Origin: Acidobacteriota bacterium
GTDB taxonomy: Bacteria; Acidobacteriota; Terriglobia; Acidiferrales; UBA7541
Reading direction: 5' to 3'
DNA: 58,104 nucleotides
NCBI GenBank assembly: GCA_003224235.1
Contig: QHYU01000184.1
Span: forward strand, 1-58,104
The notes under the pieces are model-generated. The model worked only from the letters and a program-made list of their open reading frames with translations, had not been told where the DNA came from and ran no database searches. Positions within the stretch are counted from its first letter, which is position 1. Every line of letters starts with the position of its first letter. Shown in pieces: positions 1 to 58,104 of the stretch. The position numbers were made by a program, and so were the translations under genes.

Positions 1-660
1 TTGCCGGTGACCGTATCCACCACGGTCACGATCACCGCCACGATCCCGACGGGCAGCACCTCAGCCCTGCTGACGGTCACACCACCGGCGCCGCCTCCGC
101 CTCTAACGGTCTCCGGCTTCCTGCTGAATCCCACTAGCGTCGTTGGGGGCAACTCCTCGGTGGCAACTGTAACCCTGAGCGCGGCGGCTCCAGCGGGCGG
201 CGCAGTGGTCACCCTTTCGAGCAGTAATCCCGCAGCGGCCAACGTCCCCGCGGTTGGGAGCGTGACCGTTCCGGCGGGGGCGACCAACGCGACATTTACG
301 GTGACCACTGTGTCGGTGACTGCGTCCACTTCGCCCACTATCTCGGCTAGTTTTGGTGGCGTAACCAAGACGGCGCTGCTGACTGTCACGCCTGCAGCTC
401 CCCCGCCTGCCGCGGACACGTTGGCAATTCAGTTGGCCGAGTATGCGGTCGCCGACCAGATCTTGGTTGTCGAAGTGACTAGCACCAGCTCTAGCGCCAC
501 GCTGAAAGTTTTCGTTACATCAACTGGGGCGTTGGTCGGCACGCTGGCCAACAACGGCGGGGCTCGGCAACGAAGGCGATTACGGCAAAGTAGCGCATTA
601 CCACCATCAGTTGCGACTCAAGAAGATAACCGCCGAATGAGGTACGTTTGGCTACGCTGA
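1..660 (+). CDS. Ig-like repeat surface protein, 3' part (5' end outside window)
   Basis: The frame is open at the left edge, so the true start lies outside the window. The visible part is Thr/Val/Ala/Pro-rich with an Ig-like unit: a proline-rich linker, then a beta-sandwich-like stretch (VSGFLLNPTSVVGG, then GSVTVPAGATNATFTV) and another Pro linker. Such modules occur in secreted or outer-surface proteins; the substrate is unknown. After NNGG near base 558 the reading becomes Arg/Gln-rich and low in beta character, whereas another frame from base 561 reads GSATKAITAK and stops at 591-593, which looks like a natural end of this protein type. The last ~33 codons are therefore probably frameshifted. 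Function not assigned. Confidence 0.6.
   Translation: MPVTVSTTVTITATIPTGSTSALLTVTPPAPPPPLTVSGFLLNPTSVVGGNSSVATVTLSAAAPAGGAVVTLSSSNPAAANVPAVGSVTVPAGATNATFTVTTVSVTASTSPTISASFGGVTKTALLTVTPAAPPPAADTLAIQLAEYAVADQILVVEVTSTSSSATLKVFVTSTGALVGTLANNGGARQRRRLRQSSALPPSVATQEDNRRMRYVWLR
541..660 (+). pseudogene. Probable frameshifted C-terminus of the Ig-like protein
   Basis: The annotated frame changes from Gly/Thr/Val-rich sequence to an Arg-rich tail just after NNGG. In the frame beginning at base 561 the sequence gives GSATKAITAK followed by TAG at 591-593. This suggests a small deletion or sequencing indel around 556-562. What is seen is the two frames; the interpretation is inference. Confidence 0.4.
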
Positions 661-1079
661 GGTGCGGCTAGATATCGAGCGAACCAATAACCGCATCTTT
701 CTGGTGTTAGTTGGTTTTGCCGTTCGGCGCCGCTCGGTGCGCGGCCCTGCACAAAGATAAGCTCTCTAACCCCACATAAACACAGGAGATTTGCACTTTC
801 TCGCACTTGGTGCGCTATGCTGCAAGATGGCCCTGAACGCATTAACAGTGCAGCGTCCTACCGGTTGGACCACGCCCCAGTGGCAGCATCAAACATCTTA
901 CACCAGAAAGATTTAGTTTATGGGACACCGGGCTATCCCCGGCGCGCGCAACCCCGATGTCAGAAGGAGGTCCAGGGGCCGGCTTGAACCAAGCTGAAGA
1001 CTTCGCGCGTCCTTATATCCTCTTGGAACTATTCGCCCACTGGAGCATCTTAAGGAAGAGGCGAGGCCTTGGAGGTTTC
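661..1079. other. Intergenic region, no gene recognised
   Basis: About 420 bases between the Ig-like protein and msrB. An upstream in-frame start at 957 would extend MsrB by 41 residues, but that extension resembles no MsrB N-terminus and the ATG at 1080 has a good ribosome binding site. I see no RNA gene and no convincing promoter. Confidence 0.4.
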
Positions 1080-1685
1080 ATGTTGCGATCAGATCTGGCA
1101 AACGGGGAATCGTCAAAGGGTTTTGATCGAAGAGCGTTTTTCTCCGTATGCGCCTCGGTTCTTGCTGGTCTTGCGGTTTGGCGCTTTCTAAAGCGCCAGC
1201 CTGCGGAAGCCGAGTCGCTGCCGGCGGGGCCGACTGAAATGGTTACAATCGTGCAGTTTTCCGACACTGGCGTGCGGCAGGGTGTCGTATCGGTTCCGAA
1301 GATTGTTAAAACCGAAAAGGAATGGCGCAAGCAGCTCAGTTCGGCAGCGTTCGACATCACGCGTAGAGCCGATACCGAGGTTGCTTACACAGGCGCCTAT
1401 TGGAATCTCCATGACAAGGGATTGTTTCGCTGCATTTGCTGTGACACGGCTCTATTTAGTTCTGATACAAAATTCGATTCCGGCACGGGTTGGCCCAGTT
1501 TCTGGGCACCGATTGCCAAGGAGAATGTCGTGGAACTCGCTGACAGGAGTTTGGGAATGCGGAGGACGGCAGTGTCCTGTCGCCGCTGCGATGCGCACCT
1601 AGGCCATGTCTTCGACGATGGTCCCAAACCAACCGGTCTGCGCTATTGCATGAACTCTGTGGCGTTGAGATTCATCAAAGGATGA
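1080..1685 (+). CDS. msrB: Peptide-methionine (R)-S-oxide reductase MsrB, Tat-type signal
   Basis: Reduces the R epimer of methionine sulfoxide in oxidised proteins. The 201-residue product has the family signatures: two CxxC zinc-binding pairs (CICC, and CRRC followed by DAHLGHVFDDGP), the FDSGTGWPSFW block, and catalytic Cys190 in RYCMNS. The N-terminus has an Arg-Arg pair (residues 17-18, DRRAFFSV) before a hydrophobic stretch, resembling a Tat signal or anchor, so the enzyme probably acts outside the cytoplasm. The ATG at 1080 was chosen because GGAGG lies 5 bases upstream. msrA follows 68 bases later on the same strand, so the two probably form an operon repairing both epimers in envelope proteins. 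Confidence 0.92.
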   Translation: MLRSDLANGESSKGFDRRAFFSVCASVLAGLAVWRFLKRQPAEAESLPAGPTEMVTIVQFSDTGVRQGVVSVPKIVKTEKEWRKQLSSAAFDITRRADTEVAYTGAYWNLHDKGLFRCICCDTALFSSDTKFDSGTGWPSFWAPIAKENVVELADRSLGMRRTAVSCRRCDAHLGHVFDDGPKPTGLRYCMNSVALRFIKG

Positions 1686-1753
1686 TAAAGGATGTTGGCC
1701 GATTCGGGAACATGGCGCTGCCGAGTTGGTTGCTCATAAAAGGAGGTCTCAAT

Positions 1754-2428
1754 ATGTTTCGCTTTCTTGTCCGTAGCTTCGCCGGGCTTTCAGGTTTTCT
1801 CGCTCTCGCTGCGCTAGTGGCGTGCAACTCGGCAAGCGCCACTGTCATTCCGAGTCCCGTCGTGGACGATCCCTTGGCCGCGACGAGTGGCCAGCAGACC
1901 GCCGTACTTGCAGGGGGTTGCTTCTGGGGTATCCAAGCCGTGTTTGAGCACGTCAAAGGCGTCATCAGCGTAACGGCGGGGTACTCTGGAGGGACCGCAA
2001 ATACGGCTCATTATGAGACGGTCAGCGCGGGAACAACCGGGCACGCCGAATCCGTCAAGGTCATCTACGATCCGTCTCAGGTTTCGTTCGGGCAGATACT
2101 CAAAGTTTTTTTCTCAGTGGCGCACGATCCCACGCAATTGAACAGGCAGGGACCGGACACGGGGGCTCAGTATCGCTCAGTGATCTTTTTCTCCACCGAG
2201 AGACAACTGCGTATTGCGCAAGCCTATATGGATCAGCTCAACGAGGCCAAGGTGTATCCGCGCCCTATCGTCACTCAGGTCATCCGCCTCAGGGATTTCT
2301 ATCCGGCAGAGGCTTACCACCAGGACTACGCTGTCCATCACCCAAACGACCCTTACATCGTGATTAATGATCTCCCCAAGGTCGCCCATCTTCGCGAGCA
2401 AATTCCCGATCTATACGTTAAGAAGTAA
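1754..2428 (+). CDS. msrA: Peptide-methionine (S)-S-oxide reductase MsrA, lipoprotein-type
   Basis: Reduces the S epimer of methionine sulfoxide. The 224-residue product has catalytic Cys56 in the GGCFWG motif, followed by GVISVTAGYSGG and a QYRSVIFF block, all typical of MsrA. The N-terminus is a hydrophobic signal ending in a lipobox (LVAC, Cys24), so it is probably a lipid-anchored envelope protein. No resolving cysteine is visible near the C-terminus, so recycling may rely on an external thiol donor. The ATG at 1754 is preceded by AGGAGG at a normal distance; the longer frame from 1646 overlaps msrB and lacks support. It is the partner of the upstream msrB. Confidence 0.92.
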   Translation: MFRFLVRSFAGLSGFLALAALVACNSASATVIPSPVVDDPLAATSGQQTAVLAGGCFWGIQAVFEHVKGVISVTAGYSGGTANTAHYETVSAGTTGHAESVKVIYDPSQVSFGQILKVFFSVAHDPTQLNRQGPDTGAQYRSVIFFSTERQLRIAQAYMDQLNEAKVYPRPIVTQVIRLRDFYPAEAYHQDYAVHHPNDPYIVINDLPKVAHLREQIPDLYVKK

Positions 2429-3158
2429 CACGAAGTCAGCTGTGGCGGTGCGTTCGAGTTAGCTCAAAGGAAGCCTAGGCCCGACTCCGTAGCTGGTGGG
2501 GCTTTTCGGGGACGCAGGTCCGGGGCAGGAGTGAGTGACAACCGTGGCGCGAGCTTCCGCCGGTAATGGGTGTGGTCATTTGGGTGTGTTTGGGGTGAGC
2601 GGCGGAAGCAGACGGGGGAAGAGCGGGCCGGCCCAGCCCTCAATCCCCTAAAAGGGATCCTCGGCTCGTCCTCCCCCCTCGCGGGAATAAAAGGCACGCC
2701 GTGCGCCAAAGCTAAGTCCTTATGTCTAAAGGAGTTGATTTTTCCACAGGTCGGTAAAAACGAAACTCCCCGGGAAAATATTCCGCTGGCCGTGCTAGCC
2801 TCCGGAGCCCCCCTAATTTGCCACAGGGGCCGCGGGCGTTCATTCTTGCCAAGCATCCCGTGAGCACAAAGGCGCAAGTGTCCGCCCTCCAGCAAGATAG
2901 ACATACCGCGTTCCAGAAGTTGCAGGAAATGTCAGGAGATGTCAGGGAAGTCAGGAGAGGCAGGAGAGGAGGCATCCTTGACCCACAAAACGCGCCTTGC
3001 TATTGTGAGGGGTTACGCTGGCCGCAGTGTCCTAGCTTTGCAGCGGCTGGCACTGTGGGGCATGCAGCAGCCGTCAAGCCAGATCTATTTCTGCGGTGAG
3101 AATGGAAACATCAGGGCCGAGCCCTGATACCTGACTCCCCGCCCCCGACACTTGACCT
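2429..3158. other. 730-base intergenic region with short repeats and an inverted repeat
   Basis: No convincing gene. A 10-base inverted repeat pairs 2553-2562 with 2600-2609 across a 37-base loop. Short direct repeats of the type GTCAGG(A/G)GA occur at 2931-2958. The last 40 bases before uvrA are rich in CCTGA/TTGACC-like words. The small open frames on both strands look like chance frames: unusual composition and no family resemblance. Confidence 0.4.
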
Positions 3159-5996
<2,838 letters not shown>

Positions 5997-6289
5997 AAAC
6001 AAACGACGCGCTCCTCCAGTTAGGCTCGCAGCGCTCGGATCAAACTACTGATTCAAGCAGCACATCCTGGCGGCAAGTGTGGGCCTTGAAGCAGAACCCT
6101 GCAACGAGGCGCGCGTGGGAGTGAGAATCGCTTGCGGGACGCCGGCGTTAGAAACTGTGCATGCCTGAACCGCTGCGGCGTGCCCTGCCCCCACGCACAT
6201 TCGGCGCGACCCTTGCGCGGCCTGCGTGGTGCAAGTAGAGTGCTGCGCACGGGCGCGCTTGAGGGTTAATAGCGACGAGCTTCCCTAAC

Positions 6290-7309
6290 ATGGGCATCTA
6301 CGACATTGAGCCGCTCGGCCTGGAGAAGATCCGAACCTATCCGCTGGCGACGCGGAAGAGCAAGGTGAGTGTACGCGACTTCGTGAAGCCACACCAGCGC
6401 GGGACAACGGTGGCGAAGTTTCTGGACTCACTGCCACGGATTCTGGCCGCGGACGATCTGCGCGCGGTGGCGGGGGCTATCCTCCGCGCGCGAGCGCGCC
6501 GCAAGGCCATTCTGTGGGGCCTGGGCGGTCACGTCTTCAAGGTCGGGCTCGGGCCAGTGCTGATTGACATGATCCGGCGCGGCTTCATCAGCGGCATCGC
6601 GACAAACGGCGCCGGGCTGGTGCACGATTTCGAGATCGCACTGGCCGGCAACACCTCCGAAGACGTCGAGGCCGCGCTGGGCGGCGGCGCATTCGGCATG
6701 GCCGAGGAAACTGGGCTCTATCTGAATGAAATCGCCGTGGGCGCTCACCGCAGCGGAATCGGGATGGGCGAAGCGGCGGGGAAGCTGCTGACCAGCGGGC
6801 GCTTGCGGGTGAAATATCCCGAGTCGAGCGTGCTGATCGCGGCCTACCGCGCGCGCGTGCCGGTGACCGTGCATCTTGCGATCGGCACCGACATCCCGCA
6901 CATGCACCGCTCGGCCGACGGCGCGGCGCTGGGCGCTGCGACGCACCATGACTTTCGTCTATTCTGCGCGCTGGTGAAGCAGATGCATGCCGGCGGTGTC
7001 TATCTGAACTGGGGCTCGGCGGTGATGCTGCCCGAAGTGTTCCTGAAAGCGGTATCGGTGGTGCGAAATCTAGGGACAGCGTTGCGGCCGATTACCACCG
7101 CAAATTTTGACTTCATCCAGCACTACCGGCCACTGCAAAATGTGGTGAAGCGGCCGACTGCGCCCGCGCGCCGCGGCCACAGCAGCGATTCGCACGGATA
7201 TGCGCTGACGGGCCATCATGAGATTATGTTGCCGCTGCTGGCGGCGGCGTTGGTGGAGGCTAGTCCCGGCAGGGGCCGGAGAATCGGACAGTCGAGGCGT
7301 AAACGTTGA
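6290..7309 (+). CDS. Deoxyhypusine-synthase-like protein, function uncertain
   Basis: A 339-residue conserved-looking protein with a Rossmann-like core: ILWGLGGHVFKVGLG, then IATNGAGLVHDFE, resembling NAD-binding blocks of the deoxyhypusine synthase fold, then GAFGMAEETG and AIGTDIPHMH. The catalytic Lys region of true deoxyhypusine synthases is not recognisable, and bacteria normally lack the eIF5A substrate, so I would not infer that reaction. No membrane segment. Its TGA overlaps the TTG start of the following CPBP protease gene, indicating translational coupling. The C-terminus is Arg-rich. Alternative: a separate NAD-binding family. Moderately sure of the fold, not of the function. Confidence 0.5.
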   Translation: MGIYDIEPLGLEKIRTYPLATRKSKVSVRDFVKPHQRGTTVAKFLDSLPRILAADDLRAVAGAILRARARRKAILWGLGGHVFKVGLGPVLIDMIRRGFISGIATNGAGLVHDFEIALAGNTSEDVEAALGGGAFGMAEETGLYLNEIAVGAHRSGIGMGEAAGKLLTSGRLRVKYPESSVLIAAYRARVPVTVHLAIGTDIPHMHRSADGAALGAATHHDFRLFCALVKQMHAGGVYLNWGSAVMLPEVFLKAVSVVRNLGTALRPITTANFDFIQHYRPLQNVVKRPTAPARRGHSSDSHGYALTGHHEIMLPLLAAALVEASPGRGRRIGQSRRKR

Positions 7310-8232
7310 GCGCGCCCGAAGACAATTTTCCCCCGATCGACTCGCCCGGAGACTTGCCGGCCGAGGGGGGGCAATCCGCTGACCGGTCTTTGCCCCCGAG
7401 CTCACAGCAGGTGCCAGCGCCAGAGGCGCAGGCCGGGGTGCCCGAAGATTTGCGCACGCCGTGGGCGTGGGGCTGCCTCGCGCTCTTCATTGCTTTCGCC
7501 GTCGGCAGCTTGGTGAGTTTGGAGATGGTTTTTGAGGTCTACGCCCTCGCCAAGCTACACCTGAATTGGGTGGAATTGCAGAAGCTGGCGACAAGCAGCG
7601 CGCTGTTCATCGGCGCGCGGCAGGCAGTGTGGTTCGGCGGGTTGATGCTTTACCTTTATCTGATGGTGCGGCTGCGCCACCACGCACCTTTCTGGCGCAC
7701 GATCGGTTGGCGACCCCTGCCCCCGCACGCGCTGTCCGGCGGCTTTCGCTACGCAACCTGCATCGCCGGAGGCGTCGGGCTGGCTTTCGCCAACATGGTT
7801 GCCAATAAGTGGATCCCCACCAAGGGCACGCCGCCCATCGAGAAGCTTTTCCACGACCGCCAGGGCGCACTTGTGATCATGACCCTGGCGATCCTTGCCG
7901 CGCCGCTGGTGGAGGAAACCGTCTTCCGAGGCTACATCTATCCGGTGCTGGCGCGCAGCTTCGGTGTCCCGGCAGGCGTATTCGTCACCGGTGTATTGTT
8001 CGGGTTGATTCATGCGGAGCAATTGCGGGGCGCCTGGGGGCAGCTCGCGCTGCTAATGATTGTGGGGATCGTGTTTACATTTGCGCGTGCACGCACGGGC
8101 ACGGTGCTCGCAAGCTACCTGCTCCACCTGAGCTACAACAGCACCCTCTGCATTGGGTTCTACTTTGGCACCGAGGGCCTGCGCCGCTTCCCCGACGCCT
8201 TCTGGACATTCTGTTGCGTTCTCACAGCATGA
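7306..8232 (+). CDS. CPBP (CAAX/Abi-type) intramembrane metalloprotease
   Basis: Membrane protein of 308 residues. Several hydrophobic segments surround the CPBP motifs: EETVFRGYIY (Glu203-Glu204, Arg208), FGLIHAEQ with the metal-binding His, and a later HLSYN. These are the catalytic motifs of the CAAX-processing/bacteriocin-immunity-like protease family. The first ~55 residues are polar and Pro-rich, probably cytoplasmic. The start is a TTG overlapping the stop of the upstream gene (TTGA), so translation is probably coupled. Its 3' end overlaps the convergent LuxR-type gene by 11 bases. The substrate is unknown. Confidence 0.85.
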   Translation: MSAPEDNFPPIDSPGDLPAEGGQSADRSLPPSSQQVPAPEAQAGVPEDLRTPWAWGCLALFIAFAVGSLVSLEMVFEVYALAKLHLNWVELQKLATSSALFIGARQAVWFGGLMLYLYLMVRLRHHAPFWRTIGWRPLPPHALSGGFRYATCIAGGVGLAFANMVANKWIPTKGTPPIEKLFHDRQGALVIMTLAILAAPLVEETVFRGYIYPVLARSFGVPAGVFVTGVLFGLIHAEQLRGAWGQLALLMIVGIVFTFARARTGTVLASYLLHLSYNSTLCIGFYFGTEGLRRFPDAFWTFCCVLTA

Positions 8233-8872
8233 TCAAACCCAGGCGGACCCCGAGGGCAACGGCTTCGGTACGGCTCGACACATCCAGCTTGGTAAAGATC
8301 GAGCTGAGGTGAAACTTCACGGTATGTTCTGAAATGCCCAAGCGCCACGCGATCTGTTTGTTGCCCAGACCCTCGGCGAGCATGCCCAGTACCTCAACTT
8401 CGCGAGAGCTCAGGGGCGGATGCGGGGAGGCCGGCATCGAGCGTGGAGAGGGTGGCGCGGCGGGTAGCAACGCTTCCACCGCGTCAGGGTGCAAAGCCAC
8501 CAGGCCAGTTGCGGCAGCTTCGACGGCGGCCACAATCTCCTCGGGCGCTGCCTCTGGCGGCAAGACCGCGCGTACGCCGGAGCGTAAAGCCTCGGCTATC
8601 CAGGGACCGTATGGGGGGTCCGCCAGCACCACGATAGCAGGCGCGCCAGGACCTGGACCAAAAGCGGGCAGATGACGCGCAACCGAGTCGTCTTCCTGCG
8701 GCCTCAGTTCCAGTAGTACGACGTCCGGCTGGAGGTCTTCCAGCCGCTCTGCGAGCGTGGTCGCATCGAGTGAACTGCTGCCTACCACCGTGAGATTCGG
8801 GCTCGCGGCGAGAAGTGTCTCCAAGCCTCTGCGAACGATCCCAGAGGTGGCTGCGACCAGAACGCGGGTCAC
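8222..8872 (-). CDS. LuxR-type regulator with degenerate (pseudo) receiver domain
   Basis: A 216-residue NarL/FixJ-like regulator. Residues 1-120 have the receiver fold, but the phosphorylation residues are missing: the N-terminal acidic pair is Ala-Thr (VLVAATSG), the acceptor Asp is Glu55 (DVVLLELRP), the conserved Thr is Ala (VVLAD) and the conserved Lys is Pro (RAVLPPEA). The C-terminal LuxR HTH is intact (LSSREVEVLGMLAEG, then GISEHTVKFHLSSIFTKL). It is thus probably a DNA-binding regulator not controlled by a sensor kinase. The GTG at 8872 was chosen because it overlaps the upstream stop (GTGA) and is preceded by GGAGG. Last gene of a three-gene unit with two serine proteases. Confidence 0.88.
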   Translation of the reverse strand: MTRVLVAATSGIVRRGLETLLAASPNLTVVGSSSLDATTLAERLEDLQPDVVLLELRPQEDDSVARHLPAFGPGPGAPAIVVLADPPYGPWIAEALRSGVRAVLPPEAAPEEIVAAVEAAATGLVALHPDAVEALLPAAPPSPRSMPASPHPPLSSREVEVLGMLAEGLGNKQIAWRLGISEHTVKFHLSSIFTKLDVSSRTEAVALGVRLGLIML

Positions 8873-9501
8873 GCCGCCTCCGTTGCGTCCCCGCACTGGC
8901 GGCCCAGGCCACGGAGGAATCGCTCCACCTCGTTACTCGGGATGGCCAGGGCCAAACCCCCAGCGACCATACTATTGATGCCGATGACGCGGCCGCGCGC
9001 GTCTGCCAGCGGCCCGCCAGAGTTGCCCGGCGCCAGCCGCACGTCGGCCTGGATGCAGCTCGGCCTGTTGCATGCGTAGATGGGACCGACAGCATGGACA
9101 ATCCCGGCAGCAACCGCGCCGACAAGTCCCCAGGGATTGCCAACCGCGAGCACTAGTTCACCGACGCGTATTCCGCCGGAGTCGCCGATGTCGGCAGCGG
9201 GCAGGCCCGCAGCCGGTACGCTGAGCGCGGCTAAGTCGCGCTGCGGATCTGTCGCTCGGACCTCGGCGTAAAGGAAACGCCCGTCCGGAAGCACCAACCC
9301 CGCGCGCGGGCCGCGTGCCACATGGGCATTGGTAATAATCCAGTGGCTTCGCGGGCCGTCCGAGCACCAGAGGACACCCGCCCCGCCTCCGCGCCCGCCG
9401 CGGACCTGCACGGTGACGCGGCGCAACCGTTCGACCACGGCGGCGATTTCGGCTGCAAGAGCGGAGCTTGCCTGTGAAGCAAACCTGTCTGCGCTCGCCA
9501 T
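8869..9501 (-). CDS. Trypsin-like serine protease, HtrA-type catalytic domain without PDZ
   Basis: A 210-residue S1C-like protease domain. The catalytic triad is visible: His in ITNAHVARG, Asp in PQRDLAAL, Ser in APGNSGGPL. The Gly-Gly after Ser is canonical. There is no PDZ domain, no signal peptide and no membrane segment, so as read it would be cytoplasmic, unlike classical HtrA/DegP. The ATG at 9501 starts one base after the stop of the upstream PDZ-containing protease, and its own stop overlaps the GTG of the pseudo-receiver regulator. All three are therefore probably made together. The substrate is unknown. Confidence 0.85.
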   Translation of the reverse strand: MASADRFASQASSALAAEIAAVVERLRRVTVQVRGGRGGGAGVLWCSDGPRSHWIITNAHVARGPRAGLVLPDGRFLYAEVRATDPQRDLAALSVPAAGLPAADIGDSGGIRVGELVLAVGNPWGLVGAVAAGIVHAVGPIYACNRPSCIQADVRLAPGNSGGPLADARGRVIGINSMVAGGLALAIPSNEVERFLRGLGRQCGDATEAA

Positions 9502-9502
9502 G

Positions 9503-10450
9503 TTACTTATCTTTCCGCGGGCGCTCGCCCACCTGGATCACTAGCTCAGCCACAGCTCCCCCACGAAGAATAGATGCCGTAAGCTCTTTCCCGATATATT
9601 CCCGGCCGAGCTTGGCCTGTACATCATCAGTGTCGCTTACCGGGGTCCCATCGAGCGCAACCAGCACATCGCCAATTAGCGCGCCGGCTTTCTCCGCGGG
9701 TCCGTCGGGCTCGACGCTGACGATGATGAGCGCGGAATTGCTGGGCAATCCGAGCTTCTTCTGGAGCGCGTGGCTCAGAACCACGGGTTGCATCCCGAGA
9801 CCCAGATATCCGCGGGCAATGTGTCCTTTTACCAGCAGCTCCTCGGCAACGCCATTGACTGTCGAGGTGGGAATGGCCAGAGCCATTCCGCGGGCCAGCC
9901 CCGAAGTGTTGAGGCCCACCACCCGGCCGGATGCGTCGACCAGCGCGCTGCCGGAAAATCCGGTGTAGATCGCCAGGTCGAGGCGCACGAATTGATCGAT
10001 GTGGCCGCCGCGCCAGGTGCGCCAAGCGCCGCTGAGTGTGCTGATGACGCCCAGGCTGGCACCGAGACTATCCCCCCCAGACCGCCCGAGCGCGAGCACT
10101 AGATGCCCAACTCTGAGGCTTGCCGTATCGCCGATCTCAGCGGCGGGCAGGTCGGCGTTCTGCAGTTTCAGCACAGCGAGGTCCGTACTGAGGTCGCGAC
10201 CCGCCAACGAAGCGGGCACCGAGCGCCCGTCCGGAAGAGTCACGGTGATTTCCTCATCGCGCTTGATGGTGTGATCTGCGGCGACAACCACATCTGGGCG
10301 CCAGAGGATGCCGCTCGAGGGAACGCGCGGCCGGGCGTAGATGGCTACAACCGCGCGGCCGGCCCGCTCGACCGCTCCGGCCAGATCGTTGGACAGCGCC
10401 AGCAACGCGCCGGCACTCTCCCCGGGGTTCTCAGATGACGCTCTTTGCAT
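9503..10450 (-). CDS. HtrA-like serine protease with one PDZ domain
   Basis: A 315-residue protein with an S1C protease domain and a C-terminal PDZ domain (RGYLGLGMQPV, then VEPDGPAEKAGALIGDVLVALDGTPV). Triad: His in VAADHTI, Asp in LSTDLAVLKL, Ser in GFSGSALVD; the nucleophile Ser remains although the usual GNSGG is GFSGS. There is no signal peptide or membrane anchor, so a cytoplasmic location is inferred. The ATG at 10450 was chosen because GGAGG lies about 6 bases upstream; the longer frame from 10534 adds an unlikely Arg-rich leader. First gene of the protease/protease/LuxR operon. Confidence 0.88.
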   Translation of the reverse strand: MQRASSENPGESAGALLALSNDLAGAVERAGRAVVAIYARPRVPSSGILWRPDVVVAADHTIKRDEEITVTLPDGRSVPASLAGRDLSTDLAVLKLQNADLPAAEIGDTASLRVGHLVLALGRSGGDSLGASLGVISTLSGAWRTWRGGHIDQFVRLDLAIYTGFSGSALVDASGRVVGLNTSGLARGMALAIPTSTVNGVAEELLVKGHIARGYLGLGMQPVVLSHALQKKLGLPSNSALIIVSVEPDGPAEKAGALIGDVLVALDGTPVSDTDDVQAKLGREYIGKELTASILRGGAVAELVIQVGERPRKDK

Positions 10451-10534
10451 TCTTTTCCTCCAAGAATCATGACGTTCGGCGGGAGAAGCGATCCCGCCGA
10501 GAGCAGGATGCCGCAGTCCGGTGTTCGGCCGCAT

Positions 10535-10678
10535 CGGTCAATTGGCTAGGTGAGACCCGGAAAATCGGCTAGTGTCACATGCCTGGGCCGCAACGGCGCC
10601 CACCGCCGCAGCACGAAGTGGGACGCCGCAAGACACGGCTTGCGGTAAGATAGTCATGCACAAATCAGGGGAAATAGA
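10535..10678. other. Divergent intergenic region with hairpin ahead of mtnA
   Basis: The gap between mtnA and the protease operon contains a perfect 7-base stem (10626-10632 with 10639-10645, 6-base loop) about 35 bases before the mtnA start. I could not match it to a known SAM or other riboswitch. It may be a leader hairpin or part of a promoter region. Confidence 0.3.
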
Positions 10679-11797
10679 TTGAACGTTGCGCAACCCATCC
10701 GGTGGACGGACGAAGGTGTGGTGATGCTCGACCAGCGGCGGCTGCCTGTCGAAGTGGTCTATCACACCTACACCTACTATGGCGAGGTCGCGGGCGCCAT
10801 CCGCGAGATGGTCATCCGGGGCGCGCCGGCCATCGGCGTGGCCGCAGCGATGGGCGTGGCGCTGGGCGTGCAGCGCTCGACCGCGCGCACGCTTGACGAG
10901 CTGAAGGCGGAATTGGCGGCGATCTGCGACACCCTCGCCCGAACACGTCCCACCGCCAGGGACCTGTTCTGGGCCCTCGAACGAATGAAGCGGCGATTCG
11001 CGGAGACAGCCGGCGCGGCCGGGGTCGCAGGCAAAGGAGACCTTGCGGGCATCCGGGAAGCGATGGTCGTCGAGGCGCAGCAGATCCATCTCGAGAAGAA
11101 GACCGATGATGAAGCCATCGGCCGGTTCGGCGCCGAGCTGATGCCGACCGACGGCCAGGTGATGACGCAGTGCAACACCGGCGCCCTGGCCACTGCAGGC
11201 ATCGGCTCAGCGCTTGGCGTGATCCGCGTGGCGATTGCGCAGGGTCGCAAGCTTCGGGTGCTGGTGCCGGAAACACGGCCCTACTTGCAGGGCGCGCGGC
11301 TCACGGCGTGGGAGCTAGCCGAGGCCGGCATTCCCCTGACGCTGATCACCGACAACATGGCGGGACATTTCTTGAAGACGGGCGGAGTTGGCGCGGTGGT
11401 TGTCGGCGCGGACCGCATTGCCGCCAACGGCGATACGGCCAACAAGATCGGTACCTATCAGATTGCTGTGCTGGCACACGAAAACCGCGTGCCGTTCTAC
11501 GTGGCTGCTCCGACCTCTACCCTGGATCTTTCCATTCCTTCCGGCGATCATATCCCCATCGAGGAACGCCCGCCGGAAGAAGTGACTCACTTCCAGGGAG
11601 TGCGCATCGCCCCGGACGTGGCTGCAGCCAATCCCGCGTTTGACGTTACCCCGGCGCGCTTCGTGACCGCAATTATTACCGAGCGCGGCGTGTCGCGGGC
11701 TCCCTACAGCGAATCCCTGCGTCGCCTGCTGGAATCCGCCGGCCCCAACTACCCGCCGAGGTTCGAAGCTCGAAAAGCGAAGCTCGAAGCCCGCTGA
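10679..11797 (+). CDS. mtnA: S-methyl-5-thioribose-1-phosphate isomerase
   Basis: Converts methylthioribose-1-phosphate to methylthioribulose-1-phosphate in the methionine salvage pathway; cytoplasmic. The 372-residue product shows eIF2B-like family blocks: [19 protein letters not shown] near the N-terminus, [10 protein letters not shown] with the catalytic Cys, [36 protein letters not shown] with the catalytic Asp, and [10 protein letters not shown]. The start is a TTG at 10679 preceded by AGGGGA, and the N-terminus fits the family. No other salvage gene is adjacent. Divergent from the protease operon. Confidence 0.95.
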
Positions 11798-11886
11798 AAG
11801 GCTAGCCGAAGCGTGCGACGGCTCCCGAACCGCCGCAGCATGGAACGCTGGCCTCAACCTACCGCAAAAACCTCCATTTCCGCCCG

Positions 11887-12486
11887 CTACTGCTTTGGGA
11901 AGTTCGCGTCGGCCTTCACTTCCTTGATCTGCGCGAGGTGGCGCTCGGTATGCGCAGAAATGAACAGAATCCACTGGTAGCCATCGAGCGTCTTGCCCAT
12001 CGGTGTATCGATAGCGTGCGCGCGCAAGTCCGGGGTCGTCTCCAGGAATTTCAGTGTCGTGGCCCGGCTGTCGAGGAAGTGCTGCACGGTATCTTTGGAG
12101 GACCAGCGCGCCTTAGGCACCAGCGGTTCCGGCGCCTTAGCTTTGTTTGTCCGATCGGGGATCGCGGTGAGCACCCACTGGTCTAGCGTTTTTATATCTT
12201 CTTTTCTCTCCGCAGGCGCGGGAGCTTTCATGACCTGGTCGGTAACGATTTTGAAAAGAAAGTCCTCGGCCAGTGCGATGTGTTCGGCACATTCCGCCAC
12301 GGACCACCGATCCGGGGCTTGCTTAAAGTTCCATTGGGCTTCCGAGAGCCCTTTGGTGGCATCGAGGAATGCCTTACGCGTGGTTTGCAGATGGTTGATC
12401 GCGCGGTCGCGCTCGGCCTGGGTCAGTGTTTGCGCGGACGCGACGCAAACTGTGGCTAGCAACACGATCAGAAACCTTTTCAGCAC
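11887..12486 (-). CDS. Secreted DinB-family protein
   Basis: A 199-residue product with a cleavable-looking signal peptide (MLKRFLIVLLATVCVASAQ) followed by a four-helix DinB-like domain. Putative metal-binding histidines sit in AECAEHIALAEDF and in SAHTERHLAQI, the usual three-His arrangement. DinB-fold proteins include thiol-dependent transferases and many of unknown function; the export signal suggests a periplasmic role. The specific reaction is not inferable. The gene upstream on the same strand is a VOC protein, separated by 128 bases that contain a strong hairpin. Confidence 0.85.
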   Translation of the reverse strand: MLKRFLIVLLATVCVASAQTLTQAERDRAINHLQTTRKAFLDATKGLSEAQWNFKQAPDRWSVAECAEHIALAEDFLFKIVTDQVMKAPAPAERKEDIKTLDQWVLTAIPDRTNKAKAPEPLVPKARWSSKDTVQHFLDSRATTLKFLETTPDLRAHAIDTPMGKTLDGYQWILFISAHTERHLAQIKEVKADANFPKQ

Positions 12487-12553
12487 AACTCATCTCCTTT
12501 CAAAGTGCCGGCGGGTTCTACCCGCCGATTGGGGCCAAATTGAGGGGCCTGTC

Positions 12554-12579
12554 GCCGGGCACAGTGAGCTGTGCCCGGC
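12554..12579. repeat. GC-rich palindromic hairpin between VOC and DinB genes
   Basis: An 11-base perfect inverted repeat (12554-12564 with 12569-12579, loop TGAG); with one bulge it extends to about 14 pairs. There is no T-run on either side, so it is not a classic intrinsic terminator. It resembles other short GC-rich palindromes in this window (17704-17723, 24441-24460). Confidence 0.55.
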
Positions 12580-12614
12580 CGACCCCTTTCCATGACTACT
12601 CATCCAAATGGCGC

Positions 12615-13094
12615 TTAGGCCGTGGCCGGTTTTGAGAAAGCGGCCGCGGCTCGCTTGCTGATCTCCGCCTCAGTCAAATCTTCTTTGTGCGTCGCGACCG
12701 ACCATTCATGCCCGAACGGATCCGTCAGCTTTCCGTAGCGGTCCCCCCAAAACATGTCCTGCACGGGTGCCTTCGAAGTCGCTCCGGCGGCAACTGCCTG
12801 TTTGAAGGTGGCATCCACGTTTTCGACATAGAGAAAAATGCCCACAGGAGTCCCGTTCAGAGCCTGCGGCGACCGCGCGCCCATCTCTGGGACCTCGTCG
12901 GAGAGCATGACGATGGAATCGCCAATTTGGATCTCAGCGTGCATGATCTTGCCGCCCGGGCCGGGCATGCGGAGGCGCTCGAGGGCACCGAAGGCGCGCT
13001 TGTAAAAGTCAAGAGCGCGTGCGGCGTCGCGCACCACCAAATAGGGAGTCACCGAGTGGAAACCTTCTGGAATGGGCTTCACTTTTCCTGGCAT
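12615..13094 (-). CDS. VOC-family (glyoxalase/PhnB-like) protein
   Basis: A 159-residue protein of the vicinal-oxygen-chelate superfamily. The PhnB-like blocks are clear: SVTPYLVVRDAARALDFYKRAFGA, then GKIMHAEIQIGDSIVMLSDE, and a second half ending GDRYGKLTDPFGHEWSVATH. Such proteins usually form dimers with a small-molecule or metal site; the substrate is unknown. The ATG at 13094 is preceded by GGAGGAAG. It could be co-transcribed with the DinB gene, although a hairpin lies between them. Confidence 0.9.
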   Translation of the reverse strand: MPGKVKPIPEGFHSVTPYLVVRDAARALDFYKRAFGALERLRMPGPGGKIMHAEIQIGDSIVMLSDEVPEMGARSPQALNGTPVGIFLYVENVDATFKQAVAAGATSKAPVQDMFWGDRYGKLTDPFGHEWSVATHKEDLTEAEISKRAAAAFSKPATA

Positions 13095-13572
13095 GTATCT
13101 TCCTCCTTGGATTTGGGCAGAAGCTGTCTCATCACCCGAATGCGGCCAAAGGCATCGTCATCCCTCACCTGCCGCGGGGGCGAGGAATTTCTCTGAGCGA
13201 ATCTTTCCGGCAGGGTTTACCCTCGGGAGACCTCACCCTGAAGGGCCGGAGTGTTCGATCACGGTTACCCCGACGCCCCAGTCGCGACTCAGAATGACGA
13301 CGCGCCCCGTGGGTTATGAGTCAGCTTCTATTGTGCTTTCTATTTTGCCGGTATTTCTGTCGTATCTCATTACAGCGCTGCGGTGAGCGGCAGCACAGAC
13401 CCGAGAGCTTGCCTCAGCAATACGATTCTGCGTTGCGACGAGCTGCGAGCCCAGTACTTTTCGTTGCTCGGCAACTGAGGCTCCGTGAAACGCGGAGCCT
13501 TCGCTTCATGCCGCACCCGGGAGCGTGTAGTTTCGCACACCGAAGAGCCAGAGCGCCACACAGAAAATTATT
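13095..13572. other. 478-base intergenic region with one dispersed repeat copy
   Basis: No credible gene. It contains a degenerate copy of the dispersed element (13157-13194) and a fragment at about 13262-13300 with a similar CAGAATGACG end. The remainder is unremarkable. Confidence 0.4.
13157..13194 (+). repeat. Dispersed intergenic repeat, copy 1
   Basis: Begins GTCATCCCTCA and ends CGAGGAATTTCTCT. It shares the GTCAT...CGAGGAAT(TT) plan with copies at 40534-40570 (opposite orientation), 45191-45279 and 52309-52347. Confidence 0.55.
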
Positions 13573-13929
13573 CTACGAGCGCGCGCCGGCCGCCTGCGGG
13601 CTGCTCCCGAACTTCTGCGTGGCATATCCGACGATGACGCCTAAGAGGCCACCCGGCAACATGATCTCGAGATAGTACTTCCGTTGCATCTGCGCGACAC
13701 CAAAGGCCAATAGCAGGCCTACCCCGAGCCCAAAGAGGATTCCCAACGGCAATGAGTTCACCTTGCGCGCGAAGAACCCGATAAGGACGCCGGCCAACAG
13801 CCCCTTTATCGTCGATCCGACCACGATTTGAAGAATCGCGGACCTGACCTCGGGAGTGAACCACGCTGTGAGCCCATCAAAGATTCCCAAAATCCCGCCC
13901 AACATCAGACCGAGCAGTGCCTTGTTCAT
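13573..13929 (-). CDS. Small Gly-rich integral membrane protein
   Basis: A 118-residue hydrophobic protein with three or four predicted membrane helices. These include ALLGLMLGGILGIFDGLTAW at the N-terminus, GLLAGVLIGFFARKV, LPLGILFGLGVGLLLAFGV, and a final GGLLGVIVGYATQ. Glycine-zipper-like spacing suggests helix packing or oligomerisation. I do not recognise the family. The ATG at 13929 is preceded by GGAGG. It lies just downstream of the kinase gene on the same strand in map terms but is transcribed separately. Confidence 0.65.
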   Translation of the reverse strand: MNKALLGLMLGGILGIFDGLTAWFTPEVRSAILQIVVGSTIKGLLAGVLIGFFARKVNSLPLGILFGLGVGLLLAFGVAQMQRKYYLEIMLPGGLLGVIVGYATQKFGSSPQAAGARS

Positions 13930-13998
13930 CGGGTTCCTCCGCGGTGCAGGGACTCAAGTCCCGGCCCACTGTTCTATTAAACTTTTCTCCGAATTCCT

Positions 13999-15105
13999 TT
14001 AACGCCGCTGCCAAGCGAGCAGCAGCAGGCGCATCAGCAGGTAGCCTAGCACCAGTAGAACTGCCGTACGGTGCCGCGCGAAAAGGCGCGCAAGTTTCCC
14101 GAACAAGCCTTCGGGATAGGCCGACACCGCCAAGCCATCGAGGTAATTCGACAGGTCTGCCGCCAACTCCTGAACCGAGGCGTACCGACCGTTGGGGTCA
14201 GGCGACATGGCCTTGGCGCAGACAGCCGCCAAAGCACGCGGTACGGCACTTCCCGCTGCTTCCGGGCGCGCCGCGGATTCGCTGGAGGCGCGGACCGGTG
14301 ACGGAGCGATCGTGGCGTCGCGCGCTGCGTCCGGGGTCAGCAAGAATCTCAAGATTGCGCCCAGCGCGAAGACGTCGGCGCGCTCGTCAAGCCGCTTGAC
14401 TTCGCCGCGCGCTTGTTCCGGCGCCATATAGCCTGGAGTTCCCAAGACAACCCCGTGGCCGGTTTGCGGCTGTGAAGCGTCAACTGAAGGCAAAACCGGC
14501 GAGACGGGGAGGCGCGTGGACGCTGAAGACTCCTCGGCTGAGGGAGTGGGCTCCGGAGCCGCCGCGCTCGCAGTCTCTGCGGGGTCGTGGAGGATCTTGG
14601 CCAGGCCCCAGTCCATCACCAAGACCTCGCCGAAGGGACCAACCATGATGTTTTCCGGTTTCAGATCGCGGTGCAACACGCCGCGCACGTGCGCAAACGC
14701 CACGGGCTCACAAATCCTTTGGAAGAGGCGCAACCGGTCCGGAAGCGACCGGACATGCTCAAGATGTTGATCGAGGCGCCGGCCCTCGACGAACTTCATG
14801 GTGTAGAAAACCCGTCGGTCGGCCAGCGTGCCCACATCGTGGATCGGCACGATGCCTGGATGCTCCAACCGCGCGAGGATGCGCGCTTCACGGAGCAGCC
14901 GCGCGGCGAGCTCACCCGATGCGTCCGGCACGTCGAGGATTTTCAACGCCACGCGGCGGCCGAGCGCCGTATCTTCGGCCAGCCAGACCGCGCCCATACC
15001 CCCTCGGGCAATGTGGCTGATCAGGCGATAGCGAGTGCCGGCCAGGTCGGGCGCCTGGGCTGCGACGCGCAGGCGCTCCACTGTGCGGTCGGAAAGCCAT
15101 TTCAT
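13999..15105 (-). CDS. Ser/Thr protein kinase, Hanks type, membrane-anchored
   Basis: A 368-residue kinase. Glycine loop IARGGMGAVW (residues 32-41), ATP-binding Lys55 in VALKIL, catalytic loop HRDLKPENIM, metal-binding DWG in place of DFG (as is common in this group), activation segment GTPGYMAPEQARGE. A Ser/Pro-rich insert lies between the DWG motif and the activation segment. The C-terminus ends in a single hydrophobic helix (TAVLLVLGYLLMRLLLLAW), so the kinase domain is probably cytoplasmic and membrane-tethered. The ATG at 15105 overlaps the sigma-factor stop (ATGA), implying translational coupling. Targets unknown; the sigma factor or its regulon are natural candidates. Confidence 0.93.
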   Translation of the reverse strand: MKWLSDRTVERLRVAAQAPDLAGTRYRLISHIARGGMGAVWLAEDTALGRRVALKILDVPDASGELAARLLREARILARLEHPGIVPIHDVGTLADRRVFYTMKFVEGRRLDQHLEHVRSLPDRLRLFQRICEPVAFAHVRGVLHRDLKPENIMVGPFGEVLVMDWGLAKILHDPAETASAAAPEPTPSAEESSASTRLPVSPVLPSVDASQPQTGHGVVLGTPGYMAPEQARGEVKRLDERADVFALGAILRFLLTPDAARDATIAPSPVRASSESAARPEAAGSAVPRALAAVCAKAMSPDPNGRYASVQELAADLSNYLDGLAVSAYPEGLFGKLARLFARHRTAVLLVLGYLLMRLLLLAWQRR

Positions 15106-15854
15106 TCCGGGTCCACCCCGAGTAGCGTGCGGGCCTCGCGGCGGAACTCTTCTTCGTTCGCGGTCATCTCGCGCAGCGTTGCGAGGGTGATGCGGCGAAA
15201 CTCGCGCCGGGCAAAGGCCAGATGGTTTGTGATGTCGGTGACCGCGAGGCCGAACTCGCGGGCCAAGTGCTCGTAGGTGAGCCGCGACTTGCGCTCGCCC
15301 TCCAAGTCGTAGAGCTCGAACAGCCGAAAGTGGATCGCTTTGCCGCGCGCCTCGCACTCGGCGCGCAGTCTTTCAAGCGCGAGGCTGAACAGGTTGCGTA
15401 TCCACTCCTTCTCAAAAAACTCCTCCATTGTGCCCGGAGCAGGCGGCTCGCTGCGTGCCAGTTCACCTTCGGCGGTCTGGAAATCGAGCGACATCAGGAC
15501 CGCGTCGCCGCCGCGTTTGATGCGCCGCGCCGCCTTGTCCTGGTTGGCCACAAAGCCGTCCACGCAGGTCCGCAGAAAAGTTCGCAGGCGCGACTTCGCA
15601 GGATCGTAACTGTCGAGAAAGCCTTTCTCCATCACCCGGGCGAAAAACTCCTGTGTCAGGTCTTTGGCGTCCTCGTTGGTCTTGCCCCAGCGCGCGCGGA
15701 TGTATTTGTAGACCGGCTTCCAGTAGGCGGCGACGATAGTCTCGAAAGCACGGGTGCGCTCGGCGGGATCGTCACCACGGGCCGCCACGATGGCCGACCA
15801 CCGCGTGGGTGGAAACCTGCCGCTCGGGCCACCGATCTGTGTGTCGTCTGACAT
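15102..15854 (-). CDS. ECF-type RNA polymerase sigma factor
   Basis: A 250-residue ECF-like sigma factor. Region 2 is seen as YWKPVYKYIRARWG followed by DAKDLTQEFFARVMEK, with a long inter-region linker. Region 4 carries a helix-turn-helix (YEHLAREFGLAVTDITNHL) and RREFRRI. The opening GRFPPTRWSAIVAARGDD is typical of the sigma factors paired with Ser/Thr kinases in acidobacteria and planctomycetes. No anti-sigma gene is adjacent; the overlapping kinase probably provides control. The start at 15854 fits the family; an in-frame ATG at 15884 is an alternative, and neither has a strong ribosome binding site. Confidence 0.9.
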   Translation of the reverse strand: MSDDTQIGGPSGRFPPTRWSAIVAARGDDPAERTRAFETIVAAYWKPVYKYIRARWGKTNEDAKDLTQEFFARVMEKGFLDSYDPAKSRLRTFLRTCVDGFVANQDKAARRIKRGGDAVLMSLDFQTAEGELARSEPPAPGTMEEFFEKEWIRNLFSLALERLRAECEARGKAIHFRLFELYDLEGERKSRLTYEHLAREFGLAVTDITNHLAFARREFRRITLATLREMTANEEEFRREARTLLGVDPE

Positions 15855-15901
15855 CCTATCTCGTGCATCCTGAGCCCGTCGCATAGGTTATGAAACAGAC
15901 G

Positions 15902-17470
15902 CTAGACAGCCTCCTTGATGAGGTCAGCAGCCTTCTCGGCGATCATGATCGTTGGGGCGTTGGTATTGCCGCCGACAATTGTCGGCATGATGGAGGCGTC
16001 AACAACCCGCAGACCTTTCACGCCGCGCACTCGCAGCCGGGCGTCCACTACCGCCATCGGATCGCTCCCCATCTTGCAGGTGCCCACCGGATGATATTGA
16101 GTTTCGATAATGTTGCAGACGTATTCCGATATTACCTTCTGGCTTTGTGCCTGCTCACCGGGTAAGACCTCCGCGCCGCGGTACGCATCGAAGGCTTTCG
16201 CCCGGGCGATCCGGCGGGCCAGTGCCACGCTTTCCACCAGCACCTGCCGGTCAGCATCGTCCAAGAAATAGTTGGGCTGAATCAGCGGCGGCGCAAGCGG
16301 ATCGGATGAAAGCAGAGCGATCCGCCCGCGACTTCGGGGGCGGATCAGCGATGGCCCGACGGAGAAGCCGTGGCCGGTGGGCCGCGTGAAGCCGTGGTTG
16401 ACGTAAAACACCGGACCGAAATTGAGCTGCAAGTCAGGTGCCGGCAGATCCGACTTGGTCTTGAGGAATCCCCCGGCCTCGCAAACGTTGGAGGCCAGCG
16501 GCCCTGTCTTGAAAAGCATGTACCGCAGGAGATTCCCGAATGTCTCTGCGGCCGCCAAAGTGATGGGTTGCTTACATTCGTAGGCCACACCCAGCAGGAG
16601 ATGATCCTGCAGGTTTTGTCCCACCCCCGGAAGATCGGCGACCACCGGAATTTCGAGCGCCGTCAGGTGATCGGCCGGGCCGATGCCGGAGAGCATCAGC
16701 AATTGCGGGGAATTGATGGTCCCGCCGCAGAGAATCACTTCGCGGTCCGCGCGGACCCGGTCCACAGCGCCGTTGCGGATGTACTCGACTCCAGAGGCGC
16801 GCGTCCCTTCGAGTAGCAGCCGCGTCGCCTGGGCGCGGGTGTGCACGATGAGGTTCGGCCGCTTCAGGGCGGGCCTCAGGTAAGCATCCGCAGCGCTATG
16901 CCGCTTGCCGGCCTTTTGGGTGACCTGAAACATGCCCACGCCCTCCTGCTCGGGCCCGTTGAAATCGGAATTCCGTGGCAGGCCCACTTCGGCACAGGCG
17001 TCGACAAAGGCGCGGGAGAGCGGGTTGACGCAACGCAGGTCGGCTACATTCAGAGGACCCCCGGCGCCGTGGTATTCGGAAGCGCCGCGTTCTTGATTTT
17101 CCGCTTTCTTGAAATATGGCAGTACTTCGGCATAGCTCCATCGGGCGTTGCCGAGCCGGCACCAGAGATCGTAGTCGTGCCGGTGACCGCGAATATAGAT
17201 CATGGCGTTGATCGAGCTCGACCCGCCCAACACTTTTCCGCGAGGCCAGTACATTCTGCGGTGGTTGAGACGTGGCTGCTCTTCGGTGTAGTAGGCCCAA
17301 TCGTACGCGGTCTTGAACAGCTTCGAAAACGCCGCGGGAATCTGAATCTCCCGCCCGTCGTCCGGACCACCCGCTTCGAGCAGGAGCACTTTGATTTTGG
17401 GATCTTCAGTGAGGCGATGGGCCAGCACACAACCCGCTGACCCCGCGCCGACAATCACGTAGTCATACAT
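15902..17470 (-). CDS. GMC-family FAD-dependent oxidoreductase (choline-dehydrogenase-like)
   Basis: A 522-residue flavoprotein of the glucose-methanol-choline family. FAD-binding [13 protein letters not shown] at residues ~8-20, GMC signature 1 around [16 protein letters not shown], signature 2 near [17 protein letters not shown], and a C-terminal catalytic block [10 protein letters not shown] with the conserved His, followed by [18 protein letters not shown]. It oxidises an alcohol; the substrate cannot be decided from sequence, and choline dehydrogenase BetA is only the nearest familiar name. No signal peptide. No betaine-pathway partner is adjacent. Confidence 0.93.
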
Positions 17471-17790
17471 CTGCGTTCAGTCTGATGCCTTCCCAGCGCT
17501 GGCCTGCTGGTTCCGCATTAGCCCCTTCGGGCCGGCGCCGGCGCTCCCAGCGAAGCACACAATCACAAGCAACAAGGGTGACGCCGTATCGAACCGCACG
17601 TGCACGCCAGACATCGTCGAGCCCATTCGGGACTGAGTATCCTACATCATTACTGGAACACTGATCGCTGAGGGCTAACTAACCGCGGAGAGTAGCACGA
17701 GCAGACAGGCAAGAATGCCTGTCCTAAACTTATGAGGGCTTCGATGGGCAGAGGAAGGTCTGACTTAACTTTTAGCTTTCGACTATTGAC
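17471..17790. other. 320-base intergenic region containing a palindrome
   Basis: No gene seen. A perfect 8-base stem with a 4-base loop lies at 17704-17723 (separate entry). The rest shows no clear promoter or terminator. Confidence 0.35.
17704..17723. repeat. Short palindrome (GACAGGCA...TGCCTGTC)
   Basis: Perfect inverted repeat: 17704-17711 pairs with 17716-17723, loop AGAA. It resembles the class of short dispersed intergenic palindromes common in such genomes. Its role is unknown. Confidence 0.5.
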
Positions 17791-18810
17791 TCACCGCGAG
17801 GCGGGCCGCGCCCGGGTGGCATAGTAGCCACTCTTGCTGAGCACGACGTAGTCTTTACCCTTGGCCCCGAAGCTGGGCTGGAGCCGCAGGTTGAGTTTCC
17901 GCAAGCTGCCATCTGCGGCAGGACGTGTGGAGTAGAAGCCGATGGTGTAGCGCGTTTTCAGACGCTCAATCAGCGCCTGGAAAGCAAGAAAGAGCGAGCC
18001 CTCCTTCTCGACCTCGAAGATTTCGCCGCCGGTCTCCGCAGTCAATTTGCTGACGTTGACGAGGCCGCGGCTGCCAGCCGCCATACGCGCGACCAACGGG
18101 TTGTCGCCGGGCACCTTGAGGCCATAGACCGCGGCGTCGGCTTCGAGCGCAGCGTCTGCCACTTCCTTCGGGCTCAGGCCGTCGTTCACCGTGGGCACGT
18201 TGTCGCTCACCAGAACGATGACGCGGCGCGCTGCCGGAGCCGCGTCGCGGAGGTAGCGCGCGGCGTCGTAGACGGCGCGGTTGATGTTGGTGCCGCCGCC
18301 GGCGGTGAAGAATTCAATCTGGTCGGAGACCTCGCGCTTGTCGCGGGTCAGGCGGGCGCGCTGCTCGACGTCGCTGGTGAAAGTGAACAGCGCGACTTCG
18401 TCTTCGGGTTTGAGCGCCTTGAGCGCAGTGGAAGTCGCGTAGCGCAGCGGGCGGAGAAACGGCTTGATTGAGCCGCTCAGGTCCACCACCAGGGCCACAG
18501 CCAGAGGCAACTGGTCGCGGCTGAAGTGGGCGACCTGCTGAGGGACTCCATCCTCGTCGAGCACGAATTCCTCTTGCTTGAGGTTGCCCATCACACGCCC
18601 CGCCTTGTCCTTCACCGTGGCCTCGAGCAGCACCAAGCTGACGTCGACGCGAATCCGCGGCTCGCCCTGGCCCTGCGCAGCCCCCAGGGGTGTTTGGCCA
18701 TACGCCCCTGCGGCCATCGGCGCCCAGCCAATCCATAGGGAGAGCAGGGCTGCGACAACTTGCCGCACTCGAAGCGCCACACGCAAAATTCTCGCATCTC
18801 GGCTGGACAT
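17791..18810 (-). CDS. Secreted VWA-domain protein (VWFA-related type)
   Basis: A 339-residue protein with a signal peptide (hydrophobic VVAALLSLWIGWAPMAAGAYG), an N-terminal beta region (RIRVDVSLVLLEATVKDKAG, EEFVLDEDGVPQQVAHF) and a von Willebrand A domain with MIDAS motif DLSGS (VALVVDLSGSIKPFL), then FTAGGGTNIN and VIVLVSD. This arrangement is typical of the VWFA-related domain family expanded in acidobacteria; function is mostly unknown, probably metal-dependent protein binding in the envelope. The ATG at 18810 was preferred because AGGAGG lies 7 bases upstream; the longer frame to 18861 has no such signal. Confidence 0.88.
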   Translation of the reverse strand: MSSRDARILRVALRVRQVVAALLSLWIGWAPMAAGAYGQTPLGAAQGQGEPRIRVDVSLVLLEATVKDKAGRVMGNLKQEEFVLDEDGVPQQVAHFSRDQLPLAVALVVDLSGSIKPFLRPLRYATSTALKALKPEDEVALFTFTSDVEQRARLTRDKREVSDQIEFFTAGGGTNINRAVYDAARYLRDAAPAARRVIVLVSDNVPTVNDGLSPKEVADAALEADAAVYGLKVPGDNPLVARMAAGSRGLVNVSKLTAETGGEIFEVEKEGSLFLAFQALIERLKTRYTIGFYSTRPAADGSLRKLNLRLQPSFGAKGKDYVVLSKSGYYATRARPASR

Positions 18811-19141
18811 GGCCGTCGCCTCCTGTGCGGGTCCCCGTCCACAGATTAAGAGCCGGGGCAACCGCGCTGGGTTGCTTGGGAGTGCGGCGTCCTGATCCTC
18901 AAACTCCGGGACTCACGACGCCGGCACTTTTGTGGCGATTCTGCAGCTGAAACACCGGACCACAAAGCGACAGCAAGCTCACCCCACTCCTAAGTGTTGG
19001 ATCCCGCTAAGCTGGAAGAAGGCGCAACACAGCGCTTGCAGATGGCGCAGGTTGAAAAAGCCCAGCTAAGGAAAGGGCCACGGCGGGGTTTTGCGTTCCC
19101 CGCCGCGGCCCGAAGGAATAGCCGCTGATGCGTGGCTGGAA
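18811..19141. other. Intergenic region between VWA gene and TonB-dependent receptor
   Basis: About 330 bases with no gene. The right part holds the probable terminator of the receptor gene; the left part is the upstream region of the VWA gene with its ribosome binding site. Confidence 0.4.
19066..19111 (-). terminator. Probable terminator of the TonB-dependent receptor gene
   Basis: Arms 19098-19111 and 19075-19088 form a 14-base stem with one A-C mismatch and a 9-base loop. Read on the minus strand, it is followed by CCCTTTCCTT just past the receptor stop. The T-run is interrupted, so this is a fair but not perfect intrinsic terminator. Confidence 0.55.
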
Positions 19142-22100
19142 CTAGAAGTTGACCTTAATTCCGAACTCGAGCGAGCGCGGGGCGCCCAGCGCAAAGACGC
19201 CGGAGCCCAGCCCGATCAGGTTCGTGCGGTCTTTCCTGGTCGTCCCGTTCGCCGATCCCACTTGGCCATTGAGTTCCCCGCTCAACGGCTGTCGCGGCGA
19301 ATCGAAGTTCTGGCGGTTGAACAGATTGAAGAAGCCGACCTGCGGTTCAATGGTCAAGTGTTCAAACCGCTTGATCGGTTTAAGGGCCCAGCTCAAGCGC
19401 AGATCGAACGTGAAGAACGCGTCCAGACCGACCTGACCGGGCGGCGCCGGACTTACCGACGGAATAACGGCACCCAACGTAGCTAATTGCGCCGCCGTGA
19501 ATAACCCTGCATTGACCAACGCCTGCCCGGCAGGCGTGAGCTTACCGCCGAACGAAGTGTTAAAAGTGGCGATGGTGCTGTTCAAATCGCCCACTTTGAC
19601 ATCCCGCCCGAACGATCCAATGTTGGTTCCTGTCAGGATATCTGCTGTGGTGCCGTCCCCGGTGAGGTCTGTCCGGAAAATCTCGCCAGGATCGCCGCTC
19701 GCCGAAAGGGTGAGATTAGCCGGCAGCGCGGTGTACCAGTGGGTGATGAAGCTGATCAGTTGATGGGTGCGGTCCAGCCCGTTCGGGCCAATGCGGCCGG
19801 TGGGCTTGCGGAAATCGCGCGCATTGTTGATGAAGTCGACGTCCTGCGCCATGCTCTCGAAGCGGGACAACGAATAGGAAACCTGCCAGTTCAAGTTTCT
19901 TATCCCGCGAAGGGGGCTCGTGAGGTTCGACCGCAAAGAGACCTGGAGGGCGTTGTACACGGAGCGACCGATGGGGAACAGCATCTCGTTCTCGCCTACA
20001 TTCGCGTTGATGCCCGGGAAGGCGGCGCCCGTGTCTGGAGTCAGTTCGTTAAACACGGCTGGGGTCCCACCCAGGAAGCTCTTTCCCGAATCCAGTCCGT
20101 TGCCTGCATAGTCCACGATCGTGGCGCCTGCGGCGATGGCGCAGTTGATACCCGCCGGCCCTGCTGGGCAGTTAAAACTAGCGTTGGTTGCGCTGATGGC
20201 GTTCAGCGCGGCAGCGGTATTCAAGAAGCGCGAATCCCCGACGTGGTTGCTGTCGAACGCGAGCAGGGAGTGCAGCCCCACATTGCGTACGTAATTGACC
20301 TCCATAACCGTTCCTGGGCGAAGCTGCCGTTGCACTCCAATATTGAACTGGAAGGAGTATGGGGTGCGGTAATCCGGAGCATAGAAGTTATTGCCCGTAG
20401 AGTTGCCCCCGTTGGCCAAGACACTCCCAATAAAATTGGGATTAGCGGCAGCGCCTGCGGCCTGGGTCGCCTGTTGGAACCGCTGCTGGAGCGCGGTGAT
20501 CTGGCTGGCCACCTGACCGATTGGTTTCCCGCAGAGGCTCGAAGTATCGACCTTCGTTGGCGGATTGCCCGGAAGAAGCAGTGTGCCTGAGGGGCAAGGG
20601 AAAGCCAGACCGAAGAACAAGCCCTTTGCTAGGCGGTTCGGGCGATCGAAGAGAATGTTGTTGAAGACCGCATTTTCATAGTAAATGCCCGTGCCTGCCC
20701 GGATTGAGGTCTTGCCATTCTTGAAGGGATCCCAAGCGATTCCAAGTTGTCCGCCAAAGTTCTTGTCGGGTTGGCGCACTCGGCTGCCCAACCCGGGCCC
20801 AAACTGATCCAACAAGTTGCCGGTGCAGGAGATCAGAGTGGTCGCGGAGCAAGGAATGGGAGCCAGATCGCTATCGCTGCGCCCGGTGTCGCGGACGTAG
20901 CGGAGGCCGCCGGTGAGCGTGAAATAGGGTCTCACCTTCCAGGTATCACCGACGTACGACTGCACGCGCGTATCAAACTGCCCGCCGGAAGGCAGCCCGA
21001 ATTCGGGTTTCTCGGTGAAAAAGCCCTGGCCATTCCCCAGGAAGATGGTCCGCACTGGGTAATTCAGCGGATTGGTATCACCTCCGGGGAAAGGTCCCGC
21101 CGCCGCAATATCACGCGTTGTGCTATTGAAGCTCGCGCGGACGGCCGGGGCAAGTCCAAAGAACTTCGCAAAGCCTCCGCCCAGGATGCGGTTGATTCCG
21201 GCGCCGTAACGAATAATGTGAGATCGATAGACGAAGCTCCCGTCATACTTGAATTGCTTGTTGGTTTGGAACGTCGCTTGGGGAGCCAGAATGTTTGGCC
21301 CTGAGCAAAAGGCATCGGCGCCGGCGGCAAGGCAGGATGTGCTGCTGCCGATCGCCAGAGAAATCCCAGGCGCCGGGTCAGTAATGCTCGTGCCGGCCAC
21401 CGCGTCGGTAATGCCATTCCGGAATTTGGTGTATCCGGCCCGGACGCTATGCGTAAAACGTCCGGTAGTGAAGTCAAAGCCCACGGCGTGCACGGGCGTA
21501 TGGTCCACGTTAGAAAACGGCTGATAGCTGTTCGGGATGAACCCCGAGTCATTTCGGTTTTGCTCAAAGGAGAAGCGATAAAATATGGTCCAGCCTTGCT
21601 TAACCGTCCAATCCAAACGGCCGATGAATTGGTTGTCGAAGAACGGGGAGTTGAAGCTGCCGGAGAGAGCGGTAAAGGGAGCAGCCAGCACGACGCCGGC
21701 TTGCAAGTCCTGTCTAGTACGCTCCCAGCCCCCGTAGAAGAAGAGTTTGTCATTGAGAATGGGCCCGCCCATGCTCAGGCCATACTGTTTGCGGTCAAAC
21801 GGCACTGGGTTCGGGCCCAGCTTTGCGGATACTTGGTCGCCGCGCCAGTAAAAGAACCCTTGCCCGTGAAAGTTTCTCGTCCCCGACCGCGTAACCACGT
21901 TGACCGAGCCCGAGGAGGTCAACTCGGTGGAAAGGTCGAGGGAGGACTGGCTGATCTGAAATTCCTTGATTGCGCTCAAGGGGACGTTTTGTGTCGTGGT
22001 GCCGACAGTTTCGTCGCTGATATCGAGACCATCCACCTCGATGCGCGCAGTGCGTCCGAAACGGCCCCCAAAGGAAATCGATGAGAAACCGTTCTTGGTT

Positions 22101-22630
22101 GGGTCGAAGTTGCCGCCGTCTTGTATTTGCACACCGGGTTCGAGCTGCGCCAGATCCAGGAAGTTCCGCCCGTTGATCGGCAACTGCTCGATCTGCTGAG
22201 TCGTCACTACACCCTGCACCGCGACCTGCTCGCTATTCACCTGCACGGTGGAGGTCTCGACGGTGATGACCGTGCTGCTCGAGCCGACCTCCAGCGAGAT
22301 ATTACCCGAAGTGACCACGCCGACTTGGACGTTCACCTTCATTTCGACGGCCTTGAATCCCGGCACCTCCACCCGCACCAGGTAGTCTCCGGGCAATAAG
22401 GCTCCTGAGCTGTAGGTGCCTGAGCTCATGACCTCCGGAGCAATCTTTTGTCCGGTCGCCTTGTTTGTTATCGTGACCTTGGCGCTGGGAACGACTCCAC
22501 CCTGCTGGTCCATAATCGTCCCCTGAATACTGCCAGTCGAAATCGTCGCCTGGGCGGCCAACCGCGCCGTCCCCACGCCGAATGCGACCCCCAGGACTAT
22601 AAGCAGAACTAGAATATCTTTGGTTTTCAT
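19142..22630 (-). CDS. TonB-dependent receptor-like outer membrane protein with carboxypeptidase-regulatory-like domain
   Basis: An 1162-residue outer-membrane protein. Signal peptide (ILVLLIVLGVAFGVGTARLAAQA), then a carboxypeptidase-regulatory-like beta domain (STGSIQGTIMDQQGGVVPSA through residue ~115), a plug-like region (QQIEQLPINGRNFLDLAQLEPG, then EVDGLDISDETVG) and a long barrel ending in LEFGIKVNF, with the terminal Phe typical of outer-membrane barrels. This is the large receptor type expanded in acidobacteria, thought to import glycans or other large ligands; its ligand is unknown. The ATG at 22630 has GGGGGATGAC just upstream. A perfect palindrome lies 16 bases before the start. 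Confidence 0.92.
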   Translation of the reverse strand: MKTKDILVLLIVLGVAFGVGTARLAAQATISTGSIQGTIMDQQGGVVPSAKVTITNKATGQKIAPEVMSSGTYSSGALLPGDYLVRVEVPGFKAVEMKVNVQVGVVTSGNISLEVGSSSTVITVETSTVQVNSEQVAVQGVVTTQQIEQLPINGRNFLDLAQLEPGVQIQDGGNFDPTKNGFSSISFGGRFGRTARIEVDGLDISDETVGTTTQNVPLSAIKEFQISQSSLDLSTELTSSGSVNVVTRSGTRNFHGQGFFYWRGDQVSAKLGPNPVPFDRKQYGLSMGGPILNDKLFFYGGWERTRQDLQAGVVLAAPFTALSGSFNSPFFDNQFIGRLDWTVKQGWTIFYRFSFEQNRNDSGFIPNSYQPFSNVDHTPVHAVGFDFTTGRFTHSVRAGYTKFRNGITDAVAGTSITDPAPGISLAIGSSTSCLAAGADAFCSGPNILAPQATFQTNKQFKYDGSFVYRSHIIRYGAGINRILGGGFAKFFGLAPAVRASFNSTTRDIAAAGPFPGGDTNPLNYPVRTIFLGNGQGFFTEKPEFGLPSGGQFDTRVQSYVGDTWKVRPYFTLTGGLRYVRDTGRSDSDLAPIPCSATTLISCTGNLLDQFGPGLGSRVRQPDKNFGGQLGIAWDPFKNGKTSIRAGTGIYYENAVFNNILFDRPNRLAKGLFFGLAFPCPSGTLLLPGNPPTKVDTSSLCGKPIGQVASQITALQQRFQQATQAAGAAANPNFIGSVLANGGNSTGNNFYAPDYRTPYSFQFNIGVQRQLRPGTVMEVNYVRNVGLHSLLAFDSNHVGDSRFLNTAAALNAISATNASFNCPAGPAGINCAIAAGATIVDYAGNGLDSGKSFLGGTPAVFNELTPDTGAAFPGINANVGENEMLFPIGRSVYNALQVSLRSNLTSPLRGIRNLNWQVSYSLSRFESMAQDVDFINNARDFRKPTGRIGPNGLDRTHQLISFITHWYTALPANLTLSASGDPGEIFRTDLTGDGTTADILTGTNIGSFGRDVKVGDLNSTIATFNTSFGGKLTPAGQALVNAGLFTAAQLATLGAVIPSVSPAPPGQVGLDAFFTFDLRLSWALKPIKRFEHLTIEPQVGFFNLFNRQNFDSPRQPLSGELNGQVGSANGTTRKDRTNLIGLGSGVFALGAPRSLEFGIKVNF

Positions 22631-22645
22631 GTCATCCCCCCGAAG

Positions 22646-22664
22646 CGCTTGGTGTCACCAAGCG
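22646..22664. promoter_or_regulatory. Perfect 19-base palindrome upstream of the receptor gene
   Basis: CGCTTGGTG and CACCAAGCG flank a single T. It sits 16-34 bases ahead of the receptor ATG and next to its ribosome binding site. It could be an operator or a leader hairpin affecting translation. The sequence is direct observation; the function is inference. Confidence 0.5.
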
Positions 22665-22873
22665 AAGCCACCACAAACTTGGCTATTGGCCCGCAAGTCC
22701 TTAGCCAACTTAAGGGATAAAGATTATCTCTTTGCAATCTATGGTGTTGCGGTAAAGAATATCAACTGACCCCGCCAGATTTACATACAGATATTCATCA
22801 AGTCCCTCCAGATTTTGGAATCTTGGAGAACGCTAAATCGCGTGAACGCTTGGCGATCAGCAGCTAGTTGAGA

Positions 22874-24343
22874 CTACAAATCCGGGCGGCGGCGGTGGAA
22901 GTCGGTGGCGGACTGGTAGGCGATTGCGAACTCGAGGCAAATGTCTTCGCGCAGGGCGTCAGCAACAAACTGGATGCCAATAGGCAAATTCCTTTCTTTG
23001 GTGAAGCCGCAGGGGACCGAAATTGCCGGCAGGCCGGCGACGTTGCTCGACCCGATGACGTTGCGCGTTTCCAGGTTTTGTGGTGGTGTCGCGGGACGCT
23101 CGGGTGCGCCGGTGCGCGGAGGGGGCGGAGCGGTCAAGTCCGCGTCGAGGCGCGGCGCAGGGGTGATGCGGCTGGGGGAGACCAGCGCGTCGAACTTCTC
23201 AAACAGTTTGCCCAGCGCCGGGAGGATCTGGGCACGCACGCGGAAGGCGTCGAGATAATCCTTGGCCGGCAGCGAAAGGGCGGCGATCAGGCCGGCCTTC
23301 TGAAACTCGTCGAGCAGCTCCATCACCTTGCCGCTTTCGATGAACGGACGAAAGATGGACGCCGCTTCAGCAGTGTAGAGCGTGACGGCGATGGGGCCGT
23401 AGGGAAAATCGGGCAGCTCGGTTTCTTCGAGTTTGGTGCCCAACTCGCGCAGCACGTCGAGCGCGGCGGCAAACGCCTGGCCGACCTCCGGGTCGCCCTG
23501 GCTCGAGAAGTCAGGCTGAATCACGCCAAGGCGTTTCCCGGCCAGCAACTTTGCCTTGTTTGTCCTTGCAGCCGCCGGCGGCCACCAGGTGAAACTCGCG
23601 TCGAGTGCAGTGGGATCGGCTGGGTCTCTTCCCGCGATGGCATTGAGCACCAGGCCGCAGTCCAGGGCGCTGCGGCACATGGAGCCGACCTTGTCCATCG
23701 TCCAGGAAAGAGCCATCGCCCCATGGCGGCTGACGCGGCCGTAAGTGGGCCGCAGGCCGGAAACGCCAGAAAACGCGGAGGGCGTGATGATCGAGCCCAA
23801 CGTCTCCGAGCCAATGGCGAAGCCGACCAGCGCCGCCGGAACTGCCGCGCCAGGGCCACTCGAACTGCCCCCGGCCCAGTGGTCGAGGTTGTAGGGACAC
23901 CGCGAAGGGCCTTGGAGCGAAGCAGAGGCGCTCGAGTAGCCGCCGCCACCGGCCAGCTCGATCATCGAAAGTTTGGCAACCAGGATTGCGCCGGCCGCGC
24001 GAAGCTTGCGGATGACCGTGGCATCAAAGTCGAACACCTGGTCGCGAAACGGCGGGGCGCCCCAAGTGGTCTTGATGTCGCGCGTGGCCAGCAGGTCTTT
24101 CGCGCCGTAAGGGATGCCGTGCAGCGGCCCGCGCATCCGCCCGGCAGCAATTTCTTTCTGGGCCGCGCGCGCTTGCTCCAGCGCGAGGTCCGGCGTCAGC
24201 GTCGCCACAGCGCCGAGCTTCGCACCGAATTTCTCCAGGCGAGCGAGGTAGGATTCAGTCAGCTCGACCGGGGAGATTTTTTGCGCGCGCACCTGCGCGC
24301 CCAGCTCGTGCACGCTCAGATAGAGGATATCGTCGGAAAGCAT
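22874..24343 (-). CDS. Amidase-signature-family hydrolase
   Basis: A 489-residue amidase related to GatA and acylamide hydrolases. The Ser-cisSer-Lys triad region is visible: Lys in GIPYGAKDLLATRD, cis-Ser in WAGGSSSGPGAAV, nucleophile Ser in GSETLGSIITPSAFSG. The nucleophile loop reads TLGSI where TGGSI is usual. No signal peptide, so probably cytoplasmic. It is not a tRNA-dependent GatA by context, since no gatB or gatC is near. The small Tat-signal protein gene upstream on the same strand may be co-transcribed (116-base gap with palindromes). Substrate unknown. Confidence 0.9.
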   Translation of the reverse strand: MLSDDILYLSVHELGAQVRAQKISPVELTESYLARLEKFGAKLGAVATLTPDLALEQARAAQKEIAAGRMRGPLHGIPYGAKDLLATRDIKTTWGAPPFRDQVFDFDATVIRKLRAAGAILVAKLSMIELAGGGGYSSASASLQGPSRCPYNLDHWAGGSSSGPGAAVPAALVGFAIGSETLGSIITPSAFSGVSGLRPTYGRVSRHGAMALSWTMDKVGSMCRSALDCGLVLNAIAGRDPADPTALDASFTWWPPAAARTNKAKLLAGKRLGVIQPDFSSQGDPEVGQAFAAALDVLRELGTKLEETELPDFPYGPIAVTLYTAEAASIFRPFIESGKVMELLDEFQKAGLIAALSLPAKDYLDAFRVRAQILPALGKLFEKFDALVSPSRITPAPRLDADLTAPPPPRTGAPERPATPPQNLETRNVIGSSNVAGLPAISVPCGFTKERNLPIGIQFVADALREDICLEFAIAYQSATDFHRRRPDL

Positions 24344-24374
24344 TGTGTGTTTCCCCCGGCACTGCAGCGCCGGC

Positions 24375-24466
24375 GCCCAGCGGCGGTTTTTTCACCGCCC
24401 GGCCAGAGGCCGGCGTTACAAAGTGCGCTTCTGCTGCGCTGGGCACCGTATGCCGTGCCCTACATT
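24375..24466. repeat. Two adjacent GC-rich palindromic repeat units
   Basis: Between the amidase and the Tat-signal gene are a CGGCCAGAGGCCG palindrome followed by GCGTTAC (near 24399-24420) and a GGGCAC...GTGCCC palindrome followed by TAC (24441-24463). Units of this plan are typical dispersed intergenic repeats; a related degenerate one lies near 28838-28862. Confidence 0.45.
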
Positions 24467-24813
24467 TTTGGTGCGCTGCGCGGGCGCCGCCGCACCTGGA
24501 AGACAAACGCAGGCTCAGCGTCGTAGGGCAGCGTGCGACTGCGCAGCGCGGTAAGTTGCCGATCACGCCGCTCGACGGCCTTCTTCACGGCCTCTTCCTG
24601 CTCCGCAGTGAGCTTAGGCTTTGGCTCGGGCTTGGGCGCCTCGGCCTGTGGCGGCTGCACTTCGGACGGCTTCGCCGGCGTTGCCGGCTGCTCTGGCTTC
24701 TTCGGTGTCTCCTGCGTCCACGCAAGTGCCGGCACAGCCACCGCTGAAGCGATCGGGACCAGCGCCGCGCTGCCCAGGATCTGCGCGAATTGCCTCCGGT
24801 TGACGCGTTTCAT
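24460..24813 (-). CDS. Small Tat-signal protein, Pro/Lys/Glu-rich
   Basis: A 117-residue product with a twin-arginine signal (NRRQFAQILGSAALVPIASA) and a Pro/Lys/Glu-rich linker (TPKKPEQPATPAKPSE). A short helical tail follows, containing AEQEEAVKKAVERRD and ending in LPYDAEPAFVFQVRRR. The ATG at 24813 is preceded by GGAGG. It is probably exported. I recognise no catalytic domain. By position it may be a partner or accessory of the following amidase, but the amidase shows no export signal, so that link is weak. Confidence 0.65.
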   Translation of the reverse strand: MKRVNRRQFAQILGSAALVPIASAVAVPALAWTQETPKKPEQPATPAKPSEVQPPQAEAPKPEPKPKLTAEQEEAVKKAVERRDRQLTALRSRTLPYDAEPAFVFQVRRRPRSAPKM

Positions 24814-25170
24814 ACCGTCCTCCTTCGTCGCTAGCGGCTTGTCCTGGCGAGTTTCGTTTCTCGAGAATTGAGATTCGTCGCCGCGGTCAAAATTCCAGTT
24901 CCCAGGTTGCGTTAATTTCGATAATCGGCCGCACTGTGACCATCTGGCCGGGCCGCACGGGTTCCGTGGGTCGCAAACAAGAAAAATACGCGCACAATTC
25001 CCTCCCCCAGCGCTGGTTGTGAAAGATGGCGCGGCGCAGCATACCCCAATTGACCTCGCATGGAGAAGCAGGACTTGACTTGGCGCTCACCCAGAGTTTT
25101 GCCATGGAATCTGTTGCCGCCAGGCCCAAGCAATCTCATAGCGCTTGTGGAAAACCTGCGCGCTGAGCGC
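24814..25170. other. Upstream region of the 16S rRNA unit, no gene
   Basis: Between the Tat-signal gene and the rRNA promoter. Open frames on the minus strand here continue into the 16S gene antisense and are not credible. I see no additional promoter of comparable quality. Confidence 0.4.
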
Positions 25171-25199
25171 TTGACAGTGGAGCAGGGCGTCGCTATACT
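25171..25199 (+). promoter_or_regulatory. Near-consensus sigma-70-type promoter of the 16S rRNA unit
   Basis: TTGACA at 25171-25176 and TATACT at 25194-25199 are separated by exactly 17 bases. It is the best promoter match I noticed in the window, about 207 bases before the mature 16S start, as expected for an rRNA promoter. Confidence 0.85.
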
Positions 25200-25239
25200 C
25201 TCCGATTGCCTGTAAGCCTTTCTGCATGACAGGGGGGCC

Positions 25240-25252
25240 TGCTCTTTGACAA
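25240..25252 (+). promoter_or_regulatory. boxA antitermination element in the 16S leader
   Basis: TGCTCTTTGACAA differs at one position from the classical rrn boxA (TGCTCTTTAACAA). It lies between the promoter and the 16S gene, in the expected place for Nus-factor-dependent antitermination. Confidence 0.8.
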
Positions 25253-25253
25253 T

Positions 25254-25289
25254 CGGATGATACATGCCAGAACCCGTTCGGTAACTTCC
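25254..25289 (+). other. 5' arm of the pre-16S processing stem
   Basis: CGGATGA (25254-25260) and TGCCAGAACCCGTT (25265-25278) pair with 27067-27073 and 27049-27062 beyond the 16S 3' end. TAACTTCC (25282-25289) pairs with 27021-27028. The long stem would bring both ends of the 16S precursor together for RNase III-type processing. Confidence 0.8.
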
Positions 25290-25361
25290 CTGGTTCTCGC
25301 TTCGGCGAGAAGCGGGGATAAAGAGTGAACCGAGCGACAACAAGTTCGTTCTGAAGGTCTG

Positions 25362-25381
25362 GTCCCGATGCAAATCGGGAC
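25362..25381 (+). other. Leader hairpin just upstream of 16S
   Basis: A perfect 8-base stem: 25362-25369 with 25374-25381, loop GCAA. It lies about 25 bases before the mature 16S start, inside the leader. It may help processing or folding. Confidence 0.5.
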
Positions 25382-25405
25382 TTTCGATTTTCAGGACAAC
25401 CAGTT

Positions 25406-26942
<1,537 letters not shown>

Positions 26943-27020
26943 CTAAAAGAGCGGCAGTAGAGCCTGTGCAGGTGTGCAGGCCATCGCTGCCCACCCTTTC
27001 CGGCTCTCACGGGGCGGGAA

Positions 27021-27073
27021 GGAAGTTAACTCGGCTCGCTCGAGCCAAAACGGGTTCTGGCAGGTTTCATCCG
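27021..27073 (+). other. 3' arm of the pre-16S processing stem
   Basis: GGAAGTTA (27021-27028), AACGGGTTCTGGCA (27049-27062) and TCATCCG (27067-27073) are complementary to the leader arm at 25254-25289. Over the outer 25 bases, 23 positions match as pairs. Confidence 0.8.
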
Positions 27074-27104
27074 AGAGTCAACGAGCAGTAGGTAGATACT
27101 TAGA

Positions 27105-27136
27105 GGGTCGAGCGGAATTAGCGCTCGGCCCTTTTT
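27105..27136 (+). terminator. Intrinsic terminator of the stand-alone 16S unit
   Basis: A 10-pair stem (27105-27114 with 27122-27131, one G-U pair) with a 7-base loop, followed directly by TTTTT. It ends the transcript shortly after the processing stem and before the next protein gene, so this rRNA unit is closed. Confidence 0.85.
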
Positions 27137-27292
27137 GCGTTTATAGAGCTGCGATGTGGAAGTGTTTTAACATTTCGGGCTCAACGTGAATCAGACAAGG
27201 GCCGTCCATGGCGGCACTGGTGTTCTTCCATCGTGCACCCTACTGCCTGCATCTCGTGTAGGATTGGCGACCGTGTACAAGAGGAATGCGGT

Positions 27293-28774
27293 GTGAGAAA
27301 CCACTGGAAACCTTGGCTGGCCATGCTCTTTCTGGTCTTGGCGCTCGCCACCTGTCTGCTGGCTTGGGGCAGCCATGATGCAGGCCGCCTAAGCTTAGTT
27401 TTGGCACAGGGTGGCGCGTTTGACGCGGATTTTACCGGGCGGACGATGCGCGTGGACTACTTCCACAGCGGCACGGCAACCGAGGAGCACATCTCTCTCG
27501 ACCGCATCGTCGCGGACGGGCCGTGGCCCGGCAGCCGCACGCGCCTGATCGATGACCTCAATCTCGGCAAGTATCTATTCGAGGTGACCGACCGGGCCAC
27601 CAACCGCCTGCTCTATTCGCGCGGCTTCTCGTCGATCTATGGCGAGTGGGAGACTACGGGCGAGGCGAAGAAAATCTGGCGGACGTATCACGAGTCGCTG
27701 CGCTTTCCTTGGCCCAAGCGGCAAGTGCAGGTGACGTTCAAGAAGCGCGACGCCGAAAAGGTCTTCCGCGAGATCTGGGCCACGGCGATTGATCCCAACT
27801 CGCGGTTCGTCGTGCCGGCCGACGCGGTGCCGGCCGGGCGCGTCTGGACTATTTTTGAGAACGGGCCGCCAGCGGACAAGGTGGACCTGCTCATCCTGGG
27901 CGATGGCTACACCGACGCCGAGATGGAGAAATTCCACGCCGACGCGAAGCGCCTGGTGGATGCGCTGTTTCTCGAGGAGCCATTCCGCAGCCGCAAAGCC
28001 GATTTCAACGTTCGGGCAATTGATCTTCCATCGGCGCAGAGCGGCGTCAGCCGGCCGCATGCTGGAATCTTTCGCCGTTCGCCGCTTTCGGTTCATTACG
28101 GCAGCTTCGATTCCGAGCGCTACATCCTCACTTACGACAATCGCACGCTGCGTGACGTGGCCTCCGCTGCGCCATACGATTTCCTGGCGATCCTGGTGAA
28201 TGAGCGCACTTACGGGGGCGGCGGAATCTTCAATGCCCAGACCACCGCAGCGACGTCGAGCGCGTTCGCGGTGTACCTGTTTGTGCACGAACTCGGGCAC
28301 AACCTCGGAGGCTTGGGCGATGAGTACTACACCTCGGACGTGGCCTACGAAACCGGGGCGCCGGAAAAGCCGGAGCCCTGGGAACCCAATCTGACCGCGC
28401 TGCACGACCCCGCGCAGCTGAAGTGGAAAGACCTGGTTACCGAAGGCGCGCCGATCCCAACACCTTGGGACAAGGAGGCCTTTGAGAAGGAATCGCGAGC
28501 GATCCAAGAGCAGCGGCGCAAGCTGCGCGCTTCGGGCGCGCCCGAAGAGCAAATCGAAAAACTCTTCCGCGAGCAACAGGCTTCAGAAACCAAGCTGCTG
28601 GCGGGCATGAAATACGCGGGAAGGGTCGGCGCGTTCGAGGGCGCTGGGTACGAGGCCAAGGGCCTCTACCGGCCGCGAATCGACTGCATCATGTTCAGCC
28701 GCAATAAGGTTGGCTTCTGCCCGGTCTGCCAAAGGTCGATCGAGCGCGTCATCGACGAATACAGCCGACGATGA
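27293..28774 (+). CDS. M64-family (IgA-peptidase-like) zinc metallopeptidase
   Basis: A 493-residue protein with an N-terminal hydrophobic signal or anchor (WLAMLFLVLALATCLLAWG), a beta-rich N-terminal domain and a C-terminal M64 peptidase domain. Family marks: VDLLILGDGYTDAEMEKFHAD, then AVYLFVHELGHNLGGLGDEY with zinc ligands His332 and His336, catalytic Glu333 and the downstream Asp of the M64 signature, then CIMFSRNKVGFCPVCQR near the end. It probably cleaves proteins outside the cytoplasm. A GTG at 27293 is the likely start (GAGGA upstream); a frame to 27233 exists but adds a non-signal leader. It follows the 16S terminator, so it is transcribed separately. Confidence 0.9.
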   Translation: MRNHWKPWLAMLFLVLALATCLLAWGSHDAGRLSLVLAQGGAFDADFTGRTMRVDYFHSGTATEEHISLDRIVADGPWPGSRTRLIDDLNLGKYLFEVTDRATNRLLYSRGFSSIYGEWETTGEAKKIWRTYHESLRFPWPKRQVQVTFKKRDAEKVFREIWATAIDPNSRFVVPADAVPAGRVWTIFENGPPADKVDLLILGDGYTDAEMEKFHADAKRLVDALFLEEPFRSRKADFNVRAIDLPSAQSGVSRPHAGIFRRSPLSVHYGSFDSERYILTYDNRTLRDVASAAPYDFLAILVNERTYGGGGIFNAQTTAATSSAFAVYLFVHELGHNLGGLGDEYYTSDVAYETGAPEKPEPWEPNLTALHDPAQLKWKDLVTEGAPIPTPWDKEAFEKESRAIQEQRRKLRASGAPEEQIEKLFREQQASETKLLAGMKYAGRVGAFEGAGYEAKGLYRPRIDCIMFSRNKVGFCPVCQRSIERVIDEYSRR

Positions 28775-28897
28775 GTCGGGAAACCCGGCCCCTGTCGGGA
28801 TGGGGCATGATTTCCTCTTGGACCGCACTGATCCCCGCGGGCACGGCGTGCCGCGCCCCTACCGACGACACGGTATCGGTCCTGATGGGCGGCCTGT

Positions 28898-29815
28898 CTA
28901 GGCAGGTACGGGCCGGCTGCCGGCACCGGGCTGAGAGGTCGGACCTGAGCGCAGCAGGCGGACCAGCGCGGCTGCCGCGTGCGACATCCGGGCACCCCGG
29001 CGCGAGATGAGATAGAGGTGCCGCGGCATCTTCAGCTGCCGGAGTTTCACTTCGACCAGCAGCCCGCGCTCGACTTCCCAGCGCACGCACATCCGCGGCA
29101 CAATCGCCACGCCCGTCCCCATCTGCACGAATCGCTTGATGCTCTCAATGGTGGGTAGTTCCACGCTTATATTGAGCGGCACGCGGTGCTTCTCAAACAG
29201 TTGGATCACCCGCCAGCGAAACGGCGATTCGACAATGTGCGCCACAAACGTTTCCCCACCCACCTCGGTGATGTCCACCGAGCGGCGGCGCGCCAGCGGA
29301 TGCTCCGGATAGACAACAAAAGCCAGCTCGTCCCGGAAGATTTCCACGGCCGCCAGCTTTTCCTCCTGGGGAACAAAAGAAACCGCGCCCAGATCCAGTC
29401 GGTAGTTCAGAACTTCCCGGGGGATGTCGCGTGAAAACGTGCGATGGACGGCGATATGCACGCCCGGGTAAAGTCGGCGGAAGCGGGCCAGCGCCGGCAG
29501 CAAGGCGTGAATCGAGCTCTCATTGACGCCGAAGGAGAGCTGGCCGCGGCCGGCGCCTTTTAAATCCTCCATGCCCTTCTGGATTTCGTCGCGGAGGTTG
29601 AGCATGCGCTCGGCGTAGTCGCAAAGCAGGGTCCCGGCGTCGGTGAGCTGGGCGTCGCGCGCTCCGCGCTGGAAAAGCGGCTGGCCGACCGACTCTTCCA
29701 GCTTGCGGATGGTGATGCTGACGGCGGGCTGGGTGCGGTAAAGCTTCTCGGCGGCGCGGGAGAAGCTGCGCTCCCGGGCCACGGTCAGGAAAACCTGAAG
29801 CTGCGCAAGGTCCAT
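28898..29815 (-). CDS. LysR-type transcriptional regulator
   Basis: A 305-residue regulator. N-terminal winged HTH: LAQLQVFLTVARERSFSRAA, then RTQPAVSITIRKLEESVGQPLF. The C-terminal effector-binding domain (~90-290) has LSFGVNESSIHALLPALARF and a late GTGVAIVPRMCV. The ATG at 29815 was chosen because GGAGG is just upstream; the longer frame to 29866 lacks this. It is divergent from leuA, and the shared intergenic region carries a T-N11-A type inverted repeat, so it may control leuAB and itself. The effector is unknown, but a leucine-pathway intermediate is plausible. Confidence 0.92.
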   Translation of the reverse strand: MDLAQLQVFLTVARERSFSRAAEKLYRTQPAVSITIRKLEESVGQPLFQRGARDAQLTDAGTLLCDYAERMLNLRDEIQKGMEDLKGAGRGQLSFGVNESSIHALLPALARFRRLYPGVHIAVHRTFSRDIPREVLNYRLDLGAVSFVPQEEKLAAVEIFRDELAFVVYPEHPLARRRSVDITEVGGETFVAHIVESPFRWRVIQLFEKHRVPLNISVELPTIESIKRFVQMGTGVAIVPRMCVRWEVERGLLVEVKLRQLKMPRHLYLISRRGARMSHAAAALVRLLRSGPTSQPGAGSRPVPA

Positions 29816-29872
29816 TTGACCTCCGAGCGCCGTCCTTTTCGCGGGCAGGGCGACGGATTCATTCATAAACTA

Positions 29873-29893
29873 TTCTTATAAAATCTACAAGAA
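29873..29893. promoter_or_regulatory. Candidate LysR-type binding site in the lysR-leuA intergenic region
   Basis: TTCTT (29873-29877) and AAGAA (29889-29893) flank exactly 11 bases, matching the T-N11-A plan of LysR operators. It lies in an AT-rich stretch (29865-29905) that stands out from the GC-rich surroundings and must carry the divergent promoters. Confidence 0.6.
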
Positions 29894-29957
29894 ATATAAA
29901 TTTGACTCCCCAGCCGCTCTGGGATTAGCTCCCAGCACTGCCCAAAGGAGCAGCAGC

Positions 29958-31163
29958 ATGGACACCGTCCACATCTTCGACACCACTCTGCGCGACGGCG
30001 AGCAATCCCCCGGCTTTTCCATGAACGTCGAGGAGAAGCTGCGGCTGGCGCGGCAGCTTGAGCAGTTGGGCGTCGATGTGATCGAAGCCGGCTTCCCTAT
30101 TGCTTCCCCAGGGGACCTCCAGGCCGTGCGCGGTGTGGCAAGCGAGATCCGGGGCTGCCGCGTGGCGGCGCTCGCCCGAGCAAGAAAGCAAGACGTGGAC
30201 GCCGCGCTCGAGGCGCTTCAGCCAGCGCGCCAGCCGCGCCTGCACATTTTCCTGGCCACTTCGGACCTGCACCTGCGCTACAAACTGCGCATCACCCGCG
30301 CTGAGGCGCTCGAGGCCATCACGAGCATGGTGCGCTACGGCCGCGAGGGATGCCCCGAAGTGGAGTTTTCCGCCGAGGACGCCAGCCGCAGCGACGTGGA
30401 ATTTCTCTGCGACGCTTTCGCAGCAGCGAAGGACGCCGGCGCCACCATCTTGAATATTCCCGATACGGTCGGCTACGCGGTGCCTGAGGAGTACGCGATG
30501 CTTTTTCATCGCGTCCGCGAGCGCCTGGGCGACCCGGCTGGTATCACGCTCAGCGCCCACTGCCACAACGACCTGGGCCTGGCGGTGGCCAATTCCCTGG
30601 CCGCCGTCCGCGCCGGGGCCCGGCAGGTCGAGTGCACAACTAACGGGATCGGCGAACGCGCCGGGAATGCCTCCCTCGAGGAAATCGTGGTGGCGCTGGC
30701 AGTGCGCCAGGCGAGCTTCGGTGTCCGCACCAATGTGCATCTGGAGAAGATCTATTCAACCAGCCGCCTGCTCTCGTCCATCACCGGCGTGGCCGTGCCG
30801 CCCAACAAGGCTGTGGTCGGCGCCAACGCCTTCGCTCACGAGGCCGGCATCCACCAGGACGGTATTATCAAGAACCCTTTGACCTACGAAATCATTTCGC
30901 CGGAGGCCGTTGGGGTGCCGTCGCGACAACTGGTGCTGGGAAAACATTCCGGGCGGAACGCACTGCGCCTCGAGTTGAAGGAGTTGGGCTACGAGACCAG
31001 CGACGCAGAGCTGACCGAGTGCTACCGGCAAGTGATCGCCGTGGCCGACCAGACCAAGCAGGTGCGCAAACGCGACCTGCTCGCCATCGTACACCAGGTG
31101 CTGCGCAAGCGGCCTGCGGCAGCCGCCGCAGCGGTAGCGCGGGATACTCCCGCAGCGACCTGA
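29958..31163 (+). CDS. leuA: 2-isopropylmalate synthase-like enzyme lacking the C-terminal regulatory domain
   Basis: Condenses acetyl-CoA with 2-oxoisovalerate in leucine synthesis. Catalytic TIM barrel: DTTLRDGEQSPGFSM near the N-terminus, ISPEAVG and AHCHNDLGLAVANSLA with metal-binding His residues, ECTTNGIGERAGNASLEEIV, then GANAFAHEAGIHQDG in the second subdomain. At 401 residues it stops after the subdomains and lacks the ~120-residue LeuA dimer/regulatory domain of typical ~510-residue enzymes, so leucine feedback inhibition may be absent. Homocitrate or citramalate synthase activity is possible, but leuB follows after 32 bases, favouring leucine synthesis. AAAGGAG precedes the ATG. 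Confidence 0.85.
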   Translation: MDTVHIFDTTLRDGEQSPGFSMNVEEKLRLARQLEQLGVDVIEAGFPIASPGDLQAVRGVASEIRGCRVAALARARKQDVDAALEALQPARQPRLHIFLATSDLHLRYKLRITRAEALEAITSMVRYGREGCPEVEFSAEDASRSDVEFLCDAFAAAKDAGATILNIPDTVGYAVPEEYAMLFHRVRERLGDPAGITLSAHCHNDLGLAVANSLAAVRAGARQVECTTNGIGERAGNASLEEIVVALAVRQASFGVRTNVHLEKIYSTSRLLSSITGVAVPPNKAVVGANAFAHEAGIHQDGIIKNPLTYEIISPEAVGVPSRQLVLGKHSGRNALRLELKELGYETSDAELTECYRQVIAVADQTKQVRKRDLLAIVHQVLRKRPAAAAAAVARDTPAAT

Positions 31164-31195
31164 CCCGTGCGGGCAAGAATCAAGATGGGCTACGC

Positions 31196-32350
<1,155 letters not shown>

Positions 32351-32700
32351 GGGAATGCGGGTATTGCTTAAGGAGAACTGAGGGATGGAGTTCAGGCATG
32401 TGTCGGTGATGGCCGCGATTGTGCCGGTCTTCAGCCGCGGTTCGGTCCGCCACGCTAGTTGAGCACAACGGGACGGCCCCCGTACCCAAGGTACGGGGGC
32501 CGTTTTGTCTAGGGCATCATGGTGCAGAATGTAGATACAAGCACCACCCTTTAGGGGCGGCACGGCTGCCGGCACCGCGACCCCCCGGGGGCCCTCCAGC
32601 CCTTGCTACCCGCCCACGAGAGTGCTAATTTCTTACCTTCCATAGCCCTAGCGCGCCCACACACGACCCTATACGAGATTGTGTAGTTCGGAGATCGGCA
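32351..32700. other. Intergenic region between leuB and the lipid cluster
   Basis: About 350 bases: the leuAB terminator at 32473-32506, then a stretch sharing the 14-base word GGCTGCCGGCACCG (32564-32577) with the region after the M64 gene (28915-28928), then the presumed promoter region of the reductase gene. No gene recognised. Confidence 0.4.
32473..32506 (+). terminator. Strong intrinsic terminator after leuB
   Basis: A perfect 13-base stem (32473-32485 with 32491-32503), loop CCAAG, followed by a short T-run. It separates the leuAB unit from the downstream lipid cluster. Confidence 0.88.
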
Positions 32701-35238
32701 TTGAGCGCACCAAGCCCAAAATTCGATTACGACCCCGCTGCAGCGGCCGACGGGAAGAGTAGAAAAGGGCCAGCCCGAGAAGCAGTTCAAGCACCCGTTC
32801 AAGGAGGAACTTCAGGGGTCGTTCGGGCGGTCGCACAGGGACAACAGCGTGTCGAGCAGTCGTCCGCCAGTTCTGGCTCAGTGATGGCAGTGGCCAGGGA
32901 AACGATTTACTGGCGGGTCGAAGGGAGCCTGCTGGACTTGAGCGCGGTGCGCCCGGTGGGCTATTTCACGTGGAACGCGCAGAGCTTCCTGGAGCGCTGG
33001 GCGAGGCGCGGGGGAGTTGCCCTGCTGGCGCTCGTTCGGCCACTTCTTTTTGCCACCGACCGGAAATTTGCCACCCGCGCGCTGCACATGCTCCTGCGGG
33101 GGGTGAGCCGCGACCGGCTGGATCTGCTGGGCGAGGAATATTTTCATTACATCCTGAAGCCGCAGCTCAAGCCGCGCGGGGTCCAGAAGCTCAAGGAATG
33201 GATGGCTTGCCACGGTCAGGTGGTGTTGGTCAGCCAGGGACTGGAGCACGTCATGCGCCCTCTTGCGGACTATCTGGGGGTCGAGCGCCTGGTGGCCAAC
33301 CGTTTGGAGTTCCGTGACGGCCGGGCTACGGGGAGGTTGCTCGACCCGGTGATCCGGCCTCGAGGCGGGCTGGCACTGCTGTTGAAGCGCGGTCCTGATG
33401 GCAGGGTTGCGCCCGCGAAGTTGGCGCGGGACCTGGGATTCGAGGCGCAGCCTGAGGTCCTGGAGGCGGCGGTGATTCCTGCCAAGCGCCCCGCGCCCTG
33501 GAATCACCGGCCCCTGGTGTTGTTCGACCAGAACAAGAAGATTGCGCCGCTTTCGGTGCGCGAATCGCTCGCTGGAAAGCAGATCCTGCTGGTAGGCGTC
33601 ACCGGGTTCATCGGCAAGGTCTGGTTGTCTTCCCTGCTCGACGACCTGCCTGAGATCGGCAAAATCTATCTTCTGATCCGGCGTCAGCGAACCGCCACGG
33701 CGCAGGAACGCTTTGAAAGAATCGTCGCGGAATCGCCGGTCTTCGACCACCTGCATGAGCGCTACGGCAATGGCTTGGCCAAGTTCCTGGGAGATCGGAT
33801 CGAGGTGGTCGAGGGTGACATCAGCCAGCCCGGGCTAGGCATGGCGCCGGAGACGCGAGCGAGGTTGCAGCGGTTGCTCGACGTGGTGGTGAACAGCTCC
33901 GGCCTGGTGGATTTCAACCCTGACCTGCGCGACGCTCTGGCAACGAACGTCGCCGGCGTAGCGCACTTGCTCGATTTTATTCGCGCCTCCGACCACGCCG
34001 GCCTGCTGCACCTTTCGACGTGCTACGTAGTGGGCGCGCGCGACGGCCGCGTCAGCGAGGAGCTGCGCCCTGACTACACCCCGGCACACCTGAGCGACTT
34101 CGACGCCGAGCGGGAGCTGCAATCGCTTGAGGAGTTGGTGAAAAAGGTTGTCGAACGCTCCGAGAGCGCCGAGCTGACCGCGGCGTTGCGCCGCCAAGCC
34201 CTGGGCAGACACGCCGAGTCCAAGAACCTGCCGGGCCCCGAGATCGAAAACCTGATCCGCCGCAACCGGGCGCGCTGGCTCCGCAACCACCTGACAAAGG
34301 CAGGAACCCGGCGCGCACAACACCTGGGTTGGCCCAACACCTATACCTTTACCAAAAGTGTGGCCGAGTCGCTGATTGCCCGACGCGGCACAGACCTGCC
34401 GGTGGCGGTAGTCCGCCCGTCGATCGTGGAGACTTCGATTGCCAGACCCTTCCGTGGCTGGAACGAAGGTATCAATACCTCGGCGCCGCTTTCATACTTG
34501 CTCGGCACTTATTTCCGGCAACTGCCGACCAATCAACGCAAGTGCCTGGACGTGATCCCGGTGGACCTGGTGTGCCGCGGGCTGACCCTGATCGCCGCGG
34601 CAGTGGTGACGCGGCGCCACCGGCGGCTCTATCAACTGGCCACCTCTGCCAGCAACCCTTGCGACATGGGGCGCTCGATCGAGCTGACCAGCTTGGCCCA
34701 TCGGAAGCACTACCGGGCGCAGCAGGGACTCGAGCATTGGCTGCGGGCGAAGTTTGAAACCATTCCAGTCTCGAAGAACCGCTACAACAAATTTTCCGTG
34801 CCGGCGCAGAAAGCGGTCGTGCAGGGCATCAATCGCGCGGCTTCGGCCCTGCAATTCAAGCTCGCGCCACTGGCCCGGCGGGAGCGCGACCTGGCGCGGC
34901 TGGAAAAACTGATCGAGCTCTACGAACCTTTCATCCTCCACAACGAGCACGTCTTCGAGGCGGAGAATGTCCAGTTGCTGTCCGAAACGCTGCCCCCTGA
35001 AGAAAAAGAAAGTTTCGGCTACCACCCCGGCACCATCGACTGGTGGGAGTACTGGATCAACATCCACATTCCGGCGCTGCGGAAGTGGTGCTATCCGCTG
35101 ATCGAAGGGCGCCCGCTCGAGACCCGGCCGCCGCGCGCGTTCCAACTGCCCCGGGCGCCAGCGAAGGACGCAGCGGCAGCCGCCGCGGCAACCTCGAGCG
35201 GCGTGCCGCAAACCAAGGCCACATGGCCATCCTCGTAA
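32701..35238 (+). CDS. Fatty acyl-CoA/ACP reductase with degenerate N-terminal HAD domain
   Basis: An 845-residue two-domain protein. Residues ~69-215 match an HAD-IB (SerB-like) fold ([19 protein letters not shown], then [13 protein letters not shown]), but motif I reads YWRVEGSLL: Arg72 and Glu74 replace both Asp residues, so it cannot be a phosphatase of the usual kind. Residues ~294 on form a male-sterility/NAD-binding reductase domain with [12 protein letters not shown] and catalytic Tyr548-x3-Lys552 (YTFTK), then the family's C-terminal block ([14 protein letters not shown]). It should reduce an activated fatty acid to an aldehyde or alcohol. The TTG at 32701 gives a low-complexity first 60 residues; ATG at 32884 is a credible alternative start. 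First gene of the lipid cluster. Confidence 0.85.
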
Positions 35239-36389
35239 CCGGCGCGACCGGCTATATCGGCGCCCACATCGTGGCAGGGCTGCTCGAAGGCCACAGTGAG
35301 GCGCTCAACCTGCTGGTGCGCGCCAAAGACGCACGCGAGGCCGAGGTGCGCTTGTGGCGCGCGTTGCAGTTACACATGGATTTCCCCCGATTCTATGGTT
35401 TTCTCGAGTCGCGCATCCACATCTATCGAGGCGACCTGACCGACAAGCGTTTTGGGCTTGCCGACCAGGATTACCGGCAACTGGCGCAGTCCACCGACTC
35501 AATCATTCACTGTGCCGCGTCGCTGAACCGTAGGTCAGAAAAGAGTTGTCTGAACGTCAACCTGCGCGGCACGCTCGAGGTTGTCCAGTTGGCCCTCCGG
35601 GCGCACGGCGCGCACGGCCTGCGCCGCTTCAGTCACGTCAGCACAGTGGCCGTGGCCGGGATGCGCAAAAACGAGGTGGTCACCGAGGACGCGGCTGTCG
35701 ATTGGAACCGCTCGGACTACGACCCTTACGCGCGCACCAAGAAATTCTGCGAGCACATGATCCGCGAACTGCTGCCGGACGTGCCGCGCACCATTTTCCG
35801 CCCCAGCATTGTGCTGGGCGATAGCCGTCGTGCCGAGACCACACAATTCGACATGGTGCAAGCCTTTGTCTTCCTCGCCGGGCTGCCGGTGCTGCCGTTG
35901 CGCGCCGGCGACCAAATCGACATCGTGCCCGTGGATTACGTCGCCGATGCCATCGTGGCCCTGCACCAGAAGGAGAAGCCGGCGCACGAGATTTACCACC
36001 TCTCGTCCGGCACAGGTTCTCAGACGTATGAGGAGTTAACTGAGACTCTGGCCGCGGCACAGGGCAAACGCAGACCGCTCTTCCTGCCCAGCCTCGTGCG
36101 GCCTTTCAGCGCCGTGGTCAACTCGCTGGCGAACCGGCGCGGCAGGATCGGTCTCGGCGCGTCACTGTTGCAGGTGTTTTTGCCCTACCTGGTGTGGAAC
36201 ACCGTGTTTGACAATACGCGAGTGGCGACGGAATTGGGCCGTCGCCCCGCGCCATTCTCTCAGTACTGCTATCCGCTACTGAAATTCAGCCGCGAAACCC
36301 GCTTTACCTATCCCTATCAAGACTGGCCTGGCACTCCAGGAGAATCCGTCGCCGCCGGGGCGTCCATCGCGCAGGGGTCGAGCCGATGA
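35223..36389 (+). CDS. Extended SDR / thioester-reductase-like NAD(P)-dependent enzyme
   Basis: A 388-residue extended short-chain reductase. NAD(P)-binding [20 protein letters not shown] at the N-terminus; catalytic Tyr-x3-Lys in [26 protein letters not shown] and [16 protein letters not shown] follow, typical of male-sterility/thioester reductases and epimerases. It resembles the reductase half of the preceding gene. The ATG at 35223 overlaps the end of the upstream gene by 16 bases, and its own stop overlaps the next ATG (ATGA). It may act on the same acyl chain or aldehyde as the first reductase, or on a sugar; the tight coupling supports a shared pathway. Confidence 0.82.
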
Positions 36390-37864
36390 TGGACTTAATT
36401 CTCGAGGGGTGGGTCAGCGGCCTTATCGAGCTCACCAAGCTGGGCTGGATGCTCGGTGCGGGCCAGCCTTGGCAGCCAGGCGAGCCTCTGCGGCTGCTTT
36501 TCGCCGGCTACAACGGCACGCGAAACACCGGCTCAGACGTGCGCGTCGAGGAGATGCTGCGGCAAGTCCGGCGCGTTCTCGGCACCGCAAACCTCGCCCT
36601 GAGTGTGATGACGCAGAACTTCGCGTTCACCCGCGGCTATTTCGGCGATGCCACACAAGTTCATCTGCCCGACATTTTTCCGCCGTTCCTCTATCGCGAA
36701 GTGCGCAAGCACCACGGCGTGGTGGCGTGCGAAGGCTCGATGTTCAAAAGCAAGTTCGCCAACGCCTTGACGACGATGATGATCGGATCGTTGGGCATCG
36801 CGGCGGCCCAGAACAAACTTTCCATCGGCTACGGTGCTGAGGCCGGTGAGATGGATCCGCTGCTGGCCAAGATGGTGCGGCGCTACTGCGGTCAGTCGCT
36901 GGTGGTCGCGCGCAATGAGGAGTCCAGGGCGTTGCTCAGCGAACTGGGCGTGCCCACCGAACTGGGGACAGACACCGCCTGGACCTTTGAGCCGCACGGC
37001 CCCGAATACGGTCGCCAGGCGCTGCGCGCGGCTGGCTGGGATGAACGGACTCCCGTGTTGATCGTCTGCCCGATCAACCCGTTCTGGTGGCCGGTGAAGG
37101 CGTCGTTGGCAAAGTACGCCGCGCGCGCGTTGACTGGCGCATACAAGGAGAGCCATTACCGCACGGTTTACTTCCACGCCTCTGGCCCAAGCGTGGATGC
37201 GGCCTACAACCGCTACCTCACTGCGATGGGCAACGCGGTGCACAGCTTCCGGAAAAAACACAGTGTGTTTGTGGTCCTGGTGGCCATGGAGCGGCTGGAC
37301 GCCAGAGCGTGCCGGCAGATCGCCGCGCGCCTGGGAGGCGCGCCAGTATTTGCCTCCGATGATTACGACATGTACCAGCTCGTGAGCGTGCTGCGGTGCG
37401 GGCAAGCGATCGTGTCCTCGCGGTACCACGGGATTGTGACTTCGATGCCTGCACTGGTGCCCTCAGCCGGCGTAACCATGGACGAGCGCATCCGCAACCT
37501 GATGCACGAACGCGGCCATGCGCATCTGCTGCTAGCCGTGGACGACCCCGACTTGGAAGGGAAACTCCTCGGAGTGATGGAAAAACTGCAGCAGGAACGC
37601 GAGGAAGTGGCTCGGGGCATCGGCCGGACGGTAGTGAAAAACCTCAAGGCAATGGCTCGCATGGGCGTTTATCTCGAACAGTGCGTACAACGATGCTATC
37701 CGGAATTTCCCGCGCGTGGCGGCATGCATAGTTGGGAGGATTACTTGCCCCCGCTTAGCCCGAATCTGCGCAGGCTGGTGGAACCCTATGAAGGAGCCAC
37801 GGAGGCACAGAGACACGAAGAAGAAAACGGAAAGAGAGAAAAAGTCGAAGAGTTGAAAAGCTAA
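36386..37864 (+). CDS. Polysaccharide-pyruvyl-transferase-family protein
   Basis: A 492-residue protein with the pyruvyl transferase (GT-B-like) family marks: [20 protein letters not shown] near residue 35, [23 protein letters not shown] in the middle, and [20 protein letters not shown] towards the end. Family members add ketal pyruvate to surface glycans; others act on lipid-linked sugars. It is embedded in a lipid operon (ATGA overlap with the upstream reductase), so a headgroup or glycolipid substrate is plausible. The last ~25 residues (from [12 protein letters not shown]) are Glu/Lys-rich and encoded by a repeat that recurs outside the gene at 37874-37900, so the native end may be earlier. 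Confidence 0.8.
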
Positions 37865-37900
37865 AGACTCGAAGGAGCCATAGAGGCACGAGACACAGAG
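37793..37900 (+). repeat. Two copies of a GGAGCCA(C/T)(G/A)GAGGCAC(A)GAGACAC repeat
   Basis: Copy 1 at 37793-37820 forms the 3' end of the pyruvyl-transferase-like gene; copy 2 at 37874-37900 lies just after its stop. Both sit in purine-rich DNA unlike the neighbouring coding sequence. It looks like a dispersed non-coding element captured by the reading frame. Confidence 0.6.
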
Positions 37901-38025
37901 AATCTAAGGATACAAAGAGCTGCGCAGAGTTGAAGTGCTGAAGAATCCGGGGGTGGAGAAAAGCAGCAATCGCAGGAATTCCCTTTCCAGGAATCTGTGC
38001 CTGGCCTCAGTGGCAGATCCCACCG

Positions 38026-39675
38026 ATGAATTTCTTGGACAACATTCTGGGACGGCTGCACCGGATGGGCGACCAGCCCGTGCTTCAGGAAGTACGAAAC
38101 GGCCATCTGGCGGTCAAAATGGGGCAGGAGTTGTCCGAGTTGGTCACCACAGCGGCGAATTTCTTGCAGGAGGCTGGCATCAAGAAAGGCGAACGTTGCG
38201 CTTTACTGGCGCATAACAGCGTCCGCTGGGTGGCGCTAGATTTGGCTCTGATAGGCAGAGGGATTATCAGCGTCCCGCTCTACGCGCGGCAGGCGCCGAA
38301 CGAATTGGTGGCTATGATGAAGGATTGCAAGCCGTCACTGCTCTGCTGCGGCGAGGAATCTCTGCGCGACGCCGTTACCCGGGCGTGGCCTGATGCTCCT
38401 CGGCGAGTGTTGTTCGACGAGATCTTCGCGCAGACCCGTAGAGATATTGGTTCCCCATTGCCGGTGGAGCTTTCCCCGAGCGACCCGGTCACGATCATCT
38501 ACACTTCGGGCACCTCGGGCGAGGCCAAGGGTGTGATCCTAACCGTCGGCAATCTCAATCACATGCTGGCTTGCACCACCGCGCGGCTCGACTTGCTAAT
38601 GCGTTCGCGGCAGGAGCCCGACCGGGTGTTCCACTATTTGCCGCTTTGTTTCGCCGGCTCGTGGATCCTACTGCTCACCAGTCTTTCCCGCTCCAGCGTG
38701 CTGACGCTTTCGACCGACCTCGCCAAGCTGGCGGACGAGATGCGCCTGGCCGATCCGCACTACTTCTTGAACGTCCCCACGGTGCTGGAAAGGATGCGCA
38801 CCGGCGTCCGCGATCAATTGGCTAAGCGCGGCGGGCTAGCATTCAAGATATTTCAAAAGGGCGAAGCGGCTTGGCTGCGCCGGCAAGCAGGTGAAGCTCG
38901 CGGATCCGATGCGATTTGGCTGGGGCTGGCGAATCGAATCGTGTTTCCCGCGGTCCGCAGGAAGCTGGGCTCGAACCTGAAGGCGCTGATCTGCGGCTCG
39001 GCGCCGCTAGCCAAAGAGACGCAGCTTTTTTTCCAGATGCTGGGCGTGCCCGTGCTGCAGGTGTACGGGCTGACTGAAACCACGGCGATCTGTACGATGG
39101 ACGATCCGCGGCGCGTCACCGCAGGCTGCGTTGGCCCCGCGATTGATGGCGTCGAGATGAGACTGGGCGAAGCCGAGGAGATCCTGGTGCGCGGCTCCAA
39201 TATCTTCCCCGGCTATTGGAACCGGCCGGAGGAAACTGCCAGAGTTTTGCGCGATGGTTGGTTCCATACCGGTGACCAGGGCGAAGTGGATAGCGCGGGC
39301 AACTGGCGCATCATCGGCCGGCTGAAAAACTTGATTATTCTCAGTTCCGGCCACAATATCGCGCCCGAGCCGATCGAAGAGAAGCTGCTTCGGCAGCTTC
39401 CCGGATCGCACCAGATGGTCTTGGTGGGCAATGGACGAAACTCCCTCTCAGCGATTGTCACCGGTGAGGTTCCGAGCGAGCGGGTGCAGGCAGCGCTCGA
39501 CGCTATAAACGGGCAACTGCCGCATTACAAGAAAATCCGCGCGTTTCACATCGAGCGCGAGCCGTTCACGATTGAAAGCGGGCTACTGACCGCCAACGGC
39601 AAACTCAAACGCGACGCTATCGCCGCCCGCTTTGCCTCGCAAATCGAAGAACTCTACCGCGAGAAGGTTACATGA
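38026..39675 (+). CDS. AMP-forming acyl-CoA/acyl-ACP synthetase (first)
   Basis: A 549-residue adenylate-forming ligase. Phosphate-binding loop IIYTSGTSGEAKGVILT, adenine site YGLTETTAICTM, GDQGEVDSAGNWRIIGRLKN with the conserved Asp and Arg, and catalytic C-terminal Lys in TANGKLKR. The long N-terminal domain fits fatty-acid-activating enzymes. It would activate a fatty acid for transfer to CoA or to the ACP encoded 1 kb downstream. The ATG at 38026 fits the family N-terminus. The next gene's ATG overlaps its stop. A 160-base gap with a repeat copy separates it from the upstream gene. Confidence 0.9.
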   Translation: MNFLDNILGRLHRMGDQPVLQEVRNGHLAVKMGQELSELVTTAANFLQEAGIKKGERCALLAHNSVRWVALDLALIGRGIISVPLYARQAPNELVAMMKDCKPSLLCCGEESLRDAVTRAWPDAPRRVLFDEIFAQTRRDIGSPLPVELSPSDPVTIIYTSGTSGEAKGVILTVGNLNHMLACTTARLDLLMRSRQEPDRVFHYLPLCFAGSWILLLTSLSRSSVLTLSTDLAKLADEMRLADPHYFLNVPTVLERMRTGVRDQLAKRGGLAFKIFQKGEAAWLRRQAGEARGSDAIWLGLANRIVFPAVRRKLGSNLKALICGSAPLAKETQLFFQMLGVPVLQVYGLTETTAICTMDDPRRVTAGCVGPAIDGVEMRLGEAEEILVRGSNIFPGYWNRPEETARVLRDGWFHTGDQGEVDSAGNWRIIGRLKNLIILSSGHNIAPEPIEEKLLRQLPGSHQMVLVGNGRNSLSAIVTGEVPSERVQAALDAINGQLPHYKKIRAFHIEREPFTIESGLLTANGKLKRDAIAARFASQIEELYREKVT

Positions 39676-40496
39676 AGAGTTTCAAGGGCAGGACGATTTC
39701 CTGGGAGCTCGCCGACGGCGTACTGGAGCTCGAGCTGCATCGCGAGCCGTGCAATGAAATCAGTTCAACGATGCTCGAAGAATTAGAGAAGTTTGCCGCG
39801 GCGCTCGAAGCCCTGACAAGCCACGCGAGCGCCGCGCCGGAAGGCCCAAGCGCATTGATCATTCACAGCGCCCGCAAAGAGGGATTCAGCGCCGGCGCCG
39901 ACCTGCGCGAGCTCTACCATCGCTCGCAAGAGCTGGCCGCGAGCGCGCGGCTGGCCAGTGTGCGCAAATTCCTTGAGCGCATCCACCGGGTGATGAACAC
40001 GATCGATGCATCGCCGCTCACCACAATTGCTGCGGTGCACGGCGTCTGCTTCGGCGGCGGCTTCGAGCTGGCGCTGGCCTGCGATCTGATTGTCGCCGAC
40101 AAAATGACGCGATTCTGTTTTCCTGAGCTGCGCCTGGGGCTGATTCCCGGCTTCGGCGGCATTCCGCGGCTGAAGCGCGACCTGGGCAACGGAGTGGTGC
40201 GCGACCTGCTGCTGACCGGGCGCAGCATCAACGCCACCAAGGCCCTGGCTGTGGGCCTGGCCTGCCAGGTGGCGGCTGAAGGTGAGGCGCTGCGCGTGGC
40301 AAGGTCCACCGCCGCCCAGGTCAGGAAATTTGATCGCGCCACCAGCGCCGCTGCAAAGCAGTTCATCAAGCCGATTCCCCACAAGGAATTGCAGCGCGAG
40401 ATCGAAATCTTTTGCGAGGTGTTCACCCGGCCGGCGGTGATGGAGGGCCTGCGCAAGTTCGTCGAAAGCACCGACGCGCTACCCTATCTGCCGTGA
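39672..40496 (+). CDS. Enoyl-CoA hydratase/isomerase (crotonase) family protein
   Basis: A 274-residue crotonase-fold protein. Oxyanion-hole blocks: EGFSAGADLREL and AAVHGVCFGGGFELALACD. The acidic residue region FCFPELRLGLIPGFGG has Glu after Pro as in many hydratases/isomerases. It probably acts on an acyl thioester, hydrating or isomerising a double bond. Its ATG overlaps the stop of the upstream ligase (ATGA), so the two are translated together. The exact reaction is not decided by sequence. Confidence 0.88.
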   Translation: MKSFKGRTISWELADGVLELELHREPCNEISSTMLEELEKFAAALEALTSHASAAPEGPSALIIHSARKEGFSAGADLRELYHRSQELAASARLASVRKFLERIHRVMNTIDASPLTTIAAVHGVCFGGGFELALACDLIVADKMTRFCFPELRLGLIPGFGGIPRLKRDLGNGVVRDLLLTGRSINATKALAVGLACQVAAEGEALRVARSTAAQVRKFDRATSAAAKQFIKPIPHKELQREIEIFCEVFTRPAVMEGLRKFVESTDALPYLP

Positions 40497-40533
40497 ACGG
40501 TCGGTGTTATGCGAGCGGGCGGGCATCCCTCTG

Positions 40534-40570
40534 AGAGATTCCTCGCCCGCTGCGGTCGGCTCGGAATGAC
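40534..40570 (-). repeat. Dispersed intergenic repeat, copy 2
   Basis: GAGATTCCTCGCCCGC...TCGGAATGAC, i.e. the complement orientation of the GTCATTCCGA...CGAGGAATCTC element. It lies between the crotonase and acyl carrier protein genes, inside the lipid cluster. Confidence 0.6.
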
Positions 40571-40625
40571 ATCCTGACAGCGGTTGGATATGTCATGCGC
40601 CACGCGCCCGCAGAAAGAGATGCCT

Positions 40626-40868
40626 ATGAGGACGCTTGAACAAACTACCGACGAAATTCTGAACCTGACGGCCACGCACTTCAAAGTGCCGCGGGCCGAG
40701 CTCGCCCCGAACGATGACTTCTTCAAGAAGCTGGGTATTGACAGCCTGCAAGCGCTCGAGCTGTTGACACGGCTGGAAAATCACTTCGGTATCGAATTGC
40801 CCGACTACGAGCTGCAAGGCGTGACTGATTTCCGTACACTCGCCAATCGCATACAATCCCGCCTCTGA
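40626..40868 (+). CDS. Acyl carrier protein
   Basis: An 80-residue carrier protein. The phosphopantetheine site is Ser40 in KLGIDSLQALELLTRLE; the preceding and following helices fit ACP (LAPNDDFFKK, then FGIELPDYELQGVTDFRTLA). It is distinct from a housekeeping AcpP by sequence and location, between a crotonase and an acyl-activating ligase, so it is probably the dedicated carrier of this pathway. The start is ATG at 40626 (GAGA a few bases upstream) or ATG at 40620; longer starts are unlikely. Confidence 0.92.
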   Translation: MRTLEQTTDEILNLTATHFKVPRAELAPNDDFFKKLGIDSLQALELLTRLENHFGIELPDYELQGVTDFRTLANRIQSRL

Positions 40869-40967
40869 TGGAAATTGGTTGAAGCACAAAGAGAAAGCGC
40901 GTGAATGCAACGACTGGCGGCCAGAAGCTCGCCTACGCGTGCATTGGCTCCGACTCAACAGACCACA

Positions 40968-42680
40968 ATGCTAGATCTGAAGAACTATGAGTCGCTGGGC
41001 GCGGCGCTGCGGGATGCACTGGAGCGCTGGGCGGACGAAACCTGCCTAATCGAAGCCGACCGCGACCGGGAAAAATGCCGGCTGACGTATCGTCAATTCA
41101 AGGAAGCGGCGCTGCCGCTGGCCAGCGCGCTGCAACAAGCGGGCTTCGCCGCGGGCGACCGCGCGGCCATCATCATGACGAATCAGTCGAAGTGGCTGAT
41201 CTCTGCCTACGCCGTGTTTTATGCAGGCGGAGTGCTGGTGCCGCTCGACTACAAGCTCACGCCCGCAGAACATCTGGCGCTGCTGGCACACTCGAAAGCG
41301 CGTGTGCTGATCGTCGAATACCATCTCTGGCGAGCCATCACCCAGGGCGAGGGCTTCCCGGGCCTGAGGGCCGAAACGGTTCTGGTGACGGAGACACCCC
41401 CGAATGCGGAGTTCGCCGGCGCGTGCCGTTGGGAGGAATTCCGGAGCGAACGCGAGCCCGGCTTCGTCCCGCGCGCGAGGAGAGACTGGGCCGCTATCGT
41501 CTACTCCTCGGGCACCGGAGGGCGGCCCAAGGGTTGCGTGATGACGCATGAGAATTATCTCGAGCAGTGCATGGCGCTTACGTCGCTCTATCCTTTCTGG
41601 CCGGGTGTGCGCTACCTGAGCATTCTTCCGACCAACCATGCCATCGACTTCATGGTCGGTTTCATCGGGCCGTTTACTTGCGGCGCAGCCGTAGTGCATC
41701 TGCGCACGCTGCGTCCGGAATACATTCGTGAGGCGTTTTCGCGGTACAAGATCACCTACATGACCCTGGTGCCGCTGGTGCTGAAAAACTTGGAGAAGGG
41801 GCTGCGGGCGCGCTTTGCCGAGCTGCCGCCGCACAAGCGAATCGTCTTCAAGATGCTAGTGGGGCTCAATCGCCTGCTTACGCGCCGCCGGCCCAACCTG
41901 AAACTGAGCCGACGCCTGTTCGGCAAGGTGCATCAAGCCTTCGGCGGCGAGCTACGGGCGCTGTTTGTCGGCGGGGCGTTCACCGAGCCCGCGACGCTGC
42001 AATTTTTCTACGACCTGGGCATCCCCGTGGCCAACGCCTACGGCCTGACCGAGGCGGGGACGGCGGTCACGCTGAACGACTTCAACCCCTTCCGACCCGA
42101 CACGGTGGGCAAACCGCTGCCGGGGATGGAAGTGCGCATCGTCAACCCCGACGCGGACGGTATCGGCGAGGTCGCGGTCCGCAGCAAGACGGTGATGGCG
42201 CACTACCTGGACGACCCGGAGATGACCGCGGAGACAATTGTGGACGGCTGGCTGATGACTGGCGATCTGGGCCGCATCGACGCGGCCGGCCATTTGCAAC
42301 TGTTCGGCCGGAAGAAGAACATGATCGTCACCGAGGAAGGCAAAAACATCTATCCCGAGGACATTGAGACCGCTTTCGAAGGCCTGCCGGTGAAGGAGTT
42401 CTGCGTCTTTGCGGCCAACTATCTCTGGCCCCGGCGGACGATGGTTGGCGAGCAATTGGTGATCGCGCTGCGGCTCGAACCAGGCCAGGAATTCACCGAA
42501 GCTTTGCGCGCCGACCTGGCCAATCGCAACCGGCGCCTACTGAACTTCAAGCGCATCAGCGGCTACATTATCTGGGACCGGGATTTCCCGCGGACTGCCT
42601 CGCTGAAAATCAAGCGCACCATCCTGGCCGAAGAAATTGGGCGGCGCCTGGAGCGCGCAAGCGCCGTGGTCGCGCTGTGA
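40968..42680 (+). CDS. AMP-forming acyl ligase (second)
   Basis: A 570-residue adenylate-forming enzyme. Phosphate loop [20 protein letters not shown], adenine-binding [34 protein letters not shown], and a C-terminal catalytic Lys in RTASLKIKR. It differs from the first ligase in this cluster, so the two may load different chains or one may load the ACP encoded just upstream. ATG at 40968 (MLDLKNYE) was chosen by family fit; an ATG at 40905 is an alternative. The 3' end overlaps the lipid kinase start (GTGA). Confidence 0.88.
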
Positions 42681-43579
42681 GAGAGCGCTTCCTGGCCGTG
42701 GTGAACCCCGCCGCGGGCGGCGGGCGTTGCGGCCGGCTGGCTCCTGCGGCCATCGAGAAGCTGCGCGCGGCTGGGGTGCCGCTGGAGGTGATCGAGAGCC
42801 GCGGCCCGGGCCAAGCCACGCAGTTGGTGCGCGAGGCGCATGCGCGTGGCTATTGCAAGTTTCTCGCCGTAGGCGGCGACGGCACCGCCTACGAGATCGT
42901 CAACGGCCTGTTTCCCGGGGCCGCCGACGGCGAGCGCGCTGCCCTCGGTTTTCTTCCGCTCGGCACCGGCAACTCTTTCTTGCGCGACTTCACCGATCGC
43001 GGTGTGGAGCACGCGGCCACGGCCATCCTCGGAGGGCGAAGGCGCGCCTGCGACGTGCTGCGGCTCACACACAAAGACGGAGTTCTTCACTACATCAACC
43101 TGCTGAGCATCGGCTTTACCGCCGATGTTGCCGCCATCACCAGCCGAAAATTCAAACGTCTGGGGGAGCTGGGATATCTGCTGGGTGTGCTGACGTGTCT
43201 GGCGCGACTGCGCCGCCGCGCGTTTCCGCTCCGCGCCAATGGCGAGGCGGAGTTTGACCGCCGGCGCTGCCTGTTCCTGAGCTTCAGCAACAGCAAATTT
43301 ACCGGCGGTAAAATGATGATCGCGCCGATGGCGGATACGGCCGACGGCCTGGTGGAGTATGTCCGCTGGGGGCCGATTGGCCGCCTGGGACTGATCCGCA
43401 ATCTGCACACGCTGTACGACGGCTCGCACCTGAATCACCCGCTGGCGTCGCGCCGCGGGGCCCGGCGGATTGAATTCGACCTGGAGGGCCCCGTGGACAT
43501 CATGGTGGACGGTGAGGTGCTGACGCTGCATTGCCAACGGGTCGAGGTTTTGCCGGGCGCGCTGGACGTGGTGATATGA
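42677..43579 (+). CDS. Diacylglycerol kinase / sphingosine-kinase-like lipid kinase
   Basis: A 300-residue lipid kinase of the DagK/YegS type. N-terminal [15 protein letters not shown]-binding [26 protein letters not shown], and a C-terminal beta domain with [17 protein letters not shown] and DIMVDGEVL. It phosphorylates a lipid alcohol such as diacylglycerol or a long-chain base. The GTG at 42677 overlaps the stop of the upstream ligase, so it is part of the same operon. In this setting it could make the phosphate headgroup used by PlsC or the phosphatidyltransferase nearby. Confidence 0.9.
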
Positions 43580-43622
43580 CAGCAGCGGTTGGCAAGCGGA
43601 CAAGACCCGGTACTTCAGCACG

Positions 43623-44372
43623 GTGCGAATGAGAAAGATTTACTTAGTTTTGCGTTCGTTGTTTCTGTGGATCGTCTGCGGGAGCTTCTTCTTCGTCGTC
43701 TGCAGCCTCCTGATTTTATTGGGCATCTTCATCGACCCGCGCAAGAACGATCGGCCGCAGCGATGGCTCTGCCGCAACCTTCTGCGGCTGGCCAGGGTGG
43801 GATTCGAGGTGCGGCGGTCGCCGGGATTTGATCCGCGGCGCACCAGCTTCTTTATCATCAACCACGTTAATCTGTTTGATCCCTTCGTGCTCTACTCGGC
43901 CATTCCGCAGTTTGTGCGGGGATGGGAGCTGGAGTCGCACTTCAGGATTCCCGTGTACGGCTGGATGATGAAGCGCTTCGGTAATGTGCCGGTGCCGGAC
44001 CTGAGCAAGCCGTCTGACCTGAAGCGAATGTGGAAGCTCACCCAGGCAGCCCTCGACGATGGGGTCAGCCTGGTTGTGTTTCCCGAAGGAAGCCGCACGC
44101 GCAACGGCCGCGTGGGGCCGTTTAAGGACGGTGTCTTCCGCGTGGCGCAGCAATTGGGCTATCCCATTGTGCCGGTCAGCATTGTAGGTTCGTTCGAGTT
44201 CAACCGGAAGGATAGCTGGATGCTGCGGCCCTCGAGAATCGTCGTGCACCTACACGATACGATTGAGACCGCCGACCTGGGCAAAGACGATGTCGCCGCC
44301 CTGCGCGAGCGGGTGCGCTGGATCATCTCCCAACCGGTGGACGAGGCGATGGGCAGCCGCGAGTCAGGCTGA
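43623..44372 (+). CDS. PlsC-type 1-acylglycerol-3-phosphate acyltransferase family protein
   Basis: A 249-residue membrane-associated acyltransferase. An N-terminal hydrophobic helix (LFLWIVCGSFFFVVCSLLILL) precedes motif I NHVNLFD (His-x4-Asp), then VFPEGSRTRNG (motif III) and PIVPVSIVGSFEF (motif IV). It transfers an acyl chain to a glycerophosphate or related lipid. Start GTG at 43623 or ATG at 43629. It closes the lipid operon: its 3' end overlaps the convergent VapC-like gene by 9 bases. Confidence 0.9.
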   Translation: MRMRKIYLVLRSLFLWIVCGSFFFVVCSLLILLGIFIDPRKNDRPQRWLCRNLLRLARVGFEVRRSPGFDPRRTSFFIINHVNLFDPFVLYSAIPQFVRGWELESHFRIPVYGWMMKRFGNVPVPDLSKPSDLKRMWKLTQAALDDGVSLVVFPEGSRTRNGRVGPFKDGVFRVAQQLGYPIVPVSIVGSFEFNRKDSWMLRPSRIVVHLHDTIETADLGKDDVAALRERVRWIISQPVDEAMGSRESG

Positions 44373-44831
44373 AGCTTCGGGGTTGAACACCTTCAATCCG
44401 CACGCAGTGGCCACACGGGCCAATCTTCGATCCACTACTCCGAATTCAAGAACGACGTCACCGGCAGCAAAATCAGGTGTAAGCAAGCACATGTCGCGAA
44501 GCCAAAGGGCGGCAGAAAGGTGTGCAGCATCGAGACCCTTGAGAGGATGATGCTCGACCAAGTCCGGAAGGGCAGCTAATGTCGCGGCGTTCATTTCCAA
44601 AACTTTCAAGGAATACAGCCAGTCGTGCACAAACGCTTTGCGCACCAGCTCGAAGTCGTTTGCCTTCAATTCGCGGGCCCGATATTTGCGGCCCAGGGCA
44701 GCATGAATCTCAGCATAGCTGAGCACTGAGGTGAAGATTCTCTCTCCAGAACGGAATCTTGTCTGGACCGCATCGCTGCCCCGCTCAGTGAAGTAACGTT
44801 TCGCAAGGACCGACGCATCCAGGTAGAGCAT
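44364..44831 (-). CDS. PIN-domain ribonuclease, VapC-type toxin
   Basis: A 155-residue PIN-domain protein. Acidic residues of the active site: Asp5 in MLYLDASVLAK, Glu in LSYAEIHAAL, Asp in LKGLDAAHLSAALWL, and a late VVDRRLARVATACGLKVFNP. As in VapC toxins it would cleave RNA. Its ATG overlaps the antitoxin stop by one base (TAATG), the usual toxin-antitoxin arrangement. Its own 3' end overlaps plsC by 9 bases on the opposite strand. Confidence 0.88.
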   Translation of the reverse strand: MLYLDASVLAKRYFTERGSDAVQTRFRSGERIFTSVLSYAEIHAALGRKYRARELKANDFELVRKAFVHDWLYSLKVLEMNAATLAALPDLVEHHPLKGLDAAHLSAALWLRDMCLLTPDFAAGDVVLEFGVVDRRLARVATACGLKVFNPEASA

Positions 44832-45112
44832 TATTTCCGGTCTGCAAGAATCAGCCGCGAGACCGGTTTCCCTTTTGCATGCACTGGCTTAACCCGCGCA
44901 AATGGACGCGTTCCCAAGCGCAGATGGCCTGCTGCCGCCAAATCTCTCAGTTTGTGGTCTAAGTCTTGGGGTTTCGGGGCCTCTTCCTCGGCCGGTACGA
45001 GTTTCGCGACAGGCTTCCCGCGATCGGTGACAAGAATTGTGTGGCCCTTTTCTACCAAGCTCAGATAGCGTCCCAGGCGGTTTTTCAACTCGCGGCTTCC
45101 GACTTTTCTCAT
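44831..45112 (-). CDS. Phd/YefM-type antitoxin (VapB-like partner)
   Basis: A 93-residue antitoxin. The N-terminal half has the Phd/YefM DNA-binding fold (KVGSRELKNRLGRYLSLVEKG, then ILVTDRGKPVAKLVP); the C-terminal half is charged and probably wraps the toxin. The ATG at 45112 was chosen because GAGG lies 8 bases upstream; the frame to 45160 has no signal. It is expected to repress its own operon and neutralise the adjacent PIN toxin. Confidence 0.88.
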   Translation of the reverse strand: MRKVGSRELKNRLGRYLSLVEKGHTILVTDRGKPVAKLVPAEEEAPKPQDLDHKLRDLAAAGHLRLGTRPFARVKPVHAKGKPVSRLILADRK

Positions 45113-45190
45113 GTAGCTACCTCTAAAGTCATTGTAGCCACATTGGACTCGGAAAGGCAATCAACAGCTTGTTGAAAAACCCTTCGCGAT

Positions 45191-45279
45191 GTCATTCCGA
45201 GGAGCCAGGGGCGACGAAGAATCTGTTGTTTTCTTCGACTTTTGTGAAAAAGCAGATTCCTCGCTTCGCTCGGAATGAC
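45191..45279. repeat. Dispersed intergenic repeat, copy 3 (inverted pair)
   Basis: GTCATTCCGAGGAGCC...AGAATCTG on the left and CAGATTCCTCGCTTCG...TCGGAATGAC on the right form an 89-base inverted pair able to fold into a long hairpin. Same element as at 13157, 40534 and 52309. Confidence 0.7.
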
Positions 45280-45305
45280 AACAAAAGCACTCTTTCAGCA
45301 ACCTG

Positions 45306-45917
45306 TTAGAGGGTGAGGCGAATGCCCGGCAGTGTGCGCCCGGCGCGAGTCTCTTGCCAGGTGTAGACGATGCGGTGAATGACGGTGATGGTGGAGACCA
45401 CGGCAATCACCCAAAGGACTGGAGCCATGCGGTTAAAGGTGCCGCCGATGATCAGCAGCACTAGGCGCTCAGGCCGCTCCATGAAGCCCACCTTGCAGGT
45501 AGGAATCAGCGACTCGGCGCGCGCCCGCGCGTAGCTGACCATCACCGACCCGGCCGTGGCCACCGCGGCCAGGATGACGTACGAGGCGCGCCCGTTGACG
45601 GCGTAATAGATCAGCAGGCCCATATACAGCGCCATGTCAGAGTAGCGGTCGAGCGTGGAGTCGTAGAAGGCCCCGAAAGCTGTAACGCGATTCTGGCGTC
45701 GCGCCACCTGCCCATCGAGGATGTCGAGGAACCCGGCAAGGAAGATTAGCGCCGCTGCATTGCCAAATCGCCCGCGGGCGAACATCACCGATGCCGAAAG
45801 ATTCACCAGCAGGCCCAGAAACGTCAGCAGATTGGGGTTGATGCCCGTCGCCGCCAGGGCGGCAACAATCTTGTCCAGCAGCCAGCGGCTTCCCTCTCCA
45901 ATCCGGCGTGTGAGCAT
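45306..45917 (-). CDS. CDP-alcohol phosphatidyltransferase
   Basis: A 203-residue integral membrane enzyme. It has the full family signature D-G-x2-A-R-x8-G-x3-D-x3-D within LDGQVARRQNRVTAFGAFYD followed by STLD, and several membrane helices. It transfers a phosphatidyl group from CDP-diacylglycerol (or an analogue) to an alcohol such as glycerol-phosphate or inositol phosphate. It lies next to the lipid cluster but on the other strand and beyond a toxin-antitoxin pair, so it may be functionally linked but not co-transcribed. Confidence 0.93.
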   Translation of the reverse strand: MLTRRIGEGSRWLLDKIVAALAATGINPNLLTFLGLLVNLSASVMFARGRFGNAAALIFLAGFLDILDGQVARRQNRVTAFGAFYDSTLDRYSDMALYMGLLIYYAVNGRASYVILAAVATAGSVMVSYARARAESLIPTCKVGFMERPERLVLLIIGGTFNRMAPVLWVIAVVSTITVIHRIVYTWQETRAGRTLPGIRLTL

Positions 45918-46034
45918 AGAACCAGAGACTTCCAGCCTGATTCGCCAGGCCCGGCATCATACGACACCCCGCCCGATAGCCTCAAGCGCCGAGCGTGCTG
46001 CGCAGCTCGGTGGCGAAGGGGCAGAAGCATGCTG

Positions 46035-46050
46035 CCGGGCCGAAGCCCGG
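46035..46050. repeat. Short hairpin in the divergent intergenic region
   Basis: CCGGGC (46035-46040) and GCCCGG (46045-46050) flank a CGAA tetraloop, between the phosphatidyltransferase and the CrtC/AttH-like gene. Role unknown. Confidence 0.4.
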
Positions 46051-46119
46051 TTCCACACGCAATGTGCTAAATTCAGGAAATCGATTTGTTCTCCGGCGCA
46101 AATCACCGGTACGGCACAG

Positions 46120-47115
46120 ATGAAGAAGAGTTCACTCAACGCGGTTTTCTCGACAGCATCGATGCGGCGGCGATACGAGGTCTGGTTCATCCGGCTGGGG
46201 CTGGCTGACGACGGCGGGGCGTGGTGGTTTCGCTATCTGCTGATGAATCTCGGCCGAGCGGCTCGTGGCGGCTGCCCGAATTACCCTGGCGCCGAGAACG
46301 AACTGCCTGTCCAGATCTGGGCCCACTGGTTTCCACGCGGCGCCGAACCCGCAGGCACAATCGGAGGAAGCGTGGCAGACGGGCTTCTCCTCAGCCGGCG
46401 AAGAGCTAGCCCGTTCCATTTCAAGATGGGCGACGAATACTGGAGCGGTGAGATCACCGAAGATTCCTGCTCAGGCCGGATAGTAGGCCCTTGGAAACAT
46501 AAAGTTTCCTGGGATCTGCGCTATCGTTCGACTTTTGGGACAACGCTAAGCGATAAAGGGTGGATAGGCTTCTCCCGCACGCCGCACTCCGACGCTATCT
46601 TCTCCGGGGAGATCACGTTCAATGGCCAAACCTGGCGCGGCGATCCACTCGGCTATGGAATGCAGGGCCACAACTGCGGCTTCCGTCATCGCCACGATTG
46701 GACTTGGACGCATTGCATCGCGCTGTCGGCCGATGGCGGCTCGCCCACCAGTTTTGAAGCCTTGGAGTACGAGATGCCGCTGGGTTTGCGCTTCCGAAAG
46801 GCGGTGCTGTGGCACTGCGGGAAAGAGTACGCCTTCCCGAAGATGGAGCCGCTGCGCCGGAACCGCAGGGATATGCAATGGGCGTTCCGGTGCGAGAACC
46901 GCAAGGAGAACACCTCCCTCGTCGCGGTGATCGATGGCAGTGGAGTCTCCGCCCACCAGCTGGCGTACCTGAAGACGGATTGCTCGGGGAGCTTTGCGGT
47001 GGCCAACAACAGTTTCGCCAGTGCCACGCTCGAGTTCAACCGTCCCGGCCATCCTAGCGAGCAGATTCACACCGATGGGGGCGCGGTGCTGGAAATGGTC
47101 GGGGATCCCGGCTAG
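46120..47115 (+). CDS. Conserved hypothetical protein, possible lipocalin-like (CrtC/AttH) fold
   Basis: A 331-residue protein rich in aromatic and charged residues with many short beta motifs: FHFKMGDEYWSGEITEDS, VSWDLRYRSTFG, GEITFNGQTWRGDPLGYGMQ and HNCGFRHRHDWTWTHC. The repeated EITF/W-G and HN-G-HRH-W pattern recalls carotenoid 1,2-hydratase/AttH-type lipocalin folds, which bind or modify hydrophobic molecules. I cannot assign a reaction. ATG at 46120 is the likely start; the frame upstream lies antisense to the phosphatidyltransferase. It is adjacent to lipid genes, which suits a lipid ligand. Confidence 0.55.
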   Translation: MKKSSLNAVFSTASMRRRYEVWFIRLGLADDGGAWWFRYLLMNLGRAARGGCPNYPGAENELPVQIWAHWFPRGAEPAGTIGGSVADGLLLSRRRASPFHFKMGDEYWSGEITEDSCSGRIVGPWKHKVSWDLRYRSTFGTTLSDKGWIGFSRTPHSDAIFSGEITFNGQTWRGDPLGYGMQGHNCGFRHRHDWTWTHCIALSADGGSPTSFEALEYEMPLGLRFRKAVLWHCGKEYAFPKMEPLRRNRRDMQWAFRCENRKENTSLVAVIDGSGVSAHQLAYLKTDCSGSFAVANNSFASATLEFNRPGHPSEQIHTDGGAVLEMVGDPG

Positions 47116-47185
47116 CCTGTCCCCAAGAGAACTTCTCCCTAACCTTGCTTAGCAGGTGCGGATAAGTGGCCCGATGGCGTGACGC

Positions 47186-50100
47186 CTACTGGCAGCCGCC
47201 GGTGCAGAACGTCAGGATTTGGTTAGAGCGCGTTCCGCGGAAGCGAGGCCGGCCGCCAAGCGTGACCCTGTTCGGGTCATCCGAGGCCAGGATAGCTCCC
47301 GTCTCGCCTGTCGAAATGATGTAAGCATGGACTGCAAGGCGGGCCGCGGGCGGAAGGCCGGGTCCAATGAATCCCGGGAACAGGTCGCGAATCCGGATGG
47401 CGACTTCCATGCCGTTGCCAGGGCCGCCGGTGGGCTGGGTTTCCGCCGCGGGGCCGCCGTTAGCCACTGTGGGTGCGAACCAGGCAATCTGGGCGGACAG
47501 CTCCTCCAGATCATTCAGCTTGGCCGGATTGATGTGATAGAAACCGGCGGCGCTGCCAAAGGACGCCGCAGCGCGAGGGCCTCCGATTAGTCGGGAGCCG
47601 TCCTGCCGGACCAAGGTCTGGATTGTGGAGAGCTCGCCACCGCGGAATGACGCCAGAACGAAATCTGCGCCGAATCCGGGCGGAGCGGTGGTGTCCAGGC
47701 TGGAAATCAGACGCGTCGCAGGGCCACTATCGTCATTGAGCAGGCCGAAATTAGTTACGCCGGTTCCCGCGCCATAGTCCACATCGAGCCAAATCACCAC
47801 GCCGTTTAGCCTGGCCGGATCTTCGGTGGCGTCGGCATTGCCCACCAAACCGATGTAGAGGAAATCGTTGTCGTTCTCCACCAGCAGGCGGTTTAGCGCG
47901 TTGCGCCCGGGATCGGTGGTGGTCACAGTCTGCGCCGCTTTCACCGCAGTTGAAGAGAAATCACTCAAGTTACCGTCCACAGTGTGTGTGCCCGCCGGCG
48001 GCCGTTGCAAGATGAAGACTTGCCTAAAACTCTTGAAGATCGGCGGGCGGACGGCCGCTTGCGAGAGAAAAGCGCGGAACTCGACAACGTGAAGTCCTTC
48101 GCGCAAGCCGGAGAGATCGATGTTGGCGAGCGAGAACGCGCCATTCGCGCCGTCGGTGTTGACGAAGCCGTCGGAGAGCCCCTCGGCGCTGCCGATAATC
48201 GGCGAGCGCCCGGCGAGGGCTACTCCGCCGCCGTCGAGGCGCGCGACCGCGTTGCCGGCGGTGGAATCGCTGGTCAGACGAATGGTGATTGTGTTCCCCG
48301 TCACCACGGGCGCCTTGAATGTAGTGCCGGGTTCTGGATCGCGGACTTTGCCATCGGCAGTGGGGAAAGTCTGAAAGGGCAGGGGAAAACCGCTCTGCTC
48401 AATGGTGACGGGGAACGGCCCGGTACTTTGCGGATTCCGCAGCGCATAGAGCACGTAGCCGCGGCCGTTGTTGGATTGGCTGGGGCTGAAGTTGCTCGGC
48501 GCGGTGAGGGTAACGCGCTTGTCCGGCCCGACCGTCACCGCCGGCTGCTGCCCGCCCAGATCCACCAAAACGTCACCCGGCTGGAAGGCGGTATCCACGG
48601 TGACTGTCTGCGCGCCGCCGGAGTCGCCGCGCGCGTTCAAGCCGACGAGCAACACGCCCTGACCGCCCACCTGCCGTTCATAGACGTAGAGCGTGGCGCT
48701 GGTGGAGCGGTTGACCATGTCCCCGCGCGCGTACTCGTTGTGCGCGTTGACCAGGCGCGCGGTGAAATCGTCCCCTTCGCCCAAGGCATCTGTGCGGCCC
48801 GCTTTGGGGAAGGAGTTGCCCACCGCTAGATTGTTACCGTCGAAGTACACGACGGGCTGCCCTGCGCGCGTCAGCAGGAAGGCATAGGCGAGATTCTCCG
48901 ATTTCGGGAGGTTGACGTCGTGGTTGTGAATCTGTGCGAGAGCAACCGTCGGATCGATGCCCCCGAACTGAAAGCCCATGCCCGCATCGCCACTGGGAGG
49001 ATTGCCCACTACTACGCCCAGATCCCCCGTGCCGGCGGGATCGAAAACCTTGCCGGCGTTGAACGTCAGCGTGAAGTCAAGCAAGTTCATACCCGTCTTG
49101 GCATAGGCGGCGAACTCGCGCGGATCGCTGTTGAAGATTTCGCCGAAAACCAGAGCGTGCTGTTTTCCGGCTGTGCGCGCCACCACACCGGCATCGAGCG
49201 CGGGGATAAATTGTTGTGCCCCGGTCACTGCGTACGCTGTGCCATCGGAACCGGTGAAGTTAGTCGCACCACCCCAGAACGGTGGCGGAACGTGACGCGC
49301 GGCGTCGAGGCGATAGCAATCCGCGCCTGTGACCTGCCCCATCCATTGCCCCCAGCGCGAGAGGTATTCGCGGATGTCCTCGGCGACCGTCGCGCCGCTC
49401 GGGTAATACTGCGGCGCGCGCGGATGTCGCACCCAGGATGGTTTCTGCTGCGCGTTTAACGAAATTTGCGGATTGGCGGGCCGCGCGGGCGGCGCCACCT
49501 TGTTACCATCTTCCTGCGCCAAGTCCACCAGGCCCAGTAATTCCCAGTTGAAGGTTTGAAAGCCGAACGGGGCAAAGTTTTGGATGTCCATTCCAGTCGG
49601 ACCCTGAAAATGGAAATCTTCTGGAATCTGATCCGGATAACCGCCCGCCGGGACTCCGCCCGAGCGGTTGGCGTTGTGGTTGGCCACTGTGTCGAAGCAG
49701 ACCCGGAGCCCAAGCTGGTGGGCCGCGTCCACCAGTTCCAGCAGCTCCTGCGTGGTGCCGTATTGCGTGCGAACGGTGCCGCGCTGGAGGCGGTCGCCCA
49801 GGTCAAAACGGTCGAAGGGATCAAACCCAACCGAGTTGCTGCCGGTGGCGGCCTTCTGCGGTGGCGGAAGATACAGAATGTTGTAGCCGGCCTGTATCAC
49901 CTCCGGTAATCGCCTTTGGATGTCCCGCCAGGAGGTGGCGAACCATTGCAGCACGATGAAAGGCGGCGAAGTGGGGATGCTGCCCAGCAGGGGAATGTTG
50001 AACTCATAGTTTGCGCCGCCATTGTTGTCGGTCAGCGTGACGCCGCCCGCGGTGGCTCGCACGAAGTATTGCACCTCGGTGCCGGAAGGAAATGAACTCA

Positions 50101-50491
50101 GTGTGGCGCGCCAAAGTGCCTGGTCAGAGTTCGGTCCAGCACCATTGCGGACAAACGTCATCGCCGTACTGGTCTGCGTGGCAAAGTTGTCGGTGCTGGA
50201 GGATACGGTCACAATATGTGGCGGGGCGCTCGTCCCGGTGCCTTGCGGCGCTGTGCGCGCAGTGATCTCGATCGCGTCCGTCGGTTTGGCCAGGCCGTTC
50301 CGCGGCGGCAGCGCAGTGCCTCCGCCCGGCGCGGCCTGGCTGCTGCCCACGAACGTCAAACTCGGTGGAGGCGGCGGACCGCTGCTGCTCCCTCCACCGC
50401 ACCCCATGGCCAGCCCAAGGAAGCTGGCCAGGACGCAGAGCAGTGCTCCGAGGCAGAGCGGCGGAGCGCTCTGGCGCGATGACCCCAACAT
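47186..50491 (-). CDS. Secreted GH13-family glycoside hydrolase, lipoprotein-like
   Basis: An 1101-residue multidomain protein. The N-terminal hydrophobic segment ends in LAMGC (Cys31), a non-canonical lipobox, then a Gly/Pro-rich linker. After an N-terminal beta domain, the GH13 barrel is complete: CFDTVANHN (region I), YRLDAARHV with the nucleophile Asp (II), VFGEIFNS with the acid/base Glu (III), HNHDVNL with the third Asp (IV). The C-terminal ~220 residues (from HTVDGNLSDFSSTAV) resemble a carbohydrate-binding or DOMON-like beta domain. It probably degrades alpha-glucans outside the cell. Start ATG at 50491. Confidence 0.88.
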   Translation of the reverse strand: MLGSSRQSAPPLCLGALLCVLASFLGLAMGCGGGSSSGPPPPPSLTFVGSSQAAPGGGTALPPRNGLAKPTDAIEITARTAPQGTGTSAPPHIVTVSSSTDNFATQTSTAMTFVRNGAGPNSDQALWRATLSSFPSGTEVQYFVRATAGGVTLTDNNGGANYEFNIPLLGSIPTSPPFIVLQWFATSWRDIQRRLPEVIQAGYNILYLPPPQKAATGSNSVGFDPFDRFDLGDRLQRGTVRTQYGTTQELLELVDAAHQLGLRVCFDTVANHNANRSGGVPAGGYPDQIPEDFHFQGPTGMDIQNFAPFGFQTFNWELLGLVDLAQEDGNKVAPPARPANPQISLNAQQKPSWVRHPRAPQYYPSGATVAEDIREYLSRWGQWMGQVTGADCYRLDAARHVPPPFWGGATNFTGSDGTAYAVTGAQQFIPALDAGVVARTAGKQHALVFGEIFNSDPREFAAYAKTGMNLLDFTLTFNAGKVFDPAGTGDLGVVVGNPPSGDAGMGFQFGGIDPTVALAQIHNHDVNLPKSENLAYAFLLTRAGQPVVYFDGNNLAVGNSFPKAGRTDALGEGDDFTARLVNAHNEYARGDMVNRSTSATLYVYERQVGGQGVLLVGLNARGDSGGAQTVTVDTAFQPGDVLVDLGGQQPAVTVGPDKRVTLTAPSNFSPSQSNNGRGYVLYALRNPQSTGPFPVTIEQSGFPLPFQTFPTADGKVRDPEPGTTFKAPVVTGNTITIRLTSDSTAGNAVARLDGGGVALAGRSPIIGSAEGLSDGFVNTDGANGAFSLANIDLSGLREGLHVVEFRAFLSQAAVRPPIFKSFRQVFILQRPPAGTHTVDGNLSDFSSTAVKAAQTVTTTDPGRNALNRLLVENDNDFLYIGLVGNADATEDPARLNGVVIWLDVDYGAGTGVTNFGLLNDDSGPATRLISSLDTTAPPGFGADFVLASFRGGELSTIQTLVRQDGSRLIGGPRAAASFGSAAGFYHINPAKLNDLEELSAQIAWFAPTVANGGPAAETQPTGGPGNGMEVAIRIRDLFPGFIGPGLPPAARLAVHAYIISTGETGAILASDDPNRVTLGGRPRFRGTRSNQILTFCTGGCQ

Positions 50492-50631
50492 GGCGCTATT
50501 CTAGGGATTGACTTGCCGCGCGGCAAGCAGTGGAGGAGATTGCGCTGCCCATCTGGCCGAGTTCAGTGGCTCGCAGCTCGCAGTTGCGATAGAATTGCGC
50601 ATCACCAAGAATTGACGAGCGAAAGCGTGGA

Positions 50632-51351
50632 ATGAAATACCTAAGAATTGCGGGCGTCGCGGTAGCGTTTTATGCCCTATTGTCGGCCGGGCTGCTGGCC
50701 GTGATGTATCAGCCTCCAGACAGGTTTGGTCAAATCATGGCCAAACTGCCGAGGCCGCTGTTCTTTATCCTGCCCTTCAAACCGCTCTGGTACCTGGCTC
50801 GCGCGGGCCACGTGAAGGCGGGCGATACGGCGCCGGATTTTTCACTCGAGACGGTAGACCACAAATCTCGGGTGCAGCTTTCCAGCTTTCGCGGGAATAA
50901 GCCTGTCGTCCTGGTGTTTGGCAGCTACACTTGACCTCCGTTTCGCCGGGAGGTTCCCGCGCTCAACAAGCTTTACCAGCGGTACAAGGACCAGGTGGCG
51001 TTCTACGTGGTCTATATCCGCGAGGCACATCCGAGCAATGGCTGGCAGGTGACCAGCAACATCAAGGACAATGTGGTCTTCGCCAGCCCACAGAGCTTTG
51101 AGGAGCGCAGCGGGGTAGCGCGGATGTGCGTGGTGAAACTGGGCATCGAGTTCCCCGCGCTGATCGACAATTTCGATAACTCGACCGAGACCACCTACAC
51201 CGGCTGGCCGGATCGCCTCTACGTGATCGACCGCGAGGGACGCATCGCGCACAAGAGCGGACCAGGGCCGTTCGGCTTCAAGCCCGAGGAAATAGGCAGA
51301 GCGCTGCAGCGGCTGGTTCCGCAGCCAACCACGAACGCAGCAGTCCAATAG
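50632..51351 (+). CDS. Deiodinase-like thioredoxin-fold selenoprotein (TGA read as selenocysteine)
   Basis: The frame from ATG 50632 continues through an in-frame TGA at 50932-50934 to the stop at 51349-51351, giving 239 residues with U at position 101. Around it the sequence reads GSYTUPPF, matching the (G)S-x-T-U-P-P-F active-site signature of iodothyronine-deiodinase family proteins (T4_deiodinase/redoxin fold). N-terminal helix (VAVAFYALLSAGLLAVMY), then APDFSLETVDHKSRVQL typical of thioredoxin-like redoxins; after the U, VAFYVVYIREAHPSNGWQ and TGWPDRLYVIDREGRI are normal family blocks. Both halves share one frame and one domain, so the TGA is unlikely to be a real stop. Probably a membrane-anchored redox enzyme; substrate unknown. 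A SECIS-like hairpin follows the TGA. Confidence 0.88.
50932..50961 (+). other. Candidate bacterial SECIS element after the TGA codon
   Basis: Bases 50944-50961 fold as CG-(C)-CGGGA, loop GGT, TCCCG-CG, with the apical loop 17 bases after the TGA. Opening the terminal A-T pair gives an AGGTT loop, close to the AGGUCU loop of the E. coli fdhF SECIS. An alternative stem pairs CCTCC (50935-50939) with GGAGG (50949-50953). Folding is by eye, not by energy calculation. Confidence 0.65.
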
Positions 51352-51436
51352 AGCTTTTCCATTACCTCGGCGAAATTCACTACCCCAACCGAGAAAAATT
51401 CCCTCTTCTTCCTTGACTCCTTGTGAGAAGTCCGGG

Positions 51437-52129
51437 CTAAGGTCGGTTGCCGCCAGCGAATTGATGATCGAGGTAGGCGGGCAGCTCGGTGAGGCTGTCC
51501 ACGAGGATGTCTGGGGGAAAATCAGCCATGCGCGCGCTGCCCAGCCCGTAAGTGACGCCGCACGCCCACGTGTTGGCGTTGCGGGCAGTCTGCACATCAA
51601 TTTCGGAGTCTCCCACGATCATGGCCTCACGCGGCGCCATCCCGAAATCCCGCAGCAAGACCTCAGTACCCATCGGGTCGGGCTTCTTCCTCTCAAAACT
51701 GTTGCCGCCGTAGATATATCGGAAGTAGCTGGCTAGGCCCAGACCTTCCAGAATGGCGCGACTGATGCGCACCGGCTTGTTCGTGAGCACGGCCATCGAC
51801 AGCCCGGCGAGCTGCTCGAGGCCCTCGCGCACGCCGGGATACGTGACCGTGTTATCGAGCATGTGCGCGCGGTAGTACGCCAGGAAGAACTCGAGCGCGC
51901 GCCGGCATTCGTCCCCGCTGGCGCCCTCGCCCATCGCGCGCTGGAGCAGCATCGGCGCGCCTTCACCCACGTAGCCGAATATCTGCTCATGCGGGAGAGG
52001 CGGGCGGCCCATTTCCGCGAGCGCCGCGTTGACCGACAGCGCCAGGTCCAGCTTGGAGTCAATCAGCGTGCCGTCCAGGTCAAAGATCAGCGCGCGCACG
52101 CCAGAGATTTTTTTCGCGCCCGTGTTCAC
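51437..52129 (-). CDS. gph: HAD-family phosphatase (phosphoglycolate-phosphatase-like)
   Basis: A 230-residue HAD-superfamily hydrolase. Motif I FDLDGTLIDS with both Asp residues, motif II in MAVLTNKP, motif III Lys in FERKKPDP, motif IV MIVGDSEIDVQTARNA. Cap domain and length match phosphoglycolate phosphatase Gph, which removes 2-phosphoglycolate; other small phosphates are possible. Cytoplasmic. Convergent with the selenoprotein gene. Confidence 0.88.
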   Translation of the reverse strand: MNTGAKKISGVRALIFDLDGTLIDSKLDLALSVNAALAEMGRPPLPHEQIFGYVGEGAPMLLQRAMGEGASGDECRRALEFFLAYYRAHMLDNTVTYPGVREGLEQLAGLSMAVLTNKPVRISRAILEGLGLASYFRYIYGGNSFERKKPDPMGTEVLLRDFGMAPREAMIVGDSEIDVQTARNANTWACGVTYGLGSARMADFPPDILVDSLTELPAYLDHQFAGGNRP

Positions 52130-52476
52130 GAAGTTTCTGCGCTTCCGGCGCTAAACCATGTATTGTAATGCAGAAACTCGCTCACTCCTTGGCATGTTGT
52201 AGAAGCATCGCGCACCGGCCAGGTTGAACCACTCACATCGCGCTCTAGCGCAAGGATTGTCCTCGACGCTCTGCTGTTTTTTGGCCACCGACAAGGCTCT
52301 GTGGATTGTCATTTCGAGCCAGCCACGGCGGGCGAGAAATTTCTCCGAAAGTTCCCTGTCTTTGCCTGGGATGCCGGCCAGGCGTGGCGACCCCGGTTGC
52401 TCGCGTTGGCGCGGGCGGGAGTGGCTGTTACAATGTCGAGTTTCGCGTTGCGCGTTTCATACTGCTAGAGGTGCCG
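52130..52476. other. Intergenic region with dispersed repeat copy
   Basis: About 350 bases before the DUF1015 gene, containing repeat copy 4 (52309-52347). A longer in-frame start at 52306 lies inside the repeat and is not credible. No other feature seen. Confidence 0.4.
52309..52347 (+). repeat. Dispersed intergenic repeat, copy 4
   Basis: GTCATTTCGAGCC...GCGAGAAATTTCTC, a diverged copy of the element at 13157, 40534 and 45191. Confidence 0.55.
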
Positions 52477-53811
52477 ATGGCAGAAGTTTTTCCGTTTCAG
52501 GCATATCGCTTCAACCCCGCGCGGGTGGACCTCGCCAAGGTGCTGACGCAGCCCTACGACAAGATCACCCCGGCGATGCAGGAGCGCTACTACGCGCTCG
52601 CCTCGCAAAACCTAATTGCGGTCGAAAAGGGGAAAGCCTACTCGGACGATACCCCGGCAAACAACGTTTATACCCGCGCGGCGCAGGCGCTGAAAAATTG
52701 GATCACTCAGGGAGCGCTGGTGCGCGACGCGGCTCCTTCCATCTACATCTATCTCCAGGACTATCAGGTGCCGCACACGCGCGAACGCAAGGTGCGCAAG
52801 GGATTCATCGCCTTGGGTCGCGTCGAAGATTATGCAGGCGGAGTGGTGTTCCGACACGAGCAAACCCTCGCTGGACCTAGAGCGGACCGGCTGGAGTTGC
52901 TGCGACACACACGCGCGCATACCGGGCAGCTATTCATGCTCTATGCCGACCCGCAGCAAAGGATAGACGCGCTGCTCGAGCAAGCATCACGCGCGCCGGC
53001 GCCGGTGGAGGTGCGCGATGAGTATGACGTGGTGCACCGGCTGTGGCCGGTGGCGGATGCGCAAACGATCGAGTGTATCCGGAACGAGATGGCAGACAAG
53101 AAGCTGGTCATCGCTGACGGGCACCACCGTTACGAGACAGCGCTGGCCTACCGCAATGAGTGCCGCGCCGCGCTGGGCGCCACCGACCCAAATGCGCCCC
53201 ACGAGAAGGTGATGATGACTTTCATCAATATGCAGGCTGAGGGACTGACCATCCTGCCCACCCACCGCGTTGTGTCGAACCTCGCTGGCTTCTCCTGGAA
53301 TGGATTTCGCCAGCAACTCACTCCCTATTTCGACGTGCGCTCCTATTCCTTTTCGGGCCCGCAGGAGCGCGCCGCGCGCTACGCCGAGTTCCGCGAGGAC
53401 CTTAGCAACCTGGGGCGCGAGCGCCGGGCAATTGGTTTGTATGCGGGTGGAGGCGCGTTCCACTTACTCCTCCTCAAACCCAATGCTGACCTGGCCGTGC
53501 TGTTGCCGGGCGTCCCTGCGGCGCAGCGCCAGCTTGACGTCGTGCTGCTTCACCGGCTTGTGCTTGAAAAAGGGCTGGGCATCACCGCCCAGGCCGTGGC
53601 TATGGAGAAGAACATCACCTATGAGCGCGAGATGGACGCGGCCATCGCCGCGGTGGACCGGGGCCAGGCGCAGCTGTGTTGCTTGCTGAACCCAGTGAGG
53701 GTTGAGCAGGTGGCCAAGATAGCGCTGGGCGGCGAAGTCTTGCCTCAGAAATCGACTGACTTCTATCCGAAACTGCTCAGTGGGCTGACCATCTATTGCT
53801 TGGACGAATAG
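52477..53811 (+). CDS. DUF1015-family protein
   Basis: A 444-residue protein of the DUF1015 family. Marks: VFPFQAYRFNPARVDLAKVL, LTQPYDKITPAM near residue 25, KKLVIADGHHRYETALAYRNE with a His-Arg pair in the middle, and ALGGEVLPQKSTDFYPKLLS near the end. The family is widespread and often linked to metabolism of sugars or serine, but its general activity is unsettled. No signal peptide. ATG at 52477 has AGAGG 6 bases upstream. Confidence 0.9.
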   Translation: MAEVFPFQAYRFNPARVDLAKVLTQPYDKITPAMQERYYALASQNLIAVEKGKAYSDDTPANNVYTRAAQALKNWITQGALVRDAAPSIYIYLQDYQVPHTRERKVRKGFIALGRVEDYAGGVVFRHEQTLAGPRADRLELLRHTRAHTGQLFMLYADPQQRIDALLEQASRAPAPVEVRDEYDVVHRLWPVADAQTIECIRNEMADKKLVIADGHHRYETALAYRNECRAALGATDPNAPHEKVMMTFINMQAEGLTILPTHRVVSNLAGFSWNGFRQQLTPYFDVRSYSFSGPQERAARYAEFREDLSNLGRERRAIGLYAGGGAFHLLLLKPNADLAVLLPGVPAAQRQLDVVLLHRLVLEKGLGITAQAVAMEKNITYEREMDAAIAAVDRGQAQLCCLLNPVRVEQVAKIALGGEVLPQKSTDFYPKLLSGLTIYCLDE

Positions 53812-53948
53812 GGCCTTTAGCGAGCTCGCGCCAATCGACACAAAGCGCGAGTGGATCGACACAGCAGAGGCAAGCCAGGCAGAAGCCAGCAACCCCGATG
53901 CAGCGCGGCATGCAAGGCAGCCCGAGCACTGGGAAAAGCCGCGGGAGA

Positions 53949-54296
53949 CTACTTGCTGAAGCTGCCGATGGCCGCCGCTTCAGAGTCGTACACATCGAAA
54001 ACCGTGAGCAGCTTGGTTACCTGCAGGACCTCCTGGAATTTCGAGCCCAGGTTGGAAAGCTTCAGCCCTGCCTTCTGGGACTTGGCGCTGGTGTGTGCGG
54101 CCACCAGAGTGCCGAGCCCTGCGCTATCGATGTAGGTCACGTTGTCCATGTTCAGCACGATCTTCTTCTGGTCTGCCGCCAGCAGGCTTTTAATGCGCTC
54201 GCGCAGCGCGTTGCTTTCCTCGCCCAGCACGATGCGACCTTCCAGCGCCACCACCGAGACGCCGTCGACCTCCCGGTTCGTCATTTTCAGTGCCAC
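53949..54296 (-). CDS. STAS-domain anti-sigma-factor antagonist-like protein
   Basis: A 115-residue STAS-domain protein of the SpoIIAA/RsbV type. VSVVALEGRIVLGEESNALR, then VTYIDSAGLGTLVAAHTSAK with the phosphorylatable Ser, and EVLQVTKLLTVFDVYDSEAA. It should bind an anti-sigma kinase in its unphosphorylated form. No partner kinase is adjacent. The GTG at 54296 was chosen because GGGAGGAGG lies just upstream; the ATG-led frame to 54320 would place that site inside the coding region. Confidence 0.88.
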   Translation of the reverse strand: MALKMTNREVDGVSVVALEGRIVLGEESNALRERIKSLLAADQKKIVLNMDNVTYIDSAGLGTLVAAHTSAKSQKAGLKLSNLGSKFQEVLQVTKLLTVFDVYDSEAAAIGSFSK

Positions 54297-54404
54297 GTTC
54301 GAACCTCCTCCCGAAGACACTTCAGTTTCGCTGCTCCCCCCTGCTGCTTGGTCCGACTGAATCTCTTCAAATGACCGGCCGGTTTCTGCCTTGTTTCTCG
54401 GGCC

Positions 54405-54641
54405 TCAGTAAAAGTCCGAGCAGGACATATAATATCCGCACACCGCACAAATCAGCTTGCAGCTTTGCGGCGCAAGCCTCGTGGAACAACCGGGGCAGTA
54501 GTTCGACGCGCATTCCGGCGCAATAGGATGTGGGCCCAGCGTTTCGCGCTGCTGCTCGCCAAGCGGCCGACCGTCTGCTGGATAGCTCGGCACGATCCGA
54601 GGTTTATAGCACAACCCCGCCCAACGGGGGAAGCATGGCAA
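54405..54641 (-). CDS. Small zinc-ribbon-like protein
   Basis: A short frame (up to 78 residues) whose C-terminal half is Cys-rich: NYCPGCSTRLAPQSCKL, then ICAVCGYYMSCSDFY. CxxC pairs plus the YYMSCSDFY end look like a compact zinc ribbon found as a stand-alone small protein in several bacteria. The N-terminal part is less convincing; the true start may be a GTG near 54593. Role unknown, possibly nucleic-acid or protein binding. Confidence 0.5.
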   Translation of the reverse strand: MPCFPRWAGLCYKPRIVPSYPADGRPLGEQQRETLGPHPIAPECASNYCPGCSTRLAPQSCKLICAVCGYYMSCSDFY

Positions 54642-54708
54642 TTGCCGGGTAGTGGTTCAGTTTGAAATCCGAGCCCGTCGAGTTTGGCATCAAAAATGAT
54701 GCCCGCTG

Positions 54709-55101
54709 TCATTCCTCGCGGTTCTCCGCGTCGGGCAGTAGGTGTAGAGACTCTCCATCGAAAGCGGCAACGATCCAGTTCACCGTCGCATCCTTCGCCG
54801 CGTTCTTCAGGCGAGCTATCTCCAGGCCGCTGACGCCCGCTTTTCCGCCTTTTAGCTGAACTAAGCGAACGTCCAACAGATCAGCATTTTTCGGACTGAT
54901 TCGGAACATCACCGCGTCAACGATGCCGGTACGCGGAGCGCCAGTGGCTCCCTCGACAAAGGCCACTCGCCAGCCGTGCTTTTGGCAATAAATCCGCAGC
55001 GCCTCTTTGCTCGCCGCTTCCGCAGCGCGGGCCTTCGCGAACGCATCCCGAACGCGCCGCGTCTTCCAACTCTTTAGGGCGGCTTGCCGTCTATTAGTCA
55101 C
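54709..55101 (-). CDS. Conserved hypothetical protein, possible PD-(D/E)xK-like fold
   Basis: A 130-residue protein with a basic N-terminal helix (NRRQAALKSWKTRRVRDAF) and a core GIVDAVMFRIS followed after a short gap by VRLVQLKGGKAG. The Asp ... Gln-x-Lys spacing recalls Mrr-like members of the restriction-endonuclease-like fold, where Gln replaces Glu. The match is short and no partner genes (methyltransferase, helicase) are near, so nuclease activity is only a suggestion. Confidence 0.5.
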   Translation of the reverse strand: MTNRRQAALKSWKTRRVRDAFAKARAAEAASKEALRIYCQKHGWRVAFVEGATGAPRTGIVDAVMFRISPKNADLLDVRLVQLKGGKAGVSGLEIARLKNAAKDATVNWIVAAFDGESLHLLPDAENREE

Positions 55102-55291
55102 ACCCGTTCCGCCTCTCTCAGTGTAGGTTGGCCGGAGTCTGGCACGAGCCCAGAATGGGCGTAAGGGGCCGGAGAATCAACTGAACCACTACTGGCTGGT
55201 GAGAGTGCGTGCAAAACCGAGCCGGCAGGAGTACAATAGCTGCAACCGGGGAATCATTTGAGGCATCTATTCAGATAGGATGGGTGCAGCG

Positions 55292-56101
55292 ATGAATACA
55301 TTCATCAGAACTGGATTGGGAGTAGCAGTAGCGCTGGCTTTGTGCGGCGGAGCGCAGGCCCAGATGCGAGGGGGGCGGGTTGGCCCGTCCGTACGTGTTT
55401 CGACGCCAGTTCGCGCCCGCGTTGTCCGCGTGGATCGGGCACAAACCACAACTGGAGCCTTGACCTCAGACCCAACGTTTTTCCCTGGGTTTGGTTTCGG
55501 GTCGACTACGATCAGCGACGTGCTCAATGGCGGTTTGCCCGTGCCCGGGCTGGGATTCGACTTCGCTCATCAGGCGATCATGAACCGCGACATTGGCGTG
55601 CGCGCTCTCATCGACCCGGTCACCCAGGGCCAGCTCGCACTGGCTCGTGCCATTCGGCTCGAGACCCCGATCACCAACACTTTCCCTTTCTTCCCGTTTT
55701 CCCAGGGCTCGAGCCCGGTGATTATTGTCCAGCAGCCGCCGGTGGTGATCATGCAGCAGCCTGCGCAGGAAGAAGCCCGCGAGCGCTTTGAACGCCTGCG
55801 TCAAGTCGAGCCGGAAGCAAAAGCGGCCCCGCCACCGGAACCGCTGCGCGAGGTGCCGGAATATGTTCTGGTGCGGCGTGACGGCGCAATCTTGTCCGCG
55901 GTGGCGTATTCCGCCGAGGGCGACCGCTTGATTTACATCACTAAGGATGGTCTTCGGAAGTCGGTGGCGCTCGCCGAGCTGGACATTGAAAGAACCCGCC
56001 GCGTGAATGAAGACCGCGGCACGACTCTTCGCCTGCCGGTCCAAGCGCCAAACCCCTCTACAATTCCACCGCGCGCGAACCGCCAGGCTGCAGGGTTGTA
56101 A
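55292..56101 (+). CDS. Secreted hypothetical protein with Pro-rich linker
   Basis: A 269-residue exported protein: signal peptide (TGLGVAVALALCGGAQAQ), a Gly/Pro/Phe-rich middle (PTFFPGFGFGS, NTFPFFPFSQGSSPV), a PVVIMQQPAQEEARERFERL stretch, and a small C-terminal domain (YVLVRRDGAILSAVAYSAEG, then RLIYITKDGLRKSVALAELD). The C-terminal part recurs in envelope proteins of unknown role. ATG at 55292 was chosen for the signal peptide; ATG at 55280 is an alternative. Not further assignable. Confidence 0.65.
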   Translation: MNTFIRTGLGVAVALALCGGAQAQMRGGRVGPSVRVSTPVRARVVRVDRAQTTTGALTSDPTFFPGFGFGSTTISDVLNGGLPVPGLGFDFAHQAIMNRDIGVRALIDPVTQGQLALARAIRLETPITNTFPFFPFSQGSSPVIIVQQPPVVIMQQPAQEEARERFERLRQVEPEAKAAPPPEPLREVPEYVLVRRDGAILSAVAYSAEGDRLIYITKDGLRKSVALAELDIERTRRVNEDRGTTLRLPVQAPNPSTIPPRANRQAAGL

Positions 56102-56244
56102 GGAACGCAGAGAAGCAACCGGCTCTCGGCCATCACCAGGATACGGAGAAAGTTTTTCCTGGCCGCGATAGAACTGCCCTCCACCAGCTCCTCTTTCTGC
56201 GCCCGCAGATTCCTCGTAGCGCCGTTCGGAGCCTTTTGCTTAGC

Positions 56245-56727
56245 TTAGGTCGCCATACTGCAGAGATCGATGAAATCAACCTTCCACGGTGTCTGGCCGA
56301 AATCGAGGCGCGCGACAGTCACGGGCAATTTGAACCGCCGAGGCCCGGCACTCCCTGGGTTGAGATAGAGAACGCCGGCGCGCTCTGTGCGAGATGGCTT
56401 GTGCGAGTGCCCGCTCACAACAATGTGAAATCCAGCCGCCAGGGGATCGAGGTCAAGCTCATGAATATCATGAAGCACGTAGATGATTGCAGGCCCGGCT
56501 TCAGCGACTGCCGTTGTTGGCAAGGCTGCCGCCCAAGCCCCCTGGTCAATGTTTCCCCTGACGGCTACGACAGGTGCCAGAGCTTTTAGCGCATCGACGA
56601 TCTCTGGCTTGCCCACATCACCGGCATGGATGATCAGGTCCGACCCTTGCAGTGCGTGCAGCGCCTCATCCCGCAATACGCCGTGAGTGTCGGAGATCAG
56701 CCCGACGGTTTTCAGACTCTTTCCCAC
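56245..56727 (-). CDS. YfcE/MJ0936-type metallophosphoesterase
   Basis: A 160-residue calcineurin-like phosphoesterase. Metal-binding motifs SDTHG (LISDTHGVLRDEAL), IHAGDVG, VRGNID, VLHDIHEL and SGHSHKP are all present, with a NPGSAGPRR end typical of the YfcE group. Such enzymes hydrolyse phosphodiesters in the cytoplasm; the natural substrate is often unknown. No signal peptide. Confidence 0.92.
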   Translation of the reverse strand: MGKSLKTVGLISDTHGVLRDEALHALQGSDLIIHAGDVGKPEIVDALKALAPVVAVRGNIDQGAWAAALPTTAVAEAGPAIIYVLHDIHELDLDPLAAGFHIVVSGHSHKPSRTERAGVLYLNPGSAGPRRFKLPVTVARLDFGQTPWKVDFIDLCSMAT

Positions 56728-56842
56728 GGTGCTGATGCTATCAGGCCAGTCCTATGGTTGGACAGTGTACCGGGAGTCTTGCCGCCAAAACGAGACTCAG
56801 CTTGGTTCCTTCCGCCGATTCCTTTCAACCAGCGCGGTCAGC

Positions 56843-57235
56843 TTACCGCCATCGCCCGGCGCCGGGGCCGGAGATGCGTCGCTTCCACTCAAGGTGCTCC
56901 CGGCCCCATGCTCGAACGACCTGGATCAGCGGACGGACGGTTTCTGCGTGGCTAGAGATGCCGTACTCAACCCGCGGCGGGATCTCCGCATAAACAGTGC
57001 GACAGATCAGCCCCTCGTGTTCCAGACTGCGGAGCGTCGCGGCTAGGACCTTATGGGAAATCTCGGCCATTAGCCGGCGCAGTTCGTTGAATCGGCGCGT
57101 GCCGGAATCCAGCCAATAGAGGCAAATCAAGCTCCATTTGCCGCCGATGGCGTTCAGCGCCGCTGTAAGCGGGCACTTCGTCGGCAGAGGCGGGTGCGAC
57201 ACACCCGCGCTTTTTACCGCAGGACGAGTTTCCAT
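56843..57235 (-). CDS. HxlR-family transcriptional regulator
   Basis: A 130-residue winged-helix regulator: CPLTAALNAIGGKWSLICLY, RRFNELRRLMAEISHKVLAA, TLRSLEHEGLICRTVYAEIP, VEYGISSHAETVRPLIQVV. These are classic HxlR blocks. HxlR proteins sense thiols or small electrophiles and often control adjacent redox genes. It is divergent from the NIPSNAP gene 74 bases away, which it may regulate. Confidence 0.9.
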   Translation of the reverse strand: METRPAVKSAGVSHPPLPTKCPLTAALNAIGGKWSLICLYWLDSGTRRFNELRRLMAEISHKVLAATLRSLEHEGLICRTVYAEIPPRVEYGISSHAETVRPLIQVVRAWGREHLEWKRRISGPGAGRWR

Positions 57236-57309
57236 AAGGTAACCGGATTACCGCAAAGTGCATTCTTGCTTTTTTCCGCTCGCCGCGCAAGTCTGCTGGC
57301 GGAGGCGAA

Positions 57310-57624
57310 ATGATCATCGAAATGCGCACCTATAATACCAAGCCCGGCAGGCGATCCCAGTTCCTTGAGATATTCCGCTCCAAGTCTGTTCCGGCGCACA
57401 CAGAAATCGGGATGAAAATATTGGGTCCATTTCTTTCCGTCGAAGATCCCGACACCTTCTTCTGGATGCGCGGCTTCCCTGATATTCCTTCGCGTGAGCC
57501 GATGAAAACAAAGTTTTATGAAGGGGAACTTTGGAAGCGCGAACTGGAGAACGTCCTGCTGCCGATGTTGGAAAAGTATGAGGTCGTGGTGGTAGAAGAT
57601 CCTGAGGATCTGGTTCGCTGGTAG
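57310..57624 (+). CDS. NIPSNAP-family protein
   Basis: A 104-residue ferredoxin-like alpha/beta protein: [39 protein letters not shown] and a C-terminal [13 protein letters not shown]. It fits the NIPSNAP family of small dimeric proteins; function is generally unknown. Next to a divergent HxlR regulator, so a regulator/target pair is likely. Confidence 0.88.
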
Positions 57625-57643
57625 TGGCGCCTTCATAGCCTGT

Positions 57644-58104
57644 GTGAAAACTCCCACAACCTTCGGCGCCTTCCAAACGACCTTCGCCGGCGGGCCGTCT
57701 AACGCCATCGTGACCAAGCTGAATGCCGCGGGTTCCGCGCTGGTCTACTCTACCTACCTCAGTGGTAGCGGCGGTGACAACGGCCTTGGCATCGCGGTGG
57801 ATTCCGCCGGCTCCGCCTACGTGACGGGAGTTACGAATGGCAACTTCCCCACAACCCCCGGTGCCTTCCAGACGACTTTCAGCGGCGGGCCCAATGACGC
57901 CTTCGTAGCGAAGCTGAATGCCACGGGTTCCGCGCTCGTCTACTCTACCTACCTGGGCGGCAGTGTCAATGAAGAGGGCTCTTCCATCGCCGTGGATTCC
58001 GTCGGCTCCGCCTACGTGACAGGGGCTACAAGTTCGACTGACTTTCCCACAACCGCCGGCGCTTTCCAGATGACTTTCGGCGGTGGCAGCGGTGACGCCT
58101 TCGT
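57644..58104 (+). CDS. SBBP-repeat protein, truncated at both ends
   Basis: From a possible GTG at 57644 the frame is open to the window end. It starts in the middle of an SBBP (seven-bladed-propeller-like) repeat ([20 protein letters not shown]) and continues with units of the form [26 protein letters not shown] and [11 protein letters not shown]. There is no signal peptide, and the first repeat is incomplete, so the 5' end looks lost; it may be a pseudogene or a fragment. SBBP proteins are typically surface or secreted. Confidence 0.55.

Follow-up and report, generated by a model that had tools for sequence, protein, structure and literature searches.

The question raised by this locus is whether an in-frame TGA terminates translation or encodes selenocysteine (Sec). 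The gene lies in the window analysed here, a 58,104-nucleotide stretch of contig QHYU01000184.1 from an Acidobacteriota bacterium (GCA_003224235.1), where the forward-strand frame extends from the ATG at 50632 to the TAG at 51349-51351 (50632-51351 with the stop codon counted in; 239 amino acids including Sec101). Only one TGA was detected inside this frame, at 50932-50934, corresponding to codon 101 in the active-site context FGSYTUPPFRR. A sequence-only reading had placed a deiodinase-like selenoprotein at exactly these coordinates, with a GSYTUPPF site at the TGA, and had predicted that standard gene calling would yield two short genes; indeed, the standard open reading frame (ORF) list broke the frame into 50632-50934 (100 amino acids) and 50995-51351 (118 amino acids). 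The selenoprotein proposal was supported by the results described below, with "deiodinase-like" denoting homology and not deiodinase activity.

Comparison with protein families revealed that the whole read-through frame matched the Pfam T4_deiodinase model (PF00837) with 116.3 bits (E = 1.7e-33), passing the curated cut-off of 27, and the part after the TGA alone scored 80.6 bits (1.4e-22) against the same model. The part before the TGA aligned with the beginning of both the Redoxin and the AhpC-TSA model. Alignment with the T4_deiodinase and redoxin families, which had been suggested as a check, thus recovered thioredoxin-fold sequence on both sides of the TGA, as had been claimed. The domain was assigned to 50806-51318 on the forward strand (approximately residues 59-229; the Pfam match covers residues 59-227 and fold matches in the PDB span residues 58-236). 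Moreover, dN/dS against the closest homologue (L023) was 0.16 before and 0.16 after the TGA, synonymous sites being near saturation in more distant pairs, and purifying selection among the closest relatives is strong and similar on both sides.

Long matches to the gene were found in 16 of 61 related genomes (the host's own counted), each with a TGA inside and one locus with two. Scanning genome contigs yielded 18 loci: Acidobacteriota MAGs accounted for 15, a single Rhodospirillaceae bin for two, and a deltaproteobacterial bin for the last, a distant thioredoxin-like Cys match. Further loci came from searching 396 genomes across the phylum, and after pooling and de-duplication, 49 distinct loci (the host's included) had a stop at exactly the place of codon 101, which was TGA in all 49 and TAA or TAG in none. 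Eight more distant relatives carried Cys at the site (GSYSCPNFR, GSITCPVF, GSHSCPVYR and similar). Close homologues ending at the TGA had been named as grounds against the Sec reading; those found continue through it, and Cys homologues exist. In the tree, a distant group united Sec forms (L090, L091, L094 and L097, the last with a UPYC motif) and Cys forms (L086-L089, L092, L093 and L095) in one clade, which suggests Sec/Cys exchange within the family.

A SECIS-like hairpin was identified at 50945-50961 on the forward strand, with GGU at 50952-50954 as its apical loop, which lies 18-20 nt downstream of the TGA. In a codon-shuffle test, in which the encoded protein and the codon usage of the gene were both preserved, the hairpin at this fixed position reached a summed score of 670 over the 49 loci versus 357 ± 26 in the shuffles (z ~12, which is not a probability, since the test takes related sequences as independent), and z did not exceed 4.2 at other positions along the gene. 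Among 19 sequences in one register, compensatory changes occurred in six of seven pairs and 89.5% of cells paired, and the covariation score was 0.363, compared with 0.086 for shuffled sequences and no more than 0.25 for slid positions. The host gene's own hairpin was unexceptional when considered alone (codon-shuffle p = 0.12; single-sequence folding z = -0.68), and the SECIS claim therefore rests on the family. A simple free-energy codon-shuffle test gave a weak signal for individual sequences (p < 0.05 for 16 of 49), and it was the fixed-position test that proved decisive. The loop was located approximately 3-4 nt further from the TGA in L029, L030, L074, L079 and L082, indicating that the SECIS register differs between branches; such loci (e.g., L030 and L074) escape the fixed-position test. 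Overall, the hairpin is a predicted bacterial SECIS element, with a small apical loop containing G.

If the TGA encodes Sec, the organism should carry selA, selB, selC and selD, as the sequence-only reading had pointed out, and all were found in the host genome (a 4.57-Mb draft, 99.4% complete, in 237 contigs): tRNA-Sec scored 67.8 bits (family cut-off 47) with the anticodon TCA (UCA) by ARAGORN, selB 366 bits (cut-off 242), selA 534 bits (cut-off 268) and selD 364 bits (cut-off 125). Another tRNA-Sec match (48 bits) was rejected as a tRNA-Ser by ARAGORN. The host selD harbored its own in-frame TGA (VKAAG-U-AAKLSPG; L018:1531-1533, genome contig C159) and, after it, a hairpin with GGUCU in the loop; this second selenoprotein supports use of the Sec pathway. 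In addition, of the 16 related genomes that carry the gene, 15 had a selB match above the cut-off, and the remaining one is a bin that is 59% complete. Nine further genomes also harbored the gene, six of them with a clear tRNA-Sec; among the other three, two had selB over the cut-off and the third had selB split over two contigs. In one related genome, an apparent decayed remnant of a deiodinase-like gene (L037:1501-1662; G060 contig C258) adjoins selB, which looks like a recent loss of this gene.

Three other explanations of the TGA were considered alongside Sec. A real stop, meaning that the gene has decayed or is in fact two short ones, would agree with the two ORFs of standard gene calling and with the relic near selB, but the second ORF begins mid-fold, selection is alike on the two sides, and the flanking frames are intact in 49 distinct loci where TGA is never replaced by TAA or TAG, making this explanation very improbable. 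An open frame alone would also suffice for UGA being read as another amino acid (Trp, or via a near-cognate suppressor); however, the full Sec machinery in the genome, the SECIS hairpin, and the presence of Cys rather than Trp in relatives without the TGA render it extremely unlikely. A sequencing or assembly error that made TGA out of TGC or TGT might be imagined in a draft of 237 contigs whose gene has Cys relatives, but it is practically negligible, being refuted in practice by the same TGA in dozens of independent assemblies and opposed by the covarying hairpin after it. The UGA at 50932-50934 is almost certainly read as selenocysteine, residue 101 being Sec, and a well-supported selenoprotein is thus added that standard annotation cuts in two.

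The AlphaFold model, built with 43 aligned sequences and with Cys standing in for Sec, showed a mean pLDDT of 95 and a pTM of 0.90, and consisted of a long N-terminal helix (residues 2-25), short linker helices and then the thioredoxin fold. The N-terminal helix (50635-50706, forward strand) is hydrophobic and is preceded by Lys or Arg in many relatives; it probably anchors the domain at the outer face of the inner membrane, according to the predicted topology. The nearest solved folds were mouse Dio2 (9h48; Z 21.7, rmsd 2.9) and Dio3 (4tr3; Z 21.6, rmsd 2.8), with 172 residues aligned, followed by the ResA and AhpE folds (Z 17-18), and the best solved-structure match by sequence was also Dio3 (E = 1.8e-24). 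Residues S98, T100, Sec101, Y128, E131 and H133, kept in 42-43 of 43 relatives, match Ser167, Thr169, Sec170, Tyr197, Glu200 and His202 of Dio3, for whose active-site residues roles have been described (PMC7506546, PMC11592359). The loop Trp (Dio3 Trp207) was kept in 38 of 43 relatives, and no His was present at the place of Dio3 His219 in the alignment to 4tr3. As a candidate resolving cysteine, Cys166 (codon 51127-51129, forward strand; helix 156-170) is put forward purely as a proposal: it was kept in all 22 members of the closest branch and absent from the second main branch, and is therefore not general for the family.

Flanking the gene are a divergent gene whose product has an alpha-amylase domain and a convergent gene for a HAD hydrolase. 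No recurring operon partner was detected across the neighbourhoods of the loci compared, which consequently gave no lead on function. Proteins resembling TonB receptors and FG-GAP/UnbV proteins, identified by eye and not by family search, recur near a few loci but in varying place and strand. Elsewhere in the window, a complete 16S rRNA gene was found at 25406-26942 on the forward strand (1554 bits), and the entire 58 kb gave no match to 23S, 5S or tRNA, which suggests unlinked rRNA genes. A 195 bp tandem repeat at 57653-58104 forms part of an open frame that continues past the end of the stretch (58,104).

A mechanism can be proposed from the established Sec pathway and from homology and fold. 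SelB would bind the hairpin and deliver Sec-tRNA-Sec to the UGA at 50932. Sec101, which opens the helix that follows strand 92-97, would then serve as the nucleophile in its selenolate form, with Thr100, Tyr128, Glu131 and His133 (Thr169, Tyr197, Glu200 and His202 in Dio3) positioning it. The substrate that it reduces would be small and either oxidised or a soft electrophile; the reaction would most likely follow a thiol/peroxide-type cycle on the periplasmic side of the membrane, and the Se intermediate may afterwards be resolved by Cys166 or an external thiol. The single N-terminal helix with basic residues ahead of it would account for the periplasmic placement. Taken as a whole and including this mechanism, the best explanation is very probably a membrane-anchored deiodinase-like thioredoxin-fold selenoenzyme, with an activity predicted from homology and fold; the periplasmic redox role in particular is predicted with somewhat better than even likelihood.

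Thiol/peroxide-type redox chemistry is the most likely predicted activity, and reductive dehalogenation is a serious alternative, likewise predicted, which competes for the function only, given that the Sec reading is common to both. If the protein is a genuine reductive dehalogenase, acting in bacteria as a deiodinase or debrominase, it would use Sec101 to abstract halogen from an aromatic substrate, as the animal enzymes do. The Dio2 and Dio3 matches by fold and by solved-structure sequence, the UPPF motif, the retained Y-E-H network and loop Trp, and the counterparts here of the residues needed for Dio3 activity (E200, T169 and S167; PMC7506546) are consistent with such chemistry. However, Dio3 His219, which has been tied to substrate binding (PMC7506546), is not His in this protein, the ResA and AhpE folds come next after the deiodinases, no dehalogenation gene was recognised among the neighbours, which vary between genomes, and thyroid hormones are not expected in bacteria (PMC1088965). 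True dehalogenation is accordingly a possible but minority reading. It is unlikely that the Acidobacteriota branch is a membrane-anchored selenodehalogenase that deiodinates or debrominates environmental haloaromatics with an animal-type UPPF site, a prediction that, if true, would mean that dehalogenation chemistry predates thyroid hormone.

With respect to known systems, the sequence-only reading was right about the selenoprotein, but the family is not new to bacteria: deiodinase-like selenoproteins with bacterial SECIS elements, together with Cys forms, have been described in bacteria since the Sargasso Sea study of 2005 (PMC1088965). They were counted again in the GOS study of 2008, where no motif was listed (PMC2398784), and reviews of 2022 (PMC9312934) and 2026 (PMC13188914) list the bacterial family with a UxxC motif, given for an example sequence and not stated as a requirement. 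In the literature searched, no function was found for any bacterial deiodinase-like member; a search of partial coverage returned no relevant report joining Acidobacteriota, selenoprotein and deiodinase, which is weak evidence of novelty. Regarding NCBIfam NF038285 (deiodinase_rel, "deiodinase family protein"), residues 63-225 match model positions 178-340 and 43 of 43 aligned relatives match, but the first 177 model positions are unmatched and the score of 219.5 bits is below the 250-bit cut-off; the protein is a relative of this family and not a member by the family's own rule. ResA/TlpA thiol-disulfide oxidoreductases and AhpE-type 1-Cys peroxiredoxins share the fold and the place of the active residue, whereas the present protein has no CxxC and their fold and sequence scores fall below those of the deiodinases.

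With mouse Dio2 and Dio3, the protein shares the thioredoxin fold and the GSxTUPPF and YIxEAHPxxGW motifs, and, like animal deiodinases, it is predicted to be membrane-anchored. It differs in having approximately 30% identity to them and a SECIS of bacterial type inside the coding region, and in lacking both His219 and the Cys found in Dio3 two residues before Sec. The tree placed mouse Dio2/3 next to the other bacterial branch, but the branches are long and the placement is weakly supported (80/41), and no claim on origin is therefore made. Compared with the bacterial deiodinase-like family, PF00837, the active-site Sec, the SECIS just after the UGA and the existence of Cys forms are all shared, but UxxC is listed there, whereas the present protein has UPPF, as in mouse Dio2 and Dio3, and an N-terminal membrane helix. 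Other loci from Acidobacteriota have UPYC or CPVFC forms, and the contrast between UPPF and UxxC thus looks like a difference of sub-type. Bacteria were already known to have this kind of protein; the distinctive point is a broad Acidobacteriota branch of deiodinase-like selenoproteins, which, by virtue of its UPPF site and predicted membrane anchor, resembles the animal enzymes more than the listed UxxC type.
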